From Pseudomonas sp. ADAK13 (lineage in GTDB: Bacteria; Pseudomonadota; Gammaproteobacteria; Pseudomonadales; Pseudomonadaceae), in the NCBI RefSeq assembly GCF_012935715.1, contig NZ_CP052860.1, positions 558,001 through 622,000 on the forward strand: a stretch of 64,000 nt of DNA. The letters run 5' to 3'. The notes beneath the pieces were generated by a model. It was not told the DNA's origin and did not search any database. It saw nothing but the letters and a program-made list of their open reading frames with translations. Both the position numbers and the translations under genes were made by a program. Below, one piece after another: positions 1-64,000 of the stretch. Position 1 is the first letter of the stretch. The number at the start of each line of letters is the position of its first letter.

Positions 1-2
1 TG

Positions 3-326
3 GCCAAGGGCAGCGAGATTGTCGCGGGCCTGTGCCTGACGCCGGTGGTGGGCGGGCAATGGCTGACCGGGCTGTTTGTGGACCCGGCGTTGCGTGGCCA
101 GGGGCTGGCGGCGCGGCTGATTCGGGCATCGGTCAGCCGCGTCGACGGCACGGTGTGGCTGCTGTGCCATCCGGAGCTGGAAGGCTTTTACCAGCGCCTC
201 GGTTTTACCCAGGACACGTTGCTGCCGCAGTCCCTGTCCGAACGCCTGGTGCGCTACAAACGCAACAAGCCCATGATCGCCATGGGCTTAGAACCGTTGG
301 TGAGGTCGACCTTCAATAAAGTGTGA
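3..326 (+). CDS. GNAT family N-acetyltransferase, 3' part
   Basis: The open frame enters from the left edge, so the true start lies outside the window; the first in-frame GTG (45) is internal. The visible part contains the acetyl-CoA binding motif A of GNAT enzymes (LFVDPALRGQGLAARLI, with the R-G-Q-G-L-A loop), followed by the usual C-terminal part (LEGFYQRLGF). GNAT enzymes move an acetyl group from acetyl-CoA to an amine; the substrate cannot be told from this fragment. The methyltransferase-like gene follows 60 bp later in the same direction. Confidence 0.8.
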   Translation, partial: AKGSEIVAGLCLTPVVGGQWLTGLFVDPALRGQGLAARLIRASVSRVDGTVWLLCHPELEGFYQRLGFTQDTLLPQSLSERLVRYKRNKPMIAMGLEPLVRSTFNKV

Positions 327-387
327 TCAGCGGTCTTGGGCCCCATGCTAGCCTCGGCTGCACTAGCGGCCCATTACCAGGATGATC

Positions 388-1206
388 ATGAAAGCGACCC
401 TTGCAGCTTTATCCCTTGCAGCCCTCCTCGCCCCGGCCTTGAGCCAGGCAGCCGAAGCCCCGGTTTCCGCCGAGCAATATGCAACCGTGCTTGCCGGCAG
501 TTGGCGGGTACCGGCCAACAGCGCACGGGATGTGTATCGTCACCCGCAACAGACCCTCGAATTCTTTGGCCTGCGGGCCAACCAGACCCTGATCGAAATC
601 ACCCCGGGTGGCGGCTGGTACAGCGAAGTGCTGGCGCCGCTGCTCAAGGACAACGGCCATTACATCGCTGCGGTGCAGGCGCCAAGCAGCAGTGCTTATG
701 CGCGTACCTCAGAAGAAAACCTGAAAAAGAAATTCGCCGCAGACCCGGTGCATTACTCAAAGGCCGGCTTCGCCGAGTTCGACCCCAAGGCACCAGTGCT
801 GGGCAACCCAGGCTCGGCGGACACGGTGCTGACCTTTCGCAACGTGCATAACTGGGTGATGGCGGATACCGCGCCGGCGATGTTCGACGCATTCTTCAAG
901 GTGTTGAAACCGGGCGGCGTGCTGGGTGTGGTGGATCACCGGGCCAAGGACGGGGCGTCGCTGGAAGACATCAAGCACAGCGGTTACCTGACCACCGCCT
1001 ATGTGGTGAAACTGGCGACCGACGCGGGGTTCAAGCTTGAGGGGCAGAGCGAGGTGAATGCCAACCCGAAAGACACCAAGGACTATCCGGACGGGGTCTG
1101 GACGTTGCCGCCGGCGTTGACGTTGGGGGAGAAGGACAAGGCGAAGTATGTGGCGATTGGTGAGTCGGACCGGATGACGTTGCGGTTTGTCAAACCCGCA
1201 AAATAA
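388..1206 (+). CDS. Exported class I SAM-methyltransferase-like protein (COG4798 type)
   Basis: 272 aa. The N-terminus is a Sec signal peptide (MKATLAALSLAALLAPALSQA, cleavage near AEA). A Rossmann-like motif I follows (LIEITPGGGWYSEVLAPLL), with the typical late motif LKPGGVLGVVDH. This is the family often annotated as predicted methyltransferase. The ATG at 388 is preferred over the ATG at 382 because AGGA (379-382) overlaps the first and is well spaced for the second. A signal peptide on a SAM-binding fold is odd, since SAM is not expected in the periplasm; the family may have another role. Substrate unknown. Confidence 0.75.
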   Translation: MKATLAALSLAALLAPALSQAAEAPVSAEQYATVLAGSWRVPANSARDVYRHPQQTLEFFGLRANQTLIEITPGGGWYSEVLAPLLKDNGHYIAAVQAPSSSAYARTSEENLKKKFAADPVHYSKAGFAEFDPKAPVLGNPGSADTVLTFRNVHNWVMADTAPAMFDAFFKVLKPGGVLGVVDHRAKDGASLEDIKHSGYLTTAYVVKLATDAGFKLEGQSEVNANPKDTKDYPDGVWTLPPALTLGEKDKAKYVAIGESDRMTLRFVKPAK

Positions 1207-1227
1207 GCTGAATGAACATGGCCTAAA

Positions 1228-1314
1228 TGTGGGAGCTGGCTTGCCTGCGATGCAGGCACCTCGGTGTCTCAGTTACATCGCGGTGATGCTATCGCAGGCA
1301 AGCCAGCTCCCACA
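1228..1314. repeat. REPIN (inverted REP pair), type A
   Basis: Two inverted copies of the REP core GTGGGAGCTGGCTTGCCTGC separated by a spacer of about 40 bp. It lies between convergent genes (methyltransferase-like and def), where the hairpin may also protect or end both transcripts. Such elements are mobilised by RAYT transposases in Pseudomonas; no RAYT gene is in the window. Confidence 0.9.
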
Positions 1315-1339
1315 TTTTGATTTGTGTTTTACCTGAAGG

Positions 1340-1879
1340 TCACTCGTCTGCTGTGGGATCCATGTCCGGGAACATCACTTCGATAAACCCGAACTTGCTG
1401 AAGTCAGTAATCCGCGACGGGTACAGCCGGCCGATCAGGTGATCGCATTCGTGCTGTACCACCCGCGCGTGGAAGCCTTCGGCAATCCGCACAATCGGCT
1501 CGCCCTTGGGGTCAAACCCTTCGTAGCGAATCTGCTGATAACGGTCCACCGCTCCGCGCAAACCAGGCACCGACAGGCAACCTTCATAGCCCTCTTCCAG
1601 CACCGGGCTGAGGGGCGTGATCAACGGGTTGATCAGGATGGTCTGGGGCACGGCGGGCGCGTCCGGGTAGCGTTCGCTGCTCTCGAAACCGAAGATCACC
1701 AGTTGCAGGTCCACTCCAATCTGCGGCGCGGCCAGGCCGACGCCGCCGACGTGTTCCATGGTCTGGAACATGTCATCAATCAACTGCCACAACTCGGGGC
1801 TGTCGAACATCTCCGGCGGAACCGGCGGGGCAATACGCAGCAGGCGCTCATCGCCCATTTTCAGGATTTCACGGATCAT
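1340..1879 (-). CDS. def: Peptide deformylase
   Basis: 179 aa, full length for the family. It removes the formyl group from the N-terminal methionine of new proteins in the cytosol. All three metal/active-site motifs are visible: GVGLAAPQ (about 46-53), EGCLS (99-103, Cys101 metal ligand) and HECDH (143-147, two His ligands and the catalytic Glu). The neighbours are not fmt/rsmB, so this is probably a second deformylase rather than the copy in the fmt operon. It starts 3 bp after the stop of the upstream yihY gene, so the two form an operon. Confidence 0.93.
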
Positions 1880-1882
1880 CGA

Positions 1883-2827
1883 TCAGACTTCGTCGGTAGT
1901 GGGCTTGAGTGAGTGGTCCCGGCCAAGGCCTGAGACATGTTGTTTGTCGTCGTGCTCGCCAAAGTCCTTTTCACCAGGGTCCTTGCCTTCGGCCGACATG
2001 TGCTCGATCACCGCGTTCATCTCCGCCCCCAGCAACAGCACAGCAGCGGAAATGTAGAAGTACAGCAGCAACACAATGATCGCGCCGATACTGCCATACA
2101 TGGCGTTGTAGTCGGCAAAGGTTTTGACGTAGTAGCCAAAACCCAGGGAAGCGATGATCCACACCACCACCGCCAGGACCGAACCCGGGGTGATAAAGCG
2201 AAATTTCTGCTTCACGTCAGGCATCAAGTAGTACATCAAGGCCACGGCGAACATCAGCAGGATCACGATCAGTGGCCAACGCAGGATGGTCCACAGCGTG
2301 ACCACGAATTCCTGCATGCCGATCTGGCCCGCCAGCCATTCCATCACCTGCGGCCCGAGCACCATCAACGCTGCGGCGGCCAACAACATGCCGGCGATGC
2401 CAACGGTGTAGAAAATCGACAGCGGGAAACGTTTCCAGATCGGCCGGCCTTCCACCACGTCGTAGGCGGCGTTCATCGCGCTCATCATCAGACGCACACC
2501 CGCCGAGGCGGTGTACAGCGCAATCACGATACCCACCGACAACAGGCCGCCTTTGGATTGCTGCAACTGGTCGATTACCGGGTTGACCTGCTCCAGGGCC
2601 TGGGGCGGCAACACCAGTTCCGACTGCATGCGCAGCCAGGTGAAGAAGTCCGGCAGGTGCAGGAAACCGATCAGGGCAATCAGGAACAGCAGGAAGGGAA
2701 ACAGTGAGAACAGCATCTGGTAGGCCAGTGCCGAGGCGTACGTAGGCATTTCGTCATCGAGGAACTCTGTGACGGTGCGCACCAGCACTTTGTGCAAGGG
2801 CAAGCCTTGTAATACCGGAAAAATCAT
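1883..2827 (-). CDS. yihY: YihY/BrkB family inner-membrane protein
   Basis: 314 aa with about six hydrophobic segments, beginning with the family signature SALAYQMLFSLFPFLLFLIAL near residues 33-53. The family was once called ribonuclease BN, which is wrong for YihY; the function is unknown and transport has been suggested. The C-terminal 40 residues are charged and cytosolic. A good SD (GGAGAC) lies just before the start. Upstream gene of the yihY-def pair. Confidence 0.88.
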   Translation of the reverse strand: MIFPVLQGLPLHKVLVRTVTEFLDDEMPTYASALAYQMLFSLFPFLLFLIALIGFLHLPDFFTWLRMQSELVLPPQALEQVNPVIDQLQQSKGGLLSVGIVIALYTASAGVRLMMSAMNAAYDVVEGRPIWKRFPLSIFYTVGIAGMLLAAAALMVLGPQVMEWLAGQIGMQEFVVTLWTILRWPLIVILLMFAVALMYYLMPDVKQKFRFITPGSVLAVVVWIIASLGFGYYVKTFADYNAMYGSIGAIIVLLLYFYISAAVLLLGAEMNAVIEHMSAEGKDPGEKDFGEHDDKQHVSGLGRDHSLKPTTDEV

Positions 2828-2950
2828 AGCGTCTCCTTTCGCCGCAAAAAGGTTGAGTTCGTGGGCGACTCAGGGGCCGTTTTCTACATCAAGGTAGCCC
2901 ATTTGGCGACCTTGAAACAATTTCCAAACTTTAATCACTGCAGGTGACAC

Positions 2951-2976
2951 AAAAACGGCCATCCGTGGATGGCCGT
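2951..2976 (-). terminator. Rho-independent terminator of the csbD-type gene
   Basis: Perfect stem ACGGCCATCC/GGATGGCCGT. Read on the minus strand it is followed by TTTTG, 34 bp beyond the stop of the csbD-type gene. Confidence 0.8.
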
Positions 2977-3009
2977 CGGGCTGCTGGAATGCACGCAGCC
3001 AGGTCAGGA

Positions 3010-3195
3010 CTATTTGACCGCTTTCTTTACCGCGTCCTTGGTGTCGCCGACTGCTTTTTGCACTTCGCCTTTCTTTTCCTGAACCACGCCTTCAGCCCGC
3101 AACTTGTCGTTGCCGGTGACTTTGCCAACACCTTGCTTGATGTTGCCGACGGCTTCGTTCGCCAAACCTTTTGCCTTATCCGATGTGCTACTCAT
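3010..3195 (-). CDS. CsbD family stress-response protein
   Basis: 61 aa, hydrophilic, rich in Lys, Glu, Gly and Ala. It shows the CsbD pattern [31 protein letters not shown] followed by a Lys-rich helix. CsbD-like proteins accumulate under general stress in many bacteria; the molecular role is unknown. The start at 3195 ([10 protein letters not shown]) is chosen because CAGGAG stands 8 bp upstream; the frame can be extended 8 residues without an SD. Monocistronic, with its own terminator. Confidence 0.88.
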
Positions 3196-3405
3196 GGTAT
3201 TTCTCCTGGGAACAATCAAGGATTTTGGTCACTACGTAATCGTTGACCCTTGGCCTTTCCAGAGAGTTTCAATTATTTTTTGCGGGCATTTCATCGCGCA
3301 TTTGCTCATCGGCAGCAGGTTGGGCTTTATGTTTTGCGGCCAACCCACGAGAATGCCGGGCACATCCGGGCGCAAGCGCTGGATAACAGATCCCGTAGGA
3401 AGGTT

Positions 3406-3783
3406 ATGAAACTCAATAAAGCACAGGCCATTGCCCGCAGAAACCAGGAACTGGGCGGTGCCGTACTCGGCGTCAACAACTGCCACTTCACCGACCTGGA
3501 CCGCAAACGCAACATCTGGTGGTTCGACCTGCCGGTGGGCCGGATTGCCGTAGGCCAGTACGAGTGGATTCACTTGTTGATGCACAACGCCGAAAGCGAC
3601 CAGTTGCTGCACTTGAAGGTGCCGACCGTGTTTTTGCGCGAGAAGCTTGAAGGCCTGGTGGTGCGCAATGCCGGCAAGCGCAAGCCGGAGATTACCCTGG
3701 AGCTGAGTGCCGACAAGGATTCGTTCCTCAAGGATGTACGCCCGGCGGGTGCTGGTGTGAGCTTTGCGCAGTTCGCACTGTAA
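3406..3783 (+). CDS. Conserved hypothetical protein, 125 aa
   Basis: ATG at 3406 with a strong SD (TAGGAAGG) 2-9 bp upstream. The frame stays open 52 codons further 5', but that part reads through the promoter region of the csbD-type gene. The protein is soluble, basic at the N-terminus (MKLNKAQAIARRNQ), with alternating hydrophobic strands (NIWWFDLPVGRI, EWIHLLMHN). I do not recognise a domain. Monocistronic, followed by a REP pair. Confidence 0.65.
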   Translation: MKLNKAQAIARRNQELGGAVLGVNNCHFTDLDRKRNIWWFDLPVGRIAVGQYEWIHLLMHNAESDQLLHLKVPTVFLREKLEGLVVRNAGKRKPEITLELSADKDSFLKDVRPAGAGVSFAQFAL

Positions 3784-3785
3784 CC

Positions 3786-3862
3786 TGTGGGAGCTATAGC
3801 GGTGGGTCAGCTAACACTGCTTTGACTGGCCCGCCGCTATCGCAGGCAAGCCAGCTCCCACA
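3786..3862. repeat. Degenerate REPIN, type A
   Basis: The right arm is a good REP core (TATCGCAGGCAAGCCAGCTC). The left arm is altered after TGTGGGAGCTA, pairing instead through AGCGGTGGG/CCCGCCGCT. It lies between convergent genes. Confidence 0.75.
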
Positions 3863-3897
3863 TTTGGATTGCATTTCAAGTGGCGGGATCAGCGCTC

Positions 3898-3934
3898 AAC
3901 AAAAAGCCCCGCATCTGCGGGGCTTTTTGTTTTA
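3898..3934 (-). terminator. Bidirectional intrinsic terminator after fadD1
   Basis: Stem AGCCCCGC/GCGGGGCT with loop ATCT, A-run on one side and T-run on the other. It sits 7 bp beyond the fadD1 stop on the minus strand. Confidence 0.9.
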
Positions 3935-3940
3935 GACCGG

Positions 3941-5632
3941 TTACTTCTTCAAACCGGCCTTCTTCAGCTCTTCATCCCGCAGTTCACGGCGCAAGATCTT
4001 GCCCACGTTGGTGGTCGGCAGCGCATCACGGAATTCCACGGCCTTGGGCACCTTGTAGCCGGTGACGTTGGCGCGCATGTGCTCCATCACCTGGTCTTTG
4101 GTCAGGGTGGCACCCGGCTTGACCACGATGAAGATCTTGATGTGTTCCCCGGATTTCTCGTCCGGTACGCCAATGGCTGCGCATTGCAGCACGCCCGGCA
4201 AGGCTGCCAGCACGTCCTCCAGCTCGTTGGGGTACACGTTGAAACCGGAGACCAGAATCATGTCCTTCTTGCGGTCGACAATGCGCATGTAGCCATCCGG
4301 CTGGATGATCGCGATGTCACCGGTCTTCAGCCAGCCTTCGCTGTCGAGGATCTCGGCGGTGGCTTCTTCGCGCTGCCAGTAGCCCTTCATCACTTGCGGG
4401 CCCTTGACGCACAGCTCGCCCACCTCACCCAGCGCAAGTTCCACGCCGTCATCGGTGATGACCTTGCACAGGGTCGACGGCACCGGAATGCCGATGGTGC
4501 CGATCTGGATGTGCTGGATCGGGTTCACGGTGGCCACCGGGCTGGTCTCGGTCATGCCGTAACCTTCGCAGATGGAACAACCGGTGACCGCTTTCCAACG
4601 CTCGGCCGCCGCCAATTGCAGGGCCATGCCGCCGGACAGGGTGACTTTCAGCGCCGAAAAATCCAGCTTGCGGAAGGCGTCGTTGTTGCACAGGGCAACA
4701 AACAGGGTGTTCAGGCCGACAAAGCCGCTGAACTTCCACTTCGACAGTTCCTTGACCATCGCCGACAGGTCGCGCGGGTTGCTGATCAGGATGTTGTGGT
4801 TGCCGATCAGCATCATCGCCATGCAATGAAAGGTGAAGGCATAGATGTGGTACAGCGGCAGCGGGGTGATGAGGATCTCGCAGCCTTCATTGAGGTTGGA
4901 GCCCATCAGCGCCTTGCACTGCAGCATGTTGGCGACGAGGTTGCGGTGGGTCAGCATCGCGCCCTTGGCCACGCCGGTGGTGCCACCGGTGTATTGCAAC
5001 ACGGCGACTTCGTCACTGGCGGGGCTGACTTCGTTGATCGGCTGGCCGTGGCCCTTGGCCAATACGTCGTTGAACTTGATCGCCTTGGGCAAGTGGTACG
5101 CCGGGACCATCTTCTTCACGTACTTGATGACGCTGTTGATCAGCAGGCGCTTGAGCGGCGGCAACAGGTCGGCGACTTCGGTGACGATCACGTGCTTGAC
5201 GGAGGTCTTGGGCACGACTTTTTCAGCCAGGTGCGCCATGTTGGCCAGGCAGACCAGGGCCTTGGCACCGGAGTCGTTGAATTGGTGTTCCATTTCCCGC
5301 GCGGTGTACAGCGGGTTGGTGTTGACCACGATCAGGCCAGCACGGATGGCGCCAAACACGGCGACCGGGTATTGCAGGACGTTGGGCAGTTGCACGGCGA
5401 TTCGATCACCGGGCTGCAAGTCGGTATGCTGTTGCAGGTACGCGGCAAAGGCGCCGGACAGTTCGTACAGTTCACCGTAGGTGATTGTCTTGCCCAGGTT
5501 GCTGAAAGCCGGTTTGTTGGCGAAGCGTTGGCAGGACTGCTTCAGTACCGCCTGAATATTCGGATACTCGTCTGGATTGATTTCTGCAGCAATCCCGGCG
5601 GGGTACTTATCCTTCCAAAAGTCTTCGATCAT
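3941..5632 (-). CDS. fadD1: Long-chain fatty acid-CoA ligase FadD1
   Basis: 563 aa. It activates fatty acids to acyl-CoA with ATP for beta-oxidation, probably at the inner membrane. Adenylate-forming motifs are clear: LQYTGGTTGVAKG (213-225, phosphate-binding loop), YGMTETSP (A5), GWLKTGDIA (A7 Asp) and DRKKDMILVSGFNVYPNELE (A8 and the FACS signature), with the C-terminal catalytic Lys in NVGKILRRELR. It lies downstream of the second ligase in the same direction, the order I recall for fadD2-fadD1 of P. aeruginosa (PA3300-PA3299). Confidence 0.95.
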   Translation of the reverse strand: MIEDFWKDKYPAGIAAEINPDEYPNIQAVLKQSCQRFANKPAFSNLGKTITYGELYELSGAFAAYLQQHTDLQPGDRIAVQLPNVLQYPVAVFGAIRAGLIVVNTNPLYTAREMEHQFNDSGAKALVCLANMAHLAEKVVPKTSVKHVIVTEVADLLPPLKRLLINSVIKYVKKMVPAYHLPKAIKFNDVLAKGHGQPINEVSPASDEVAVLQYTGGTTGVAKGAMLTHRNLVANMLQCKALMGSNLNEGCEILITPLPLYHIYAFTFHCMAMMLIGNHNILISNPRDLSAMVKELSKWKFSGFVGLNTLFVALCNNDAFRKLDFSALKVTLSGGMALQLAAAERWKAVTGCSICEGYGMTETSPVATVNPIQHIQIGTIGIPVPSTLCKVITDDGVELALGEVGELCVKGPQVMKGYWQREEATAEILDSEGWLKTGDIAIIQPDGYMRIVDRKKDMILVSGFNVYPNELEDVLAALPGVLQCAAIGVPDEKSGEHIKIFIVVKPGATLTKDQVMEHMRANVTGYKVPKAVEFRDALPTTNVGKILRRELRDEELKKAGLKK

Positions 5633-6062
5633 GGAAGCCCACTCCTCAGCGACGCGAATTCATTCATCGCATTTGATGCGATTATTATTTGTTTGTTTTT
5701 GGGTGAGTCTGGCGGTTAAAAGCAGGCCAAGAGGTCACAAAGCGCGCCGAGAGTAGCAGCTTTGCCAAGGGCCGCCTAGAGCCAAAAGAGGCCCCTACGG
5801 TCATAAACATGACTCAAGAATATCTAATAGTCATTTTTAGAGCAAAGATTCTATAAGCCGAGAAAAGGCTCTGGCATGGGCTTTAGCACGATTAAACTGA
5901 ATGAATAAAACCAGATGTGGGAGCGGGCTTGCTGTGGTGAGGGGGCTTGCCCCCCCATCGGGTTCACTACAGATTGATGGGGCTGCTTCGCAGCCCAGCG
6001 CGGGGCAAGCCCGCTCACCACAGCAAGCCCGCCCGCTCCCACATTTTTGACCTTATTTCAAA
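5633..6062. other. fadD2-fadD1 intergenic region
   Basis: 430 bp. It holds the nested REPIN (5916-6043) and, nearer fadD1, an AT-richer stretch (about 5660-5900) that probably carries a fadD1 promoter. I could not find a convincing PsrA-type site or any small ORF. Confidence 0.6.
5916..6043. repeat. Nested REPIN: type B pair inside a type A-like pair
   Basis: The outer arms read TGTGGGAGCGGGCTTGCTGT and its inverse. Inside them stands a second inverted pair around GGGGCTTGCCCC and GGCTGCTTCGCAGCC. It looks like one element placed within another. Confidence 0.85.
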
Positions 6063-7751
6063 TCAGGCTATGTCGCGCAATTCCCTGCGCAGGATCTTGC
6101 CCACCGGCGTCATCGGCAACGACTCACGCAACACAATGTGCTTGGGCACCTTGTAGCCGGTGAAGTTGGCCTTGCAGTAGGTCTTCAGCTCTTCAAGGCT
6201 CACGCCCTGCGCACGGGCCACCACAAACAGCTTCACCGCCTCGCCGGTACGCTCGTCCGGCACGCCGATCACCGCGCAACTGGCCACTGCCGGGTGCGCC
6301 ATCACCACGTCTTCGATCTCGTTGGGGTACACGTTGAAGCCCGAGACGATGATCAGATCCTTCTTGCGGTCCACGATGCGCACAAAGCCGTCCGGGTCGA
6401 TCACGGCGATATCGCCGGTCTTGAGCCAGCCTTCGGCGTCCAGGGTCTCGGCGGTCGCCACCGGTTGCTGCCAGTAGCCCTTCATCACTTGCGGGCCCTT
6501 GATGCACAGCTCGCCCCGCTCGCCCAGCGGCAACTCCACGCCGCTGTCGTCGACGACCTTCATTGCCGTGCCCGGCACCGGAATGCCCACGGTGCCCAGC
6601 TTCGATTTGCCGCCATACGGGTTGGTGCTGGCCACCGGTGAGGTTTCGGTCAGGCCGTAGCCTTCGCCAATCGCGCAGCCGGTCAGTTGCTGCCAGCGCT
6701 CGGCCGTCGCCTTGACCAGCGCAGTGCCGCCGGAATTGGTGAGCTTGAGGTGGGAGAAATCCAGGGTCTTGAAATCCGGGTGGTCCATCAACGCCACAAA
6801 CAGCGTGTTGAGCCCCAGCAGCCCGGTAAAGCGCCACTTTTTCAGCTCCTTGATAAAGCCGCCAATGTCCCGGGGATTGGTGATCAGCACGTTGTGGTTG
6901 CCCGACACCATCATGCACATGCAATTCGCGGTGAAGGCATAGATGTGGTACAGCGGCAGCGGCGCGACCATCACCTCCTGCCCTTCCTTGATCAGCGGAT
7001 GGCCGTCGTCGCCCAGTTGCGACATGCACGCGCGCACCTGCTGCATGTTGGCCACCAGGTTGCCATGGGTGAGCATGGCGCCCTTGGCCAGGCCGGTGGT
7101 GCCGCCGGTGTATTGCAGCACCGCGATGTCGTCGAGGGTCACCGGGTGGCGGTTGAGCGCCTGGCCCGCGCCCATGCTCAGGGCGCGCTTGAAGGAAATG
7201 GCCTGCGGCAGGTTGTACGCCGGGACCATCTTCTTGACCTTGTCGACTACGGTGTTGATCAGCCAGCCCTTGGCGGCGGGCATGAAGTCGCCCATCTTCG
7301 CTTCGATCAGGTATTCGATCTCGGTGTCTTTACTGACTTCTTCTACCCGCGAACCAAACAGGTTCAGGTACACCAGCGCTCGAATGCCGGCGTCCTTGAA
7401 CTGGTGACGCATTTCCCGCGGGGTGTACAGCGGGTTGGTGTTGACCACGATCAGCCCCGCGCGCAGGGCGCCGAACACGGCAATCGGATAATGCAGGACG
7501 TTGGGCATCTGCACGGCAATGCGGTCACCCGGCTTGAGGTCGGTGTGCCATTGCAGGTAACCGGCGAACGCTGCACTGCGGCGATCCAGTTCGGCGTAGG
7601 TCAGGGTGATCCCCATGTTGCTGAACGCCGGACGATCGGCAAAGGTCTTGCAGGACCGCTCGAAGACTTCGATCACCGACTTGTAGGCCGTGAGGTCGAT
7701 CTCGTTGGGAACCCCGGCCGCGCGTTTGTCATTCCAGAAATCAGGTTGCAT
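6063..7751 (-). CDS. fadD2: Long-chain fatty acid-CoA ligase FadD2
   Basis: 562 aa, a close paralogue of the downstream fadD1: same order of motifs (LQYTGGTTGLAKG, YGLTETSP, GWLKTGDIA, DRKKDLIIVSGFNVYPNEIE, PVGKILRRELR). It makes acyl-CoA from free fatty acids. The start at 7751 (MQPDFWNDKRAAG) lines up with FadD1 MIEDFWKDKYPAG and has AGAGGA upstream; a 29-codon extension is open but unlikely. The two genes are separated by 430 bp with a REPIN, so they may have separate promoters. Confidence 0.94.
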   Translation of the reverse strand: MQPDFWNDKRAAGVPNEIDLTAYKSVIEVFERSCKTFADRPAFSNMGITLTYAELDRRSAAFAGYLQWHTDLKPGDRIAVQMPNVLHYPIAVFGALRAGLIVVNTNPLYTPREMRHQFKDAGIRALVYLNLFGSRVEEVSKDTEIEYLIEAKMGDFMPAAKGWLINTVVDKVKKMVPAYNLPQAISFKRALSMGAGQALNRHPVTLDDIAVLQYTGGTTGLAKGAMLTHGNLVANMQQVRACMSQLGDDGHPLIKEGQEVMVAPLPLYHIYAFTANCMCMMVSGNHNVLITNPRDIGGFIKELKKWRFTGLLGLNTLFVALMDHPDFKTLDFSHLKLTNSGGTALVKATAERWQQLTGCAIGEGYGLTETSPVASTNPYGGKSKLGTVGIPVPGTAMKVVDDSGVELPLGERGELCIKGPQVMKGYWQQPVATAETLDAEGWLKTGDIAVIDPDGFVRIVDRKKDLIIVSGFNVYPNEIEDVVMAHPAVASCAVIGVPDERTGEAVKLFVVARAQGVSLEELKTYCKANFTGYKVPKHIVLRESLPMTPVGKILRRELRDIA

Positions 7752-7960
7752 TATTCTTGTCCTCTTACCTGAGTGGTCCGGCCGCTTTTGATGCTGCGAT
7801 GAAAGCGGAGCTTTGGGGACGTTAGCAGCTATGGTCAATCAGGCAAATACAACAAGATGCGTCATTGATTGTGTGAATCTCCCTGCCAAGGCCAGCGCTG
7901 ATCCAGCAGCCGCGGGCAGATGAGCTATACACTGCAACGACCCTGAGCAAAGGAAGCGCC

Positions 7961-8905
7961 ATGAACCACACCACTTTCTGGCTGACCGCGAATGACCGCA
8001 GTCGGGTGTACGTCAACCAATGGCTGCCGGACGGGCCGCCCAAGGCGTTGATCATGCTGGCCCACGGCATGGCCGAGCACAGTGGCCGCTATGGGCGCCT
8101 GGCCCAGGCGTTGTGTGACGCCGGTTACGGCCTCTACGCCCCCGACCAGCGCGGCCACGGGCGCACCGCCGACGAAGGCACCCTGGGGCTGTTTGCCGAG
8201 AAAGATGGCTGGAACAAAGTGGTGGGCGACCTGGCGAGCCTCAACCAGCACATCGGCCAGCAGGCGCCGGGAGTGCCGATCATCCTGCTGGGCCACAGCA
8301 TGGGCAGCTACATTGCCCAGGCGTATCTGCTGCACCACAGCGCGAGCCTCAACGGGGCGATTCTCAGCGGCTCGAATTTCCAGCCGGTGGCGCTGTACGG
8401 CGCAGCCAAGGTGATCGCCCACATCGAGCGCTTGCGCCAGGGCTTGCGCGGGCGCAGTGCGCTGATTGATTTCCTGTCATTTGGATCGTTCAACAAGGCA
8501 TTTAAACCCAATCGCACCGCTTTCGACTGGCTCAGCCGAGACCCGGCCGAGGTCGACAAGTACGTCAGCGACCCGCTCTGCGGCTTTCGCTGCACCAACC
8601 AGCTGTGGATCGACCTGCTGAGCGGCTTGCAGCAAATCAGCAAAGCGTCCAATCTCGCTCAGATCGACCCGGGCCTGCCGATCCTGATAATGGGCGGAGA
8701 ATGTGATCCGGTCAGTGAAGGCAAGCGTCTCAAAAGTCTGGCCAACGCTTTGCGTGAAGCCGGCTGCCAGAACCTGGAGCTGAGCATTTACCCGCAGGCG
8801 CGCCACGAATTATTCAACGAAACCAACCGTGATGCGGTCACAGCCGATGTGCTGACGTGGCTGGACCAGGCTGCAATACTGCGCCGCCCCGCTCGCTGCG
8901 AATGA
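7961..8905 (+). CDS. Alpha/beta hydrolase, monoacylglycerol lipase-like
   Basis: 314 aa. The fold and triad are visible: nucleophile elbow GHSMG (111-115, Ser113), Asp249 in GGECDPVS, and His282 in QARHELFNE. HGMAEHSGRY (35-44) and DQRGHGRT (62-69) are typical of the lysophospholipase/monoacylglycerol lipase group (COG2267). No signal peptide, so it is cytosolic. Its place beside fadD1/fadD2 and phaJ fits a role in releasing fatty acids from glycerolipids or acyl esters; that role is inferred. SD GCAAAGGAAG lies before the ATG. Confidence 0.85.
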   Translation: MNHTTFWLTANDRSRVYVNQWLPDGPPKALIMLAHGMAEHSGRYGRLAQALCDAGYGLYAPDQRGHGRTADEGTLGLFAEKDGWNKVVGDLASLNQHIGQQAPGVPIILLGHSMGSYIAQAYLLHHSASLNGAILSGSNFQPVALYGAAKVIAHIERLRQGLRGRSALIDFLSFGSFNKAFKPNRTAFDWLSRDPAEVDKYVSDPLCGFRCTNQLWIDLLSGLQQISKASNLAQIDPGLPILIMGGECDPVSEGKRLKSLANALREAGCQNLELSIYPQARHELFNETNRDAVTADVLTWLDQAAILRRPARCE

Positions 8906-8963
8906 TATTTCGTTTAAAATCAATACATTAAGATTATCGATTAGCCACAGGATGCACCATCTG

Positions 8964-9434
8964 ATGACCCAGGTTACCAACACGCCTTACGAAGCCCTCG
9001 AAGTCGGCCAGACCGCCAGCTACAGCAAGACCGTCGAAGAGCGCGATATCCAGCTGTTCGCGGCGATGTCCGGCGACCACAACCCGGTGCACCTGGACGC
9101 CGAATTCGCCAAGGCGACCATGTTCAAGGAACGCATTGCCCACGGCATGTTCAGCGGCGCCCTGATCAGCGCGGCAGTCGCGTGTGAGTTGCCTGGGCCC
9201 GGCACCATCTACATCGGCCAGCAAATGACCTTCCAGAAACCGGTTAAAATCGGCGACACCCTGACCGTGCGTCTGGAAATCCTGGAGAAGCTGCCGAAGT
9301 TTCGCGTGCGCATCGCCACCCGCGTATTCAACCAGCGCGATGAGCTGGTGGTGGACGGTGAAGCCGAGATCCTCGCGCCGCGCAAGCAGCAGACCGTGAC
9401 CCTGACCGAACTGCCAGCCATCAGCATCGGTTAA
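8964..9434 (+). CDS. phaJ1: R-specific enoyl-CoA hydratase (MaoC domain), PhaJ-like
   Basis: 156 aa from ATG 8964; ATG 8952 is also in frame, but AGGA (8949-8952) overlaps it. Single hot-dog domain with the hydratase 2 motif: Asp38 and His43 in SGDHNPVHLDAEFA, then the Gly-rich IAHGMFSGALIS. It adds water to trans-2-enoyl-CoA giving the R-3-hydroxyacyl-CoA, linking beta-oxidation to PHA synthesis. The neighbourhood corresponds to P. aeruginosa phaJ1 (PA3302), from memory. Confidence 0.88.
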   Translation: MTQVTNTPYEALEVGQTASYSKTVEERDIQLFAAMSGDHNPVHLDAEFAKATMFKERIAHGMFSGALISAAVACELPGPGTIYIGQQMTFQKPVKIGDTLTVRLEILEKLPKFRVRIATRVFNQRDELVVDGEAEILAPRKQQTVTLTELPAISIG

Positions 9435-9446
9435 ACCACCACGCAT

Positions 9447-9476
9447 AAAAAAGCCCCGCATCTGCGGGGCTTTTTC
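9447..9476. terminator. Bidirectional intrinsic terminator
   Basis: Stem AGCCCCGC/GCGGGGCT with loop ATCT, flanked by A6 and T5. It separates convergent phaJ and the PA2169-type gene, and is nearly the same sequence as the terminator after fadD1. Confidence 0.9.
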
Positions 9477-9490
9477 TATTCAGGCCGGGC

Positions 9491-9958
9491 TCAAGACTGA
9501 GCGCGTGCCTGGTTACGCAGGGCTTTCACCTGGTCGTGGTTGCGTTGCGCGCCGTGGAACTGACGCTCCACCAGGTCGCGGATACCCAGCAGGTTGTGCT
9601 TGTTAATCTTCTCGATCGCTTCTTTGTAAGCCTTCAACGCGTGGTCTTCACCGCGCTCGGCTTCGTTCAGCACAGCCTCTTCATCTTTACCGGTGACCAG
9701 CGACTTCACGTCGACCCAGCCACGGTGCAGGGCGCCAGCAACGCTACCGGATTTTTCCGGATCGCCACCGAGTGCTTTAACGGCGGTCTGCAGTTCGGCA
9801 GCGGCGGTGGCGCAATCAACGGAACGTTTGGCAAACAGGGCTTTGAGTTCTGGATGCTTGATGTCTTCTGCGCAGGTCTTGAAGCCTTCCTGGCCGTCCT
9901 TGCTGGTCTCGATCAGGTCATTGAGTACGGAGATCGATTCTTTGTTGATATCAGTCAT
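9491..9958 (-). CDS. PA2169 family four-helix-bundle protein (DUF2383)
   Basis: 155 aa, almost wholly helical and without Cys-rich or membrane parts. It has the family pattern ISVLNDLIETSKDGQEGFKTCAEDI at the N-terminus and NEAERGEDHALKAYKEAIEK in the third helix, with Glu/His that suggest a ferritin-like fold. Function unknown; family members are often stress or stationary-phase induced. SD GAAGGA precedes the start. The 160 bp upstream is AT-rich and holds divergent promoters. Confidence 0.85.
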   Translation of the reverse strand: MTDINKESISVLNDLIETSKDGQEGFKTCAEDIKHPELKALFAKRSVDCATAAAELQTAVKALGGDPEKSGSVAGALHRGWVDVKSLVTGKDEEAVLNEAERGEDHALKAYKEAIEKINKHNLLGIRDLVERQFHGAQRNHDQVKALRNQARAQS

Positions 9959-10164
9959 TTTTCAATTCCTTCGCGGGTTAAGTAACGTGCATTAGTAATT
10001 GCAGCGCCCGTGCCAGCTTTTGAAAAACAAATTAATCCTTATATTTCAATAAGTTAAATATTAACCAAAAATCTGTATCCGCTTTATTTGCATGATCTGT
10101 CATTTGGCCTCCATGCAGAATGCCTGTATTTTCCAACGCATCGACTCAAACACTTGAAGCCCCA

Positions 10165-10401
10165 ATGAACCCTGAAAAACTTGAACTGCTGATCACCCGC
10201 GAAATGCCCTTCGGCAAGTACAAGGGCCGGATCATTGCCGACCTGCCTGGGCCCTACCTGAACTGGTTTGCCCGTGAAGGTTTCCCCCACGGCGAGTTGG
10301 GTGGGTTACTGGCACTGATGCAGGAAATCGACCACAACGGCTTATCCGAACTGCTGGAACCCCTGCGCGCCAAACACGGCAAGCCAGCCCCTCGTCATTA
10401 A
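10165..10401 (+). CDS. DUF3820 family protein
   Basis: 78 aa. It carries the DUF3820 core MPFGKYKGRIIADLPGPYLNWFAREGFPHGELGGLLALMQEI. The function is not established, though some members are called putative quorum-sensing-regulated proteins. The start at 10165 (MNPEKLELLITREM) fits the usual length; ATG 10120 is also in frame and neither has a strong SD. It stands 12 bp ahead of the aminotransferase gene and may be cotranscribed. Confidence 0.8.
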   Translation: MNPEKLELLITREMPFGKYKGRIIADLPGPYLNWFAREGFPHGELGGLLALMQEIDHNGLSELLEPLRAKHGKPAPRH

Positions 10402-10413
10402 TAGAGCACGCAC

Positions 10414-11589
10414 ATGGACAGTACCCGCGACGAACAACACTGGCACCAAATCGCCCAGCGCTACGACCTTGAGCCCGGCCCGATCAACCTCGAAAACGGG
10501 TACTTCGGGCGCATGAGCCGCGCGGTGCTGCAGCAGTATCAGGACCACGTAGCCTTCATCAATCGCAGCAATTCGATCCATGTTCGCCAGCGTTTCGAGC
10601 AGGGCGAAAACCTCGAGATTCGTAACCAGTTGGCGCATTTAATGGACGCCGACCCTGAAGCCGTCGCCCTCACCCGCTGCGCCTCGGATGCGTTGCAGTC
10701 GCTGATCCGCAACTACAACCGCCTGCAGCCGGGCGACCAGGTACTGATCAGCGACCTGGAATACGACACGGTCAAGGGCGCCATGCGCTGGCTGGCGCAG
10801 AACCGTGGGGTGGAGGTCATCGAGATTGCCCACGAACACCCGGCCAGTTTCGATAGCCTGGTGCAGACGTATCGCGATGCGTTCGTGCTCTACCCGCGTC
10901 TGAAATTGCTCGCACTGACCTATGTGACCCACCGCACCGGACTGGTAATGCCGGTGGAGGCGATTGCCACCGCAGCCAAAGAACACGGGATTGATGTGAT
11001 CCTGGATGGCGCCCATGCGTTGGGGCAGATCGAGTTCAACCTGGCGCAGTTGGGCATCGCGTTTGCCGGCTTTAATCTGCACAAATGGATTGGCGCGCCG
11101 CTGACCCTGGGCTTTATCTATATCGACCCGCAGCGGCTGGCGGACATTGATCCCGACATGGGCGAGTTTCACTACCCGGTCACCGATGTACGTGCGCGTA
11201 CGCCGTACAGCACGCCGAATTTCCCGGCACTGATGACGTTGCCGCTGGTGTTCGAAGAGCATCGGGCATTGGGCGGTTCGAAGGCCAAAGGCGCCCGGCT
11301 CAACTACCTGCGGGATTTGTGGGTGAGCGAGGTGCGGCAGTTGCCGGGAATTGAAGTGCTGACGCCGGACGATCCTCGGCTGTATTGCGCAATCACCTCG
11401 TTCAAGTTCACTGATCAGCCGGATCAACAGGTGATGGCGGATCGGTTGCTCAAGGAATATGACCTGTTTACCACGACCCGCAGCGGCGCGTCGTTCGGCA
11501 GTTGTATTCGGGTGACGCCGGGGTTTCTGACGTCAGCGGCGGACATCCACGTGTTGATCAAGGCCATCACAGAACTGAGCGCGACCTAG
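10414..11589 (+). CDS. Class V aminotransferase-fold PLP enzyme
   Basis: 391 aa. A PLP enzyme of the NifS/isopenicillin-N-epimerase type: DGAHALGQIEF (198-208, Asp for the pyridine nitrogen and the partner His) and NLHKWIGAPLTLGF (Schiff-base Lys224). No catalytic Cys loop of a sulfur-mobilising desulfurase is evident. The substrate cannot be told; the N-terminal PINLENGYFGRMSR resembles epimerase-type members. Its stop codon lies directly against the left end of the 0.83 kb repeat element. Confidence 0.82.
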   Translation: MDSTRDEQHWHQIAQRYDLEPGPINLENGYFGRMSRAVLQQYQDHVAFINRSNSIHVRQRFEQGENLEIRNQLAHLMDADPEAVALTRCASDALQSLIRNYNRLQPGDQVLISDLEYDTVKGAMRWLAQNRGVEVIEIAHEHPASFDSLVQTYRDAFVLYPRLKLLALTYVTHRTGLVMPVEAIATAAKEHGIDVILDGAHALGQIEFNLAQLGIAFAGFNLHKWIGAPLTLGFIYIDPQRLADIDPDMGEFHYPVTDVRARTPYSTPNFPALMTLPLVFEEHRALGGSKAKGARLNYLRDLWVSEVRQLPGIEVLTPDDPRLYCAITSFKFTDQPDQQVMADRLLKEYDLFTTTRSGASFGSCIRVTPGFLTSAADIHVLIKAITELSAT

Positions 11590-11590
11590 C

Positions 11591-12418
11591 GTGTATATCC
11601 GTTATTTAGGTAACGGCCACTTAGGGTTCCGCTCTTACAGCGGCTCACTTTTGAACAGCGCAAAAGTAAGCAAAACGCTCTTGCCCCACCACTCGGCACC
11701 TCGCCTAGGCTCGGTGTGCCCTCACTCCGGTACTACTCCGCGGGCCGCCGCGACGGGGCGTCCCTGCCCCGTCGCGGCTAAACCGGCGTCCTGCCGGTTT
11801 ACCCGCTCCGTACTACCTGCGTTCGGCCAGCGTGGTTTAACGGGGCGCCTAAGATCAAGATCAAAAGCAGATCAACAGCACAGCGGCCTACAGGCCGGCT
11901 TGAGTGGTGTGAAGCAAAGGCAACATCAAAATCTAAAGCGGGCACGGTCCAACTGTAGGAGCTGGCTTGCCTGCGATAGCATCACCTCGGTGCATCTGAA
12001 AAACCGAGTTGTCTGCATCGCAGGCAAGCCAGCTCCCACAGAAAAGCAGAGCTGCATCAGTTTCAGATTTGGCTTTGGCTTTGGCTGTGGCTTTTGATCT
12101 GGTTTCTACCACTCAAGCCGGCCTGTAGGCCGCTGTGCTCTTGCTTTTGATCTGGCTCTGACTGCCCCACTCAGCCCGAGGCCGAACGCAGGGATTGAGG
12201 AGCGGGTAAACCGGCAGGACGCCGGTTTAGCCGCGACGGGGCAGGGACGCCCCGTCGCGGCGGCCCGCGGAGCAATGCCGGAGTGAGGGAACACCGAGCC
12301 TTAGCGAGGTGCCGACAGGCGGGGCAGAGCGCTTTGGTTACTTTGCCGCTTTTGCAAAGTGACTCGCTGTAAGAGCGAAACCATAAGCCGCCGTTACCTA
12401 AATAACGGATATGTACTC
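11591..12418. repeat. 0.83 kb palindromic element, copy 1
   Basis: The ends are inverted repeats containing ATATCCGTTATTTAGGTAAC, followed by several more mirrored blocks: CTCTTACAGCG/CGCTGTAAGAG, a GCGACGGGGC-GCCCCGTCGC hairpin, an AAACCGGC-GCCGGTTT hairpin, and GCGGCCTACAGGCCGGCTTGA with its inverse. A type A REPIN occupies the centre (11954-12040). Copy 2 at 41655-42488 is visibly near-identical. Open frames on both strands are by-products of the repeat, with no SD and no domain. The left end is 2 bp from the aminotransferase stop; the eda terminator lies beyond the right end. Confidence 0.9.
11954..12040. repeat. REPIN at the centre of element copy 1
   Basis: TGTAGGAGCTGGCTTGCCTG and its inverse with a 40 bp spacer. 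The same position is occupied in copy 2, so the REPIN was present before the two copies separated. Confidence 0.9.
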
Positions 12419-12444
12419 AGTCAGCCCTGAAGGTTTCCAGCAGG

Positions 12445-12482
12445 CAAAAAAAAGCGGCACACCGACCAAGTGCGCCGCAAAA
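12445..12482 (-). terminator. Intrinsic terminator of the zwf-pgl-eda operon
   Basis: On the minus strand GCGGCGCAC and GTGCCGC form the stem, followed by eight T. It lies 40 bp beyond the eda stop. Confidence 0.85.
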
Positions 12483-12521
12483 ATGCCGTAGAACACAGCA
12501 ACAACGATTCGGTAAATCCAA

Positions 12522-13187
12522 TCAGTCCAGCAGGGCCAGCGCCTCGGCGGTGGTTTCCTGGATACGTGCCCAGTCGCCGTTCTTGACCCACTCAGGGTCC
12601 AGCATCCAGCTACCGCCCACGCACATCACATTCTTCAAGGCCATGTAGCTCTTGATGTTGGCCGGGCCCACACCGCCAGTCGGGCAGAATTTCACTTCGC
12701 CAAACGGGCCGCCCAACGCTTTGATGGCCGCCACGCCACCGCTGACTTCAGCCGGGAACAGCTTGAAGCGGCGATAACCCAGGCCATAACCTTCCATGAT
12801 CCCGGAAGCATTGCTGATGCCAGGCAACAGCGGAATCGGGCTGTGCACCGAGGCTTCCAGCAGGTCACGGGTAATGCCCGGGGTGACGATAAATTGCGAA
12901 CCGGCCACTTCGGCCGCTTCCAGCATATGACGATCCAGCACGGTACCGGCGCCGGTGCACAGCTCCGGACGCTGCTCACGCAGCACCTGGATGGCCTTCA
13001 GGCCGAACTGCGAACGCAGGGTCACTTCCAGTGCGGTCAAACCACCGGCGGCCAGGGCATCGGCCAGCGGCAGAATGTCCTGTTCACGGGCAATGGTGAT
13101 CACCGGCAGGATCCGCGCCTTGGCGCAGAGGCTGTCGATCAAGGCAACTTTGTCCGCCATGGAAACGGTAGGTTGAGGGCTGTTCAT
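12522..13187 (-). CDS. eda: KDPG aldolase (2-dehydro-3-deoxyphosphogluconate aldolase)
   Basis: 221 aa. It splits KDPG into pyruvate and glyceraldehyde-3-phosphate, the last step of the Entner-Doudoroff pathway. Class I aldolase residues are visible: Glu54 in ALEVTLR and the Schiff-base Lys142 in FKLFPAE, with the phosphate-binding CPTGGVG (168-174). The start at 13187 has AAGGA nine bases upstream; the frame is open 9 codons further, overlapping the pgl stop. Last gene of zwf-pgl-eda. Confidence 0.95.
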   Translation of the reverse strand: MNSPQPTVSMADKVALIDSLCAKARILPVITIAREQDILPLADALAAGGLTALEVTLRSQFGLKAIQVLREQRPELCTGAGTVLDRHMLEAAEVAGSQFIVTPGITRDLLEASVHSPIPLLPGISNASGIMEGYGLGYRRFKLFPAEVSGGVAAIKALGGPFGEVKFCPTGGVGPANIKSYMALKNVMCVGGSWMLDPEWVKNGDWARIQETTAEALALLD

Positions 13188-13204
13188 CGCGGCTGATCCT
13201 TGGC

Positions 13205-13918
13205 TCATGGGCACCAGTAAATCTCTAAAGTAGGTTGCAAAAACGCGCGTATCGGCATGGCAGCAACGTCGTCACTGGCCAGCGCGGCGCTCAAGGTGGT
13301 CAATTTCGAGCTGCCGGAAATCGACAGCACGGTGTAGTGGGCGGTGGCCAGCAATGCGCGACTCATGGTCAGGCGCTGGTGCGGCACGGTCGGCGCCAGC
13401 ATTGGCCAGCAACGACGGCTGCCATCTGGCTTGAGTGCATCAGCCAGGTTCGGGCTGTTGGGGAACAGCGACGCGGTGTGGCCGTCGTCGCCCATGCCCA
13501 GTACCAGCACGTCAATCGCCGGCAACTCGGCCAGCAGGCGATCGGCCTGCTCGGCAGCCTGCTCCAGGGTGGCGGCGACGCTGTACAGGCTCAGGAACTT
13601 CGCCTTGGCCGCCGGCCCTTGCAGTAAATACTTTTTCAACAGGCCGGCATTGCTGTCGGCGTGTTCCACCGGCACCCAACGCTCGTCGGCCAGGGTGATG
13701 GTCACCTTGGACCAGTCCAGGCCTTGCTTGGCGAGGTTCTGGAAGAACGCCACCGGGCTGCGGCCACCGGACACCACCAGGGTCGCTTCGCCACGGGCAC
13801 TGATGGCCGTGCGCAGTTGTTCGGCCACGTCATTGGCCAGGCCGTCGGCCAGCAGCGCCGCGGTGCGGTACTCATGGGCAGTGACGCCCTGAGGCAGTTT
13901 CAGTTCAGATATCGCCAT
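13205..13918 (-). CDS. pgl: 6-phosphogluconolactonase
   Basis: 237 aa of the glucosamine-6-phosphate isomerase/6-phosphogluconolactonase fold, with [12 protein letters not shown] (N-terminal phosphate loop), TLADERWVP and [14 protein letters not shown] (catalytic His region). It hydrolyses the lactone formed by Zwf to 6-phosphogluconate. Its start overlaps the end of zwf by 14 bp, showing translational coupling. Confidence 0.95.
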
Positions 13919-15371
13919 ACCAAGACCTCCCGTCCCGCGTGATCAGTGCAATCGAGCTCATCGGCCCCCAGGACCCCGCCGCGTACGGCTTGGGCGCATC
14001 ACCGGACTTTTTCCACCCGGCGATCAACTGGTCACACCACTTCCACGCGGCTTCAATTTCATCTTTGCGCACAAACAGGTTCTGGTTGCCGCGCATGACT
14101 TCAAGTAACAACCGCTCGTAGGCATCGGGAATCCGCGCGCTGCGATAGGTGTCGGAAAAATTCAGTTGCAGTGGCCCGCTGCGCAGTTGCATGCCCTTGT
14201 CCAGGCCCTGCTCCTTGGTCATCACGCGCAAGGAAATACCTTCGTCCGGTTGCAGGCGGATGATCAGCTTGTTGCTGATCTGCAAGCGCTGCTCGGGAGC
14301 GAAGATGTAGTGGGACGGTTCCTTGAAGTGGATGACGATCTGCGACAGCTTTTGCGGCATGCGCTTGCCGGTGCGCAGGTAGAACGGCACCCCGGCCCAA
14401 CGCCAGTTACGAATATCGGCCCGCAGCGCGACGAAGGTCTCGGTGTCGCTCTGGGTGTTGGAATTCTCTTCTTCGAGGTAACCCGGCACCGGCTTGCCGG
14501 CGCTGTAGCCGGCGATGTATTGGCCGCGCACCACTTGGGTGGTCAGGCCATCGGGGCTGATCGGCGCCAGGGCCTTGAGCACCTTGACCTTCTCGTCACG
14601 AATACTGTCGGCAGACAGGTCGGCCGGCGGGTCCATGGCGATCAGGCACAGCAGCTGCAGCAGGTGATTCTGGATCATGTCCCGCAGTTGCCCGGCCTTG
14701 TCGAAGTAACCCCAGCGACCTTCGATGCCGACCTGCTCGGCCACGGTGATTTCCACGTGGGAGATGTAGTTCTGGTTCCACTGGGTTTCAAACAGGCTGT
14801 TGGCAAAACGCAGGGCAATCAGGTTCTGGACGGTTTCTTTGCCCAGGTAGTGGTCGATGCGGTAGGTGCGGTTTTCCGGGAAAAACTGCGCCACGGCGTC
14901 GTTGACCTTGCGCGACGAATCGAGGTCCGAGCCGATGGGTTTTTCCAGGACCACGCGGGTGTTTTCCGCCAGGCCGACCTTGGACAGGTTCTCGCAGATC
15001 GCGCCGTACACCGCCGCCGGGGTGGCGAAGTAGGCAATCAGGCGTTGTTCAGTGCCGGCTTTTTCCGCCAGGGCAACATAGTCGTCGGCTTTCAGGAAGT
15101 CGACGTGCAGGTACGTCAGGCGGGCCAGGAAGCGCTGGGCGACGGTTTCGTCCAGTTCCTTGCCGACGTAGCTGCGCAATTCTTTTTCGATGTGGGCCAG
15201 GTGCTGCTGCTCGGAACCCGCCTCACGGGCCAGGGCCAGGATGCGCGTGTCTTCGTGCAGGAGGCCCGCACCATCGAGTTGATAAAGGGCAGGAAATAAC
15301 TTGCGCAGCGCCAGATCACCCAAGGCGCCAAACAGGGCAAAGGTGCAGGGTTCTACGGTTATCGAAGGCAT
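13905..15371 (-). CDS. zwf: Glucose-6-phosphate 1-dehydrogenase
   Basis: 488 aa. It oxidises glucose-6-phosphate with NAD(P)+. Visible are the nucleotide-binding segment [11 protein letters not shown] (14-24), EKPIG (143-147) and the active-site signature RIDHYLGKE (171-179). First gene of the operon; the divergent hexR and the intergenic palindrome point to HexR repression relieved by KDPG, as known in pseudomonads. Confidence 0.96.
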
Positions 15372-15436
15372 GATGTTTGTTCTTTTATCAAGTTAAGCTA
15401 CAAATACCTTTTTTTAAGGCATCACTCAAGGAAAAA

Positions 15437-15452
15437 TGTAGTAATAACCACA
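15437..15452. promoter_or_regulatory. Candidate HexR operator between zwf and hexR
   Basis: TGTAGTAATAACCACA is an imperfect palindrome (TGTnGT-N4-ACnACA) in the 209 bp divergent zwf-hexR region, 66 bp from the zwf start. It has the general form of the TTGT/ACAA-type HexR sites reported for Pseudomonas but is not an exact match. The assignment rests on position and partial symmetry. Confidence 0.5.
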
Positions 15453-15580
15453 ACATTTTCCCAAAAAACGTATTCCGAGTGGTGGTGTTCAACTACCCTA
15501 AGTAGGATAGGCCACCGCAAAGGGCCGCTCGTCGACTGGTTGACGACCCTTATTTGCATCGTCGCCCTAAGGAAACATGA

Positions 15581-16450
15581 ATGGACCGCGTGCGAAATCT
15601 ACTGGAACAGATCCAGAAACGCCTCGAAGAACTGAACAAGGCTGAACGTAAAGTCGCCGAGGTCATCCTGCTCAACCCGCAGCAGGCGACCCGCTTCTCT
15701 ATCGCCGCCCTCGCCCAGGCCGCTTCGGTCAGCGAACCTACAGTGAACCGCTTCTGCCGCTCGTTCGGCGTGAGTGGTTACCCTGAACTTAAATTGCAGC
15801 TGGCGCAAAGTTTGGCCAGCGGCGCGGCGTATGTCAGCCGCGCGGTAGGGGCCGATGACAACCCCGAGGCCTACACCCAGAAGATCTTTGGCAGCGCCAT
15901 CGCCTCCCTGGACAGCGCCTGCCAGGCCCTGGACCCGAACCTGATCAGCAAGGCCGTGGACCTGCTGATCCAGGCCCGGCAGATCCACTTCTTTGGCCTC
16001 GGGGCTTCGGCGCCGGTGGCCATGGATGCCCTGCACAAGTTTTTCCGTTTCAACCTGTCGGTCACGGCCCATGCCGATGTGCTGATGCAGCGGATGATCG
16101 CCTCGGTGGCCCATACCGGCGAGTTATTCGTGATCATTTCCTACACCGGGCGTACCCGTGAGTTGGTGGAAGTGGCGCGTATTGCGCGGGAAAACGGTGC
16201 TTCGGTGCTGGGCGTAACGGCCGAGAACTCGCCACTGGCCAAGGTCAGTACCGTGAGCCTGAACATTCCGTTGCCGGAAGACACCGACATCTACATGCCG
16301 ATGACCTCGCGGATCATCCAGCTGACGGTGTTGGACGTGCTGGCCACGGGCATGACCTTGCGTCGCGGGGTGGATTTCCAGCCGCATTTACGCAAGATCA
16401 AAGAGAGCTTGAATGACAGCCGGTATCCGGTTGGGGATGAGTTCAACTAG
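15581..16450 (+). CDS. hexR: HexR, RpiR/MurR-type transcriptional regulator
   Basis: 289 aa. N-terminal helix-turn-helix of the RpiR type ([33 protein letters not shown], about 37-69) and a C-terminal SIS sugar-phosphate binding domain (about 125-265, with [11 protein letters not shown] and [11 protein letters not shown]). In Pseudomonas HexR represses zwf-pgl-eda and other Entner-Doudoroff genes until KDPG binds. Divergent from zwf with a shared control region. SD AAGGAA lies before the ATG. Confidence 0.95.
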
Positions 16451-16466
16451 TTCGAAATCTACGCGA

Positions 16467-16602
16467 CTGTGGTGAGCGGGCTTGCCCCGCGCTGGGCCGC
16501 GAAGCGGTCCTATTAAGCTCGCCGAGTTGATTCAGGTATATCTCGGTGGCTGGTTTCAGGGCCGCTTCGCAGCCCAGCGCGGGGCAAGCCCGCTCACCAC
16601 AG
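16467..16602. repeat. REPIN, type B
   Basis: Arms CTGTGGTGAGCGGGCTTGCC and inverse, extended through CCGCGCTGGGC and GCGAAGC, around a spacer of about 50 bp that itself has a CTCGCCGAG/CTCGGTGG pairing. It lies between the convergent hexR and mutarotase genes and ends 4 bp from the mutarotase stop. Confidence 0.9.
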
Positions 16603-16605
16603 GCC

Positions 16606-17451
16606 TCAGGCACCCACCCGCGCCTGCAAACTCAAATGCGCCCTCTCCCCCGGCGCCAGGCTCGCACCGGCCATCGCCGACTCCACACACACAAACCCCG
16701 ACGCCTCGTTGAAGCTCACCCCCAGCAACGGCCGGCTGCCCGGGTGCCACACCACCGTGTCGGCACTCTCGCCGGTATCGATGCACAACTCACGCTGCCA
16801 GGCATGGTCCTTGAGGTGCAACTCGCCCTCGTGCTGGAACACCCGCTGACAGCCGCCATCGACCCGCAACTCACCTTCCTGCTGGCAAACCTGGCGATTG
16901 AGCTGGTCGTAGCCCTGCGCCCCATCGAGCCCAGACAGCGCTATCTCACCGACGTTGCCAATTCGCCAATAGGCGTGCAAAGCATGGCTCAGTTGGCACG
17001 GAAGCTCGTCCTGATGCTCGGTGGCCAGGCGCAGTTCCAGGGTTTCCCCCAGGTGTGCATGCAGGTCCACCTGCCAATCGCATAACTGCAATTGCCAGTG
17101 CAAACGCACGCCGTCGTCGTCGGTGCTGCTGTCCAGCAGTTTCCAGTCGATCAGCCGTGCCCAACCATGGGACGGCCACGCGTTTTCGCTGGGATGGCGG
17201 CCATACCACGGCCAACACACCGGCACGCCGCCACGAATGGCGCCGACCTGCGGCCACTTGGCCGCGCACCACAGCCAGGGTTTCTGGCCCTTGGGCTGAA
17301 AGTGCAGCAATTGCGCGCCCTGGCGACTGAACACCGCCTGGCAGAGCGGGTGATCGATCACCAACACATCGCGCATCTGAAAGCGTTCCCAGGCGAATAC
17401 CGGTCGCTCGCGCAGGGATTTGAAAAAGCGTTGCAGCGGATGCTCATGCAT
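16606..17451 (-). CDS. D-hexose-6-phosphate mutarotase (YeaD-like)
   Basis: 281 aa of the aldose 1-epimerase superfamily: QGAQLLHFQPKGQKPWLWCA, GGVPVCWPWYGRH (conserved Arg/His region), HAYWRIGNV and VVWHPG. It interconverts alpha and beta anomers of hexose-6-phosphate, feeding Zwf. The start at 17451 has an AGGA upstream; the frame runs 36 codons further, but that part is translation of a REPIN. Its neighbours (oprB, gts, hexR, zwf) all serve glucose use. Confidence 0.85.
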   Translation of the reverse strand: MHEHPLQRFFKSLRERPVFAWERFQMRDVLVIDHPLCQAVFSRQGAQLLHFQPKGQKPWLWCAAKWPQVGAIRGGVPVCWPWYGRHPSENAWPSHGWARLIDWKLLDSSTDDDGVRLHWQLQLCDWQVDLHAHLGETLELRLATEHQDELPCQLSHALHAYWRIGNVGEIALSGLDGAQGYDQLNRQVCQQEGELRVDGGCQRVFQHEGELHLKDHAWQRELCIDTGESADTVVWHPGSRPLLGVSFNEASGFVCVESAMAGASLAPGERAHLSLQARVGA

Positions 17452-17473
17452 GTGCCACGGTCCTGAAAATCCT

Positions 17474-17560
17474 TGTAGGAGCTGGCTTGCCTGCGATGGC
17501 ATCGCCTCGGTGTGGCAGATACACCGCGGGGCTCGCATCGCAGGCAAGCCAGCTCCCACA
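17474..17560. repeat. REPIN, type A
   Basis: TGTAGGAGCTGGCTTGCCTG and its inverse, between oprB and the mutarotase gene (same direction). It follows directly after the oprB terminator. Confidence 0.9.
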
Positions 17561-17561
17561 C

Positions 17562-17592
17562 AAAAAAAAGCGGATAGCCATGGCTACCCGCA
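17562..17592 (-). terminator. Intrinsic terminator of oprB
   Basis: Minus-strand stem GCGGGTAGCC/GGCTATCCGC followed by eight T, about 40 bp beyond the oprB stop. Confidence 0.85.
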
Positions 17593-17629
17593 AAATGCGC
17601 ACAGAGAGAAGGAGCTTATCGCAACAGCG

Positions 17630-18976
17630 TTAGAACGTAGACTGAATTTTCAGGCCCGCGACTACCGCGTTGTCGACCTGCTTCACGCCGCCTGGGTTGG
17701 CGATGTATTGCAGGTTAGGACGCACGGTCAGCCAGTTGGTGACGTGGAAACCATAGTTCAGTTCGACGTTGTACTCAGTGTTACGCAGCGGTGCGTAGCC
17801 CGACTGATCGTAATCGGTGAAACCGCCAGCGGCATTGAGCAACTCGGCGTTTTTCTTCACGTCACTGTTGGCGTGGATACGGGACACACCGATACCCACG
17901 TCATCTTTGGTACGTGCGTCGAATGGGCCCTTGTACACAAGCATCAGCGACTGGTAGTTGTCGACCAGGTTGGTGTCTTTGTCGTGGAAGGTGACGTTGG
18001 CCGCGATGTTCAAGCCGCGGGAAGCGTCGCCATTGTGGGTGGTGAGTTGCTGTTGCAGAACGCCCCAGTAACCGCTTTTGCTGCTGCGAACACGGAAAGC
18101 TGCGCCCGTGGTGCCAGCATCGTTGCCGTTGACGTCTTCACGTACGTCGGTGGCATCGGCGGTGCTCTTGTAGTAACCCACACGGTATTCGCCCGGCAGG
18201 CCGTTGACCTTAGGCGACCAGACCAATTCCACCGGCAATACGGTGCCCTTGGTGCCGCTGCCGCTGAGTTTGAAGCCGTTGCCGTGCTCCAACTGCGACG
18301 GGTTCTGGTTGTACGCACCGATTTGCGCATACAGCTCAGGCGTGATGTTGTACTTCACGCGGATAGCCGCCTGGCTGACTGGCCAGTTGTACCAGGTGTT
18401 TACATAGTTACCGACCTGGGAGCCGCAGAACGACAGGTTCTGGAAGTCGCACGGGAAGGTGTTGAAGTCTTCGCCTTCACCGAAGTAACCGAGTTTCACG
18501 TCCAGCTTGTTGTCGAACATCTGGTGCTGAATCCAGAACTGCGTCAGACGCACCATGTGGCCACGGCCGTCGACTTCTTGAGACGAACTCAAGGTGCCGG
18601 CACGCGGGTCACCGATACGGTCGTTGGAGATGTTCGCACCATTACGATTGGTCAACTGGATCTTGGCCTGGGTGTTGCTCCAGCCCCACAGCTTGTCCAG
18701 GTCCAGTGCTACGCCCAGACCGAACTGGTCAGCGTAACGGGCAGTTTTGTCGTTGTTGTAGCCACCGCTGAGGTTGCCACCGACTTCACCTACGTAATCC
18801 GCCTTGATGTCGATACCTTGCTCGATCAGCTTGGTACGCTCACCGCCCCAATCGCCGGTCATCCACTTGGAATCGGAGCTGAATGCATCGGCCGCCATCG
18901 CATTGGCGGACAATACCAGGGCTGCTGCTGCTGACAGTTGGCAGATCAGCCGGGTGTTGTTGTGTTGCTTTTTCAT
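17630..18976 (-). CDS. oprB: Carbohydrate-selective porin OprB
   Basis: 448 aa outer-membrane beta-barrel porin for glucose and related sugars. A signal peptide is evident (MKKQHNNTRLICQLSAAAALVLSANAMAA). The mature protein has OprB features: FSSDSKWMTGDWGGERTKL near the N-terminus, alternating amphipathic strands, and a C-terminal Phe (VAGLKIQSTF) as needed for barrel assembly. It lies downstream of gtsABCD with a 99 bp gap that holds a hairpin, so it may be partly cotranscribed with the ABC transporter. Confidence 0.93.
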   Translation of the reverse strand: MKKQHNNTRLICQLSAAAALVLSANAMAADAFSSDSKWMTGDWGGERTKLIEQGIDIKADYVGEVGGNLSGGYNNDKTARYADQFGLGVALDLDKLWGWSNTQAKIQLTNRNGANISNDRIGDPRAGTLSSSQEVDGRGHMVRLTQFWIQHQMFDNKLDVKLGYFGEGEDFNTFPCDFQNLSFCGSQVGNYVNTWYNWPVSQAAIRVKYNITPELYAQIGAYNQNPSQLEHGNGFKLSGSGTKGTVLPVELVWSPKVNGLPGEYRVGYYKSTADATDVREDVNGNDAGTTGAAFRVRSSKSGYWGVLQQQLTTHNGDASRGLNIAANVTFHDKDTNLVDNYQSLMLVYKGPFDARTKDDVGIGVSRIHANSDVKKNAELLNAAGGFTDYDQSGYAPLRNTEYNVELNYGFHVTNWLTVRPNLQYIANPGGVKQVDNAVVAGLKIQSTF

Positions 18977-19051
18977 CCCTACATCCTCGTCTTTATTGTT
19001 ATTAACTGTTTTTATCTAACGCGGTTTACTTCTTTGTCCCTGGTTCCCCGA

Positions 19052-19071
19052 CAGGAGCGTGCCCGCTCCTG
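19052..19071. other. Hairpin between gtsD and oprB
   Basis: CAGGAGCG-TGCC-CGCTCCTG, 4 bp beyond the gtsD stop and without a T-run. It is more likely an mRNA stability or attenuation structure than a strong terminator. Confidence 0.55.
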
Positions 19072-19075
19072 CCAT

Positions 19076-20236
19076 TCAACGTCCCTTGAATTGAGCGACG
19101 TTGTCACTGCGCTCCTGTGCAGGCAACGAAGCGGCAGTGCCCAGACGCTCACCGGTCTTGGCGTCGAACAGCAACACCTTGGCCGGATCGAACTGCAGGG
19201 TCAGGGTCTCGCCCACCTGCGGCGCCACATCGGGCGCCAGGCGGCAGCAGACCTTGGTGTCATTGATTTGCACGAACACCAGGGTGTCCGGGCCAGTCGG
19301 TTCGGTGACTTGCACCTCGGCCCGAATGGTCGGTGCGCCGGTGGCTTCGGCTGCGGCCAGCACGATCTGCTCCGGGCGCAGGCCCAGGATCACTTCGCGG
19401 TCTTCAAGGCCTGCATCGTTCATGCTCAGCGGCAATTCACACCGAGCCTGGCCGCTGTCCAGCAACGCCACCAGGCGGCCGTCCTTGCGTTGCAGGCGCA
19501 GTGGAATGAAGTTCATCGGCGGCGAACCGATAAAGCTCGCCACGAACAGGTTGGCCGGGTCGTTGTAGATCTCTTTCGGCGTGCCGAACTGCTGGATGAT
19601 GCCGTCCTTCATCACCGCTACTTTGTCGCCCAGGGTCATCGCTTCGATCTGATCGTGGGTGACGTAGACGGTGGTGGTTTTCAGACGCTGGTGCATCAGT
19701 TTCATTTCGGTACGCATCTCGACCCGCAGCTTGGCGTCGAGGTTGGACAGCGGTTCGTCGAACAGGTAGATCTTCGGACGACGCGCCAGTGCACGGCCCA
19801 TGGCCACGCGCTGTTGCTGGCCGCCCGAGAGTTGGCCCGGCTTGCGATTGAGCAGGTGCTCGATCTGCAGCAGCTTGGCGACGCGCGCCACTTCTTCGTC
19901 GATCGCCGCCTGGGGCATCTTGCGAATCTTCAGGCCGAACTCGATGTTCTCGCGCACGCTCATGGTCGGGTACAGCGCGTAGGACTGGAACACCATGGCG
20001 ATGTCGCGATCCTTGGGACTCATGCCGCTCACGTCCTGATCGCCGATCATGATCGCGCCGCCGGTGATGTTTTCCAGGCCGGCAATGCAGTTCATCAAGG
20101 TCGACTTGCCGCAACCCGAAGGCCCGACCAGGATCAGGAACTCACCTTCCTTGATCGACAGTTCGATGTTCTTCAGGGTGTCCGGCAGGCCGGTACCGTA
20201 GGTCTTGTTTACGTTACGAAGTTCAAGCGTTGCCAT
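19076..20236 (-). CDS. gtsD: Sugar ABC transporter ATP-binding protein
   Basis: 386 aa of the MalK/UgpC group. Walker [10 protein letters not shown] (38-46), signature LSGGQQQR (136-143), Walker B KIYLFDEP (155-162), H-loop TVYVTHD, and a C-terminal OB-like regulatory domain (about 235-370). It powers uptake of glucose (and perhaps mannose) by GtsBC. Begins 2 bp after the gtsC stop. Confidence 0.93.
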
Positions 20237-20238
20237 GA

Positions 20239-21084
20239 TTACCCCTTGACCGCGCCGGCCGTCAGGCCGCGCACGAAATACTTGCCTGCGACCACATAGA
20301 CCAGCAGGGTCGGCAGCCCGGCGATCATCGCCGCCGCCATATCAACGTTATATTCCTTGACCCCGGTACTGGTGTTGACCAGGTTGTTCAGCGCCACTGT
20401 GATGGGCTGCGAATCACCGCTGGAGAACACCACGCCGAACAGGAAGTCGTTCCAGATCTGCGTGAACTGCCAGATCAGGCACACCATGATGATCGGTGTC
20501 GACATCGGCAGGATGATCAGGCGGAAGATCGTGAAGAACCCCGCGCCATCCAGGCGTGCCGCCTTCACCAGTGCATCGGGAATGCTGACGTAGTAGTTAC
20601 GGAAGAACAGTGTAGTAAACGCCAGTCCGTAGACGATGTGCACGAACACCAGGCCCGTGGTGGTACTGGCGAGGCCCATCTTGCCGAGGGTGAACGAGGC
20701 TGGCAGCAGCACGGTCTGGAACGGCAGGAAGCAGCCGAACAGCAGCAGGCCGAAGAACAACTGCGAGCCGCGAAAACGCCACATCGACAGCACGTAGCCG
20801 TTCAATGCACCGATGGCGGTGGAGATCAGCACGGCCGGAACGGTGATCTTGATCGAGTTCCAGAAGTAACCGTCAACCGTGGCCCAGGCTTTCACCCAGC
20901 CAATGCCGGTGACAACGGAAGGCCAGCTCAGCAGGTTGCCGGTGCTGATGTCTTCCGGGGTCTTGAAGCTGGTCAGCAACATGACCACCAACGGCACCAG
21001 GTACAACAGGACAGCGAGGATCAGCACCGCGTAGATCGCGATGCGGCTCAGGCTGATGGCAGGTTTGCCGACAAGACTAGTCAT
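20239..21084 (-). CDS. gtsC: Sugar ABC transporter permease (MalG type)
   Basis: 281 aa with six predicted membrane segments and the EAA loop characteristic of sugar permeases (YVSIPDALVKAARLDGAGFFTIFRLIILP). It overlaps the end of gtsB by 8 bp, so translation is coupled. Confidence 0.92.
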   Translation of the reverse strand: MTSLVGKPAISLSRIAIYAVLILAVLLYLVPLVVMLLTSFKTPEDISTGNLLSWPSVVTGIGWVKAWATVDGYFWNSIKITVPAVLISTAIGALNGYVLSMWRFRGSQLFFGLLLFGCFLPFQTVLLPASFTLGKMGLASTTTGLVFVHIVYGLAFTTLFFRNYYVSIPDALVKAARLDGAGFFTIFRLIILPMSTPIIMVCLIWQFTQIWNDFLFGVVFSSGDSQPITVALNNLVNTSTGVKEYNVDMAAAMIAGLPTLLVYVVAGKYFVRGLTAGAVKG

Positions 21085-21985
21085 TGCGCTTGGTCCTTAG
21101 CTCGGAGTACAGGTAAGGCACGATGATTGCGAGAATCGCACCGAGCATCAGAATCGCACTGGCCGAGCCCATGCCCATCTGGCCGCGGCTGAAGGTGAAG
21201 GAGTACATGAACATCGCCGGCAGGTCGGAGGAGTAACCCGGACCACCCGCGGTCATGGCCGCCACCAGGTCGAAACTCTTGATCGCGATGTGCGCCAGAA
21301 TCATCACCGCACTGAAGAACACCGGACGCAGGCTTGGCAGCACCACTTTCCAGTAGATGCGCGGCATGCTCGCGCCGTCGATCTGCGCAGCACGGATGAT
21401 CGATTGATCAACACCGCGCAGGCCGGCGAGGAACATCGCCATGATGAAGCCCGAGGCTTGCCACACAGCGGCGATCACCAGGCAATACACCACACGGTCC
21501 GGGTCGATCAGCCAGTCCAGGCGAAAGCCTTCCCAGCCCCAGTCCCGCAGCAGTTTGTCCAGGCCCATGCCCGGGTTGAGCAGCCATTTCCAGGCGGTAC
21601 CGGTAACGATCATCGAGAGCGCCATCGGGTACAGGTAAATGGTGCGGATAAAACCTTCGCGACGGATTTTCTGGTCGAGGAAAATCGCCAGCGTCACGCC
21701 GATCACCAACGTGATGCCGATGAACATGCCACCGAACACCGCGAGGTTCTTGCTCGCGACCCACCAGCGGTCGTTGTCGAACAAGCGCGCGTATTGAGCC
21801 AGGCCCACGAACTTGTAGGTCGGCAGGAAAGTCGAGTTAGTGAACGACAGCACAAACGTCCACAGGATGTAGCCATAGAAGCCCACCAGAACGATGAACA
21901 TGCTCGGCGCCAGCACCAGTTTGGGTAGCCAGCGCTGCAGTGCATCGAACGGCGAGGCTTTGCTGAACACAGCAACAGAACTCAT
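21077..21985 (-). CDS. gtsB: Sugar ABC transporter permease (MalF type)
   Basis: 302 aa with six membrane segments and the EAA loop GLRGVDQSIIRAAQIDGASMPRIYWKVVLPSL. It pairs with GtsC to form the inner-membrane channel. The 88 bp gap to gtsA carries a strong hairpin (22026-22056). Confidence 0.92.
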   Translation of the reverse strand: MSSVAVFSKASPFDALQRWLPKLVLAPSMFIVLVGFYGYILWTFVLSFTNSTFLPTYKFVGLAQYARLFDNDRWWVASKNLAVFGGMFIGITLVIGVTLAIFLDQKIRREGFIRTIYLYPMALSMIVTGTAWKWLLNPGMGLDKLLRDWGWEGFRLDWLIDPDRVVYCLVIAAVWQASGFIMAMFLAGLRGVDQSIIRAAQIDGASMPRIYWKVVLPSLRPVFFSAVMILAHIAIKSFDLVAAMTAGGPGYSSDLPAMFMYSFTFSRGQMGMGSASAILMLGAILAIIVPYLYSELRTKRND

Positions 21986-22025
21986 GGGAAAATCCAGTAC
22001 AGGGAAAAAGGACTACAGGAACATG

Positions 22026-22056
22026 CCTTGCGGGGGTTAGGGGTCCCCCCGCAAGG
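22026..22056. other. Strong hairpin between gtsA and gtsB
   Basis: CCTTGCGGGGG and CCCCCCGCAAGG form an 11 bp stem with a short loop and no T-run. Such structures after binding-protein genes commonly protect the upstream message so that the periplasmic protein is made in excess over the permease. Confidence 0.7.
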
Positions 22057-22073
22057 CCATTCAGTACTAACCG

Positions 22074-23360
22074 TTACTTGGCCGACTTGACCGCGCTGTA
22101 CAGTTGCTTCGCGGTGGCTGCCGGATCAGCGGCCGGGTTGTTGATGTAGTTGGTGACTACGTCAAAGAACGCGCCTTGTACGGCCAGCGTGGTCGCCATG
22201 TTGTGCGCCATGCTTGGCTGCAGGCCGCCGGTCTGGGCGTCTGCCAGGAAGTCCTTGGCGGCAGTCTGGGCGCAGGAGTCAAAGCCGTATTTGCCCATGT
22301 CTTTCAACATGTCGATACGAACCGGGATCGAGCCCTTGTTGATGCTGAAGACTTTCTGGAAGTTTTCGCTCAACACGACTTTGGCGATGTCCTGCTGACC
22401 GGCAGCAGTGCCTTTGTCTTTCTGCTTGAACACCGCGAGGGAGTCGATGTTGTAGGTGAACGCCTTGTCGGTGCCCGGGAAGGCTACGCACTCGTAGTCT
22501 TTGCCGGCGACTTTCTTGGCGGCGGTCCATTCACTCTTGGCCCAGTCACCCATGATCTGCATGCCGGCCTTGCCGTTGATGACTTTGGCGGCTTCGAGGT
22601 TCCAGTCCTGGCCCTTGCCGTCGACGTCCATGTAGGTCGCGACTTTCTTCAGCTCGGTCAGGGACTTGATCATTTCAGGGCCGGTCAGGGCTTTTTCGTC
22701 CAGGTCGACCAGGGCTTTCTTGTAACCGTCAGCCCCCATTACCGAGAGCACGACTGCTTCGAAAACGGTGCTGTCCTGCCAAGGCTGGCCACCGTGGGCG
22801 AGCGGAATGAAACCGGCTTTCTTCAGCTTGTCGCCAGCGGCGTAGAACTCTTCGAGGGTGGTAGGCGGTTTTTCGATACCGGCTTTCTTGAAGACTTCCG
22901 GGTTGATCCACAGCCAGTTGACGCGGTGAATGTTCACCGGCACGGCCACGTAATCACCTTCGTACTTCACGGTATCGGAGACTTTCTTGTCCAGCAGGGA
23001 GTCCCACTTTTCTTCTTTGGCGGGAACCTTCAGGACGTCGGTGTCGAGCAGCCCGGTGGACGCCCATTCCTGGATGTCGGGGCCTTTGATCTGGGCCATG
23101 CCTGGCGGGTTGCCAGCAACGGCGCGGCTTTTCAGTACGGTCATGGCAGTGGAACCGCCACCGCCGGCGACGGCACCGTCTTTCCAGGTGAAACCGTCTT
23201 TTTCAACTTGGGCCTTCAGGACATCTACTGCCGCTTTCTCGCCACCCGAGGTCCACCAATGCACAACTTCAACCGTCCCTTTCGAGTCGGCGGCAAAAGC
23301 ACTGAGGGGAAACAACGAGGCAACGGAAATAGCTACGGCGAGGCGACTGATCGCTTTCAT
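22074..23360 (-). CDS. gtsA: Sugar ABC transporter substrate-binding protein
   Basis: 428 aa. Signal peptide [24 protein letters not shown], then a type 1 extracellular solute-binding domain ([53 protein letters not shown]). It captures glucose in the periplasm for GtsBCD. The start at 23360 has AAGG eight bases upstream and a proper signal peptide; a 73-codon upstream extension runs through the promoter and is not used. First gene of gtsABCD. Confidence 0.94.
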
Positions 23361-23415
23361 CTGAGTACCTTTTTTCTTGTTGTTATGCATGCAAGTCGGT
23401 GCTTGCGCTGCAAAC

Positions 23416-23484
23416 GAGTTTAAACAGGGATTTTTCAGGTGCAGGTAACAAAGGGACGCCAAAATGTCACCACTTGGTGACATA
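23416..23484 (-). promoter_or_regulatory. gtsA control region: palindrome plus two boxes
   Basis: Palindrome AATGTCACC-N4-GGTGACAT (23463-23484, overlapping the stop of the upstream epimerase gene). On the minus strand it is followed after 13 bp by GTTACCTGC and after 12 more by CCTGTTTAAACTC, ending 55 bp before the gtsA start. The same three parts at the same spacing stand before the AGE epimerase gene (24760-24828). Confidence 0.7.
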
Positions 23485-24726
23485 ACGCCCGGCGGCCACG
23501 GCACTGGCCATACTCGGTGACAAGGGTAGACCCGGCAGCAATACAGACTGCCAGGCGTGGTAGAGGTCCGGCTTGCCACCCCAGATCTTGGCGCTGGGCT
23601 GGTTTTTCGGGCTCAGTTCGTGGTGCCAGCTGCCGTGGGTTCGGTCGATGAAATGACTTTCACAGAACTTCCAGAAGCGCCGGTACCAGGTCTCGTAGTG
23701 CAGCTCTCCCGTGCGTTTGAGCAACGCCTGGGCAGCGGCGCTGGCTTCGCAATGGGTCCAGTGCAGGCGCTCGCGCACCACTGGGCGCTGGCTCCAGTCG
23801 AGGGTATAGACAATGCCGGGGGCACCGTCGACCGCCCAGGCATATTCGCAGGCGCTGGCGAACAGGCCCTTGGCGTCGGTCAACAACCAATCGGGGGTGA
23901 CGAGCCCGGCGTCCAGGCGCGCAGCCTCAAGGTGCAACACCAACCGCGCCCATTCAAAGCCGTGGCCGGGGGTGATGCCGTAGGGGCGAAAACCGTCGGC
24001 CGGGTTGTCTTCGTTGTAACCGCGCAGGGGTTGCCAGTGGCTGTCGAAATGTTCGATCACCATGTCCCGGTTTTCCGCCGCATGGGTATGAATAATCCGC
24101 TCGACGATGCGCAGCGCCCGGTCGAGCCAGCGGGTTTCACCGGTGACATCCGCCAGGGCCAGGAAGGCTTCGGTGGCGTGCATGTTGCTGTTGGCGCCGC
24201 GATAGGCTTCGACACCGCTCCAGTCCTGGGCAAAGGACTCGAGCATCGCGCCCTCCTCTTCGCTCCAGAAGTACTGGTCGATGATGTGGGTCGCGTCGTT
24301 GAGCAAGGTCTGGGCGCCGGGTGCGCCGGCCACTACCGCAGAGCTGGCGGCCAGGGCCACAAAGGCGTGCAGGTAGGCGGCCTTGCCGGTGTTGCCATCG
24401 CGGGCATCGGGCTTGGCAAACCAGCCGCCGTGCCGAGCGTCGCGCAGCGGGCCGCTGAGGGCCGCGACACCGTGTTCCACGAGCTCGGCATAACCGGGCA
24501 AGCCCAGGCCGTGGGCCATGGCGAAGCTGTGGGTCATGCGGGCGGTGTTCATGGTTTCGGCGACGGCATCGGGCGGCAAGACGCCGTGGTCGTCGAGGTT
24601 GCCGAAGCCTTCAGGCAGCCTGGACGCCTTGGCGAATGACAGCAGGCGCTGGCCTTCAGTGGCAAGCCAGGCGTGATGGGCAGGTGCGTTCAGCCAACTA
24701 CTGGCAGGCAGTGGTTGCGTGGTCAT
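23467..24726 (-). CDS. AGE family sugar epimerase/isomerase
   Basis: 419 aa, all-helical (alpha/alpha)6 barrel of the N-acylglucosamine 2-epimerase superfamily, which includes mannose isomerases and cellobiose epimerases. Typical segments are [58 protein letters not shown] and [12 protein letters not shown], with the expected catalytic His. No signal peptide. Its place just upstream of gtsABCD with a matching promoter suggests conversion of an imported hexose (for example mannose to fructose); the exact sugar is inferred. Confidence 0.85.
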
Positions 24727-24759
24727 GATTAGCCCTTTTTATTATGTGCGGGATGACGG

Positions 24760-24828
24760 GAGTCTAAACAAGGGCGGGGCGAGGGCAAGTAACGAAGGAG
24801 GTAGGAAATGTCACCGAATGGTGACATT
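24760..24828 (-). promoter_or_regulatory. AGE epimerase control region: palindrome plus two boxes
   Basis: Perfect palindrome AATGTCACC-GAAT-GGTGACATT (24807-24828), then on the minus strand 13 bp to GTTACTTGC (24785-24793) and 12 bp to CTTGTTTAGACTC (24760-24772), 33 bp before the start codon. It matches the gtsA region in order and spacing. Confidence 0.7.
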
Positions 24829-24841
24829 GAGTGTGCTAGGG

Positions 24842-24873
24842 CTTGTAGGAGTCATGCGCATGACTCCTACAAG
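24842..24873. repeat. Perfect 32 bp palindrome
   Basis: The arm CTTGTAGGAGTCATGC is followed at once by its exact inverse, with no loop. It lies 9 bp beyond the stop of the minus-strand coiled-coil gene and shares the TGTAGGAG edge of REP elements. It may act as an mRNA 3' end structure. Confidence 0.8.
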
Positions 24874-24882
24874 GGATCAACA

Positions 24883-25710
24883 TCATGGCTGCCCGAGTGG
24901 AGTGATCCGCGCCGGCTGGTTGATCTGCTGCTGCAGGTTCTGCACCTGGCTCTGCAAGGTGGTGACGTTGCGCGTGGTCTGGATGCGGAACACGTCGAAC
25001 TCCTTGTTGGTCGGGCCGTCGGAGGCGGCCGCGCGGCTGTCCTGTTCGCTCTTGAGGACCACAAGGTCTTGCTCCAGGCGGGCAATCGCGGCCGCAGGGT
25101 TGCCCTGTTTTTTCAGCGCGGCGACGTCGGCGGAGAGTTCCTTGAAATCCGCGTCCCGGGACTTGAGGGTTGCCACGGCATCCGTCAGCGCCTGGACCTG
25201 GCCCTGCAACTGCGCGTTGGCGCCGGCCAGTTGGGTGGTGCTGGTGGTCATTTGCTCCAGGCGTTTATCGAGGTCAGTCGCCTGGCCCGCCACACCCAAC
25301 TGCTGCTTGCCCTGCTCCAGCAACTGGGTTTCCAGCTGTTTGATCTGTAGCTTCAGGGCTTCACTGCCGTTATTCACATTGGCCTCGCTGGCCACCACCT
25401 TGCCGGAAATGTCCTGCAGGCGCCCCGCCGCTTCTTCGCTGATGCGCGCGAAGCTTTCCTGGGTCGCCACCAGTTGCTGGCCCATCAGGGAAATCTGCTG
25501 GAAGCTCCACCAGGCAAGGCCGGCAAAGGCGAACAGCAGCGCGCCGACCAATGCCCACAACGGCCCGGTACTGGCGCTCTTGACCTTGACGACCGGCGTT
25601 GGTCGGGAGCGCACGGACGTGGCTGGCGTAGGCTCAAAATCATCGTCGTCCGAGGTGTCAGCTCGCAGGCTGGGGACGTTGTCAAAGTCGTCGTTAGCAT
25701 CGTTACGCAT
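24883..25710 (-). CDS. Single-pass membrane protein with long coiled coil
   Basis: 275 aa of unknown function. An acidic N-terminus (DDFDNVPSLRADTSDDDDFE) is followed by one membrane segment (about 50-68, LWALVGALLFAFAGLAWWSF) and about 190 residues of predicted coiled coil rich in Gln, Leu and Ala, ending in a short Pro-containing tail. The topology suggests a cytosolic acidic head and a periplasmic rod. I recognise no enzyme domain. Confidence 0.75.
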   Translation of the reverse strand: MRNDANDDFDNVPSLRADTSDDDDFEPTPATSVRSRPTPVVKVKSASTGPLWALVGALLFAFAGLAWWSFQQISLMGQQLVATQESFARISEEAAGRLQDISGKVVASEANVNNGSEALKLQIKQLETQLLEQGKQQLGVAGQATDLDKRLEQMTTSTTQLAGANAQLQGQVQALTDAVATLKSRDADFKELSADVAALKKQGNPAAAIARLEQDLVVLKSEQDSRAAASDGPTNKEFDVFRIQTTRNVTTLQSQVQNLQQQINQPARITPLGQP

Positions 25711-25828
25711 GAATCAACCTTAAATCCTTTGAGGTGGCATATGGATAGCCAAGCGCCGGAGTATAAACCCCTGGCCTGCCGCACTGATCGACCCCGGGTC
25801 GCAAATTCGGTTCCCGGTGTGTTGCCGG

Positions 25829-26827
25829 TTATTTAAGCCCCACGTCCTGGGCTTTCCACCAACTGCAAAACTCGTCGAGGGCCGCCCACAGGCTGACCTT
25901 GGGCTGGTAGTCGAGATAATGCCGTGCGCGGGTGATGTCGAGGGTGAAATCTTTGTTCATGACCTGCATGCCCAGCCGTGACAAAGCAGGTTCCGGGCGC
26001 CCTGGCCACATCGCGCAAAACGCCTCATTGAGCGCCGCAACACTGTAGGACAAGCCGTAGGACCGGTAACGGGTGACCTGAGGCATGTCCATTTGGCGCA
26101 TCACGTAGTTCACCACATCCCACACCGGCACCGGGGTACCGTTGCTGATGTTGTAGGCCTTGCCCAACGCCGAGCCCGTCGCGAGCAAACCGCTGAGCAG
26201 GGCTTCATTGAGGTTGTGCACGCTGGTGAAATCGACCTTGTTCAGGCCATCGCCAACAATTGCCAGGCGGTTTTTGCGCTGCATTTTCAACAGGCGCGGG
26301 AAGATGCTCATGTCACCGGCGCCCGTGACAAACCGCGGGCGCAGGGCCAGTACTTCGAGGCCGAACTCCTGGGCGCCGAACACCTTTTGCTCCGCCAGGT
26401 ATTTGGTGGCCGCATAGGGATGCTTGAAGCGCTTGGGCACCTGTTCTTCAGTCAGCCCCAGATGATCGCGGCCATCGAAGTAGATCGACGGCGACGACAG
26501 GTGTACCAGACGCCCGACCCGTTGTTTCAGGCAGGCCTCCACCACGTTTTCGGTGACGAGCACATTGCCCTGGTGGAAATCCTGGTAACGCCCCCACAAC
26601 CCCACGGCCCCGGCGCAGTGCACCACGGCTTCGACGTCGCGACACAACTCGCGCACCAGGTCCGGATCATTCAAATCACCCTGGATAAACTCGGCGCCGC
26701 GCCGTACCAAGTGTTCCACACCCTCGGCCCGCCGCCCGTTGACCCGCACGTCCAGGCCCTGCTCCAGGGCGAAACGCGCAAAACGCCCGCCAATGAAGCC
26801 GCTTGCGCCGGTGACCAGAATTTTCAT
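25829..26827 (-). CDS. NAD-dependent epimerase/dehydratase, extended SDR (3-beta-HSD-like)
   Basis: 332 aa. N-terminal Rossmann motif TGASGFIGGRFA (7-18), substrate-side Ser-Ser (HLSSPSIYFDG) and the catalytic YAATK. The sequence resembles 3-beta-hydroxysteroid dehydrogenase/isomerase-like and OleD-like proteins more than sugar-nucleotide epimerases. Substrate unknown. Single gene, downstream of and in the same direction as argP (53 bp apart). Confidence 0.82.
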   Translation of the reverse strand: MKILVTGASGFIGGRFARFALEQGLDVRVNGRRAEGVEHLVRRGAEFIQGDLNDPDLVRELCRDVEAVVHCAGAVGLWGRYQDFHQGNVLVTENVVEACLKQRVGRLVHLSSPSIYFDGRDHLGLTEEQVPKRFKHPYAATKYLAEQKVFGAQEFGLEVLALRPRFVTGAGDMSIFPRLLKMQRKNRLAIVGDGLNKVDFTSVHNLNEALLSGLLATGSALGKAYNISNGTPVPVWDVVNYVMRQMDMPQVTRYRSYGLSYSVAALNEAFCAMWPGRPEPALSRLGMQVMNKDFTLDITRARHYLDYQPKVSLWAALDEFCSWWKAQDVGLK

Positions 26828-26879
26828 GACTTACTCCGCATTCTTTCGTTTTTCATCGCTGTTGCCTTGACGCTGGCCA

Positions 26880-27773
26880 TCACTCCAACGGCACCAACCA
26901 TTGCCCCGTTGTGTGTGCCAGATGATCGGTCAGCAAGCCCAGCAATTGTCCACCACTGCGCCAATGATGCCAGTACAGCGGCACATCGATCGGCTTATCT
27001 GGCAATAACTCCACCAGAACGCCCCTTTCCAGTTGGTCACGCACCTGCAATTCGGGCACCAGGCCCCAGCCCAATCCGGCTTCCGTCAGGCGGATAAACC
27101 CTTCGGACGATGGGCATAAATGGTGTTCGAAACCACCGTCAACGCCCAGGGAAGCCAGGTAGCGATGCTGCAGGAAATCATCCGGCCCGAACACCAACGC
27201 CGGCGTGCGGGCCAGTTGATCGGCGCGTACGCCCTCGGGAAAGTGCCGAGCGACAAACGCCGGGCTGGCCAGCGCCCGGTAACGCATGGCACCGAGCAAC
27301 AGGCTGCGGGCACCGGCCACCGGGCGTTCGCTGGCGCAAATGCAGGCCGCCACTTCGCCGGCGCGCATGCGCTTGAGGCCGACGGTCTGGTCTTCTACCA
27401 CCAGGTCCAGCAGCAGGTGCTGCTCGGCGCAGAAGTCACTCACCGCCTCGGCCCACCAGGTAGCCAGGCTGTCGGCATTCAAGGCGATGCGCAGGCGCTC
27501 GGGCATGCCCTCTTCATCCAGCGCGGGCACCTGGCTTTGCAGGTCGCGCTCCAGCAGCCGTACCTGTTGCACGTGGTTGAGCAAACGACGGCCGATTTCA
27601 GTGGGGGTCGGCGGCGTGGCCCGTACCAGCACCGGCTGGCCGACTCGCGCTTCCAGCAGCTTGATGCGCTGGGAAATCGCCGACTGGGAGATTCCCAGCA
27701 CCTGAGCGCCCCGCTCAAACCCGGCTTGTTCCACCACCGCTGCGAGGGCGGAAAGCAATTTATAGTCGAACAT
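26880..27773 (-). CDS. argP: LysR-type regulator ArgP (IciA)
   Basis: 297 aa. N-terminal winged helix typical of ArgP (MFDYKLLSALAAVVEQAGFERGAQVLGISQSAISQRIKLLEARVGQ) and a substrate-binding-like effector domain. In E. coli ArgP senses Lys/Arg and turns on the exporter gene argO. Here argP is divergent from the ACT-domain gene and argO, which supports the assignment. Confidence 0.9.
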   Translation of the reverse strand: MFDYKLLSALAAVVEQAGFERGAQVLGISQSAISQRIKLLEARVGQPVLVRATPPTPTEIGRRLLNHVQQVRLLERDLQSQVPALDEEGMPERLRIALNADSLATWWAEAVSDFCAEQHLLLDLVVEDQTVGLKRMRAGEVAACICASERPVAGARSLLLGAMRYRALASPAFVARHFPEGVRADQLARTPALVFGPDDFLQHRYLASLGVDGGFEHHLCPSSEGFIRLTEAGLGWGLVPELQVRDQLERGVLVELLPDKPIDVPLYWHHWRSGGQLLGLLTDHLAHTTGQWLVPLE

Positions 27774-27872
27774 CAGTTTTCCTAATGAGCGATCAGCAAT
27801 ATTGGTTTTTCTTATACAGCTTTGAACGGGAGAATAGCCAGCATCGCTTCTTCTTATTCAAGGACCCTCCAC

Positions 27873-28274
27873 ATGGCTGGCGAAACCGCCCTGGCAACCC
27901 TGCTGCGCAGCATGAGCCCACACCTCAACGAGGGCGACTACGTGTTCTGCACCCTGGCCGACAGCCGCATCCCCGAGGGATGCGAAGTGATCGGCAGCTT
28001 CCGCGAGCAGGAAGGCCTGACGCTGATCGTCGAGCGCCAGCAGGCTGAAAAGGCCGGGCTGGCGTTCGAGTATGTCGCGGCGTGGATCACCCTCAATGTG
28101 CATTCTGCCTTGGAAGCCGTGGGCCTGACCGCCGCGTTTGCCACAGCCCTGGGCACCGCCGGGATCAGCTGCAACGTGATTGCCGGCTACTACCACGATC
28201 ACCTGTTTGTCGGCCGCGCCGATGCCGAGCGCGCCATGACGGTGTTGCGGCAATTGGCGGCGGGCGGGGAGTAA
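27873..28274 (+). CDS. ACT domain-containing protein
   Basis: 133 aa with two ACT-like halves: GDYVFCTLADSRIPEGCEVIGSFREQEGLTLIVERQQAE and WITLNVHSALEAVGLTAAFATALGTAGISCNVIAGYYHDHLFVGRADAERAMTVL. The second is a classic ligand-binding ACT pattern. The start at 27873 has AAGGA eight bases upstream. It lies between argP and argO, 5 bp before argO, so it may sense the amino acid exported by ArgO; that role is inferred. Confidence 0.85.
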   Translation: MAGETALATLLRSMSPHLNEGDYVFCTLADSRIPEGCEVIGSFREQEGLTLIVERQQAEKAGLAFEYVAAWITLNVHSALEAVGLTAAFATALGTAGISCNVIAGYYHDHLFVGRADAERAMTVLRQLAAGGE

Positions 28275-28279
28275 ATCCT

Positions 28280-28882
28280 ATGTGGCAAAGTTATATGAAC
28301 GGCTTGCTGGTGGCCTTCGGCTTGATCATGGCGATTGGCACCCAGAACGCCTTTGTCCTGGCGCAAAGCCTGCGCCGTGAACATCACCTGCCTGTGGCGG
28401 CCTTGTGCGTGGTGTGCGATGCCATCCTGGTGGCGGCCGGTGTGTTCGGCCTGGCCACCGTGCTGGCGCATAACCCGGTACTGCTGGCGATCGCCCGGTG
28501 GGGCGGCGCGGCGTTCCTGTTGTGGTACGGCACCCTTGCCCTGCGCCGGGCCTGTTCGAAACAAAGCCTGGGCCAGGGCGAGCACCTCAAGGTGCGCTCC
28601 CTGAAGGCGGTGATGCTCAGCGCCCTGGCGGTGACCTTGCTCAACCCCCATGTGTATCTGGACACCGTCTTGTTGATCGGCTCCCTCGGCGCCCAGCAAA
28701 CCGAACCCGGCGCTTACGTGGCCGGTGCCGCCAGCGCTTCACTGCTGTGGTTCATGACCCTGGCACTGGGCGCGGCATGGCTGGCACCGTGGCTGGCGCG
28801 CCCCGCCACCTGGCGGATTCTGGACCTGCTGGTGGCCGCCATGATGTTCAGCGTGGCCTATCAATTAATCAGCGCAGCGTAG
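28280..28882 (+). CDS. argO: LysE/ArgO family amino-acid exporter
   Basis: 200 aa, about six membrane helices. LysE/ArgO signatures: GLIMAIGTQNAFVLAQSLRREHHLPVA at the N-terminus, LLWYGTLALRRA and TLLNPHVYLDTVLLIGS. It exports arginine and/or lysine from the cytosol. The ATG at 28280 follows the ACT gene stop by 5 bp. Its neighbour argP is the known regulator of this exporter type. Confidence 0.92.
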   Translation: MWQSYMNGLLVAFGLIMAIGTQNAFVLAQSLRREHHLPVAALCVVCDAILVAAGVFGLATVLAHNPVLLAIARWGGAAFLLWYGTLALRRACSKQSLGQGEHLKVRSLKAVMLSALAVTLLNPHVYLDTVLLIGSLGAQQTEPGAYVAGAASASLLWFMTLALGAAWLAPWLARPATWRILDLLVAAMMFSVAYQLISAA

Positions 28883-29057
28883 ATATTCCAAAACGCTCTG
28901 GAACCTCTATCCCACACAGTTGTTGCGTGGTTTTGCCGCACCCCCGGTGCTATGATCCAGCCCCTGCGCCGCAAAGAGTACAAACTCCCCGGCGCTTGTT
29001 TGGCCGCCCGTGATCGGCCTTGCGCTCACCGCAACTGACCTGATTAGGAGAATCATC

Positions 29058-29654
29058 ATGGCTTTCGAATTGCCGCCGCTGCCCTACGCACACGATGCCC
29101 TGCAGCCGCACATTTCCAAGGAAACCTTGGAATATCACCACGACAAGCACCACAACACCTATGTCGTGAACCTGAACAACCTGGTGCCTGGCACCGAGTT
29201 CGAAGGCAAGACCCTGGAAGAAATCGTCAAGTCTTCTTCGGGCGGCATCTTCAACAACGCCGCTCAGGTCTGGAACCACACCTTCTACTGGAACTGCCTG
29301 GCGCCAAACGCCGGCGGTCAACCTACCGGCGCACTGGCTGAGGCGATCAACGCCGCCTTCGGTTCGTTCGACAAGTTCAAGGAAGAGTTCACCAAGACTT
29401 CCGTCGGCACCTTCGGTTCCGGTTGGGGCTGGCTGGTGAAAAAGGCTGACGGTTCCCTGGCCCTGGCCAGCACCATCGGCGCCGGCAACCCGCTGACCAG
29501 CGGCGACACCCCGCTGCTGACCTGCGACGTCTGGGAACACGCTTACTACATCGACTACCGCAACGTGCGTCCAAAGTATGTGGAAGCGTTCTGGAACCTG
29601 GTCAACTGGAAGTTCGTGGCTGAGCAGTTCGAAGGCAAAACCTTCACCGCTTAA
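29058..29654 (+). CDS. sodB: Superoxide dismutase [Fe]
   Basis: 198 aa. It dismutates superoxide in the cytosol. The N-terminal [35 protein letters not shown] and the C-terminal [11 protein letters not shown] give the metal ligands (His27, His74 region in NHTFYW, Asp and His in DVWEH). The [17 protein letters not shown] segment is typical of the Fe form. Strong SD TAGGAG. Monocistronic with its own terminator. Confidence 0.96.
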
Positions 29655-29674
29655 GTACTGCTTGCAGTAGAGAG

Positions 29675-29700
29675 AGCCCGGCGATTGCCGGGCTTTTTTG
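29675..29700 (+). terminator. Intrinsic terminator of sodB
   Basis: Stem AGCCCGGC/GCCGGGCT with loop GATT followed by six T, about 20 bp beyond the sodB stop. Confidence 0.92.
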
Positions 29701-29729
29701 TGGGCATAACAATTTGTCATCCCTGCGCC

Positions 29730-29758
29730 GGAACTCACTAATAGTCTTTTGCCACGTA
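29730..29758 (+). promoter_or_regulatory. hrp-box-like ECF promoter before the 74-aa gene
   Basis: GGAACT (29730-29735), 16 bp, CCACGTA (29752-29758). This fits the HrpL consensus GGAACC-N15/16-CCACNNA except for one base. The convergent micro-gene has GGAACT-N16-TCACTCA at the same distance from shared leader motifs. Which ECF sigma factor reads it is unknown. Confidence 0.5.
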
Positions 29759-29803
29759 ATCAACGAGAGGAATTGATCTCTCTTACCTGTCGGAGAAATA
29801 ACA

Positions 29804-30028
29804 ATGACAATAGGCGCACTGGCAGCACTTCCTGTAGTAGGCGACTTGTTAAAAGCAGCGATTCCTGTGGTTGGCGATATCGTCAAGGCGGTCACGCCAT
29901 TGATCCAACCCTTCGCAGATGCCCTGGCTAAGAAGATAGGAGGCGAGGAGCAGGAGTCCCCAAGCAAGTCCATCGAGTTCTCCAAAGGCTTGGACGCTGA
30001 AAAGCTGACGATTACCTTCAAGTCCTAA
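29804..30028 (+). CDS. Small amphipathic protein, 74 aa, unknown
   Basis: ATG with TCGGAG eight bases upstream. The N-terminal half holds two tandem 11-residue repeats, PVVGDLLKA (10-18) and PVVGDIVKA (21-29), likely amphipathic helices; the second half is polar (GGEEQESPSKSIEFSKGLDAEKLTITFKS). No signal peptide of standard form. The promoter and leader match those of the convergent gene at 30176-30337. It could be a secreted or membrane-active peptide; I know no family for it. As I recall, sodB and bifA are adjacent in P. aeruginosa (PA4366-PA4367), so this pair would be an insertion. Confidence 0.65.
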   Translation: MTIGALAALPVVGDLLKAAIPVVGDIVKAVTPLIQPFADALAKKIGGEEQESPSKSIEFSKGLDAEKLTITFKS

Positions 30029-30175
30029 CAGCAACGCCACCCTTTATCCCTGCGCCGGGCCAGAGCGGGATGTTGCATGGCACAAACTGAAAAAAACAGC
30101 ACGCAAGAGATGGCGGAAAGACCTCTCTCCGCCCCCTCTTGCGACACAGGATCGACAGGGATAAACAAGCCCTCA

Positions 30176-30337
30176 TCAGAACTTGATTTGCTGCTGTTGA
30201 TTCATAGCGCTCCCAGCAAAATTGCTTACAGCGCCCAACGCCTGTTTTGCGACGTCTGCCGCCACGCCTGCTGCCTGGCCTACCAAGGGAAGGACCACGG
30301 GTGCCAACGCTGCGGCGGCCGCTCCTGCTGCGATCAT
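30176..30337 (-). CDS. Small hydrophobic protein, 53 aa, unknown
   Basis: ATG at 30337 with TCGGAG nine bases upstream. The sequence is Ala/Val/Gly-rich (MIAAGAAAAALAPVVLPLVGQ) with one long hydrophobic or amphipathic helix and a Gln-rich tail ending in IKF. It is convergent with the 74-aa gene and has the same leader motifs at nearly identical spacing. The frame extends 26 codons upstream, but that part crosses the leader. The type (bacteriocin-like, secreted helper, membrane peptide) is open. Confidence 0.6.
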   Translation of the reverse strand: MIAAGAAAAALAPVVLPLVGQAAGVAADVAKQALGAVSNFAGSAMNQQQQIKF

Positions 30338-30384
30338 AAGTAAATACTCCGAAATAGAATGAAAGGCGTATTCCTCTCCCGACC

Positions 30385-30413
30385 TGAGTGAACCGTTGCG
30401 GAAATTTAGTTCC
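30385..30413 (-). promoter_or_regulatory. hrp-box-like ECF promoter before the 53-aa gene
   Basis: Minus strand: GGAACT (30408-30413), 16 bp, TCACTCA (30385-30391). Both this and the 29730 site are followed by GAGAGGAAT starting exactly 29 bp after GGAACT. Confidence 0.45.
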
Positions 30414-30522
30414 ACTTTTCGTAACTTTTTGCGCCTGCCGCAATGTCCCTTTGACTGCCCTCACTGGATTGCCAATACTCATGGCATATTGAGGCTACCC
30501 GCATGGAACAAGGAATAACCCT

Positions 30523-32580
30523 TTGAAGCTGGAACTCAAAAACAGCTTGTCGGTGAAGTTGCTACGGGTGGTACTGCTTTCGGCATTGGCAGTGGGCGTG
30601 GTACTGAGCGCGGCGCAGATCGTCTTTGATGCGTACAAGACGCGCCAGGCCGTGGCCGGTGACGCCCAGCGCATCCTCGACATGTTTCGCGACCCCTCGA
30701 CCCAGGCCGTCTACAGCCTGGACCGGGAGATGGGCATGCAGGTCATCGAAGGCCTGTTCCAGGACGATGCCGTGCGCATGGCCTCCATCGGCCACCCCAA
30801 CGAAACCATGCTCGCGGAAAAAACCCGCGACCTGCAACAATCCCCGAGCCGCTGGCTGACCGACCTGATTCTGGGCCAGGAGCGCACTTTCACCACGCCG
30901 CTGGTGGGGCGCGGGCCTTACAGCGAGTACTACGGTGACCTGAGCATCACCCTCGACACCGCCACCTACGGCAAAGGGTTTCTCGTCAGCTCAGTGATCA
31001 TTTTTATCTCCGGGGTGCTGCGAGCCCTGGCCATGGGCCTGGTGTTGTACCTGGTTTATCACTGGCTGCTGACCAAGCCGCTCTCGCGAATCATAGAGCA
31101 CCTGAGTTCGATCAACCCCGACCGCCCCAGCGAGCACAAGATCCCGCAGCTGAAAGGCCACGAGAAAAACGAACTGGGGATCTGGATCAACACCGCCAAC
31201 CAGTTGCTCGAATCCATCGAGCGCAATACGCACTTGCGCCATGAGGCGGAAAACAGCCTGCTGCGCATGGCCCAATACGACTTTCTCACCGGTTTGCCGA
31301 ACCGCCAGAAACTGCAGGAGCAACTGGACAAGATCCTGATCGACGCCGGCCGCCGGCAACGTCGGGTCGCCGTGTTGTGTGTGGGGCTGGATGACTTCAA
31401 AAGCGTCAACGAGCAGTTCACCTACCAGGCCGGCGACCAGTTGCTGCTGGCCCTCGCCGACCGCCTGCGCGCCCACAGCGGCCGCCTGGGTGCCCTGGCC
31501 CGACTGGGCGGCGACCAGTTCGCCCTGGTGCAGGCCGATATCGAGCAGCCTTATGAAGCCGCCGAGCTGGCACAAAGCATCCTCGATGACCTGGAAGCGG
31601 AGTTCGCCCTCGACGATGGGCACGAGCAAATCCGCCTGCGCGCCACCATCGGCATCACCCTGTTCCCGGAAGACGGCGACAGCACCGAGAAGTTGCTGCA
31701 AAAAGCCGAACAGACCATGACCCTGGCCAAGAGCCGCTCGCGCAACCGCTACCAGTTCTATATCGCCAGCGTCGACAGCGAAATGCGCCGCCGCCGCGAG
31801 CTGGAAAAAGACTTGCGCGATGCCTTGAGCCGTGAGCAGTTCCACCTGGTGTACCAGCCACAGATCAGCTACCTCGACCACCGCGTGGTGGGGATCGAAG
31901 CCTTGATTCGCTGGCAGCACCCGGAGCACGGCCTGGTGCCACCCGACCTGTTTATCCCGCTGGCGGAACAGAACGGCACCATCATTGCCATCGGCGAATG
32001 GGTCCTGGACCAGGCCTGCCGGCAACTGCGGGAATGGCACGACCTGGGTTTCACCGAGCTGCGCATGGCGGTCAACCTGTCGACGGTGCAACTGCACCAC
32101 GCCGAGCTCCCACGGGTGGTCAACAACCTGCTGCAAATCTACCGCCTGCCGCCCCGTAGCCTGGAGCTGGAAGTCACCGAGACCGGCCTGATGGAAGACA
32201 TCAGCACCGCCGCACAGCACCTGCTGAGCCTGCGCCGCTCCGGCGCGCTGATTGCGATTGATGACTTCGGCACCGGCTATTCGTCCCTGAGCTATCTGAA
32301 AAGCCTGCCGCTGGACAAGATCAAGATCGACAAGAGTTTCGTCCAGGACCTGCTGGATGACGACGACGATGCGACCATCGTGCGGGCGATCATCCAGCTC
32401 GGCAAAAGCCTCGGCATGCAGGTGATCGCCGAAGGCGTGGAGACCGCCGAACAGGAGGCCTACATCATCTCCGAGGGCTGTCACGAAGGTCAGGGCTACC
32501 ACTACAGCAAACCCCTGCCGGCGCGGGAGTTGGTGGCCTATTTGAAACAGGCCCAGCGCAACAACGCCGCCATTCTCTGA
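30523..32580 (+). CDS. bifA: BifA-type c-di-GMP phosphodiesterase (GGDQF-EAL)
   Basis: 685 aa. Two membrane segments (about 13-35 and 155-180) enclose a periplasmic sensor region, then a HAMP-like linker, a GGDEF domain (about 250-415) and an EAL domain (about 430-680). The GGDEF signature is altered to GGDQF (329-333), so cyclase activity is unlikely. The EAL site is intact (EALIRW 459-464, EVTETGLMED, DDFGTGYSSL, EGVET). It degrades c-di-GMP and controls biofilm and swarming. TTG start with AAGGA eight bases upstream. The sodB neighbour matches P. aeruginosa bifA (PA4367). Confidence 0.93.
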   Translation: MKLELKNSLSVKLLRVVLLSALAVGVVLSAAQIVFDAYKTRQAVAGDAQRILDMFRDPSTQAVYSLDREMGMQVIEGLFQDDAVRMASIGHPNETMLAEKTRDLQQSPSRWLTDLILGQERTFTTPLVGRGPYSEYYGDLSITLDTATYGKGFLVSSVIIFISGVLRALAMGLVLYLVYHWLLTKPLSRIIEHLSSINPDRPSEHKIPQLKGHEKNELGIWINTANQLLESIERNTHLRHEAENSLLRMAQYDFLTGLPNRQKLQEQLDKILIDAGRRQRRVAVLCVGLDDFKSVNEQFTYQAGDQLLLALADRLRAHSGRLGALARLGGDQFALVQADIEQPYEAAELAQSILDDLEAEFALDDGHEQIRLRATIGITLFPEDGDSTEKLLQKAEQTMTLAKSRSRNRYQFYIASVDSEMRRRRELEKDLRDALSREQFHLVYQPQISYLDHRVVGIEALIRWQHPEHGLVPPDLFIPLAEQNGTIIAIGEWVLDQACRQLREWHDLGFTELRMAVNLSTVQLHHAELPRVVNNLLQIYRLPPRSLELEVTETGLMEDISTAAQHLLSLRRSGALIAIDDFGTGYSSLSYLKSLPLDKIKIDKSFVQDLLDDDDDATIVRAIIQLGKSLGMQVIAEGVETAEQEAYIISEGCHEGQGYHYSKPLPARELVAYLKQAQRNNAAIL

Positions 32581-32663
32581 GGCGATGCCGGCCACCGGGA
32601 GCACGCGCACCGGTGGCCGGCAAATCGATACTAAATATTTCCTACTTATAACCCTTTACACAA

Positions 32664-32682
32664 AATGCAAATCTTTCGCATT
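32664..32682. promoter_or_regulatory. Weak Fur-box candidate before icmP
   Basis: AATGCAAATCTTTCGCATT is an imperfect 7-1-7 inverted repeat resembling Pseudomonas Fur sites, about 60 bp before the start. The match is partial. Confidence 0.3.
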
Positions 32683-32742
32683 ATGTCGCAGTTTTGCGCG
32701 CCCCCCGCGTGCCCCATCAACAACCGAAGCAGGATGTTCGCC

Positions 32743-34080
32743 ATGATTCGTATGCCCCTGGCCACCGCCAGCCTTCTCGCCATTGCCATTTCGCTCGCCG
32801 GTTGCGGTGAAGGCAAAGACAAGGCCGCCGCGCCTCAAGCCCCGGCCGCCGCCAGCACTACCGCCCCGGCGGCTGCCCCGGCAGGCCAGGTTGACGAAGC
32901 CGCCGCCAAGGCGGTGGTCGCGCATTACGCAGACATGGTGTTCGCGGTGTACAGCGATGCCGAGTCCACCGCGAAAACCCTGCAAACCGCGATCGACACC
33001 TTCCTCGCCAACCCGAACGACGACACCCTGAAAGCGGCCCGTACCGCCTGGATCGCCGCTCGTGTGCCCTACCTACAGAGTGAAGTGTTCCGTTTCGGCA
33101 ACACCATCATTGACGACTGGGAAGGCCAGGTGAACGCCTGGCCCCTGGACGAAGGCCTGATCGACTACGTCGACAAGACCTACGAACACGCCCTGGGCAA
33201 CCCTGGTGCCACCGCCAACATCATTGCCAATAACGAGATCCAGGTCGGCGAAGACAAGGTCGACGTGAAAGACATCACTCCGGAAAAACTCGCCAGCCTG
33301 AATGAGCTGGGCGGTTCCGAGGCCAACGTTGCCACCGGCTACCACGCGATTGAATTCCTGCTCTGGGGCCAGGACCTGAACGGCACCGGCCCGGGCGCCG
33401 GCAACCGTCCAGCCTCGGACTACATGACCGGTGATGGCGCCACTGGCGGCCACAACGAGCGTCGCCGCACCTACCTGCGCGCCGTGACGCAACTGTTGGT
33501 CAGCGACCTGGAAGAGATGGTCGGCAACTGGAAACCCAACGTCGAAGACAACTACCGCGCCACGCTGGAAGCAGAGCCTGCAACCGATGGCCTGCGCAAA
33601 ATGCTGTTCGGCATGGGTAGCCTGTCCCTGGGCGAACTGGCCGGTGAGCGCATGAAGGTTTCCCTGGAAGCCAACTCGCCCGAAGACGAACAGGATTGCT
33701 TCAGCGACAACACCCACAACTCGCACTTCTATGACGCCAAGGGTATTCGTAACGTTTACCTGGGCGAGTACACCCGCACCGACGGCACCAAAATGACCGG
33801 CGCCAGCCTGTCGTCCCTGGTGGCCAAGGCGGACCCGGCTGCCGACGCAACCCTGAAGGCTGACCTGGCATCGACCGAAGCGAAGATCCAGGTGATGGTG
33901 GATCACGCCAACAACGGTGAGCACTACGACCAACTAATCGCCGCCGGTAACGACAAAGGCAATCAGATCGTGCGTGATGCCATCGCCGCGCTGGTGAAGC
34001 AGACCGGTTCGATCGAACAGGCCGCTGGCAAGCTGGGCATCAGCGACTTGAACCCGGATAACGCCGATCACGAGTTCTGA
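32743..34080 (+). CDS. icmP: Imelysin-family lipoprotein IcmP-like
   Basis: 445 aa. Lipoprotein signal peptide with lipobox LAGC (Cys21), then an Ala/Pro-rich linker (about 30-50) and an imelysin domain. The family motif GxHxxE is present as GYHAIEFLLWGQD. P. aeruginosa IcmP (PA4370) was described as an insulin-cleaving outer-membrane metalloproteinase; related imelysins are iron-regulated and may bind iron. The start at 32743 has AGGA eight bases upstream; the 26-codon extension lacks a signal peptide. Confidence 0.85.
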   Translation: MIRMPLATASLLAIAISLAGCGEGKDKAAAPQAPAAASTTAPAAAPAGQVDEAAAKAVVAHYADMVFAVYSDAESTAKTLQTAIDTFLANPNDDTLKAARTAWIAARVPYLQSEVFRFGNTIIDDWEGQVNAWPLDEGLIDYVDKTYEHALGNPGATANIIANNEIQVGEDKVDVKDITPEKLASLNELGGSEANVATGYHAIEFLLWGQDLNGTGPGAGNRPASDYMTGDGATGGHNERRRTYLRAVTQLLVSDLEEMVGNWKPNVEDNYRATLEAEPATDGLRKMLFGMGSLSLGELAGERMKVSLEANSPEDEQDCFSDNTHNSHFYDAKGIRNVYLGEYTRTDGTKMTGASLSSLVAKADPAADATLKADLASTEAKIQVMVDHANNGEHYDQLIAAGNDKGNQIVRDAIAALVKQTGSIEQAAGKLGISDLNPDNADHEF

Positions 34081-34083
34081 TCA

Positions 34084-34218
34084 CTGTGGCGAGCGGGCTT
34101 GCCCCGCGCTGGGCTGCGCAGCAGCCCTAATAGCAAACGCCGAGTTCTTCCTGAAAGAACCCGGCGTTTTTTTTGGGGCCGCTACGCAGCCCAGCGCGGG
34201 GCAAGCCCGCTCGCCACA
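34084..34218. repeat. REPIN type B enclosing a terminator
   Basis: Arms CTGTGGCGAGCGGGCTTGCC and inverse, extended through GCGCTGGGCTGCG. The spacer between the two REPs is occupied by an intrinsic terminator. Confidence 0.9.
34135..34175 (+). terminator. Intrinsic terminator of icmP, inside the REPIN
   Basis: Stem AAACGCCG-A-GTTCTT / AAAGAAC-CCGGCGTT with loop CCTG, followed by a run of eight T. It is 55 bp beyond the icmP stop. Confidence 0.88.
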
Positions 34219-34325
34219 AAAATCCCACTCACCACCGGGTTCATACCCTCTCAGCTGTGCCCCGGTTTACTTGCCCTGCACCGCAGGTAGAATGGCGCCT
34301 TTCCCTGTCACACCGAGCGGACCTC

Positions 34326-35780
34326 ATGGCGTTGCCGACCTTACGGATAATCGGTTTCATTATCGGCATCTTCCTGATCACCCTGGCGATCGCCATGGTC
34401 ATCCCCATGGCGACCCTGGTGTTTTTCGAACGCACCAGCGACCTGCCATCGTTCCTCTGGGCCAGCCTGATCACGTTCATCGCAGGCCTGGCGCTGGTCA
34501 TCCCCGGTCGCCCGGAACACGTGCACCTGCGCCCGCGGGACATGTACCTCCTCACCGTGACCAGCTGGCTGGTGGTGTGCATCTTCGCCGCGCTGCCGTT
34601 CCTGCTGACCCAGCACATCAGCTACACCGACTCGTTCTTCGAAAGCATGTCCGGCATCACCGCCACGGGTTCCACGGTGCTCAGCGGCCTGGACACCATG
34701 TCCCCGGGCATCCTCATCTGGCGCTCCTTGCTGCACTGGCTCGGCGGCATCGGCTTTATCGGCATGGCGGTGGCGATCCTGCCGCTGCTGCGCATCGGCG
34801 GCATGCGCCTGTTCCAGACTGAATCTTCCGACCGCTCGGAAAAGGTCATGCCCCGCTCGCACATGGTGGCGCGCCTGATCGTGGCGGCCTACGTGGGCAT
34901 CACCATCCTCGGCAGCCTGGCGTTCTGGTGGGCCGGCATGGGCCTGTTCGATGCGATCAACCATGCGATGTCGGCCATTTCCACCGGAGGGTTTTCCACC
35001 TCCGATGAATCCCTGGCCCACTGGAAACAACCAGCAGTGCACTGGGTGGCGGTGGTGGTGATGATCATGGGCAGCCTGCCGTTCACCCTGTATGTGGCCA
35101 CGCTGCGGGGCAACCGCCGGGCGCTGATCAAGGACCAGCAGGTGCAAGGCTTGCTCGGTTTGCTGCTGGTGACCTGGCTGGTACTCGGCACTTGGTACTG
35201 GTGGACCACCGACTTGCATTGGCTGGACGCGCTGCGCCACGTGGCGGTAAACGTCACTTCAGTGGTGACCACCACCGGCTTTGCGTTGGGGGACTACAGC
35301 ATCTGGGGCAATTTCTCGCTGATGCTGTTCTTCTACCTGGGCTTTGTGGGCGGCTGCTCCGGCTCTACCGCCGGCGGCATCAAGATCTTTCGGTTCCAGG
35401 TGGCCTACATCCTGCTCAAGGCCAACTTGAACCAGCTGATTCACCCGCGCGCGGTGATCAAGCAGAAGTACAACGGCCATCGCCTCGATGAAGAAATCGT
35501 GCGCTCGATCCTGACGTTTTCGTTTTTCTTCGCCATCACCATCTGCGCCATCGCCCTGGCCCTGTCGCTGCTGGGGCTGGACTGGATGACCGCGCTGACC
35601 GGCGCCGCCAGTACCGTGTCCGGCGTGGGCCCGGGCCTGGGGGAAACCATCGGCCCGGCCGGCAACTTCTCCACCCTGCCGGACGCCGCCAAGTGGATCC
35701 TGTCCCTGGGCATGCTGCTCGGCCGGCTGGAGATCATTACGGTGTTTGTGCTGTGCATTCCGGCGTTTTGGCGTCACTGA
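34326..35780 (+). CDS. trkH: TrkH family potassium uptake protein
   Basis: 484 aa inner-membrane K+ channel subunit with four M1-P-M2 repeats. Selectivity-filter segments are visible: SMSGITATGSTVL, AISTGGFST, NVTSVVTTTGFALGD and AASTVSGVGPGLGE. It works with cytosolic TrkA, which is not in the window. The start at 34326 (MALPTLRIIGF) is chosen for the membrane N-terminus; the 51-codon extension is REPIN sequence. Its 3' end overlaps the convergent araC-type gene by 44 bp. Confidence 0.92.
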   Translation: MALPTLRIIGFIIGIFLITLAIAMVIPMATLVFFERTSDLPSFLWASLITFIAGLALVIPGRPEHVHLRPRDMYLLTVTSWLVVCIFAALPFLLTQHISYTDSFFESMSGITATGSTVLSGLDTMSPGILIWRSLLHWLGGIGFIGMAVAILPLLRIGGMRLFQTESSDRSEKVMPRSHMVARLIVAAYVGITILGSLAFWWAGMGLFDAINHAMSAISTGGFSTSDESLAHWKQPAVHWVAVVVMIMGSLPFTLYVATLRGNRRALIKDQQVQGLLGLLLVTWLVLGTWYWWTTDLHWLDALRHVAVNVTSVVTTTGFALGDYSIWGNFSLMLFFYLGFVGGCSGSTAGGIKIFRFQVAYILLKANLNQLIHPRAVIKQKYNGHRLDEEIVRSILTFSFFFAITICAIALALSLLGLDWMTALTGAASTVSGVGPGLGETIGPAGNFSTLPDAAKWILSLGMLLGRLEIITVFVLCIPAFWRH

Positions 35781-36792
35781 CGGGCGCTTCCTGCAACCGC
35801 GCCCGGTACTCGCCGGGCGTGGCATCGAACCAACGACGGAACGCCCGGAAGAAGTTGCTCGGGTCGGCAAACCCCAACAGGTAGGCAATTTCCAGTAGGG
35901 TCATGCTCGGCTGCGCCAGGTATTGCTCGGCCAATTCGCGGCGAGTGTCGTCGAGCAGGGTCTGAAAACTGGTGCCCTCCTCCTGCAAGCGGCGCTGCAG
36001 GGTGCGCTGGGACAGGTGCAGCGTCTGCGCAACCACCTCGCGCTTGGGCTCGCCCTGGGGCAGCAACCGGCACAACACCTGGCGCGCCTTGTGGGTCACG
36101 CGGCTTTCGGAAAACCGCGCCAGGTACTCCCCGGCAAAACGATCATGCAGCAACGCCATCGCCTCGTTCGCCGTGGGCAACGGCGCTTCCATGTCCGCCC
36201 GCTCGAAGATCAGCGCGTCATAGGGCGCGTTGAACACCAGCGGTGCATGGAAGGCTTGTTTATAAGGCGCCAGGTCCGCCGGCTGATCGCCCTGCACCAG
36301 CACCTTGCGCGGCTGCAGAGTGCGCCCGGTCAACCAGCCGCACAACGCCAGCGCACTCGCCAGGGAGGCTTCGGCGCTTTGCCGGGTGGGCGGCAGGTGA
36401 TCACCGTGCACGGTGAGAATCAGCGCATAGCCTTCGGGTAACAGTCGGAAACTCAGGTCGGCGCTTTCAGCAATGATCCGTTGGTAACGCACCAGCCGCA
36501 TAAAGCCTTCGGCCAGGGTGTTGCTGGACATCAAGGCATAGCCGGCCACATGAAACGACGCCGGTCGCACCACCTTCCCCATGTTCAGGCCAATCGCCGG
36601 GTTGCCCGACAGCTCTACCGCGCGCTGCCAGAGCCGGGTCATGGAGTCCTGGGGGAAACGCGCATCCGGGTCGTTCAGCGCGGCGTAATCCAGGCCGAGC
36701 TGCTTGAACAAGGCACGGCAATCCAGGCCGTCCATCTCCAGCGCCTTGACTATCCCCATCGCCCAGCTTGCAGAAGTCGTTCGTTCGCTCAT
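35737..36792 (-). CDS. AraC family regulator with AraC_N-type sensor domain (OruR-like)
   Basis: 351 aa. N-terminal arabinose-binding-like domain of the OruR/ArgR-type AraC group (SWAMGIVKALEMDGLDCRALFKQLGLDY...) and a C-terminal double HTH (about 235-335, HLSQRTLQRRLQEEGTSFQTLLDDTRRELAEQYL, AYLLGFADPSNFFRAFRRWFDATPGEYR). Target and inducer unknown. Divergent from the Mpo1-like gene, which may be a target. The 3' end overlaps trkH. Confidence 0.87.
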   Translation of the reverse strand: MSERTTSASWAMGIVKALEMDGLDCRALFKQLGLDYAALNDPDARFPQDSMTRLWQRAVELSGNPAIGLNMGKVVRPASFHVAGYALMSSNTLAEGFMRLVRYQRIIAESADLSFRLLPEGYALILTVHGDHLPPTRQSAEASLASALALCGWLTGRTLQPRKVLVQGDQPADLAPYKQAFHAPLVFNAPYDALIFERADMEAPLPTANEAMALLHDRFAGEYLARFSESRVTHKARQVLCRLLPQGEPKREVVAQTLHLSQRTLQRRLQEEGTSFQTLLDDTRRELAEQYLAQPSMTLLEIAYLLGFADPSNFFRAFRRWFDATPGEYRARLQEAPVSDAKTPECTAQTP

Positions 36793-36953
36793 GGCGTTTT
36801 CTTAACAAGGAAGGCTGAAACGACAGCCAGGAATCCGAAGGATACTAAAGTGGCATCTATTGTCACTGGCTGTTACCACTGATGACTCTAGACTCAAATA
36901 AGCTCCCCGCCGAACATCTGTCGGGCAGAACAATAACCAGAGGGCCGACCACT

Positions 36954-37265
36954 GTGGAAAATGTCAGGCAATTCAACAGCTTCGCCGATTTCTACCCGTA
37001 TTACCTGAGCGAACACGGCAACAGTACGTGCCGTCGCCTGCACTTTATCGGCACCAGCCTCGTTATCTTCATTCTTGCGTTCGCCATTGGCAAAGGCGCC
37101 TGGTGGCTGCTGCTGGCGCTGCCGGTTGCCGGCTACAGCTTTGCCTGGATCGGCCACTTCTTCTTTGAAAAGAATCGCCCGGCGACCTTCCAGCATCCGC
37201 TTTACAGCCTGCTGGGGGATTTTGTGATGTACCGCGACATGATCCTGGGCAAGGTGCCGTTCTAG
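36954..37265 (+). CDS. Mpo1-like/DUF962 membrane protein
   Basis: 103 aa from a GTG start (VENVRQFNSFADFYPYYLSEHGNSTCRRLHFIG). The family motif with His and Glu (GHFFFEKNRPATFQHP) is present, plus two membrane segments. Yeast Mpo1 is an iron-dependent dioxygenase of 2-hydroxy fatty acids; the bacterial role is not settled. An ATG at 36882 is also in frame and would add 24 residues. Followed 33 bp later by the HD gene, probably an operon. Confidence 0.85.
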   Translation: MENVRQFNSFADFYPYYLSEHGNSTCRRLHFIGTSLVIFILAFAIGKGAWWLLLALPVAGYSFAWIGHFFFEKNRPATFQHPLYSLLGDFVMYRDMILGKVPF

Positions 37266-37298
37266 CCCCGTCCCTCAAAAACAATAAGAGAGGCTTTG

Positions 37299-37883
37299 AT
37301 GAACCAGCAGGCCCGCTTCACCCATATGCAGGACGGCACCCAGGAAGACTGGGCGATCATCGCCAAGGATTTCAGCGCCTACGCCCGGCAATTGCCCGGC
37401 CGGATCCTTGCGCATCTGCGGTTGCTGGAGGGCGACTTCGGCGGTTTCCCGGTGGACCGCCTGACCCATTCGCTGCAAACCGCCAGCCGTGCCTGGCACG
37501 ACGGGCGCGATGAAGAATACGTGGTGTGCGCCCTGCTCCATGACATCGGCGACACCCTGGGCTCCTACAACCACCCGGACATCGCCGCCGCGATCCTCAA
37601 GCCGTTTGTAAGCCCCGAGAACCTGTGGATGGTGGAGAAGCACGGGATCTTTCAGGGCTACTACTTCTTCCATCACCTGGGGATGGACCGCCACCTGCGC
37701 GAGCAATTTGGCGACCATCCGCAGTACCGCCAAACCATCGAGTTCTGCGCGCAGTACGACGCGGCAGCGTTCGATCCGGCCTACGACACCCTGCCGCTGA
37801 GCTTCTTCGAACCGATGCTGGCACGGCTGTTTGCCCAGCCGAAGAACTCGCTCTACAAGGCCGCGATGGAGCGTCAGGGCTAA
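37299..37883 (+). CDS. HD domain phosphohydrolase
   Basis: 194 aa. HD motif ALLHDIGDTLG with a preceding His (DRLTHSLQTA) and a further HHLG region, which together make a metal site for phosphate ester hydrolysis. Proteins of this type often sit beside Mpo1-like genes. Substrate unknown. SD AGAGAGG lies before the ATG at 37299. The stop overlaps the convergent MFS gene by 4 bp. Confidence 0.83.
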   Translation: MNQQARFTHMQDGTQEDWAIIAKDFSAYARQLPGRILAHLRLLEGDFGGFPVDRLTHSLQTASRAWHDGRDEEYVVCALLHDIGDTLGSYNHPDIAAAILKPFVSPENLWMVEKHGIFQGYYFFHHLGMDRHLREQFGDHPQYRQTIEFCAQYDAAAFDPAYDTLPLSFFEPMLARLFAQPKNSLYKAAMERQG

Positions 37884-39181
37884 ACCGGCAGCAACGTGCC
37901 GCCCTGGCCGGTCTGGGCGACTGGCTCGGGGCCTTTAACAATCTCCCGGGCCACGGTCAGGATGATGATGGCGGCGATGATGTCGAAAATCGCCAGCACC
38001 ACAAACAGCGGGCTGTAGCCGACCTTGGTCACCAGCACACCGAACACGGCGGTAAATGCAGCGGCCCCGATAAACCCGCACATCTGCCCGCCGCCGGTCG
38101 CGGTGGCCACGTCGTTCTTGCCAAACGAGTCCGAGGCGATGGAAAACAGCGCGCCCGACAAAGTCTGGTGGGCGAAACCGCCGACGCACAGCAGGGCAAT
38201 CGCGGTGTATGCGCTGTCTACGAGGCCGATGCAGGCCGGGCCGATCATGCACAGGCAGCCGAACAACATCACCAGCTTGCGCGACGTGAACAGCGAGACC
38301 TTGAAGTAGCGATGGAACAGCGGGCTCAGGTAGCCGCCCAGCACGCAGCCGATGTCGGCAGCGAGAAACGGCAGCCAGGCAAACAGCGCCATTTCCTTGA
38401 TGTTCATGTGCCGCTCGGTCATCAGGTACAGCGGAATCCAGGCGTTGAAGGTCTGCCAGGCCGGCTCCGAGAGCATGCGCGCCGAGGCGATGGCGAAAAA
38501 ATTGCGGCTCTTGAGGATGCGCTTCCAGCTGGCTTTCTTCTGCGCGCCTTCCTTGAGGTGGGTTTCCTGGCCGGCTTCGATGTACTCGCGCTCGGCCTGA
38601 GCGAGCAGGCGCTGGTCACGCGGGTGTTTGTACAGCAGCAGCCACAGCCCACTCCACACCAGGCCGATGCCGCCGACAATCAGGAACGCCAACTGCCAGC
38701 CGCTGTGCAAAATTGCCCAGACCACCAGTGGCGGCGCCAGCAACGCCCCAAACGAGGAGCCAAAGTTGAACCAGCCGATGGCGACGGAGCGCTCCTTGGC
38801 CGGGAACCACTCGGTAATCGCCTTGACGCCGCCGGGGAAACCCGCCGACTCCGTCAGCCCCAGCGCGCCACGGGCCACCGCCAGGCTCTGCCAACCGGTG
38901 GCAAACGCGGCCAGCGCGCACACCACCGACCAGGAAATGGCAAAGATCGCAAAGCCCATCTTGGTGCCAATCGCGTCGATTACATAACCGGCGATCGGCT
39001 GCATCAAGGCGTAGCACACCTGCCAGGCAACGACGATATGGGAGTACTGCTCAGTGGAGATGCTCAGGTCGGTCATCAGCGTGGGGGCTGCGACTGAGAG
39101 CGTGTTGCGGGCCAGGTAGTTAATAATCAGGCCGACCGTCATCAGCCCGACCATCCACCAACGGATGCCTTTGATTTTCAT
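37880..39181 (-). CDS. MFS transporter, hexuronate/hydroxy-acid (ACS) type
   Basis: 433 aa, 12 membrane segments. It begins RWWMVGLMTVGLIINYLARNTLSVAAPTL and has the family sequence GLTESAGFPGGVKAITEWFPAKERSVAIGWFNFGSSFGALLAPPLV, characteristic of anion:cation symporters for hexuronates, glucarate or related sugar acids. No catabolic genes are adjacent, so the substrate is unknown. Its promoter and two operator-like sites are visible upstream. Confidence 0.88.
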   Translation of the reverse strand: MKIKGIRWWMVGLMTVGLIINYLARNTLSVAAPTLMTDLSISTEQYSHIVVAWQVCYALMQPIAGYVIDAIGTKMGFAIFAISWSVVCALAAFATGWQSLAVARGALGLTESAGFPGGVKAITEWFPAKERSVAIGWFNFGSSFGALLAPPLVVWAILHSGWQLAFLIVGGIGLVWSGLWLLLYKHPRDQRLLAQAEREYIEAGQETHLKEGAQKKASWKRILKSRNFFAIASARMLSEPAWQTFNAWIPLYLMTERHMNIKEMALFAWLPFLAADIGCVLGGYLSPLFHRYFKVSLFTSRKLVMLFGCLCMIGPACIGLVDSAYTAIALLCVGGFAHQTLSGALFSIASDSFGKNDVATATGGGQMCGFIGAAAFTAVFGVLVTKVGYSPLFVVLAIFDIIAAIIILTVAREIVKGPEPVAQTGQGGTLLPV

Positions 39182-39270
39182 CGCTTCACCTTAATTATTT
39201 TTAGATTTGAGGCGTACGTTCTGCGACCGAGCGCATCCGTATTACGGGCGCTATAAAACTGTAACGTCAT

Positions 39271-39351
39271 ATGTCGTCATACAACTATTAGCGTTATATT
39301 CAGTCAGCAGCGCGATGTCAATCCGTTAAGGGTGATGTTGTACGATGACAA
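39271..39351 (-). promoter_or_regulatory. MFS promoter with two operator-like sites
   Basis: Minus strand: -35 TTGACA (39316-39321), 17 bp, -10 TATAAC (39293-39298). Just after the expected start of transcription is TTGTATGACGACAT (39271-39284, minus strand). Upstream of -35, in opposite orientation, is TTGTACGATGACAA (39338-39351). The sites agree as TTGTAYGAYGACA and their centres are 67 bp apart, an arrangement typical of GntR-type repression. Confidence 0.65.
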
Positions 39352-39516
39352 TGGATCCACCTGTGGCGCCACGTCACTTGCGCAGCGGGATGAAGACGGG
39401 TTCATTTTCCGAGATAAAATCTTTCTGTCATTTACAGTGCTGTATCCTGCACAGGCTTTTTGAAAGCGCGGAATCACCTGCGATTGATAAAACAGATCTT
39501 GCGAGGAGCGACGACG

Positions 39517-39645
39517 ATGCACGAAATCCCTAATCTCCCCTTCCCAAGCCTGCGCGAAACTGAGCAGCCAACCCCGCAACAGGCCGGCGCCAGCAAGCCC
39601 GAGCCAAAAGAGGCAAAACCGGTCGACCGCAAAAGCGAAGACTGA
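39517..39645 (+). CDS. Small Pro/Glu/Lys-rich protein, 42 aa
   Basis: ATG with GAGGAG about nine bases upstream. The product is hydrophilic, rich in Pro, Glu and Lys (MHEIPNLPFPSLRETEQPTPQQ...), with no membrane segment or recognised domain. Followed by a strong hairpin at 39663-39697. Confidence 0.5.
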   Translation: MHEIPNLPFPSLRETEQPTPQQAGASKPEPKEAKPVDRKSED

Positions 39646-39662
39646 GTGCCGTACCCAGACCG

Positions 39663-39697
39663 TGTGGAAAGCGTGACATTGCGCGCTTTCCACACCG
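39663..39697. other. Hairpin between two small ORFs
   Basis: GTGTGGAAAGCG and CGCGCTTTCCACAC pair across an 8 bp loop. There is no T-run; it may be a 3' structure of the 42-aa gene. Confidence 0.6.
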
Positions 39698-39719
39698 CCT
39701 GAACACCGTGAGCCCCGCC

Positions 39720-39893
39720 ATGACCGACACCACCCCCGATACAGCCCTGCTCGACACTGCCCTGCAGATGGTCGATGTCTGGAACCGCCTCACCCCGGAA
39801 AAACAGGCACTCCTGCTCAAGCGCTTCGGCACCCAGGAAAACGCCCTCGCCGCGCTGGTGACCACGCAACTGCTCAACCCCGCCGATCGCTAA
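39720..39893 (+). CDS. Small hypothetical protein, 57 aa
   Basis: Starts at ATG 39720 ([36 protein letters not shown]) or at GTG 39708; neither SD is strong. Short helical soluble protein without recognised domain. Codon use looks like that of neighbouring genes, so it is probably expressed. Confidence 0.5.
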
Positions 39894-39979
39894 AAGTTTG
39901 GTTTCCTGCCCCCGCGCACGCCCAGCATCGGTATCATAAGCAGCCTATCTTTTCCTGCTGCGACAGTGGACCTCTCCCC

Positions 39980-41179
39980 ATGCCAGATACCCAGCGCCCC
40001 ATGGCGGTCACGCTGCAAGTCGTTTCCATCGTCCTGTTCACCTTTATCGGCTACCTGAACATCGGCATTCCGCTGGCCGTGTTGCCGGGCTATGTGCACA
40101 GCGACCTGGGCTTTGGCGCCGTGATCGCGGGCCTGGTGATCAGCGTGCAGTACCTGGCCACCCTGCTGAGCCGGCCCTATGCCGGGCGCATCATCGATAA
40201 CCGCGGCAGCAAACGCGCCGTCATGTACGGCCTGGCCGGTTGCGGGTTAAGCGGCGTGTTCATGTTGCTCTCGGCGTGGTTATCGCACCTGCCGGCGTTG
40301 AGCCTCACCAGCCTGCTGATCGGCCGCCTGGTGCTGGGCAGCGCTGAAAGCCTGGTGGGCTCTGGCTCCATCGGCTGGGGCATCGGCCGGGTCGGCGCGG
40401 CGAACACCGCCAAGGTCATCTCCTGGAACGGCATCGCCAGCTACGGCGCCCTGGCCATCGGTGCGCCGCTGGGGGTGTTGCTGGTCAGTCATTTCGGGCT
40501 GTGGAGCATGGGTGTCAGCATCATCCTGCTGGCGGTGCTGGGCCTGCTGCTGGCCTGGCCGAAAGTCGCCGCGCCGATCGTGGTGGGCGAGCGCCTGCCG
40601 TTCATGCATGTACTGGGACGCGTGCTGCCCCACGGCTGCGGGCTGGCGTTGGGCTCGATCGGGTTTGGCACCATCGCTACCTTCATCACCTTGTATTACG
40701 CGACCCAGCATTGGGATAACGCCGTGCTGTGCCTGAGCCTGTTTGGTGCCAGCTTTATCGGGGCGCGGTTGCTGTTCGGGAATTTGATCAACCGGATTGG
40801 CGGGTTTCGCGTGGCGATTGCCTGCCTGTCGGTAGAGACCCTGGGCCTGCTGCTGTTGTGGCTAGCGCCGGATCCTCATCTCGCACTGGCGGGTGCGGCG
40901 TTGAGCGGGTTTGGCTTTTCCCTGGTGTTTCCGGCGCTGGGGGTGGAGGCGGTCAACCTGGTGCCCGCTTCAAGCCGGGGCGCGGCGGTGGGTGCGTATT
41001 CGCTGTTTATCGACTTGTCGCTGGGGATCACCGGGCCGTTGGCCGGGGCGATTGCGGCGGGGTTCGGGTTTGCCTCGATCTTCCTGTTTGCGGCGATCGC
41101 GGCGTTTGGCGGGCTGCTGTTGAGCCTGTACTTGTACCGGCAGGCGCCGAAGTATCGCGAAGAACGGGAAGCGAGCTAG
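39980..41179 (+). CDS. MFS transporter, YhhS-like
   Basis: 399 aa, 12 membrane segments. The MFS loop 2-3 motif is in the form [19 protein letters not shown], and the sequence [47 protein letters not shown] matches the YhhS/UPF0226 drug-efflux-like subfamily. Substrate unknown. The stop overlaps convergent arfB by 4 bp. Confidence 0.87.
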
Positions 41180-41589
41180 AAGTCGACCTTGCCGCGCCCG
41201 GCCTTGATGCTGCCGCGTTTGGTCTTGGATTCAAGGCGGCGCTTTTTTGAGCCCAGGGTGGGTTTGGTGGGGCGGCGTTTCTTTTCGACCTTGGTGGCGC
41301 TCTGGATCAGCTCGACCAAACGCTCGAGGGCGTCGGCGCGGTTCTGTTCCTGGGTGCGGTATTGCTGGGCCTTGAGGATCAGCACGCCTTCGCTGGTGAT
41401 GCGGCTGTCGCGCAGGGCCAGCAGGCGTTCCTTGTAGAAGTCAGGCAGGGACGAGGCCGGTATGTCGAAACGCAGGTGCACGGCGCTGGAAACCTTGTTG
41501 ACGTTCTGACCGCCGGCGCCTTGGGCGCGGATGGCCGTCAACTCGATCTCGGCGTCGGGGAGGTGCACGTTGTTGGAAATCACCAGCAT
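41176..41589 (-). CDS. arfB: Alternative ribosome-rescue factor ArfB (YaeJ)
   Basis: 137 aa peptidyl-tRNA hydrolase that frees stalled ribosomes without trans-translation. Class I release-factor domain with the GGQ motif ([21 protein letters not shown]) and the basic C-terminal tail that enters the mRNA channel ([35 protein letters not shown]). The start at 41589 gives [11 protein letters not shown], the usual N-terminus; the longer frame reads into the repeat element. Only 65 bp separate the start from the 0.83 kb element. Confidence 0.93.
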
Positions 41590-41654
41590 TTTTTGATCGG
41601 GCCTTGGGGGTGGGGGGTGAGGATACGCCAATGTGGTGGGCTTCTGGGCACCGG

Positions 41655-42488
41655 GGGTATATCCGTTATTTAGGTAACGGCCGCCTATGGTTCCGCTCTT
41701 ACAGCGGCTCACTTTTGAACAGCGCAAAAGTAAGCAAAACGCTCTTGCCCCACCACTCGGCACCTCGCTCAGGCTCGGTGTGCCCTCTCTCCGGTACTAC
41801 TCCGCGGGCCGCCGCGACGGGGCGTCCCTGCCCCGTCGCGGCTAAACCGGCGTCCTGCCGGTTTACCCGCTCCGTACTACCTGCGTTCGGCCAGCGTGGT
41901 TTAACGGGGCGCCTAAGATCAAGATCAAAAGCAGATCAACAGCACAGCGGCCTACAGGCCGGCTTGAGTGGTGTGAAGCAAAAGCAAGATCAAAATCAAA
42001 ATCTACAGCGGGCACGGTCCAACTGTAGGAGCTGGCTTGCCTGCGATGGCCTCGCCTCGGTGTACCTGAAAAACCGAGGTGTCTGCATCGCAGGCAAGCC
42101 AGCTCCCACAGAAAAGCAGAGCCGCAGCAGTTTCAGCTTTGGCTTTCGCTTTGGCTTTTGATCTGGCTTCTACCACTCAAGCCGGCCTGTAGGCCGCTGT
42201 GCTCTTGCTTTTGATCTTGATCTGGCTCTGACTGCCCCAATAAGCCCGAGGCCGAACGCAGGGATTGAGGAGCGGGTAAACCGGCAGGACGCCGGTTTAG
42301 CCGCGACGGGGCAGGGACGCCCCGTCGCGGCGGCCCGCGGAGCAATGCCGGAGTGAGGGAACACCGAGCCTGAGCGAGGTGCCGACAGGCGGGGCAGAGC
42401 CCTTTGGTTACTTTGGGGCTTTTCCAAAGTGACCCGCTGTAAGAGCGGAACCAATAGCGGCCGTTACCGCAACAACGGATATGTACTC
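41655..42488. repeat. 0.83 kb palindromic element, copy 2
   Basis: Same order of inverted blocks as copy 1 (11591-12418), with a central REPIN at 42024-42110. The left end reads GTATATCCGTTATTTAGGTA; the right end is slightly diverged (GCGGTAACGG in place of TTTAGGTAACGG). The right end lies 2 bp from the stop codon of the minus-strand permease gene. Open frames inside it are repeat by-products. Confidence 0.9.
42024..42110. repeat. REPIN at the centre of element copy 2
   Basis: TGTAGGAGCTGGCTTGCCTG and its inverse, at the position equivalent to the REPIN in copy 1. Confidence 0.9.
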
Positions 42489-42490
42489 AA

Positions 42491-43903
42491 TCACCCCGGA
42501 CTCACCACCCCCTCCTCCCGAGCCTTGCGCTTATTCTTGATGCCGTAGCAAACCCACATAAACACCACCCACACCGGAATCGCATACACCGACACCTGAA
42601 TCCCCGGAATCAGCAGCATCACGCCAAGAATAAACACCACAAACGCCAGGCAAATGTAATTCCCATACGGGTACCAAAGCGCTTTGAACAACGGCACCTG
42701 CCCCGTCCGATCCATATGCTGCCTGAACTTGAAATGCGAAAAACTGATCATCGCCCAGTTAATCACCAGGGTCGCCACCACCAGCGACATCAACAGCTCC
42801 AGCGCATGCTGGGGAATCAGATAATTCATCAACACCGCCACCAGCGTAATCGCCGCCGACGCCAGGATCGACCGCACCGGCACCCCGCGCTTGTCGATCT
42901 TCGCCAACACCCGAGGCGCATCACCCTGCTCGGCCATCCCCAACAACATGCGACTGTTGCAGTAGGTGCCACTGTTGTAGACCGACAACGCCGCCGTCAG
43001 CACCACAAAGTTGAGAATGTGCGCCGCCGTGTTACTGCCCAGCATTGAAAACACCTGCACAAACGGGCTGCCGCTGTAGGCGTCACCGGAAGCATTCAGG
43101 GTTTCCAGCAAGCTGTCCCAAGGCGTCAACGACAACAACACCACCAACGCGCCAATGTAGAAAATCAGAATCCGGTAGATCACCTGGTTGATCGCCTTCG
43201 GAATCACCGTACGCGGCTGGTCCGCCTCAGCCGCAGTAAACCCGAGCATCTCCAGGCCGCCAAACGAGAACATGATGATCGCCATGGCCATCACCAGACC
43301 ACCGACGCCGTGGGGAAAGAAACCGCCGTGTTCCCACAGGTTGGTCACCGAGGCTTGCGGCCCGCCGGTGCCGCTCACCAGCAGGTAGCTGCCCAGGGCG
43401 ATCATGCCGACGATGGCGACCACCTTGATGATCGCAAACCAGAACTCGGCCTCGCCGAAGACTTTGACGTTGGACAGGTTGATCACATTGATCAGCACGA
43501 AAAAGGCCGCTGCCGACACCCAGGTCGGGATCTCGGGCCACCAGTAGTGCACGTATTTACCGACGGCCGTCAGCTCCGACATGCCCACCAGGATGTACAA
43601 AATCCAGCAGTTCCAGCCCGACAGGAAGCCGGCGAAACCGCCCCAATACTTGTGGGCAAAGTGGCTGAAGGAACCGGCCACCGGCTCTTCGACGATCATT
43701 TCGCCCAGCTGACGCATGATCATGAAGGCGATAAAGCCGCAGATGGCGTAGCCGAGGATCATCGACGGCCCGGCGGATTTCAGCACGCCGGCCGAGCCCA
43801 GGAACAGCCCGGTGCCAATCGCGCCACCGAGGGCGATCAGTTGAATATGGCGATTTTTCAGGCCGCGCTTCAGTTCGCCTGAATGCGAGTTGGCTTCACT
43901 CAT
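42491..43903 (-). CDS. Amino-acid permease, AroP/ProY type
   Basis: 470 aa, 12 membrane segments of the APC family. N-terminal LKRGLKNRHIQLIALGGAIGTGLFLGSAGVLKSAGPSMILGYAICGFIAFMIMRQLGEM is the AAT-subfamily signature. It imports a neutral amino acid, probably aromatic or proline. ATG 43903 is preferred over TTG 43921. Divergent from the small-peptide gene. Confidence 0.87.
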   Translation of the reverse strand: MSEANSHSGELKRGLKNRHIQLIALGGAIGTGLFLGSAGVLKSAGPSMILGYAICGFIAFMIMRQLGEMIVEEPVAGSFSHFAHKYWGGFAGFLSGWNCWILYILVGMSELTAVGKYVHYWWPEIPTWVSAAAFFVLINVINLSNVKVFGEAEFWFAIIKVVAIVGMIALGSYLLVSGTGGPQASVTNLWEHGGFFPHGVGGLVMAMAIIMFSFGGLEMLGFTAAEADQPRTVIPKAINQVIYRILIFYIGALVVLLSLTPWDSLLETLNASGDAYSGSPFVQVFSMLGSNTAAHILNFVVLTAALSVYNSGTYCNSRMLLGMAEQGDAPRVLAKIDKRGVPVRSILASAAITLVAVLMNYLIPQHALELLMSLVVATLVINWAMISFSHFKFRQHMDRTGQVPLFKALWYPYGNYICLAFVVFILGVMLLIPGIQVSVYAIPVWVVFMWVCYGIKNKRKAREEGVVSPG

Positions 43904-44428
43904 GGAAAGGGTCTCACGCAAGGTTTGAGGGTGCTCATGGAGGGGTGCTGCTTTGGTAACGGGCTACAGCAGCGCCGATCAAACCTCGGTCCAGCATTTT
44001 TTCTTACGGTCATACGTCACCTGTTGTTTTTATCTGTGACGAAATCGAACCCGACGGGCTTGTGGCCAGGCGGAATGAACAAGGCGGATAGCCCTGAAAA
44101 AGTGGGATCACAGTAAAACGCGGCGCATTGTACACCGCCAAACCTGTCTGGGCTGACAGGATGCGGTGCGGCAGATAGGAGGGACATTAGGAAAATTCTT
44201 TCAGATAACGAGAAGTTGACGAAAGGACCATTCCTACAAAACGACGCAACCAACTCGCTGTTTCATCGACATAAACCAAAACGCCAGCAAAACAGAATAA
44301 AAAATCCAAATGAAACCATGTCAATAAAAATTTTGCATTCCCAAACACACTCTTCTAGGTTCATCCACTTGCCCAGCGCAGCCCGCTGGCATGTTCGTTC
44401 TCAAACAACGTCATCTAGGAGATTCACC
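43904..44428. other. 525 bp permease/peptide intergenic region
   Basis: The permease-side half has usual composition. A small hairpin CCTGTC-N6-GACAGG stands near 44143-44160. From about 44190 to 44360 the sequence is strongly AT-rich compared with its surroundings, then returns to usual composition before the SD TAGGAG of the 45-aa gene. No consensus promoter could be fixed. A longer frame (from 44216) runs through it without an SD. Confidence 0.55.
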
Positions 44429-44566
44429 ATGCAAGCACTGGAAAATGACCTGGAAACCGAACTGCAACTCGACGATTGGTTTGAAGCGCCGACCCACGAG
44501 GCCGCCGTTGAAATGATGCAAGCCGATGCCGTCGTGCCGTTCGGCACCGCGATGTGGCCTTTCTAA
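44429..44566 (+). CDS. Small acidic peptide, 45 aa; possible RiPP-type precursor
   Basis: ATG with AGGAG seven bases upstream. Ten Asp/Glu, no Lys or Arg. The first part (MQALENDLETELQLDDWFEAP) looks like a leader helix, and the end is hydrophobic and aromatic (VVPFGTAMWPF). Followed 77 bp later by an M29-like metallopeptidase. The pairing of a short acidic leader with a distinct hydrophobic core and a peptidase recalls RiPP precursors or PqqA-like carriers, but I recognise no known family; function unproven. Confidence 0.6.
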   Translation: MQALENDLETELQLDDWFEAPTHEAAVEMMQADAVVPFGTAMWPF

Positions 44567-44643
44567 TCTGATCAGGCACCCCGGCAGGTGCGGGACGCCG
44601 CACCTGCCACTGCTCCTACCGAAGGCTTTGAAGGAAGGACGTC

Positions 44644-45603
44644 ATGGACAAGGCCCGCGCCGTCGAACATTTTCTGTATTACCTCGCCCATCACCCGGCC
44701 CTCGCCGGCCTGCACCGCCCCACCATTTTGCTTGGCCATACCGAACGCTACGACGCCATCGCCCAGTCGATCATCCAGGGCAGCGCCGCGCGTTTCGACT
44801 TCCAGGTACAGCGCCTGGACCAGGCCCCCAGCGAAGCGCTGGCCAAGGCCATCGAAGACTGCGACCTGTACATGTTTCTCTACGATTCCTCGACCTTGCC
44901 CAACCCACGCGCCGAAGGCCCGGACTTTATCCGCGCACTGCAGGGCGTGATGGCTGAGCACTGGAAAAAGTCCCTGCTGCTCAAGGACTATGGCGATTAC
45001 TTCTACGACACCTTCAGCGTCGCCCCCCAGCGAATCGCCGACCTCAACGCCACGTTGATCCGGCGCATGTCCCAGGCCAGCGTGCTGAGCTTCACCGACC
45101 AGCATGGCTCGCGCCTTGAAGCGCCCATGAGCAGCATCAAGAAATGGACCAATATCAACGGCGTCGGCAACCACGACCTGGCCCCCGGCGAGATCGCGAC
45201 CCACAGCGAGGCCATCAACGGCCAGGTGCGGTTTGTCGGCACCTTCCTCAGCACCATCCCCTTTGCGCGTAAATACGGCGTACTGCAATCACCGCTGGAA
45301 CTGTGGATCGAGAACTCGACCATCTGCACCGTCGCCAGCGAAGTGCCGGGGCTGGCGGACGACTTCAACAAATACCTGAATGCCAACCCGTCCAACCGCC
45401 GGGTGGAGGAACTGGGCATCGGCACCAATGAAGGCGTGAAGGACTTGTATGCGCGCAATGCCGGCTTTGAAGAGCGCCACTGCGGGCTGCATCTGGGCCT
45501 GGGTGGCGGGCAGAAAGGCAGTCATCATCTGGACCTGATCTTCGCCAGCGGCGTGTTGGCGCTGGATGACAAGCCGGTGTTTGATGGGGCCTTCATGTTC
45601 TGA
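44644..45603 (+). CDS. M29-like (aminopeptidase T-type) metallopeptidase
   Basis: 319 aa. C-terminal M29 features: Glu183 in DLAPGEIATHSEA (M29 PxGE), Glu256 in EELGIGTNEGV, His283 in CGLHLGLGGG, and His294/His295 with Asp297 in SHHLDLIF. All likely metal ligands are kept. The N-terminal 150 residues are less typical. M29 enzymes are dimetal aminopeptidases; the neighbour peptide is the obvious possible substrate, by inference. SD AAGGAAGG lies before the ATG. Confidence 0.75.
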   Translation: MDKARAVEHFLYYLAHHPALAGLHRPTILLGHTERYDAIAQSIIQGSAARFDFQVQRLDQAPSEALAKAIEDCDLYMFLYDSSTLPNPRAEGPDFIRALQGVMAEHWKKSLLLKDYGDYFYDTFSVAPQRIADLNATLIRRMSQASVLSFTDQHGSRLEAPMSSIKKWTNINGVGNHDLAPGEIATHSEAINGQVRFVGTFLSTIPFARKYGVLQSPLELWIENSTICTVASEVPGLADDFNKYLNANPSNRRVEELGIGTNEGVKDLYARNAGFEERHCGLHLGLGGGQKGSHHLDLIFASGVLALDDKPVFDGAFMF

Positions 45604-45633
45604 CACGGCCGTCAAAACAAATGGAGATCAAAA

Positions 45634-45720
45634 TGTGGGAGCCGGCTTGCCTGCGATGCGGGCAACTCGATCCACCGGCAATACCGAGGTGATGCCATCG
45701 CAGGCAAGCCAGCTCCCACA
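45634..45720. repeat. REPIN, type A
   Basis: GTGGGAGCCGGCTTGCCTGC and inverse with a 40 bp spacer, between the convergent peptidase gene and rluB. Confidence 0.9.
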
Positions 45721-45764
45721 GGAAAGCAGGTTTGCTGTGTAGAGTGCACGCCAAATCCAGACCC

Positions 45765-45796
45765 AAAAAAACGCCAACCCGAGGGTTGGCGTTTTT
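45765..45796 (-). terminator. Bidirectional intrinsic terminator of rluB
   Basis: AACGCCAACCC-GAG-GGTTGGCGTT with A-run and T-run on both sides, 18 bp beyond the rluB stop. Confidence 0.92.
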
Positions 45797-45813
45797 ATGC
45801 AGCGCTTAACGAC

Positions 45814-47064
45814 TCACTGCGGCTTCTTGCGACCAAAACCTGGGCGCTGGCCGGAACCGGCCGGTGCACCACGACGCTTGCCCGATGGCGCGTCATCGAC
45901 CAGTTTCAAGCCCGGGCGCTTTTTCGGCGCTGGCTTGGCCGGGCGTTTGGTGCTGGCGCTGTCGTCGGAACGGCCGGTAGCCGGAGCACCACGGCCAGAC
46001 TCGCCACGGTTACCGCGACCGCCGGCCGGAGCATCACCACCACGACCAGCCGGGCGCGGCGCGCGCGGAGCACGTTCGCCATCCTGACGAGCCGGTGCCG
46101 AAGGACGACGCTCGCCTTCGATGTGCGGCTCGCGGGAGATGCGACCGCCAGTGGCCGGGGCATCCAGCGCAGGACGCAAGGTGCGGGCAACACGGTCGGT
46201 ACGCGCAACAGGGCGCGACGATTTACGCTGCATACGCTCAAGCTTGTCTTTGCTCTTGGCGTTCATCTGCGGCATGGCTACCGGCGTCAGGCCGACTTCA
46301 GCACTCAGGATGTCGACTTCGTACTGGCTCATTTCGCGCCAACGGCCCATCGGCAGGTCGGAGTTGAGGAACACCGGGCCGAAACGCACGCGCTTCAGGC
46401 GGCTGACCACCAAGCCCTGGGATTCCCACAGGCGACGGACTTCACGGTTACGGCCTTCCATCACCACGCAGTGGTACCAATGGTTGAAGCCTTCGCCGCC
46501 CGGAGCCTGCTTGATGTCGGTGAACTTGGCCGGGCCGTCTTCCAGCACGACGCCGGCTTTGAGGCGCTCGATCATTTCGTCATCGACTTCACCACGTACA
46601 CGTACCGCGTATTCACGGTCCATCTCGTAGGAAGGGTGCATCAGGCGGTTGGCCAGCTCACCGTCGGTGGTGAACATCAGCAAGCCGGTGGTGTTGATGT
46701 CGAGACGACCGATGTTGATCCAGCGGCCTTCTTTAGGGCGCGGCATCTTGTCGAATACGGTGGGACGGCCTTCCGGGTCGTCACGGGTGCAGATTTCGCC
46801 ATCGGGCTTGTTGTACATGATGACGCGGCGCACCGATTCGGCGGCCTCTTCACGCTTGATGACCTTGCCATCAATGGTGATGGCATCGTGCAGGTCGACG
46901 CGCTGGCCAAGGGTGGCTTCAACGCCGTTGACCTTGATGCGCTTCTGGGTGATCCAGGCTTCTACGTCGCGGCGCGAGCCTACGCCGATACGGGCGAGGA
47001 CTTTCTGCAGTTTTTCACCTGCGGGGCCGATTTCCTGGCTGTCGTTCTGGTCTTGGTCACTCAT
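45814..47064 (-). CDS. rluB: 23S rRNA pseudouridine synthase RluB
   Basis: 416 aa. S4 RNA-binding domain (about 15-75, KLQKVLARIGVGSRRDVEAWI), then the RsuA-type catalytic domain with GRLDINTTGLLMFTTDGELAN (catalytic Asp). It converts U2605 of 23S rRNA. A long C-terminal tail (about 260-416) is rich in Arg, Pro, Gly and Ala and probably disordered; it is much longer than the enzyme needs. The start at 47064 has GGGAGGT seven bases upstream. Confidence 0.93.
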   Translation of the reverse strand: MSDQDQNDSQEIGPAGEKLQKVLARIGVGSRRDVEAWITQKRIKVNGVEATLGQRVDLHDAITIDGKVIKREEAAESVRRVIMYNKPDGEICTRDDPEGRPTVFDKMPRPKEGRWINIGRLDINTTGLLMFTTDGELANRLMHPSYEMDREYAVRVRGEVDDEMIERLKAGVVLEDGPAKFTDIKQAPGGEGFNHWYHCVVMEGRNREVRRLWESQGLVVSRLKRVRFGPVFLNSDLPMGRWREMSQYEVDILSAEVGLTPVAMPQMNAKSKDKLERMQRKSSRPVARTDRVARTLRPALDAPATGGRISREPHIEGERRPSAPARQDGERAPRAPRPAGRGGDAPAGGRGNRGESGRGAPATGRSDDSASTKRPAKPAPKKRPGLKLVDDAPSGKRRGAPAGSGQRPGFGRKKPQ

Positions 47065-47207
47065 CTTAAGCACCTCCCGGTGTGTCGATTCAGGCTTGGC
47101 CTGAAGATAGTAAAAGCTGGGCTGTTGGCGAACGCATCGCCAAAGGGTCGCGAATCATACGCTCATGGCGCGCGTTGCGCATCAGAGACTAGTCGATAAG
47201 TGCAGGT

Positions 47208-47399
47208 TCATTTGCCTTTCCGCCGACCGGTGGCCCCCAGTGCCAGCAGGCGCAACTCGGCTTCGGCGAGCACCGTGCGCTTGTCGACCTTGTCGAGTTT
47301 CTTCCACGCACGGATCTCGCGCTTGCTGCGGCCACAGCCCACGCAGATGTCGGCGTTGAACTTGCAGAGGCTGATGCAGGGGTCTTTGGTGGAGCTCAT
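47208..47399 (-). CDS. DUF1289 small Cys-rich protein
   Basis: 63 aa. The DUF1289 motif is present: PCISLCKFNADICVGCGRSKREIRAWKKL, with four Cys that could bind Fe-S or zinc. Function unknown. SD AAGGAG eight bases upstream of ATG 47399. It lies between rluB and scpB in the same direction. Confidence 0.88.
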   Translation of the reverse strand: MSSTKDPCISLCKFNADICVGCGRSKREIRAWKKLDKVDKRTVLAEAELRLLALGATGRRKGK

Positions 47400-47429
47400 T
47401 TGAGTTCTCCTTGCTGGCGACAATCCAAA

Positions 47430-47518
47430 TGCGGGAGCGGGCTTGCTCGCGAATTCAGTGTGTCAGTCGCCGGAGGCATGGCTGACCCACCCCATTCGCG
47501 AGCAAGCCCGCTCCCACA
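47430..47518. repeat. REPIN variant
   Basis: GCGGGAGCGGGCTTGCTCGC and its inverse AGCAAGCCCGCTCCCACA around a 40 bp spacer, between scpB and the DUF1289 gene. A third REP flavour in the window. Confidence 0.85.
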
Positions 47519-47530
47519 TTTTGTTCTGCG

Positions 47531-48484
47531 TCAGTCTTCGAATTGGCGGCGTTCGTTTTCGATGGCTTCGGCCAGGGCGCGGGCTTCGTCTTCTTCGTCG
47601 CTCAGCGGCGGTTGTTCGAGCGCCGCGACGGCGGCCAGGAGTTTGGCACGGGCTTCGGCGACGCCGAGAATGTCTTCTTCGGGTTCCGGCTCCGGTTCAT
47701 CTTCGACCGGCGGCTCAACCTCAACGTTCAGTTGCAGCACGGGCTCCGGCTCCCCATCGCTGACCGCACCATCACGCAGCAAATCGTCGAAGTCGGTCTT
47801 AATGCCCTGTTCCATATCGTCCAGTTCCAGCAACAGTGTATGGAAACTGGTTTCGTCCTTCGGCTCTTCCGGCTCGGCGCTGGCGTCGGCCAGCTCCTGC
47901 AAACCGGCGGGCACGGGCGCATCGTCGAAGTCCAGAACCGGGTCCGGCTCCATCTCCCGCAGTTCGGCCAAAGGCGGCAAATCGTCGAGGTTTTTCAGGT
48001 TGAAGTGGTCGAGGAACACCTTGGTGGTGGCAAACATCGCCGGCTTGCCGGGCACGTCGCGATAGCCAACGATGCGAATCCACTCCCGCTCCAGCAACGT
48101 CTTGACGATATGGCTGTTGACCGCCACACCCCGCACGTCTTCGATCTCGCCCCGGGTGATCGGCTGGCGATAGGCGATCAGCGCCATGGTCTCCAGCATC
48201 GCCCGGGAATAGCGCTGCGGGCGCTCTTCCCACAGGCGGCCGACCCACGGCGAGAACTTCTCACGGATTTGCAGGCGATAACCCGAGGCCACTTCCCGCA
48301 GCTCAAACGCACGGCCATCGCAGGACTTGCGCAGAATCTCCAGGGCCTTCTTGAACACCGGCGGCTCAGGGCGCTCGGCTTCTTCAAACAGCTCGAACAG
48401 GCGTTCCAAAGATTGCGGCTTGCCCGAGGCCAGGAGAAAGGCTTCCAGCAGCGGGGCCAGTTCGCGGGGTTCAGTCAAATTCAT
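47531..48484 (-). CDS. scpB: Segregation and condensation protein B
   Basis: 317 aa. Two winged-helix domains typical of ScpB (LLEAFLLASGKPQSLERLFELFE; AMLETMALIAYRQPITRGEIEDVRGVAVNSHIVKTLLEREWI). The last 120 residues are a long acidic tail (many Glu/Asp/Pro), longer than the usual ScpB core. It forms the SMC-ScpAB complex that organises the chromosome. Begins 12 bp after scpA. Confidence 0.93.
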   Translation of the reverse strand: MNLTEPRELAPLLEAFLLASGKPQSLERLFELFEEAERPEPPVFKKALEILRKSCDGRAFELREVASGYRLQIREKFSPWVGRLWEERPQRYSRAMLETMALIAYRQPITRGEIEDVRGVAVNSHIVKTLLEREWIRIVGYRDVPGKPAMFATTKVFLDHFNLKNLDDLPPLAELREMEPDPVLDFDDAPVPAGLQELADASAEPEEPKDETSFHTLLLELDDMEQGIKTDFDDLLRDGAVSDGEPEPVLQLNVEVEPPVEDEPEPEPEEDILGVAEARAKLLAAVAALEQPPLSDEEDEARALAEAIENERRQFED

Positions 48485-48496
48485 CGATTCAGCTCT

Positions 48497-49315
48497 TTAT
48501 TCGGCTCGCGCCCGCACGTGGATAGCCGCAAAAGGCTCATTCTGGACCAGCTCGACCAAGGATTCCTTGACCAGTTCGAGGATCGCCATAAAAGTCACCA
48601 CGACCCCCAGGCGCCCTTCTTCTTTGGTAAACAGCTCTACGAACGGCACAAACCCGCCGCCCTTGAGGCGGTCCAGCACATCGCTCATGCGCTCACGGGT
48701 GGACAGCGCCTCGCGGCTGACCTGGTGGCTTTCAAACATGTCGCCACGGCGCAGGACTTCGGCCATGGACATCAGCAATTCTTCCAGGCTCACGTCCGGC
48801 AACAGCTTGCGCGCCCGGGCTTCCGGGGCGTCGAGCTTGGGAACCACCACATCGCGGCCCACCCGGCTCAAACCGTCAATGCCCTCGGCGGCGGCCTTGA
48901 AGCGTTCGTATTCCTGCAGGCGACGGATCAGTTCGGCGCGCGGGTCGTCCTCTTCCGCCTCGATGGTTTCCGAGCGCGGCAGCAGCATGCGTGACTTGAT
49001 CTCCGCGAGCATCGCGGCCATCACCAGGTATTCGGCGGCCAGTTCCAGGCGTACCGTCTGCATCAACTCGACATAGCCCATGTACTGGCGGGTGATTTCC
49101 GCCACCGGGATGTCGAGGATGTTGATGTTCTGCTTGCGGATCAGGTACAGCAGCAAGTCCAGCGGGCCTTCGAAGGCTTCGAGGAAGACTTCCAGAGCGT
49201 CCGGCGGAATGTACAGGTCCAGCGGCATTTCCATGACCGCCTGGCCGTAGACCATGGCAAATGGCAGTTCCTGCTGGGCGCCCGCCTGGCTGTCGACGGT
49301 TTCCACGGCCGACAT
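48497..49315 (-). CDS. scpA: Segregation and condensation protein A
   Basis: 272 aa kleisin subunit. Signature FEGPLDLLLYLIRKQNINILDIPVAEITRQYMGYVELM and the helical SRMLLPRSE region. It bridges SMC heads with ScpB. Starts directly after the yciO-type stop with no gap, so translation is coupled. Confidence 0.93.
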   Translation of the reverse strand: MSAVETVDSQAGAQQELPFAMVYGQAVMEMPLDLYIPPDALEVFLEAFEGPLDLLLYLIRKQNINILDIPVAEITRQYMGYVELMQTVRLELAAEYLVMAAMLAEIKSRMLLPRSETIEAEEDDPRAELIRRLQEYERFKAAAEGIDGLSRVGRDVVVPKLDAPEARARKLLPDVSLEELLMSMAEVLRRGDMFESHQVSREALSTRERMSDVLDRLKGGGFVPFVELFTKEEGRLGVVVTFMAILELVKESLVELVQNEPFAAIHVRARAE

Positions 49316-49945
49316 TCAGGCCTCGACCATGAACGGTGCCGGGTCGCCGCAACCCACGCGCACCACTTCCGGTTCGCCGTCGGCCAGGTTGATCACGGTG
49401 GAAGCCTTGTTGCCGCCGTAGCCGCCGTCGATGATCAGGTCGACGTGTTTTTCCAGCAGCCGGCGCATTTCGTAAGGGTCGTACAACGGCTCCTCTTCGC
49501 CCGGCAGGATCAGCGACACGCTCATCAGCGGCTCACCGAGTTCGGCCAGCAATGCCAGGGCGATCGGGTGTTCCGGCACCCGCAAACCGATGGTGCGCTT
49601 CTTCGGGTGCAGCAGCAGGCGCGGCACTTCCCGGGTGGCGTTGAGAATAAAGGTGTAGGGCCCCGGCGTGTGGGCCTTGAGCAGGCGGAAGGTGCCGGTG
49701 TCGACCTTGGCGAACAGCCCCAGTTGGGACAGGTCGCTGCAAATCAGCGCGAAGTTGTGGTTCTTGTCCAGGTCACGCAGGCGTCTTACGCGCTCGACCG
49801 CATTCTTGTCGCCGATCTGGCAACCAATCGCGTAGGAGGAGTCCGTGGGGTAGATCACCACGCCACCGGCACGGATGATCTCCACGGCCTGTTTGATCAG
49901 GCGCGCCTGCGGGTTTTCCGGATGAATCTGGAAGAATTGACTCAC
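49316..49945 (-). CDS. yciO: Sua5/YciO/YrdC family protein (YciO type)
   Basis: 209 aa from a GTG start. YrdC-like fold with VIYPTDSSYAIGCQIGDKNAVERVRRLRDLDKNHNFALIC and the KRTIGLRVPEHPI loop. The family binds ATP and double-stranded RNA; TsaC/Sua5 members make threonylcarbamoyl-AMP, while YciO itself is weak in this. The longer frame upstream overlaps the PHP gene and is not used. Confidence 0.88.
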   Translation of the reverse strand: MSQFFQIHPENPQARLIKQAVEIIRAGGVVIYPTDSSYAIGCQIGDKNAVERVRRLRDLDKNHNFALICSDLSQLGLFAKVDTGTFRLLKAHTPGPYTFILNATREVPRLLLHPKKRTIGLRVPEHPIALALLAELGEPLMSVSLILPGEEEPLYDPYEMRRLLEKHVDLIIDGGYGGNKASTVINLADGEPEVVRVGCGDPAPFMVEA

Positions 49946-49958
49946 GTGTTCTACCTGT

Positions 49959-50822
49959 TCAGACGGTGGCAATAATGGGGTCATGTTTGAAGCGACACCA
50001 AAGGGGCGGCAAATCTTCCGGGACGGCACGGTACTCGCCAATCTCGGACCAGCCGCCAGGGCCATGAAAATCACTGCCGGCGCTGACCAGCAGACCAAAT
50101 TCGCGGGCAAGAATCGCCAGGCTGCCGACCTGTTCGGCGGGTTGATGCCCGTTGACCACTTCGATTGCGTGGCCGCCCGCTTGAATATAGTCGCCAATCA
50201 GCTTGCGGCGCTTGCTGCGGGTGAAATCGTAATGCCAGGGATGCGCCAGGCTGACCCACGCGCCTGCTGCCCGCAGTGTGCCAACGGTGTCTTCCAGGGT
50301 CGGCCAGTGCTGCTTGACGTCTCCCAGCTTGCCGGCGCCCAGCCATTTGCGGAACGCTTCGGCGCGATCCTTTACAAAACCTTCACGCACCATCCAGTCG
50401 GCAAAGTGCGGGCGGGCCGGGGCGTTGCCGCTGTCGCCCAGTTCCTGCTGGATGGCGCGGGCGCCTTCCAGGCCGTTGGGCATGCCTTTCAAGGCCAGCT
50501 TGCGACTTATTTCTTCGGACCGCAGCCAGCGGCCATCGTGCAATTGGGCGATGGCCGCAACCAGCGGCGGCGCGTTGACGTCGAAACCGTAGCCCAGGAC
50601 GTGAATGGTTGCGCCACCCCAGGTGCAGGACAATTCAACCCCGTTGACCAGTTGCATACCCAGCGCATTCGCGGTCTCGCGGGCCTCTGCCAGGCCTTCG
50701 AGGGTGTCGTGGTCGGTCAACGACAGGACTCGCACGCCTTTTTCAAACGCACGCGCAACCAGGACCGCGGGCGCCAGGGCGCCGTCGGAGGCTGTGCTAT
50801 GGCAGTGCAAATCAACATTCAC
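49959..50822 (-). CDS. PHP-domain phosphatase (RNase AM / nucleoside 3',5'-bisphosphate phosphatase type)
   Basis: 287 aa. PHP metal motifs: VDLHCHSTASDGAL (motif I), LTDHDTLEGL, GVELSC, AHPWHYDF and SAGSDFHGPG. Members remove phosphates from 3',5'-bisphosphonucleotides or trim RNA 5' ends. GTG at 50822 gives the common N-terminus VNVDLHCHS. First gene of the run PHP-yciO-scpA-scpB. Confidence 0.88.
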   Translation of the reverse strand: MNVDLHCHSTASDGALAPAVLVARAFEKGVRVLSLTDHDTLEGLAEARETANALGMQLVNGVELSCTWGGATIHVLGYGFDVNAPPLVAAIAQLHDGRWLRSEEISRKLALKGMPNGLEGARAIQQELGDSGNAPARPHFADWMVREGFVKDRAEAFRKWLGAGKLGDVKQHWPTLEDTVGTLRAAGAWVSLAHPWHYDFTRSKRRKLIGDYIQAGGHAIEVVNGHQPAEQVGSLAILAREFGLLVSAGSDFHGPGGWSEIGEYRAVPEDLPPLWCRFKHDPIIATV

Positions 50823-50909
50823 GGGAGTGTGTAACCTCAAGTCAGCTGGCGCTTTCGCTACCAAGGATGTTTGTTATTATGCCGCCACATCCAGCTTCTG
50901 GCTCTTACT

Positions 50910-51506
50910 GTGAAACAATTCATCGACTTCATCCCGCTGTTGCTGTTTTTCATCGTTTACAAAATCGACCCTCGCTCAATCGATATTGCCGGCCACGAGC
51001 TGACAGTCGGTGGCATCTACAGTGCCACCGCCGTGCTGATCATCAGCTCCGTGGTGGTCTACGGCGCGCTCTTCATCTCCCAGCGCAAGCTGGAAAAAAG
51101 CCAATGGCTGACCCTGATCGCCTGCCTCGTCTTCGGCAGCCTGACCCTGGCCTTCCACAGCGAAACTTTCCTTAAATGGAAAGCCCCGGTGGTCAACTGG
51201 CTGTTCGCCCTGGCCTTTATCGGCAGCCACTTCATCGGTGACCGCCTGCTGATCAAGCGGATCATGGGCCACGCGCTGAGCTTGCCGGACCCGGTCTGGG
51301 TTCGCCTGAACATCGCCTGGATCGTGTTTTTCCTGTTCTGCGGCGCCGCCAACCTGTTCGTCGCCTTTACCTTCCAGAGCTACTGGGTGGACTTCAAGGT
51401 CTTCGGCAGCCTGGGCATGACCGTGCTGTTCCTGGTCGGCCAGGGTATCTACCTGTCGCGCCACCTGCATGACACCGACCCTACCACGCCGAAAACCGAG
51501 GACTGA
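50910..51506 (+). CDS. yciB: Septation protein A (YciB)
   Basis: 198 aa inner-membrane protein with five or six segments. GTG start giving [19 protein letters not shown], the conserved N-terminus. YciB links cell elongation and division machinery in enterobacteria. Followed by yciI one base after its stop codon. Confidence 0.92.
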
Positions 51507-51507
51507 C

Positions 51508-51807
51508 ATGCTCTACGCAATCATTTCCACCGACGTCGCCAATTCCCTGGAAAAACGCCTGAGCGTGCGCCCGGCGCACCTGGAGCGCCTGAAACAGCTG
51601 CAAGCCGAAGGCCGCCTCGTGTTGGCCGGCCCGCACCCGGCGGTCGACAGCAATGACCCGGGAGACGCCGGTTTTACCGGCAGCCTGGTGGTTGTCGAGT
51701 TCGCCTCCCTGGCGGCGGCACAAGCCTGGGCCGACGCTGATCCGTATGTGGCGGCCGGCGTGTACGCCCAAGTGCTGGTCAAACCGTTCAAACAAGTCCT
51801 GCCTTGA
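51508..51807 (+). CDS. yciI: YciI family protein
   Basis: 99 aa. [45 protein letters not shown] with the conserved His and Asp of the ferredoxin-like YciI fold. Function unclear; related to dehydrochlorinase-like enzymes. Cotranscribed with yciB. Confidence 0.9.
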
Positions 51808-51913
51808 TTCGTTGTGCGCTGAACCAATTGGCTTCGGCGCACTCCTAAACGCTCATTATTCCCGGTAACCTGCCGACAACGTTCTGAATATTCGTGTGGA
51901 ATCAGGAGTTCCG

Positions 51914-52321
51914 ATGCGCTTACGTCAGTTGTGTCTGTTGGCAGTGTTAATGATCGGGGCTACGGCCCACGCTGAAGAAACCTCGAACACCGGCAGCTCT
52001 ACGCCCCTGTCCTTGAGTGCCGGCAGCCAGATCACCGATTTGCAGCAACGTTTGAAAGAAAGCGAACGGCAGCGGGAAGAACTGAGCAAGCAATTGCAAA
52101 GTGCTGACGCCACCCGGGAAAGTACCCAACTGAGTAAACTGCGCCAGGAGAACCAACGCCTGGCCCAGCAACTCAAAGAAGCACAGGGCAGTGCCTTGCC
52201 ACGCTGGCTTACCGAACAGCAGCAATGGTTCGTGACCGGTGGAGCAGTCGCGCTGATCGCCCTGTTGTGCGGGATCTTCGCCAGTGGCGGGCACCGGCGC
52301 CGTCGACAATGGCTAAATTGA
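51914..52321 (+). CDS. Exported coiled-coil protein with C-terminal membrane anchor
   Basis: 135 aa. Signal peptide (MRLRQLCLLAVLMIGATAHA), a coiled coil (about 42-93, LQQRLKESERQREELSKQLQSA), and a C-terminal membrane segment (WFVTGGAVALIALLCGIFASGG) followed by HRRRRQW. The layout is that of YgiM/TIGR04211 proteins without the SH3 domain. Function unknown. It precedes cpxR by 7 bp and may be in the same transcript. Confidence 0.75.
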   Translation: MRLRQLCLLAVLMIGATAHAEETSNTGSSTPLSLSAGSQITDLQQRLKESERQREELSKQLQSADATRESTQLSKLRQENQRLAQQLKEAQGSALPRWLTEQQQWFVTGGAVALIALLCGIFASGGHRRRRQWLN

Positions 52322-52328
52322 GTGAGTC

Positions 52329-53006
52329 ATGAGCGAGCTGTTACTGATAGATGATGACCAGGAGCTCTGTGAGCTGCTGACCAGTTGGTTGAGCCAGGAA
52401 GGTTTCCAGGTGCGCGCCTGCCATGACGGCATGAGCGCCCGCAAGGCATTGGCCGAAGCCGCCCCGGCGGCGGTGGTGCTCGACGTGATGCTGCCCGATG
52501 GCAGCGGCCTTGAGCTGCTCAAGCAATTGCGCAGCGACCACCCGGAGTTGCCGGTGCTGATGCTCTCGGCCCGCGGCGAACCGCTGGACCGGATTCTCGG
52601 CCTGGAACTGGGCGCCGACGATTACCTGGCCAAGCCCTGCGACCCTCGCGAACTGACTGCCCGGCTGCGCGCCGTGCTGCGTCGCAGCCACCCGGCTGCC
52701 GTGTCCACCCAGCTTGAGCTGGGCGACCTGTGTTTTAGCCCGGTGCGTGGCGTGGTCACTATCGATGAACAGGAATTTGCCCTGACCGTCTCCGAAAGCC
52801 GCCTGCTGGAAGCCTTGCTGCGCCAGCCGGGGGAGCCACTGGACAAACAGGAACTGGCGCAAATCGCCCTGGGCCGCAAGCTGACGTTGTATGACCGCAG
52901 CCTGGACATGCACGTCAGCAACCTGCGCAAGAAGATCGGCCCGCACCCGGATGGCAGGCCACGGATCGTGGCGCTGCGTAGCCGCGGCTATTACTACAGC
53001 CTTTAA
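52329..53006 (+). CDS. cpxR: OmpR-family response regulator CpxR-like
   Basis: 225 aa. Receiver domain with acidic pocket (IDDDQ), phospho-acceptor Asp52 (VVLDVMLPDG) and Lys102 (LAKPCDP); winged-helix DNA-binding domain at the C-terminus (LTVSESRLLEALLRQPG... MHVSNLRKKIGPHPDGRPRIVALRSRGYYYSL). It pairs with the kinase at 53770; the Spy/CpxP-like gene stands between, as in P. aeruginosa PA3204-PA3206. Confidence 0.9.
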   Translation: MSELLLIDDDQELCELLTSWLSQEGFQVRACHDGMSARKALAEAAPAAVVLDVMLPDGSGLELLKQLRSDHPELPVLMLSARGEPLDRILGLELGADDYLAKPCDPRELTARLRAVLRRSHPAAVSTQLELGDLCFSPVRGVVTIDEQEFALTVSESRLLEALLRQPGEPLDKQELAQIALGRKLTLYDRSLDMHVSNLRKKIGPHPDGRPRIVALRSRGYYYSL

Positions 53007-53016
53007 CACCCATTTT

Positions 53017-53104
53017 TGTAGGAGCCCGGCTTGCCGGCGATGGCGTCAGAAAGCGAGACGTAAGATCCGATAACGCCATCGCCGGCAAGCCGGACTCCTA
53101 CAAG
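53017..53104. repeat. REPIN variant between cpxR and the CpxP-like gene
   Basis: TTGTAGGAGCCCGGCTTGCC and its inverse. It separates the regulator from the periplasmic protein gene. Confidence 0.88.
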
Positions 53105-53237
53105 GATGGCGTGAGTTTTGTCAGCCCCGCCCAAAATCCTCTTTACCCAAGCTTTACCCTCCCCTGACTGCCGCTGACCTTGTTCTCCGTAATCTACTCA
53201 CATCCGGACTCACCGGAATAGAGACAGGAGAATCACC

Positions 53238-53702
53238 ATGCGCAAGACCCTTATCGCTCTGATGTTCGCTGCCGCCCTGCCAACCGTTGCCATGGCCGCT
53301 GCACCTGAAGGCCCAGGCCCGATGGGCGGCCCGGAAGGCCACATGATGGGCGGCCCAGGCCACGGCGGCGAACACGGCATGCGGGGCAAAGGTGGCCCTT
53401 TCAGCCAGCTTGATCTGACCCATGAACAACGCCAGCAGATCGGCAAATTGATGGGCCAGCAATGGCACGCTCGCAAAGAGCTGGTCAAGAAGTACCTGGA
53501 TAAACTCCCGGCCGCTGACCAGAAAGCCATGCAAGACGAAATGGCCGCCGGCAAACAGAAAACCCAGGCCGATATCCGTGCCGTGCTGAAACCCGATCAA
53601 CAGAAGAAATTCGACGAGATCGTGAAGAAACAAGCCGAGCGCCGCGCCGAGTGGAAGGAATTCCAGGCCTGGAAAGCCCAGCAGCCGCAAAAAGCGCAAT
53701 AA
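53238..53702 (+). CDS. cpxP: Spy/CpxP family periplasmic protein
   Basis: 154 aa. Signal peptide (MRKTLIALMFAAALPTVAMAA), a Gly/Met/His-rich segment (about 24-52) that might bind metal, then the LTxxQ-type helices (LDLTHEQRQQIGKLMGQQ; LKPDQQKKFDEIVKK). CpxP/Spy proteins act as periplasmic chaperones and feedback inhibitors of the Cpx kinase. Strong SD, own terminator. Confidence 0.85.
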   Translation: MRKTLIALMFAAALPTVAMAAAPEGPGPMGGPEGHMMGGPGHGGEHGMRGKGGPFSQLDLTHEQRQQIGKLMGQQWHARKELVKKYLDKLPAADQKAMQDEMAAGKQKTQADIRAVLKPDQQKKFDEIVKKQAERRAEWKEFQAWKAQQPQKAQ

Positions 53703-53723
53703 TGATCTAGCTTCACTCCCACA

Positions 53724-53753
53724 GCCCAGTGGCCACCGCCGCTGGGCTTTTCC
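53724..53753 (+). terminator. Intrinsic terminator after the CpxP-like gene
   Basis: AGCCCAGTGG and CCGCTGGGCT stem followed by TTTTCC, just before the kinase gene; partial read-through is likely needed for the kinase. Confidence 0.7.
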
Positions 53754-53769
53754 TGTTTGAGGATTTCTT

Positions 53770-55113
53770 GTGCGTTCATTGTTCTGGCGCGTCCTTGCCA
53801 GCTTCTGGCTGGCCATCGCCCTGGTTGCCGGGTTGTCGATCCTGCTGGGGCATATGCTCAACCAGGATGCGTGGATTCTCAGCCGCCACCCCGGGCTCAA
53901 TAACCTCGCGCAGGAATGGACGCAGCTCTATGAGGCTCAGGGCGAGGACGCCGCCCAGGACTTGCTGCAACAGCGCAAACGCCAGTACCACATCGACGTG
54001 CAAGTGCTTAACGAAAGCGGCGAGCCCGTGGTGCGCGGCACGTTCCCGCGCCGGGCCGCCGCCCTCGAAGCCCGGCAAAACGACAGTCAGGACCGCCACC
54101 TGCCCTGGCGCCGCCTGACCGCCGAATACACCAGCGAAAAAACCGGCGACACCTACCTGCTGATCTACCGCATCCCTCACCCGGAGCTGGACGCCTGGCA
54201 CCGCAGCAGTCTGCTCTGGCCGTTGAGTGCCCTGGCGATCGCGCTGGTGGTGCTGACACTGTTCAGCCTGCTGGTGACGCTGTCTATCACCCGCCCCCTC
54301 AGCCGCCTGCGCGGCGCGGTGCACGACCTGGGCCAGACCACCTACCAGCAAAACAGCCTGGCGCGACTGGCCAACCGTCGCGACGAATTCGGCGTGCTCG
54401 CCACCGACTTCAACCGCATGGGCGCCCGCCTGCAAAGCCTGATCGGCAGCCAGCGCCAATTGCTGCGGGACGTGTCCCACGAACTGCGCTCGCCCCTGGC
54501 CCGCCTGCGAATCGCCCTGGCCCTGGCAGAACGGGCCACGCCCGAGGCACGGGAGAAACTCTGGCCCCGCCTGACCCGTGAATGCGACCGCCTGGAAGCA
54601 CTGATCAGCGAAATCCTGGTACTCGCCCGGGTGGACGCCGACAACGCCAGCGCCGAAGACATCGACCTCAATCCGTTGCTCAGGACCCTGCAAAAAGACG
54701 CGCTGCTCGGTGCACCGGACCAGCCCGTGCAGCTCGATGCCGAGGCCGGGCTGCACCTCAAGGGCTGGCCGACCATGATCGAACGCGCGGTGGACAACCT
54801 GCTGCGCAATGCCCAACGCTTCAACCCGCCCGGCCAACCGATTGAAATGGACGCCAAACGCCAGGGCGAACGCATTGTGATCAGCGTGCGCGACCACGGC
54901 CCCGGCGTAGACGCCGAACACCTGAGCCAGTTGGGCGAGCCGTTTTACCGGGCCCCGGGGCAAACCGCCCAAGGCCACGGCCTGGGCCTGGCCATTGCCC
55001 GGCGCGCGGCGGAGCGCCATGGCGGCAGCCTGATCCTGGCCAATCATCCCGATGGCGGCTTTATCGCCAGCGTGGATTTGCCGCTGGAACCCGGGGTTGT
55101 CATTCAACCCTGA
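53770..55113 (+). CDS. cpxA: Sensor histidine kinase CpxA-like
   Basis: 447 aa from a GTG start. Two membrane segments (about 8-28 and 150-173), a periplasmic sensor between them, HAMP (about 173-225), DHp domain with His237 (RDVSHELRSPLARLR), and a HATPase with N-box (NLLRNAQRF), G1 (RDHGPGV) and G2 (GHGLGLAI). It phosphorylates the CpxR-like regulator in response to envelope stress. This kinase is called CpxS in some Pseudomonas work. Confidence 0.9.
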   Translation: MRSLFWRVLASFWLAIALVAGLSILLGHMLNQDAWILSRHPGLNNLAQEWTQLYEAQGEDAAQDLLQQRKRQYHIDVQVLNESGEPVVRGTFPRRAAALEARQNDSQDRHLPWRRLTAEYTSEKTGDTYLLIYRIPHPELDAWHRSSLLWPLSALAIALVVLTLFSLLVTLSITRPLSRLRGAVHDLGQTTYQQNSLARLANRRDEFGVLATDFNRMGARLQSLIGSQRQLLRDVSHELRSPLARLRIALALAERATPEAREKLWPRLTRECDRLEALISEILVLARVDADNASAEDIDLNPLLRTLQKDALLGAPDQPVQLDAEAGLHLKGWPTMIERAVDNLLRNAQRFNPPGQPIEMDAKRQGERIVISVRDHGPGVDAEHLSQLGEPFYRAPGQTAQGHGLGLAIARRAAERHGGSLILANHPDGGFIASVDLPLEPGVVIQP

Positions 55114-55153
55114 TGATCTTCTATGATGGCCCTTCTCATAAGGAGGGCCTTTG

Positions 55154-56503
55154 ATGACTGATCTGCTCACTCCCATCCAGGAAGCACTCGACTTACCCGT
55201 CACCGCGCTGGCCTTCACCGAGGCCGGCGCCCTGCCCTCGACCTTTGCCGTCACCGAACTGGCCAGCGCCAGCATCGGCGCAGCCGGCCAAGCGGTTGCC
55301 CAGTTGCTGTTGCAGCAAACCGGGCGCTTGTCCTCGGTGACCGTCGATCGACGCCTCGCCTCATTCTGGTTCTCCTCGTCCCTGCGTCCCGACGGCTGGG
55401 CCACACCGCCGCTGTGGGACCCGATTGCCGGCGACTACGCCTGCGCCGATGGCTGGATTCGCCTGCACACCAATGCGCCGCACCATCGCGCCGCCGCCGA
55501 GCGCGTACTCGGGCAGGCCGCTGACCGTGACGCAATGGCCGCGAAGGTTGCGCAATGGAACGCTGCCGAGCTGGAACAAGCGATTGTCGAGGCGAACGGC
55601 TGTGCCGCGCAGATGCGCTCGTGGCAAGACTGGCAAGCTCATCCTCAAGGGTTGGCGGTCAATCAGGAACCGTTGGTTCATCGCCAGACCTTTGCAACCC
55701 TCAGCGACAAACCCTGGCTGGGCTCGGTGGCGCGGCCACTGGCGGGCATCAAGGTGCTGGACCTGACCCGCGTGTTGGCCGGCCCTACCGCCAGCCGATT
55801 TCTCGCCGGGCTTGGGGCCAACGTACTGCGCATCGACGCCCCGGACTGGAACGAACCGGGCGTGGTACCGGAAATGACCCTGGGCAAACGCTGCGCCCGC
55901 CTGGACCTGAAAAACCCCGACGACCGCAGCATCTTCGAGCGCCTGCTCAAGGACACTGACATCCTGCTGCACGGCTACCGCGCCGATGCCCTGGAGCAAT
56001 TGGGCTACGGTGAGGCTGCGCTGCAAGCCCTGGCGCCCGGCCTGATCGACGCCAGCCTCAATGCCTATGGCTGGAGCGGCCCGTGGCGCAATCGCCGGGG
56101 CTTCGACAGCCTGGTGCAAATGAGCACCGGAATTGCCGAGGCTGGCCGGCAGTGGAAAAAGGCCGACAAACCCGTGCCACTACCGTTGCAGGCGCTGGAC
56201 CACGCCACCGGGTATTTAATGGCAGCCAGTGCGATCCAGGCATTGAGTGAGCGATTGAAATCCGGGCGCGGCGGGTCGGCGCTGCTGTCATTGGCGCGCA
56301 CGGCAAAGCTGGTGGTGGACGCCGGACACGCTCAGGAACAACCGCCCTTGCGAGCCGAAGAGCCGGGTGATCAGGGCCTGGTGGTCGAGCAGACCGCCTG
56401 GGGACCGGCCCATCGGTTACTGCCCCCGGTGACCCTCAGCGGCACACCGTTGCAGTGGGATTTGCCCGCAGTTGAATTGGGTTCACATCGCCCTCAATGG
56501 TGA
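55154..56503 (+). CDS. CaiB/BaiF family CoA transferase
   Basis: 449 aa class III CoA transferase. The main motif region is ARPLAGIKVLDLTRVLAGPTASRFLAGLGANVLRIDAPDWNEPG (about 196-238), followed by LDLKNPDDRSIFERLLKDTDILLHGYRADALEQLGYG and ASLNAYGWSGPWRNRRGFDSLVQMSTG. It moves CoA between organic acids; substrate unknown. The first 190 residues belong to a duplicated-fold N-terminal part. ATG 55154 with AGGAGG seven bases upstream. Confidence 0.87.
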   Translation: MTDLLTPIQEALDLPVTALAFTEAGALPSTFAVTELASASIGAAGQAVAQLLLQQTGRLSSVTVDRRLASFWFSSSLRPDGWATPPLWDPIAGDYACADGWIRLHTNAPHHRAAAERVLGQAADRDAMAAKVAQWNAAELEQAIVEANGCAAQMRSWQDWQAHPQGLAVNQEPLVHRQTFATLSDKPWLGSVARPLAGIKVLDLTRVLAGPTASRFLAGLGANVLRIDAPDWNEPGVVPEMTLGKRCARLDLKNPDDRSIFERLLKDTDILLHGYRADALEQLGYGEAALQALAPGLIDASLNAYGWSGPWRNRRGFDSLVQMSTGIAEAGRQWKKADKPVPLPLQALDHATGYLMAASAIQALSERLKSGRGGSALLSLARTAKLVVDAGHAQEQPPLRAEEPGDQGLVVEQTAWGPAHRLLPPVTLSGTPLQWDLPAVELGSHRPQW

Positions 56504-56512
56504 CCGAAGATC

Positions 56513-56616
56513 CTGTGGCGAGGGAGCTTGCTCCCGCTGGACTGCGCAGCAGGCCCCTGCCTTTAGGTCAATGGGGCCGCTTCGCGCCCCAGCGGGAGCT
56601 TGCTCCCTCGCCACAG
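56513..56616. repeat. REPIN variant (GGGAGCTTGCTCCC type)
   Basis: CTGTGGCGAGGGAGCTTGCT and inverse with GCGGGAGCTTGCTCCCTCGC. It lies between convergent CoA transferase and alkA genes. Confidence 0.88.
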
Positions 56617-56626
56617 GTACGCAGAA

Positions 56627-57496
56627 TCAATCTGCCCGGCTTAATGATGTCCACAAATGCTGCGCCGCGTACGCCCGGAGCGGTCGCCAGGCTTCAGCCC
56701 GTGCCAGCAACTGGCGCGGGCTCACCGGCCCGCCTTCCAGCGCGGCCAACGCATTGATCAACCCGATATCGCCCGAAGCAAACGCATCCTGCTCGCGCAT
56801 CTGGCGCATGGCGATGTACTGGGCCGTCCAGTCACCAATCCCCGGCAATGCCACCAGCCGCGCCACGCTCTCCTTCAAGCTCGCTTTCGGCTGGAAGATA
56901 TGGGGGTCATCCAGCAACGCCTGGGCCACACCCGACAAGGTCCGCCCGCGGCTTTTCGGCATGCCCAGGCTCGCCAGGTCCGCCGCCGCCAACACCTCGG
57001 CGTCGGGAAACACATGGGTCACGCCGGCATGGGGTGTCACCAACGGCGTGCCGTATTGCGCCACCAACTTGCCTGCCAATTTGATTGCCGCCACTACGGT
57101 GATCTGCTGGCCCAGTACCGCCCGAATCGCCAACTCCAACCCGTCCCAGGTTCCCGGCACACGCAGGCCGGGCCGCGCCGCCACCAACCGTGCCATCAAG
57201 GGATCCGTCGCCAGTTGCCGCTGGATCAGCTGCGGGTCAGCCGCCAGGTCAAACATATCGCGCAACCGCCGCTCAATCTCAGGCAACGCGTTCGGGTCGG
57301 GAAAACCCACCGTTACCTCAAGCCACTCCCCCGTGCCGGGCGTTACACTGAGCCAGCCATACTGACCGCCGACACTGATACTGCGCGAGTACACGCCGCC
57401 GTCCACTGTCTCCAACCCGCTGATCGCACGGGCCGACAGAAAACCCAGCATCGCCGCCCAGTCATAGGGCGCCTGATACCCCAGTTGAATCCTCAC
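56627..57496 (-). CDS. alkA: DNA-3-methyladenine glycosylase II (AlkA-like)
   Basis: 289 aa. N-terminal AlkA-type beta domain (about 1-90), then the HhH-GPD glycosylase domain: QQITVVAAIKLAGKLVAQYG, and the hairpin LVALPGIGDWTAQYIAMRQM (about 228-247) with the catalytic Asp in the DAFASGDIGL region. It removes alkylated bases from DNA. Its start overlaps the stop of the arcD paralogue by 4 bp (ATGA), so translation is coupled to a transporter gene with no obvious link to repair. Confidence 0.9.
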   Translation of the reverse strand: MRIQLGYQAPYDWAAMLGFLSARAISGLETVDGGVYSRSISVGGQYGWLSVTPGTGEWLEVTVGFPDPNALPEIERRLRDMFDLAADPQLIQRQLATDPLMARLVAARPGLRVPGTWDGLELAIRAVLGQQITVVAAIKLAGKLVAQYGTPLVTPHAGVTHVFPDAEVLAAADLASLGMPKSRGRTLSGVAQALLDDPHIFQPKASLKESVARLVALPGIGDWTAQYIAMRQMREQDAFASGDIGLINALAALEGGPVSPRQLLARAEAWRPLRAYAAQHLWTSLSRAD

Positions 57497-58920
57497 AACG
57501 ACAACACCCCGCTGTACAACCCATACGCCGCCAGGCTCGCCCCGGCGATCACGCAGGCGAAAATGCCTTTTTCCAGGTGGGTAAACAAGGGCTGGCCCTG
57601 CTCACGCTTGGCCAGGGCAAACAGGATCACCCCCGGCGCATACAGCAGCGCCGACAACAGCAGGTATTTCAAACCACCGGCGTAAAGCAGCCACACCGCG
57701 TAAGCCAGGGCAATCAGGCTCACCAGCAAGTCCTTCATGCGTTCGCCGTGGGCGCCTTCGTAGGTTTCGCCGCGTCCGCTCAACAACACCGCATAAGCCG
57801 CCGACCACAGGTAAGGCACGAGGATCATCGACGACGCCAGGTAGATCAGGGTGGTGTAGGTGCTTTCCGAAAACAGCGTGATCACCAGGAACAACTGGAT
57901 CATCACGTTGGTCAGCCACAGCGCATTGACGGGCACCTGGTTGACGTTTTCCTTCTTCAGGAACGCGGGCATGGTCTTGTCATGGGCGGTGGCATAGAGA
58001 ATTTCAGCGCAGAGCAACGCCCACGACAGCAACGCCCCCAGCAGCGAAACCGCCAGCCCGATGCTGATCAACAACGCGCCCCAGGGCCCGACGATATGCT
58101 CCAGCACCCCGGCCAGGGACGGGTTTTGCAGGTTGGCCAATTCCGGCTGGCTCATGATCCCCAGCGACAGCAGGTTGACCAACACCAGCAGCGCCAGCAC
58201 GCCCAGGAAACCGATCACCGTGGCCCGGCCCACGTCCGAGCGTTTCTCGGCTCGCGCCGAGTAGACGCTGGCGCCCTCGATGCCGATAAACACAAACACC
58301 GTGACCAGCATCATGTTGCGCACCTGGTCCACCACGCCACCGAAGTTCGGGTTGCTCAGGCCCCAGATGTCGCGGGTAAAGATATCGGCCTTGAACGCCA
58401 CGGCGGCGATCACGATAAACATCACCAACGGCACGATCTTGGCCACGGTGGTGATCTGGTTGATGAACGCCGCCTCCTTGATCCCGCGCATCACCAGAAA
58501 ATGCACGGCCCACAGCAGCACCGACGCGCAGGCGATCGCCACCGGGGTATTGCCCTGGCCGAACACCGGAAAAAAGTAACCGAGGGTACTAAATAGCAAC
58601 ACGAAGTAACCGACATTGCCCATCCAGGCGCTGATCCAGTAACCCCAGGCGGAGGAAAAGCCCATGTAGTCGCCAAACCCGGCCTTGGCGTAGGCGTATA
58701 CGCCGGAATCCAGCTCGGGCTTGCGGTTGGCCAGGGTCTGGAACACGAACGCCAGGGTCAGCATGCCCACGGCGGTAATTGCCCAGCCAATCAATACCGC
58801 ACCCACCTCGGCCCGCGCCGCCATGTTCTGCGGCAACGAGAAAATCCCGCCGCCGATCATCGAGCCCACCACCAAGGCGATCAAGGCATTGAGGCGCAGC
58901 TTTTCCGAGGGTTGGGACAT
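57493..58920 (-). CDS. ArcD paralogue, arginine/ornithine-type antiporter
   Basis: 475 aa, the same length as the ArcD at 59334 and visibly very similar along its whole length (SMIGGGIFSLPQNMAA, YAYAKAGFGDYMGFSSAWGYWISAW, MLVTV.VFIGIEGAS, SRAEKRSDVG-like). About 12-13 membrane segments, APA family. It probably exchanges basic amino acids. ATG 58920 with AGGAG six bases upstream. Divergent from arcDABC and cotranscribed with alkA. Confidence 0.9.
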   Translation of the reverse strand: MSQPSEKLRLNALIALVVGSMIGGGIFSLPQNMAARAEVGAVLIGWAITAVGMLTLAFVFQTLANRKPELDSGVYAYAKAGFGDYMGFSSAWGYWISAWMGNVGYFVLLFSTLGYFFPVFGQGNTPVAIACASVLLWAVHFLVMRGIKEAAFINQITTVAKIVPLVMFIVIAAVAFKADIFTRDIWGLSNPNFGGVVDQVRNMMLVTVFVFIGIEGASVYSARAEKRSDVGRATVIGFLGVLALLVLVNLLSLGIMSQPELANLQNPSLAGVLEHIVGPWGALLISIGLAVSLLGALLSWALLCAEILYATAHDKTMPAFLKKENVNQVPVNALWLTNVMIQLFLVITLFSESTYTTLIYLASSMILVPYLWSAAYAVLLSGRGETYEGAHGERMKDLLVSLIALAYAVWLLYAGGLKYLLLSALLYAPGVILFALAKREQGQPLFTHLEKGIFACVIAGASLAAYGLYSGVLSL

Positions 58921-58992
58921 GGACACTCCTGAAAAAAACAACAATCGAGCCAACAACTGTGCACTCAACTAATTTATTAAGCCGATCTAGCG

Positions 58993-59014
58993 TTTATTAG
59001 ATATAGCTAATAAA
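58993..59014. promoter_or_regulatory. Operator-like palindrome before the arcD paralogue
   Basis: TTTATTAG-ATATAG-CTAATAAA, a perfect 8 bp inverted repeat, 72 bp from the start of the minus-strand gene. It contains a T-N11-A pattern as found in LysR-type sites. The regulator is unknown. Confidence 0.5.
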
Positions 59015-59258
59015 GACGCAAGCTTCATAACTTAAAGGCATGACAATAAACAGCGTTAAGGCAAATTTATAATTTAAATAACGCTGCTCTGGAAAAGTTT
59101 GCATATCTGGAAATACGGGCTAGCTTCAAAGGTCCATGCTAATGAGAAAACCTGTTGTTTGAAACGCAGAAACGCTCTACGACGAGCCTCTGCGGGGCAC
59201 TTCAGCGCCCGTAGCTTTCATCATAAGTCATTAATTCACAATGGAATGTGCCAATGAA

Positions 59259-59300
59259 GTGATCTGAGTCAGCTGTTTGATTAGCGCACGGATTTATTCT
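59259..59300 (+). promoter_or_regulatory. Anr-type class II promoter of arcDABC
   Basis: GTGAT-CTGA-GTCAG (59259-59272) resembles the Anr/FNR box TTGAT-N4-ATCAA. A -10 box TATTCT (59295-59300) is placed so that the box centre falls about 41.5 bp before the expected transcription start (near 59307). The arc operon of pseudomonads is induced by Anr at low oxygen. Confidence 0.6.
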
Positions 59301-59333
59301 GTGGTCTCTCTTCTCCTGCATTGGAGTCATGCG

Positions 59334-60761
59334 ATGTCTGAATCTCCCGGAAAACTTCGATTAGGCGCACTGGTTGCACTTGTCGTGGGTTCAATGATTG
59401 GTGGCGGGATCTTCTCACTGCCGCAAAACATGGCGGCCAGCGCCGATGTGGGCGCGGTACTGATTGGTTGGGTAATTACCGCCGTGGGCATGTTGACCCT
59501 CGCCTTCGTCTTCCAGACCCTGGCCAATCGCAAGCCTGACCTCGACGGCGGGGTGTATGCCTACGCCAAGGCCGGGTTTGGCGACTACATGGGTTTCTCG
59601 TCGGCCTGGGGTTACTGGATCAGTGCCTGGCTGGGCAACGTCGGCTACTTCGTGCTGCTGTTCAGCACCCTCGGTTACTTCTTTCCCATCTTCGGTGAAG
59701 GCAACACCTCGGCGGCGGTGATCGGCGCATCGGTGCTGTTGTGGGCGGTGCACTTCCTGGTACTGCGCGGGATCAAGGAAGCGGCGTTCATCAACCTGGT
59801 GACCACCGTCGCCAAGGTGGTGCCGCTGGTGCTGTTCGTGTTGATCGCACTCTTCGCGTTCAAGCTGGATATCTTCACCGCAGACATCTGGGGCGTGAAA
59901 AACCCGGACCTGGGCAGCGTAATGAACCAGGTGCGCAACATGATGCTGGTCACCGTCTGGGTGTTCATCGGCATCGAAGGCGCGAGCATCTTCTCGTCCC
60001 GCGCCGAAAAACGCTCCGACGTCGGCAAGGCCACCGTGATTGGTTTCATCACCGTGCTGCTGTTCCTGATGCTGGTTAACGTGCTGTCCCTGGGGATCAT
60101 GACCCAGCCGGAACTGGCCAAGCTGCAGAACCCGTCGATGGCCGCGGTGCTGGAGCACGTGGTGGGGCATTGGGGTGCAGTGCTGATCAGCGTCGGCTTG
60201 ATCATTTCCTTGCTGGGGGCGTTGCTGTCGTGGGTGCTGCTGTGTGCGGAGATCATGTTCGCCGCGGCCAAGGACCACACCATGCCGGAGTTCCTGCGTA
60301 AGGAAAACGCCAACCACGTGCCGGTCAACGCCCTGTGGCTGACCAACGCCATGGTGCAGATTTTCCTGGTGATCACCCTGTTCTCGGCCAGCACTTACCT
60401 GTCGCTGATCTACCTCGCCACCTCGATGATCCTGGTGCCTTACCTGTGGTCGGCGGCCTATGCGCTGTTGCTGGCGGTGCGCGGTGAGACCTACGAAAAC
60501 GCCCTGGCCGACCGCAAGAAAGACCTGTTTATCGGTGCGATCGCGCTGATCTACGCGGTCTGGCTGCTCTATGCCGGCGGCACCAAGTACCTGCTGCTGT
60601 CCGCCCTGCTCTACGCCCCCGGCGCAATCCTGTTCGCCAAGGCCAAGCACGAGTTGGGCAAACCGATTTTCACCAATGTCGAGAAACTGATTTTCGCCGC
60701 AGTAGTCATCGGCGCCCTGGTGGCGGCCTATGGGCTCTACGACGGTTTCCTGACCCTGTAA
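59334..60761 (+). CDS. arcD: Arginine/ornithine antiporter ArcD
   Basis: 475 aa, about 12-13 membrane segments, APA family. It exchanges arginine for ornithine without energy cost in the arginine deiminase pathway. The N-terminus MSESPGKLRLGALVALVVGSMIGGGIFSLPQN is typical. ATG 59334 with GGAG upstream; the 19-codon extension is not supported. First gene of arcDABC, 24 bp before arcA. Confidence 0.95.
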   Translation: MSESPGKLRLGALVALVVGSMIGGGIFSLPQNMAASADVGAVLIGWVITAVGMLTLAFVFQTLANRKPDLDGGVYAYAKAGFGDYMGFSSAWGYWISAWLGNVGYFVLLFSTLGYFFPIFGEGNTSAAVIGASVLLWAVHFLVLRGIKEAAFINLVTTVAKVVPLVLFVLIALFAFKLDIFTADIWGVKNPDLGSVMNQVRNMMLVTVWVFIGIEGASIFSSRAEKRSDVGKATVIGFITVLLFLMLVNVLSLGIMTQPELAKLQNPSMAAVLEHVVGHWGAVLISVGLIISLLGALLSWVLLCAEIMFAAAKDHTMPEFLRKENANHVPVNALWLTNAMVQIFLVITLFSASTYLSLIYLATSMILVPYLWSAAYALLLAVRGETYENALADRKKDLFIGAIALIYAVWLLYAGGTKYLLLSALLYAPGAILFAKAKHELGKPIFTNVEKLIFAAVVIGALVAAYGLYDGFLTL

Positions 60762-60785
60762 TTATTGTTCACTGGAGGATCTGTA

Positions 60786-62042
60786 ATGACCACGGAAAAA
60801 GTGAAGTACGGCGTACATTCCGAAGCCGGCAAACTGCGCAAAGTCATGGTGTGCTCCCCAGGTTTGGCCCACCAGCGGCTGACCCCCAACAACTGCGATG
60901 AATTGCTGTTCGATGATGTGCTGTGGGTGGCCCAGGCCAAGCGCGACCATTTCGACTTTGTGACCAAGATGCGCGAGCGCGACATCGATGTGCTGGAAAT
61001 GCACAACCTGCTGACCGACATCGTCGCCATCCCCGAAGCCCTGGACTGGATCCTGGAGCGCAAGATCACCGCCAACCAGGTCGGCCTGGGCTTGGTCAAT
61101 GAAGTCGGCTCGTGGCTGCGCAGCCTGGAGCCGCGCAAGGTCGCCGAGTTCCTGATCGGTGGCGTGTCGGCCGATGACCTGCCGAGCAGTTTCGGCGGCA
61201 AGACCATCGAGATGTTCCGCGACTTCCTCGGGCATTCGAGCTTCATCCTGCCGCCACTGCCGAACACCCAGTTCACCCGCGACACCACCTGCTGGATCTA
61301 TGGCGGCGTGACGCTGAACCCGATGTACTGGCCGGCGCGACGCCAGGAAACCCTGCTGGCGAGCGCCATCTACAAATTCCACCCCGAGTTCACCAACGCT
61401 GACTTCCAGGTGTGGTACGGCGACCCCGACCAGGAACACGGCAACGCCACGCTGGAAGGCGGCGACGTGATGCCGATCGGGAACGGCGTGGTGTTGATCG
61501 GCATGGGCGAGCGCTCCTCGCGCCAGGCCATCGGCCAACTCGCGCTGAACCTGTTCAAGCACAAAGCCGTGGAGCGCGTGATCGTTGCCGGCCTGCCGAA
61601 ATCCCGCGCGGCGATGCACCTCGACACGGTGTTCAGCTTCTGCGACCGCGACCTGGTCACCATCTTCCCGGAAGTGGTGAACCAGATCGTCGCCTTCACC
61701 CTGCGCCCGGACGAGACCAAGCCCGGCGGCATCGATATCCAGCGTGAAAAAACCAACTTCCTCGACACCGTCGCCGCCGCCCTGAACCTCAAGGCCCTGC
61801 GCGTGGTGGAAACCGGCGGCAACAGCTTCGCCGCCGAACGCGAGCAGTGGGATGACGGCAACAACGTGGTGGCCGTGGAGCCTGGCGTAGTGATCGGCTA
61901 CGACCGCAATACCTACACCAATACCCTGCTGCGCAAGGCCGGCGTGGAAGTCATCACCATCAGCGCCGGTGAACTCGGCCGGGGCCGTGGCGGCGGCCAC
62001 TGCATGACCTGCCCGATCATTCGCGACCCAATCGACTATTAA
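60786..62042 (+). CDS. arcA: Arginine deiminase
   Basis: 418 aa, the length of the P. aeruginosa enzyme. It hydrolyses arginine to citrulline and ammonia. [27 protein letters not shown] and the C-terminal [18 protein letters not shown] hold the catalytic residues (Cys406 nucleophile). Strong SD GGAGG. Confidence 0.97.
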
Positions 62043-62050
62043 TTTTTTGG

Positions 62051-62083
62051 CCTTGGCCGCTGTTTATCCAGCAGTGGCCAAGG
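62051..62083. other. Hairpin between arcA and arcB
   Basis: CCTTGGCC-GCTG and CAGC-N2-GGCCAAGG pair around a short loop; there is no T-run after it. A likely mRNA processing or stability structure inside the operon. Confidence 0.65.
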
Positions 62084-62111
62084 GGATAACCGAAACCCAA
62101 GGAGATCCACC

Positions 62112-63122
62112 ATGGCTTTTAATATGCGCAACCGCAGCCTGCTGTCGCTGATGCACCACACCACCCGCGAGCTGCACTACCTGCTGGACCTGTCCCGCGA
62201 CCTCAAGCGCGCCAAATACACCGGCACCGAGCGTCCGCACCTGAAGGGCAAAAACATCGCGCTGATCTTCGAAAAAACCTCGACCCGCACCCGTTGCGCC
62301 TTCGAAGTCGCGGCCCACGACCAGGGTGCGCACGTCACCTACATCGACCCGGTGTCGTCGCAGATCGGCCACAAGGAAAGCATGAAAGACACGGCCCGCG
62401 TCCTCGGCCGGATGTTCGATGCCATCGAGTACCGTGGCTTTGAACAGGAAATCGTCGAAGAGCTGGCCAAGTTCGCCGGCGTGCCGGTGTTCAACGGCCT
62501 GACCGCCGAATTCCACCCCACCCAAATGATCGCCGACACCCTGACCATGCGTGAGCACAGCGACAAGCCGCTGCATGACATCAGCTACGCCTACCTGGGC
62601 GATGCCCGCTACAACATGGGCAACTCGCTGCTGATGATCGGCGCCAAGCTGGGCATGGACGTGCGCATCGGCGCGCCGAAAGCCCTGTGGCCGCATGCTG
62701 ATTTCATCAAGCAGTGCCAAGAGTTCGCTGAAGAAAGCGGCGCGCGCATCACCATCACCGAAGACCCGAAAGAAGCGGTCAAAGGCGTGGACTTCATCCA
62801 CACCGATATCTGGGTGTCCATGGGCGAGCCGGTGGAAGCGTGGGACGAGCGCATCGAGCAACTGCTGCCGTACCAGGTCAACGCCAAGATGATGAAGGCC
62901 TCGGGCAACCCACGGGTGAAATTCATGCACTGCCTGCCGGCGTTCCATAACAGCGAGACCAAGGTCGGCAAGGACATCGCCGCGCGTTATCCGAACCTGG
63001 CCAACGGCGTGGAAGTGACCGAAGAAGTGTTTGAGTCCCCGGCCAACATTGCCTTTGAGCAAGCCGAGAACCGCATGCACACCATCAAGGCGATTCTGGT
63101 GTCGGCGTTGGCGGATATCTGA
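62112..63122 (+). CDS. arcB: Ornithine carbamoyltransferase, catabolic
   Basis: 336 aa, the length of the catabolic form. It converts citrulline and phosphate to ornithine and carbamoyl phosphate. Motifs: [16 protein letters not shown] (carbamoyl-phosphate site), FHPTQMIAD, and HCLPAFHN (ornithine site). SD AAGGAG before the ATG. Confidence 0.97.
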
Positions 63123-63170
63123 CCCAACACCGCTCCCACTGTCGGAACACAGTCAATGTGGGAGTGCTTT

Positions 63171-63273
63171 TGTGGGAGCTGGCTTGCCTGCGATGCAGAC
63201 GCCTCGGTATTTCAGATGCCCCGAGGTGATGCCATCGCGGGCAAGCCCGGCTCCCACACAAGCCCGCTCCCAC
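63171..63273. repeat. REPIN inside the arc operon
   Basis: GTGGGAGCTGGCTTGCCTGC and inverse, with a further partial REP on each side (TGTGGGAGTG at 63157; AGCCCGCTCCCACA ending 63273). It fills most of the 196 bp between arcB and arcC. Confidence 0.88.
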
Positions 63274-63318
63274 AGTTTGTCCTGTGTTCACAAGGCCGAA
63301 TTTTAGAAGGATTGCATT

Positions 63319-64000
63319 ATGCGTATCGTCGTTGCACTGGGCGGCAACGCCCTTCTGCGCCGTGGTGAACCCATGACCGCAGACAATCAACGGGCCAATA
63401 TCCGCATCGCCACCGAACAGATCGCCAAGATCCACAGCGGCAACGAGCTGGTGATTGCCCACGGCAATGGCCCGCAAGTGGGCCTGCTGTCGCTGCAGGC
63501 TGCCGCCTACACCCAGGTTTCGCCGTATCCGCTGGATGTGCTGGGCGCCGAAACCGAAGGCATGATCGGCTACATCATCGAGCAGGAACTGGGCAACCTG
63601 CTGGACTTCGAAGTGCCGTTCGCCACGCTGTTGACCCAGGTCGAAGTGGACGCCAAGGACCCGGCCTTCCAGAACCCGACCAAGCCCATCGGCCCGGTCT
63701 ACTCCAAGGCCGAGGCAGAAAAACTTGCCGCTGAAAAAGGCTGGGCGATTGCCCCCGATGGCGACAAGTATCGCCGCGTGGTCGCCAGCCCACGGCCAAA
63801 GCGGATCTTTGAAATCCGCCCGATCCAGTGGCTGCTGGAAAAAGGCAGCATCGTGATCTGCGCCGGCGGCGGCGGGATTCCGACGATGTATGGCGAAGAC
63901 GGCAAGCTCAAGGGCATTGAAGCCGTGATCGACAAAGACCTGTGTTCCTCCCTGCTGGCCGGGCAACTGGACGCCGATTTGCTGGTGATTGCCACCGACG
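63319..64000 (+). CDS. arcC: Carbamate kinase, 5' part
   Basis: 227 codons are present and the window ends inside the gene. It makes ATP from carbamoyl phosphate and ADP, the energy-yielding step of the pathway. Visible: [26 protein letters not shown], and [19 protein letters not shown] lies before the ATG. Confidence 0.95.

What the first reader, a model, noticed from the sequence alone, without database searches (positions are those of the whole stretch)
29719..30413. Twin convergent micro-genes with matching hrp-box-like promoters between sodB and bifA
Two short ORFs (74 aa plus strand, 53 aa minus strand) point at each other. Their proteins differ, but their leaders agree: GGAACT, 16 bp, (C/T)CACNNA; GAGAGGAAT starting exactly 29 bp after GGAACT in both; then 16 or 17 bp to TCGGAG; then 8 or 9 bp to ATG. 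Both also have TTTATCCCTG 14 or 10 bp after the stop. GGAACT-N16-CCACGTA is one base from the HrpL consensus. The 74-aa product has two tandem 11-residue helices, the 53-aa product one long hydrophobic helix. This looks like one regulon making small membrane-active or secreted peptides. As I recall, sodB and bifA are adjacent in P. aeruginosa, so the pair would be an insertion.
Basis: partly seen in the sequence, partly recalled or inferred. Interest (0 to 1): 0.78.

Follow-up and report, generated by a model that had tools for sequence, protein, structure and literature searches.

The report
Orphaned HrpL-regulated hypervariable small-protein genes
Two tiny genes that point at each other belong to a fast-changing set of small proteins that goes with a bacterial protein-injection machine and probably shares its genetic switch; this strain has lost that machine and the switch but still carries the two genes.

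Summary
Both short ORFs (74 aa +, 53 aa -) are conserved coding genes (dN/dS 0.19-0.28 against two relatives), each with a HrpL-type box, a 6-bp leader hairpin at fixed distance and GGAG before the ATG. The cassette goes with the rsp (hrp-type) type III secretion system: the box lies in the sodB/GGDEF-EAL gap of 43 of 45 examined genomes with an RspL-type HrpL and of 0 of 50 others. All six hairpin pairs show compensatory changes. The proteins are hypervariable: 30 of 42 genome pairs with sodB at least 98% identical have products under 35% identical. Still, 34 of 47 end in a hydrophobic-x-aromatic motif and none has cysteine. The window's genome is the exception: no HrpL, only a 39-aa scrap of it where a relative has hrpL and the type III cluster, and its 53-aa box is the only one of 47 with TCAC for CCAC. 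Most likely these are RspL-controlled small accessory or secreted proteins of the type III system, swapped as cassettes and orphaned here. Regulation by RspL is well supported by sequence; export is inference. There are no expression data.

The parts
29730..29758 (+). HrpL-type promoter box GGAACT-N16-CCACGTA of the 74-aa gene
   Evidence: a box precedes all 11 of 11 protein-found 74-aa loci
29765..29782 (+). 5' leader hairpin (6 bp, AAU-type hexaloop), near the expected transcription start
   Evidence: 90.7% of cells paired, 6 of 6 pairs with two-sided changes in 47 leaders; model hit E 6.4e-12, but the model includes this sequence
29790..29795 (+). Shine-Dalgarno TCGGAG
   Evidence: all 47 boxes found were followed by GGAG and an ATG ORF, none dropped
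29804..30028 (+). 74-aa small protein gene (predicted helical body, C-terminal ...LTITFKS)
   Evidence: dN/dS 0.28 against L065 and 0.19 against G017
30102..30143 (.). strong inverted repeat between the convergent genes; with the U run on its 3' side on the - strand it looks like the terminator of the 53-aa gene (inference)
   Evidence: 151-nt region z -2.35; not listed by the simple terminator scan
30176..30337 (-). 53-aa small protein gene (Ala-rich hydrophobic stretch, C-terminal ...QQQIKF)
   Evidence: dN/dS 0.19 against L065 and 0.22 against G017
30347..30352 (-). Shine-Dalgarno TCGGAG
30361..30378 (-). 5' leader hairpin of the 53-aa gene
   Evidence: (model hit E 1.3e-10, but the model includes this sequence)
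30385..30413 (-). HrpL-type box GGAACT-N16-TCACTCA; the only one of 47 with TCAC in place of CCAC
   Evidence: the search pattern allowed only C or T there
29058..29654 (+). sodB, flanking gene (Fe superoxide dismutase)
   Evidence: match in 297 of 298 genomes at E <= 1e-200

Best explanation
In plant-associated Pseudomonas of the fluorescens group, the sodB / GGDEF-EAL gap holds a cassette read by RspL, the HrpL-type sigma factor of the rsp type III secretion system. RNA polymerase with RspL starts just downstream of GGAAC-N16-CCAC-NNA, so the transcript begins at or a few bases before a 6-bp hairpin that probably protects the 5' end or tunes translation. A GGAG Shine-Dalgarno then drives a 51-80 aa protein with no cysteine, a variable Ala/Gly-rich body and often a C-terminal I-x-F/Y tail. 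The protein is most likely a small accessory or export substrate of the type III machine (pilin- or harpin-like), and alleles are exchanged as cassettes between strains while sodB and the GGDEF-EAL gene stay nearly identical. The window's strain carries two such genes head to head but has lost the type III cluster and hrpL, so they are orphans, probably no longer expressed from these boxes. Shown by sequence: coding, box, hairpin covariation, co-occurrence with RspL, hypervariability, loss of hrpL and of the rsp export gate. Inferred: transcription by RspL, start site, role of the hairpin, cassette exchange, export.
For: Box in 43 of 45 RspL genomes (>=75% to the G017 protein), 0 of 11 with distant HrpL (42-56%), 0 of 39 without (Fisher p 5e-25, not corrected for phylogeny). 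Found by protein alone, 12 of 12 other homologue genomes have HrpL (84 of 298 overall), as do five further named genomes at 91-96%. Anchored on the hairpin sequence alone, 33 of 45 RspL genomes give one anchor each, with GGAAC exactly 35 nt upstream in 30 and one base off in the other 3, CCAC in register in 30; in 50 others one anchor and no box. Hairpin: 26 cells with two-sided change against 8.3 +/- 2.2 in shuffles, 0 of 500; slid versions at most 10. At E < 1e-4 a model of the leader hits 0 of 10 distant-HrpL and 0 of 8 HrpL-less genomes, 44 of 46 RspL genomes (43 of these were in the model; G052 is independent, E 2e-8), and two copies elsewhere, in G121 and G286. dN/dS 0.19-0.28 for both genes against L065 and G017. 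C-terminal motif in 34 of 47 against 1.7 in shuffles, maximum 8. sodB >= 98% identical but product < 35% identical in 30 of 42 pairs. hrpL scrap and missing cluster.
Against: No expression, start-site or secretion data. RspL genomes are clade-structured, so co-occurrence is not 95 independent events; gaps were fetched RspL genomes first and by similarity, not at random. G067 and G176 have RspL without the cassette; G198, G244 and G256 (HrpL 69-73%) gave no hit at E < 1e-4, and their gaps were not fetched. In G234 the HrpL match covers only residues 81-183. One covariation measure, further pair types, is not exceptional (11 against 9.6, 63 of 500 shuffles). [quoted passage not shown]); the 74-aa product has no Ser in its first 50 residues. 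13 of 47 lack the C-terminal motif. No Pfam or NCBIfam match for the two window proteins or eight other small proteins tested. The structure model is poor (pLDDT 59.7).
Confidence: 0.58

Rival explanations
1. The small proteins are co-regulated with the type III system but stay in the cell, as small membrane or regulatory proteins that adjust envelope, needle assembly or c-di-GMP signalling next door.
For: Ala/Gly-rich products, 17 of 47 hydrophobic enough for a membrane segment; two of the homologues are labelled membrane protein by a source; fixed position beside a GGDEF-EAL gene.
Against: Strong variability between strains with nearly identical flanks is odd for an internal part; two copies at a second locus have Ser-rich hydrophilic bodies but keep the C-terminal motif.
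Confidence: 0.22
2. Strain-specific antibacterial (bacteriocin-like) membrane peptides borrowed by the RspL regulon.
For: Hypervariability with conserved flanks; two different peptides side by side in some strains.
Against: Net charge -4 to +1; the gaps of cassette genomes are only 492-1024 bp, which leaves little room for immunity or export genes, though I did not annotate them for further ORFs; occurrence tied to RspL.
Confidence: 0.1
3. Another ECF sigma factor (AlgU, SigX or an unknown one) reads the boxes, so they remain active in this strain.
For: The window genome keeps both genes without HrpL; it has other sigma genes at 27-38% identity to RspL.
Against: 0 of 39 HrpL-less genomes have the box in the gap; the only TCAC box of 47 is in the genome without HrpL.
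Confidence: 0.06
4. The transcripts act as RNAs (leader-hairpin sRNA) and the ORFs are incidental.
For: Hairpin covariation while the proteins vary.
Against: dN/dS 0.08-0.62 in the compared pairs at >= 55% aa identity with finite dS; two pairs had saturated dS. GGAG and an ATG ORF after all 47 boxes; C-terminal motif.
Confidence: 0.03

Closest known systems
HrpL/RspL regulon genes outside the hrp cluster (P. syringae HrpL regulons, PMC4149516, PMC3879358, PMC8303149; passages read)
   Same: GGAAC-N15/16-CCAC-NNA box, scattered single genes, many of them hypothetical proteins; PMC8303149 lists 61- and 40-aa hypothetical proteins (HP02555, HP29775) lowered in a hrpL mutant with an hrp box (passages).
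   Different: Fixed sodB/GGDEF-EAL site, conserved leader hairpin, hypervariable product; the 11 gap-checked genomes with distant HrpL (42-56%) have no box in this gap.
Hrp/Rsp pilin (HrpA/RspA)
   Same: Small, HrpL-controlled, variable; HrpA variability is recalled, not taken from a call.
   Different: rspA candidates (57 and 69 aa, named by position) lie inside the rsp cluster of the two genomes inspected, show no such leader, and end differently.
Harpins
   Same: HrpL-controlled, Gly-rich, no cysteine (harpin traits recalled).
   Different: 51-80 aa, more Ala than Gly, often hydrophobic; no test of plant response or heat stability.
Candidate effectors predicted from hrp boxes in fluorescens-group strains (PMC3390384 passages; PMC6647874 passages and one section; supplementary tables not read)
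   Same: Same genus group, same box logic; members of this cassette may be listed there as hypothetical proteins.
   Different: The text read mentions no sodB-linked cassette, leader hairpin or allele swapping.

Membership tests
HrpL/RspL regulon | GGAACC/T-N15/16-CCAC-NNA box upstream of the gene | tested here: met
   15 of 15 protein-found loci; in register in 30 of 33 hairpin-anchored leaders, the other 3 shifted by one base. The window's 53-aa box has TCAC
HrpL/RspL regulon | HrpL present in the same genome | tested here: not met
   Not met in the window genome. Met in relatives: 12 of 12 other homologue genomes of the sample and 5 of 5 further named genomes
HrpL/RspL regulon | HrpL-dependent transcription | not testable with these tools
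   needs RNA data
Type III secreted effector | aliphatic residue or Pro at position 3 or 4 | tested here: met
   47 of 47 related proteins against 64% of 178 control ORFs whose starts were picked mechanically
[quoted passage not shown]
   26 of 47; control 51%; both window proteins meet it
Type III secreted effector | Ser-rich N terminus | tested here: not met
   74-aa: 0 Ser in the first 50; 53-aa: 2
Harpin | Gly-rich, cysteine-free | tested here: inconclusive
   0% Cys, 11.7% Gly over 47 products, but Ala is higher (16.9%)
Harpin | heat-stable elicitor of plant response | not testable with these tools
   needs experiment
HrpA/RspA pilin | position downstream of hrpS/rspR inside the cluster | tested here: not met
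   separate rspA candidates in L051 and L212
CsrA/RsmA-controlled leader | conserved GGA in the hairpin loop | tested here: not met
   GGA is mostly stem, and is lost where pair 6 is A-U (9 of 47 leaders)
Cationic membrane-lytic peptide | clear net positive charge | tested here: not met
   net charge -4 to +1 in 47 products

The most novel reading that the evidence does not exclude
The sodB/GGDEF-EAL gap is a dedicated exchange site for a hypervariable, type III-exported small protein: promoter, 5' hairpin and C-terminal tail are the constant parts, the body is the variable part, and strains with 98-99% identical flanks carry unrelated-looking alleles, as expected if the product forms an exposed part of the injectisome or is recognised by hosts.
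Probability: 0.35. Interest if true: 0.82.

Novelty: new variant of a known kind. Interest (0 to 1): 0.68.

Why it matters
The function of type III secretion in fluorescens-group strains is called enigmatic in print (passage of PMC3390384). This gives a defined gene set tied to that system in 43 of 45 examined genomes, with a testable leader RNA and products that differ far more than the sodB gene beside them. Such turnover often marks contact with a host or a rival. The window's strain is a natural loss of the system that keeps the orphan genes, useful for seeing how a regulon decays.

Tried and rejected
Plasmid search with the 881-bp region: no match. Rfam at E <= 1: two weak hits far below gathering score near the end of sodB. 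Pfam and NCBIfam: nothing credible for the small proteins; 2 of the 62 homologues carry precomputed Pfam labels (P0053, P0055), not followed. Sigma-70 and simple terminator scan: one promoter-like site near 30451 and, as a 'terminator', the - leader hairpin itself. The loose hrp-box pattern is less frequent than its control in each of five whole genomes, so the box alone proves nothing. The fixed GGAAC, CAC and A29 are partly built in by the pattern that picked the boxes; redo this without that circle. CsrA/RsmA site: rejected, GGA is not kept. AlphaFold2 of the 74-aa protein: low confidence, so no fold search was run. A PhzF-like flank gene (label mine) of the rsp cluster did not mark the site in the window genome; ychF (label mine) did. 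TTTATCCCTG and ATCCCTGCGCCGG repeats: TTTATCCCTG is largely strain-specific. One search used sodB one base out of frame; redid it: 43/2, 0/11, 0/39 (42/3, as GGAACG was not yet allowed). Five of the 100 genomes (G053, G231, G100, G228, G275; no HrpL, no box in the stretch) lack sodB beside the GGDEF-EAL gene and were dropped from the count. The 100 were taken from about 150 listed matches of 297, RspL-bearing ones first. A1 holds 10 of the 11 homologues (L010 left out); A4 holds 51 of the 62 proteins plus the window's; one search uses 43 of 44 genomes (one sodB start not matched). The second check had a pattern error (0 of 15) and was redone as (15 of 15).

Full report
What is there. Between sodB (29058-29654) and a GGDEF-EAL gene (30523-32580) lie two convergent ORFs, 74 aa on the + strand (29804-30028) and 53 aa on the - strand (30337-30176). 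Each follows a GGAACT-N16-(C/T)CAC-NNA box, a GAGAGGAAT hairpin that starts 29 nt after GGAACT, and TCGGAG before the ATG. The 10-nt TTTATCCCTG after both stops is an inverted repeat largely confined to this strain.

They are genes. In 298 genomes of the genus, homologues of the 74-aa protein occur in 11 and of the 53-aa protein in 4, the window genome counted in both. Synonymous change exceeds amino-acid change: dN/dS is 0.28 and 0.19 against the nearest named relative (Pseudomonas sp. MWU15-20650, L065) and 0.19 and 0.22 against G017; other 74-aa pairs with the window gene range from 0.15 to 0.38, one with saturated dS. In G095 and G286 a 53-aa-class gene sits in the + slot, where most genomes have other classes. 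The wider protein search found 62 proteins for the 74-aa alignment; where an organism is named it is Pseudomonas, and the names shown are hypothetical or uncharacterized protein, two of them 'membrane protein'. It found 49 for a second class, one of which a source calls 'Type III secretion protein', and 12 for the 53-aa class.

The regulon. A sigma gene beside the export-apparatus genes of G017, named HrpL/RspL by position, was used as query: 84 of 298 genomes have a relative at E <= 1e-25, 49 of them at 69% identity or more. All 12 other genomes with a 74-aa or 53-aa homologue are among them, and so are five further named genomes, at 91-96%. Of 100 gap regions fetched, 95 have sodB in place. 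The box is in the gap of 43 of 45 genomes with the close (RspL) type, 0 of 11 with a distant HrpL and 0 of 39 without HrpL. The two misses are G067, with a gap of 184 bp, and G176. The Fisher value (5e-25) ignores relatedness. Two checks avoid picking genes by the box: 15 of 15 loci found by protein have it 72-82 nt upstream, and with the hairpin sequence as sole anchor, 30 of 33 RspL leaders have GGAAC exactly 35 nt upstream and the other 3 one base off, with 1.5-1.8 bits at the box bases against mostly under 0.9 in the spacer.

The leader. In 47 leaders the hairpin begins at base 36 of the box in 40, and at 34-37 in all, about where a HrpL transcript should begin (inference from ECF promoters in general). 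On alignment A3, 90.7% of cells pair, all six pairs show two-sided changes, and 26 cells are compensatory against 8.3 in shuffles (0 of 500 as high; best slid version 10); the count of further pair types is not exceptional (11 against 9.6, 63 of 500). A model of the leader run on 68 genomes gives, at E < 1e-4, hits in 44 of 46 RspL genomes (43 of them in the model by construction, G052 new), two in the window genome (also in the model), and none in 3 genomes with HrpL at 69-73%, 10 with distant HrpL and 8 without; weaker hits (E 0.06-0.48) occur in five of those 21. Only two strong hits lie elsewhere, in G121 and G286. Both precede a short ORF with a different, Ser-rich body that still ends in ...QIIF or ...QITY.

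The products. The 47 proteins are 51-80 aa, 16.9% Ala, 11.7% Gly, 0.5% Arg, 0% Cys; 34 end in [IVLMF]-x-[FYW] within the last seven residues against a shuffled mean of 1.7 and maximum of 8. Net charge is -4 to +1 and 17 of 47 are hydrophobic enough for a membrane segment. They vary sharply: among 42 genome pairs with sodB at least 98% identical, 30 have products under 35% identical; the window's genome and its five closest relatives by the GGDEF-EAL protein (99%) have sodB 97.8-99.0% identical but + slot products 17-46% identical. Since changes inside one class are under purifying selection, whole-cassette exchange explains this better than rapid point mutation; that step is inference.

The window's strain. 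No HrpL reaches E 1e-25, and the only matches to the rsp export gate are 41% and 34% identical. A looser search finds a 39-aa match to the end of HrpL (77%) at G000:C1:3186213-3186329 beside ychF. In relative G059 the same neighbours enclose hrpL on one side and rsp genes on the other (about 14.7 kb between was not fetched); alignment with the window genome breaks inside hrpL and resumes before ychF, with about 660 bp of unmatched DNA between. The cluster has been lost from this place. The 53-aa box is the only one of 47 with TCAC, as expected if selection is relaxed; one case is weak evidence. The genome has another export-gate gene at about 7.01 Mb (41%), with no box found in the two stretches fetched there.

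How it most likely works. RspL drives a short transcript with a 5' hairpin and a good SD, giving a small protein when the injectisome is built. Its link to that system, its turnover and lack of cysteine fit a secreted or surface-exposed accessory protein. N-terminal rules for export are only partly met, and the structure model is uninformative beyond a low-confidence long helix.

Known or new. The HrpL regulon is well known, and fluorescens-group strains have lists of hrp-box candidates (PMC3390384, PMC6647874; passages and one section read, supplements not available). Ten searches of the open library (listings capped, one empty) listed no paper whose title, abstract start or read passages describe this site, leader or allele swapping; subscription papers and supplements were not covered. 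I rate it a new variant of a known kind.

Noticed in passing
L074, L076, L077 (G000:C1:6998001-7036000): The window's genome carries another type III-like gene set: an export-gate protein 41% identical to the rsp one, with a 426-aa secretin-like ORF (by eye) beside it; no hrp box found in these stretches.
   Followed up: partly
L209 and L210: A second site with the same box-hairpin leader and a short Ser-rich ORF ending in QIIF or QITY, next to an ORF of about 100 aa; a cupredoxin-like ORF (by eye) lies further on.
   Followed up: partly
L034 (G052): A hrp box before a 106-aa Gly-rich, harpin-like ORF ending in NPVKFG.
   Followed up: no
window 29719-29731 and 30046-30058: A 13-nt direct repeat ATCCCTGCGCCGG flanks the 74-aa gene, possibly a trace of its exchange.
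   Followed up: no
L067: The + leader there lost the GAGAGGAAT sequence but still shows a GGGG/CCCC stem at about the same place.
   Followed up: no
G067 and G176: RspL genomes without the cassette; in G067 the gap is only 184 bp.
   Followed up: no
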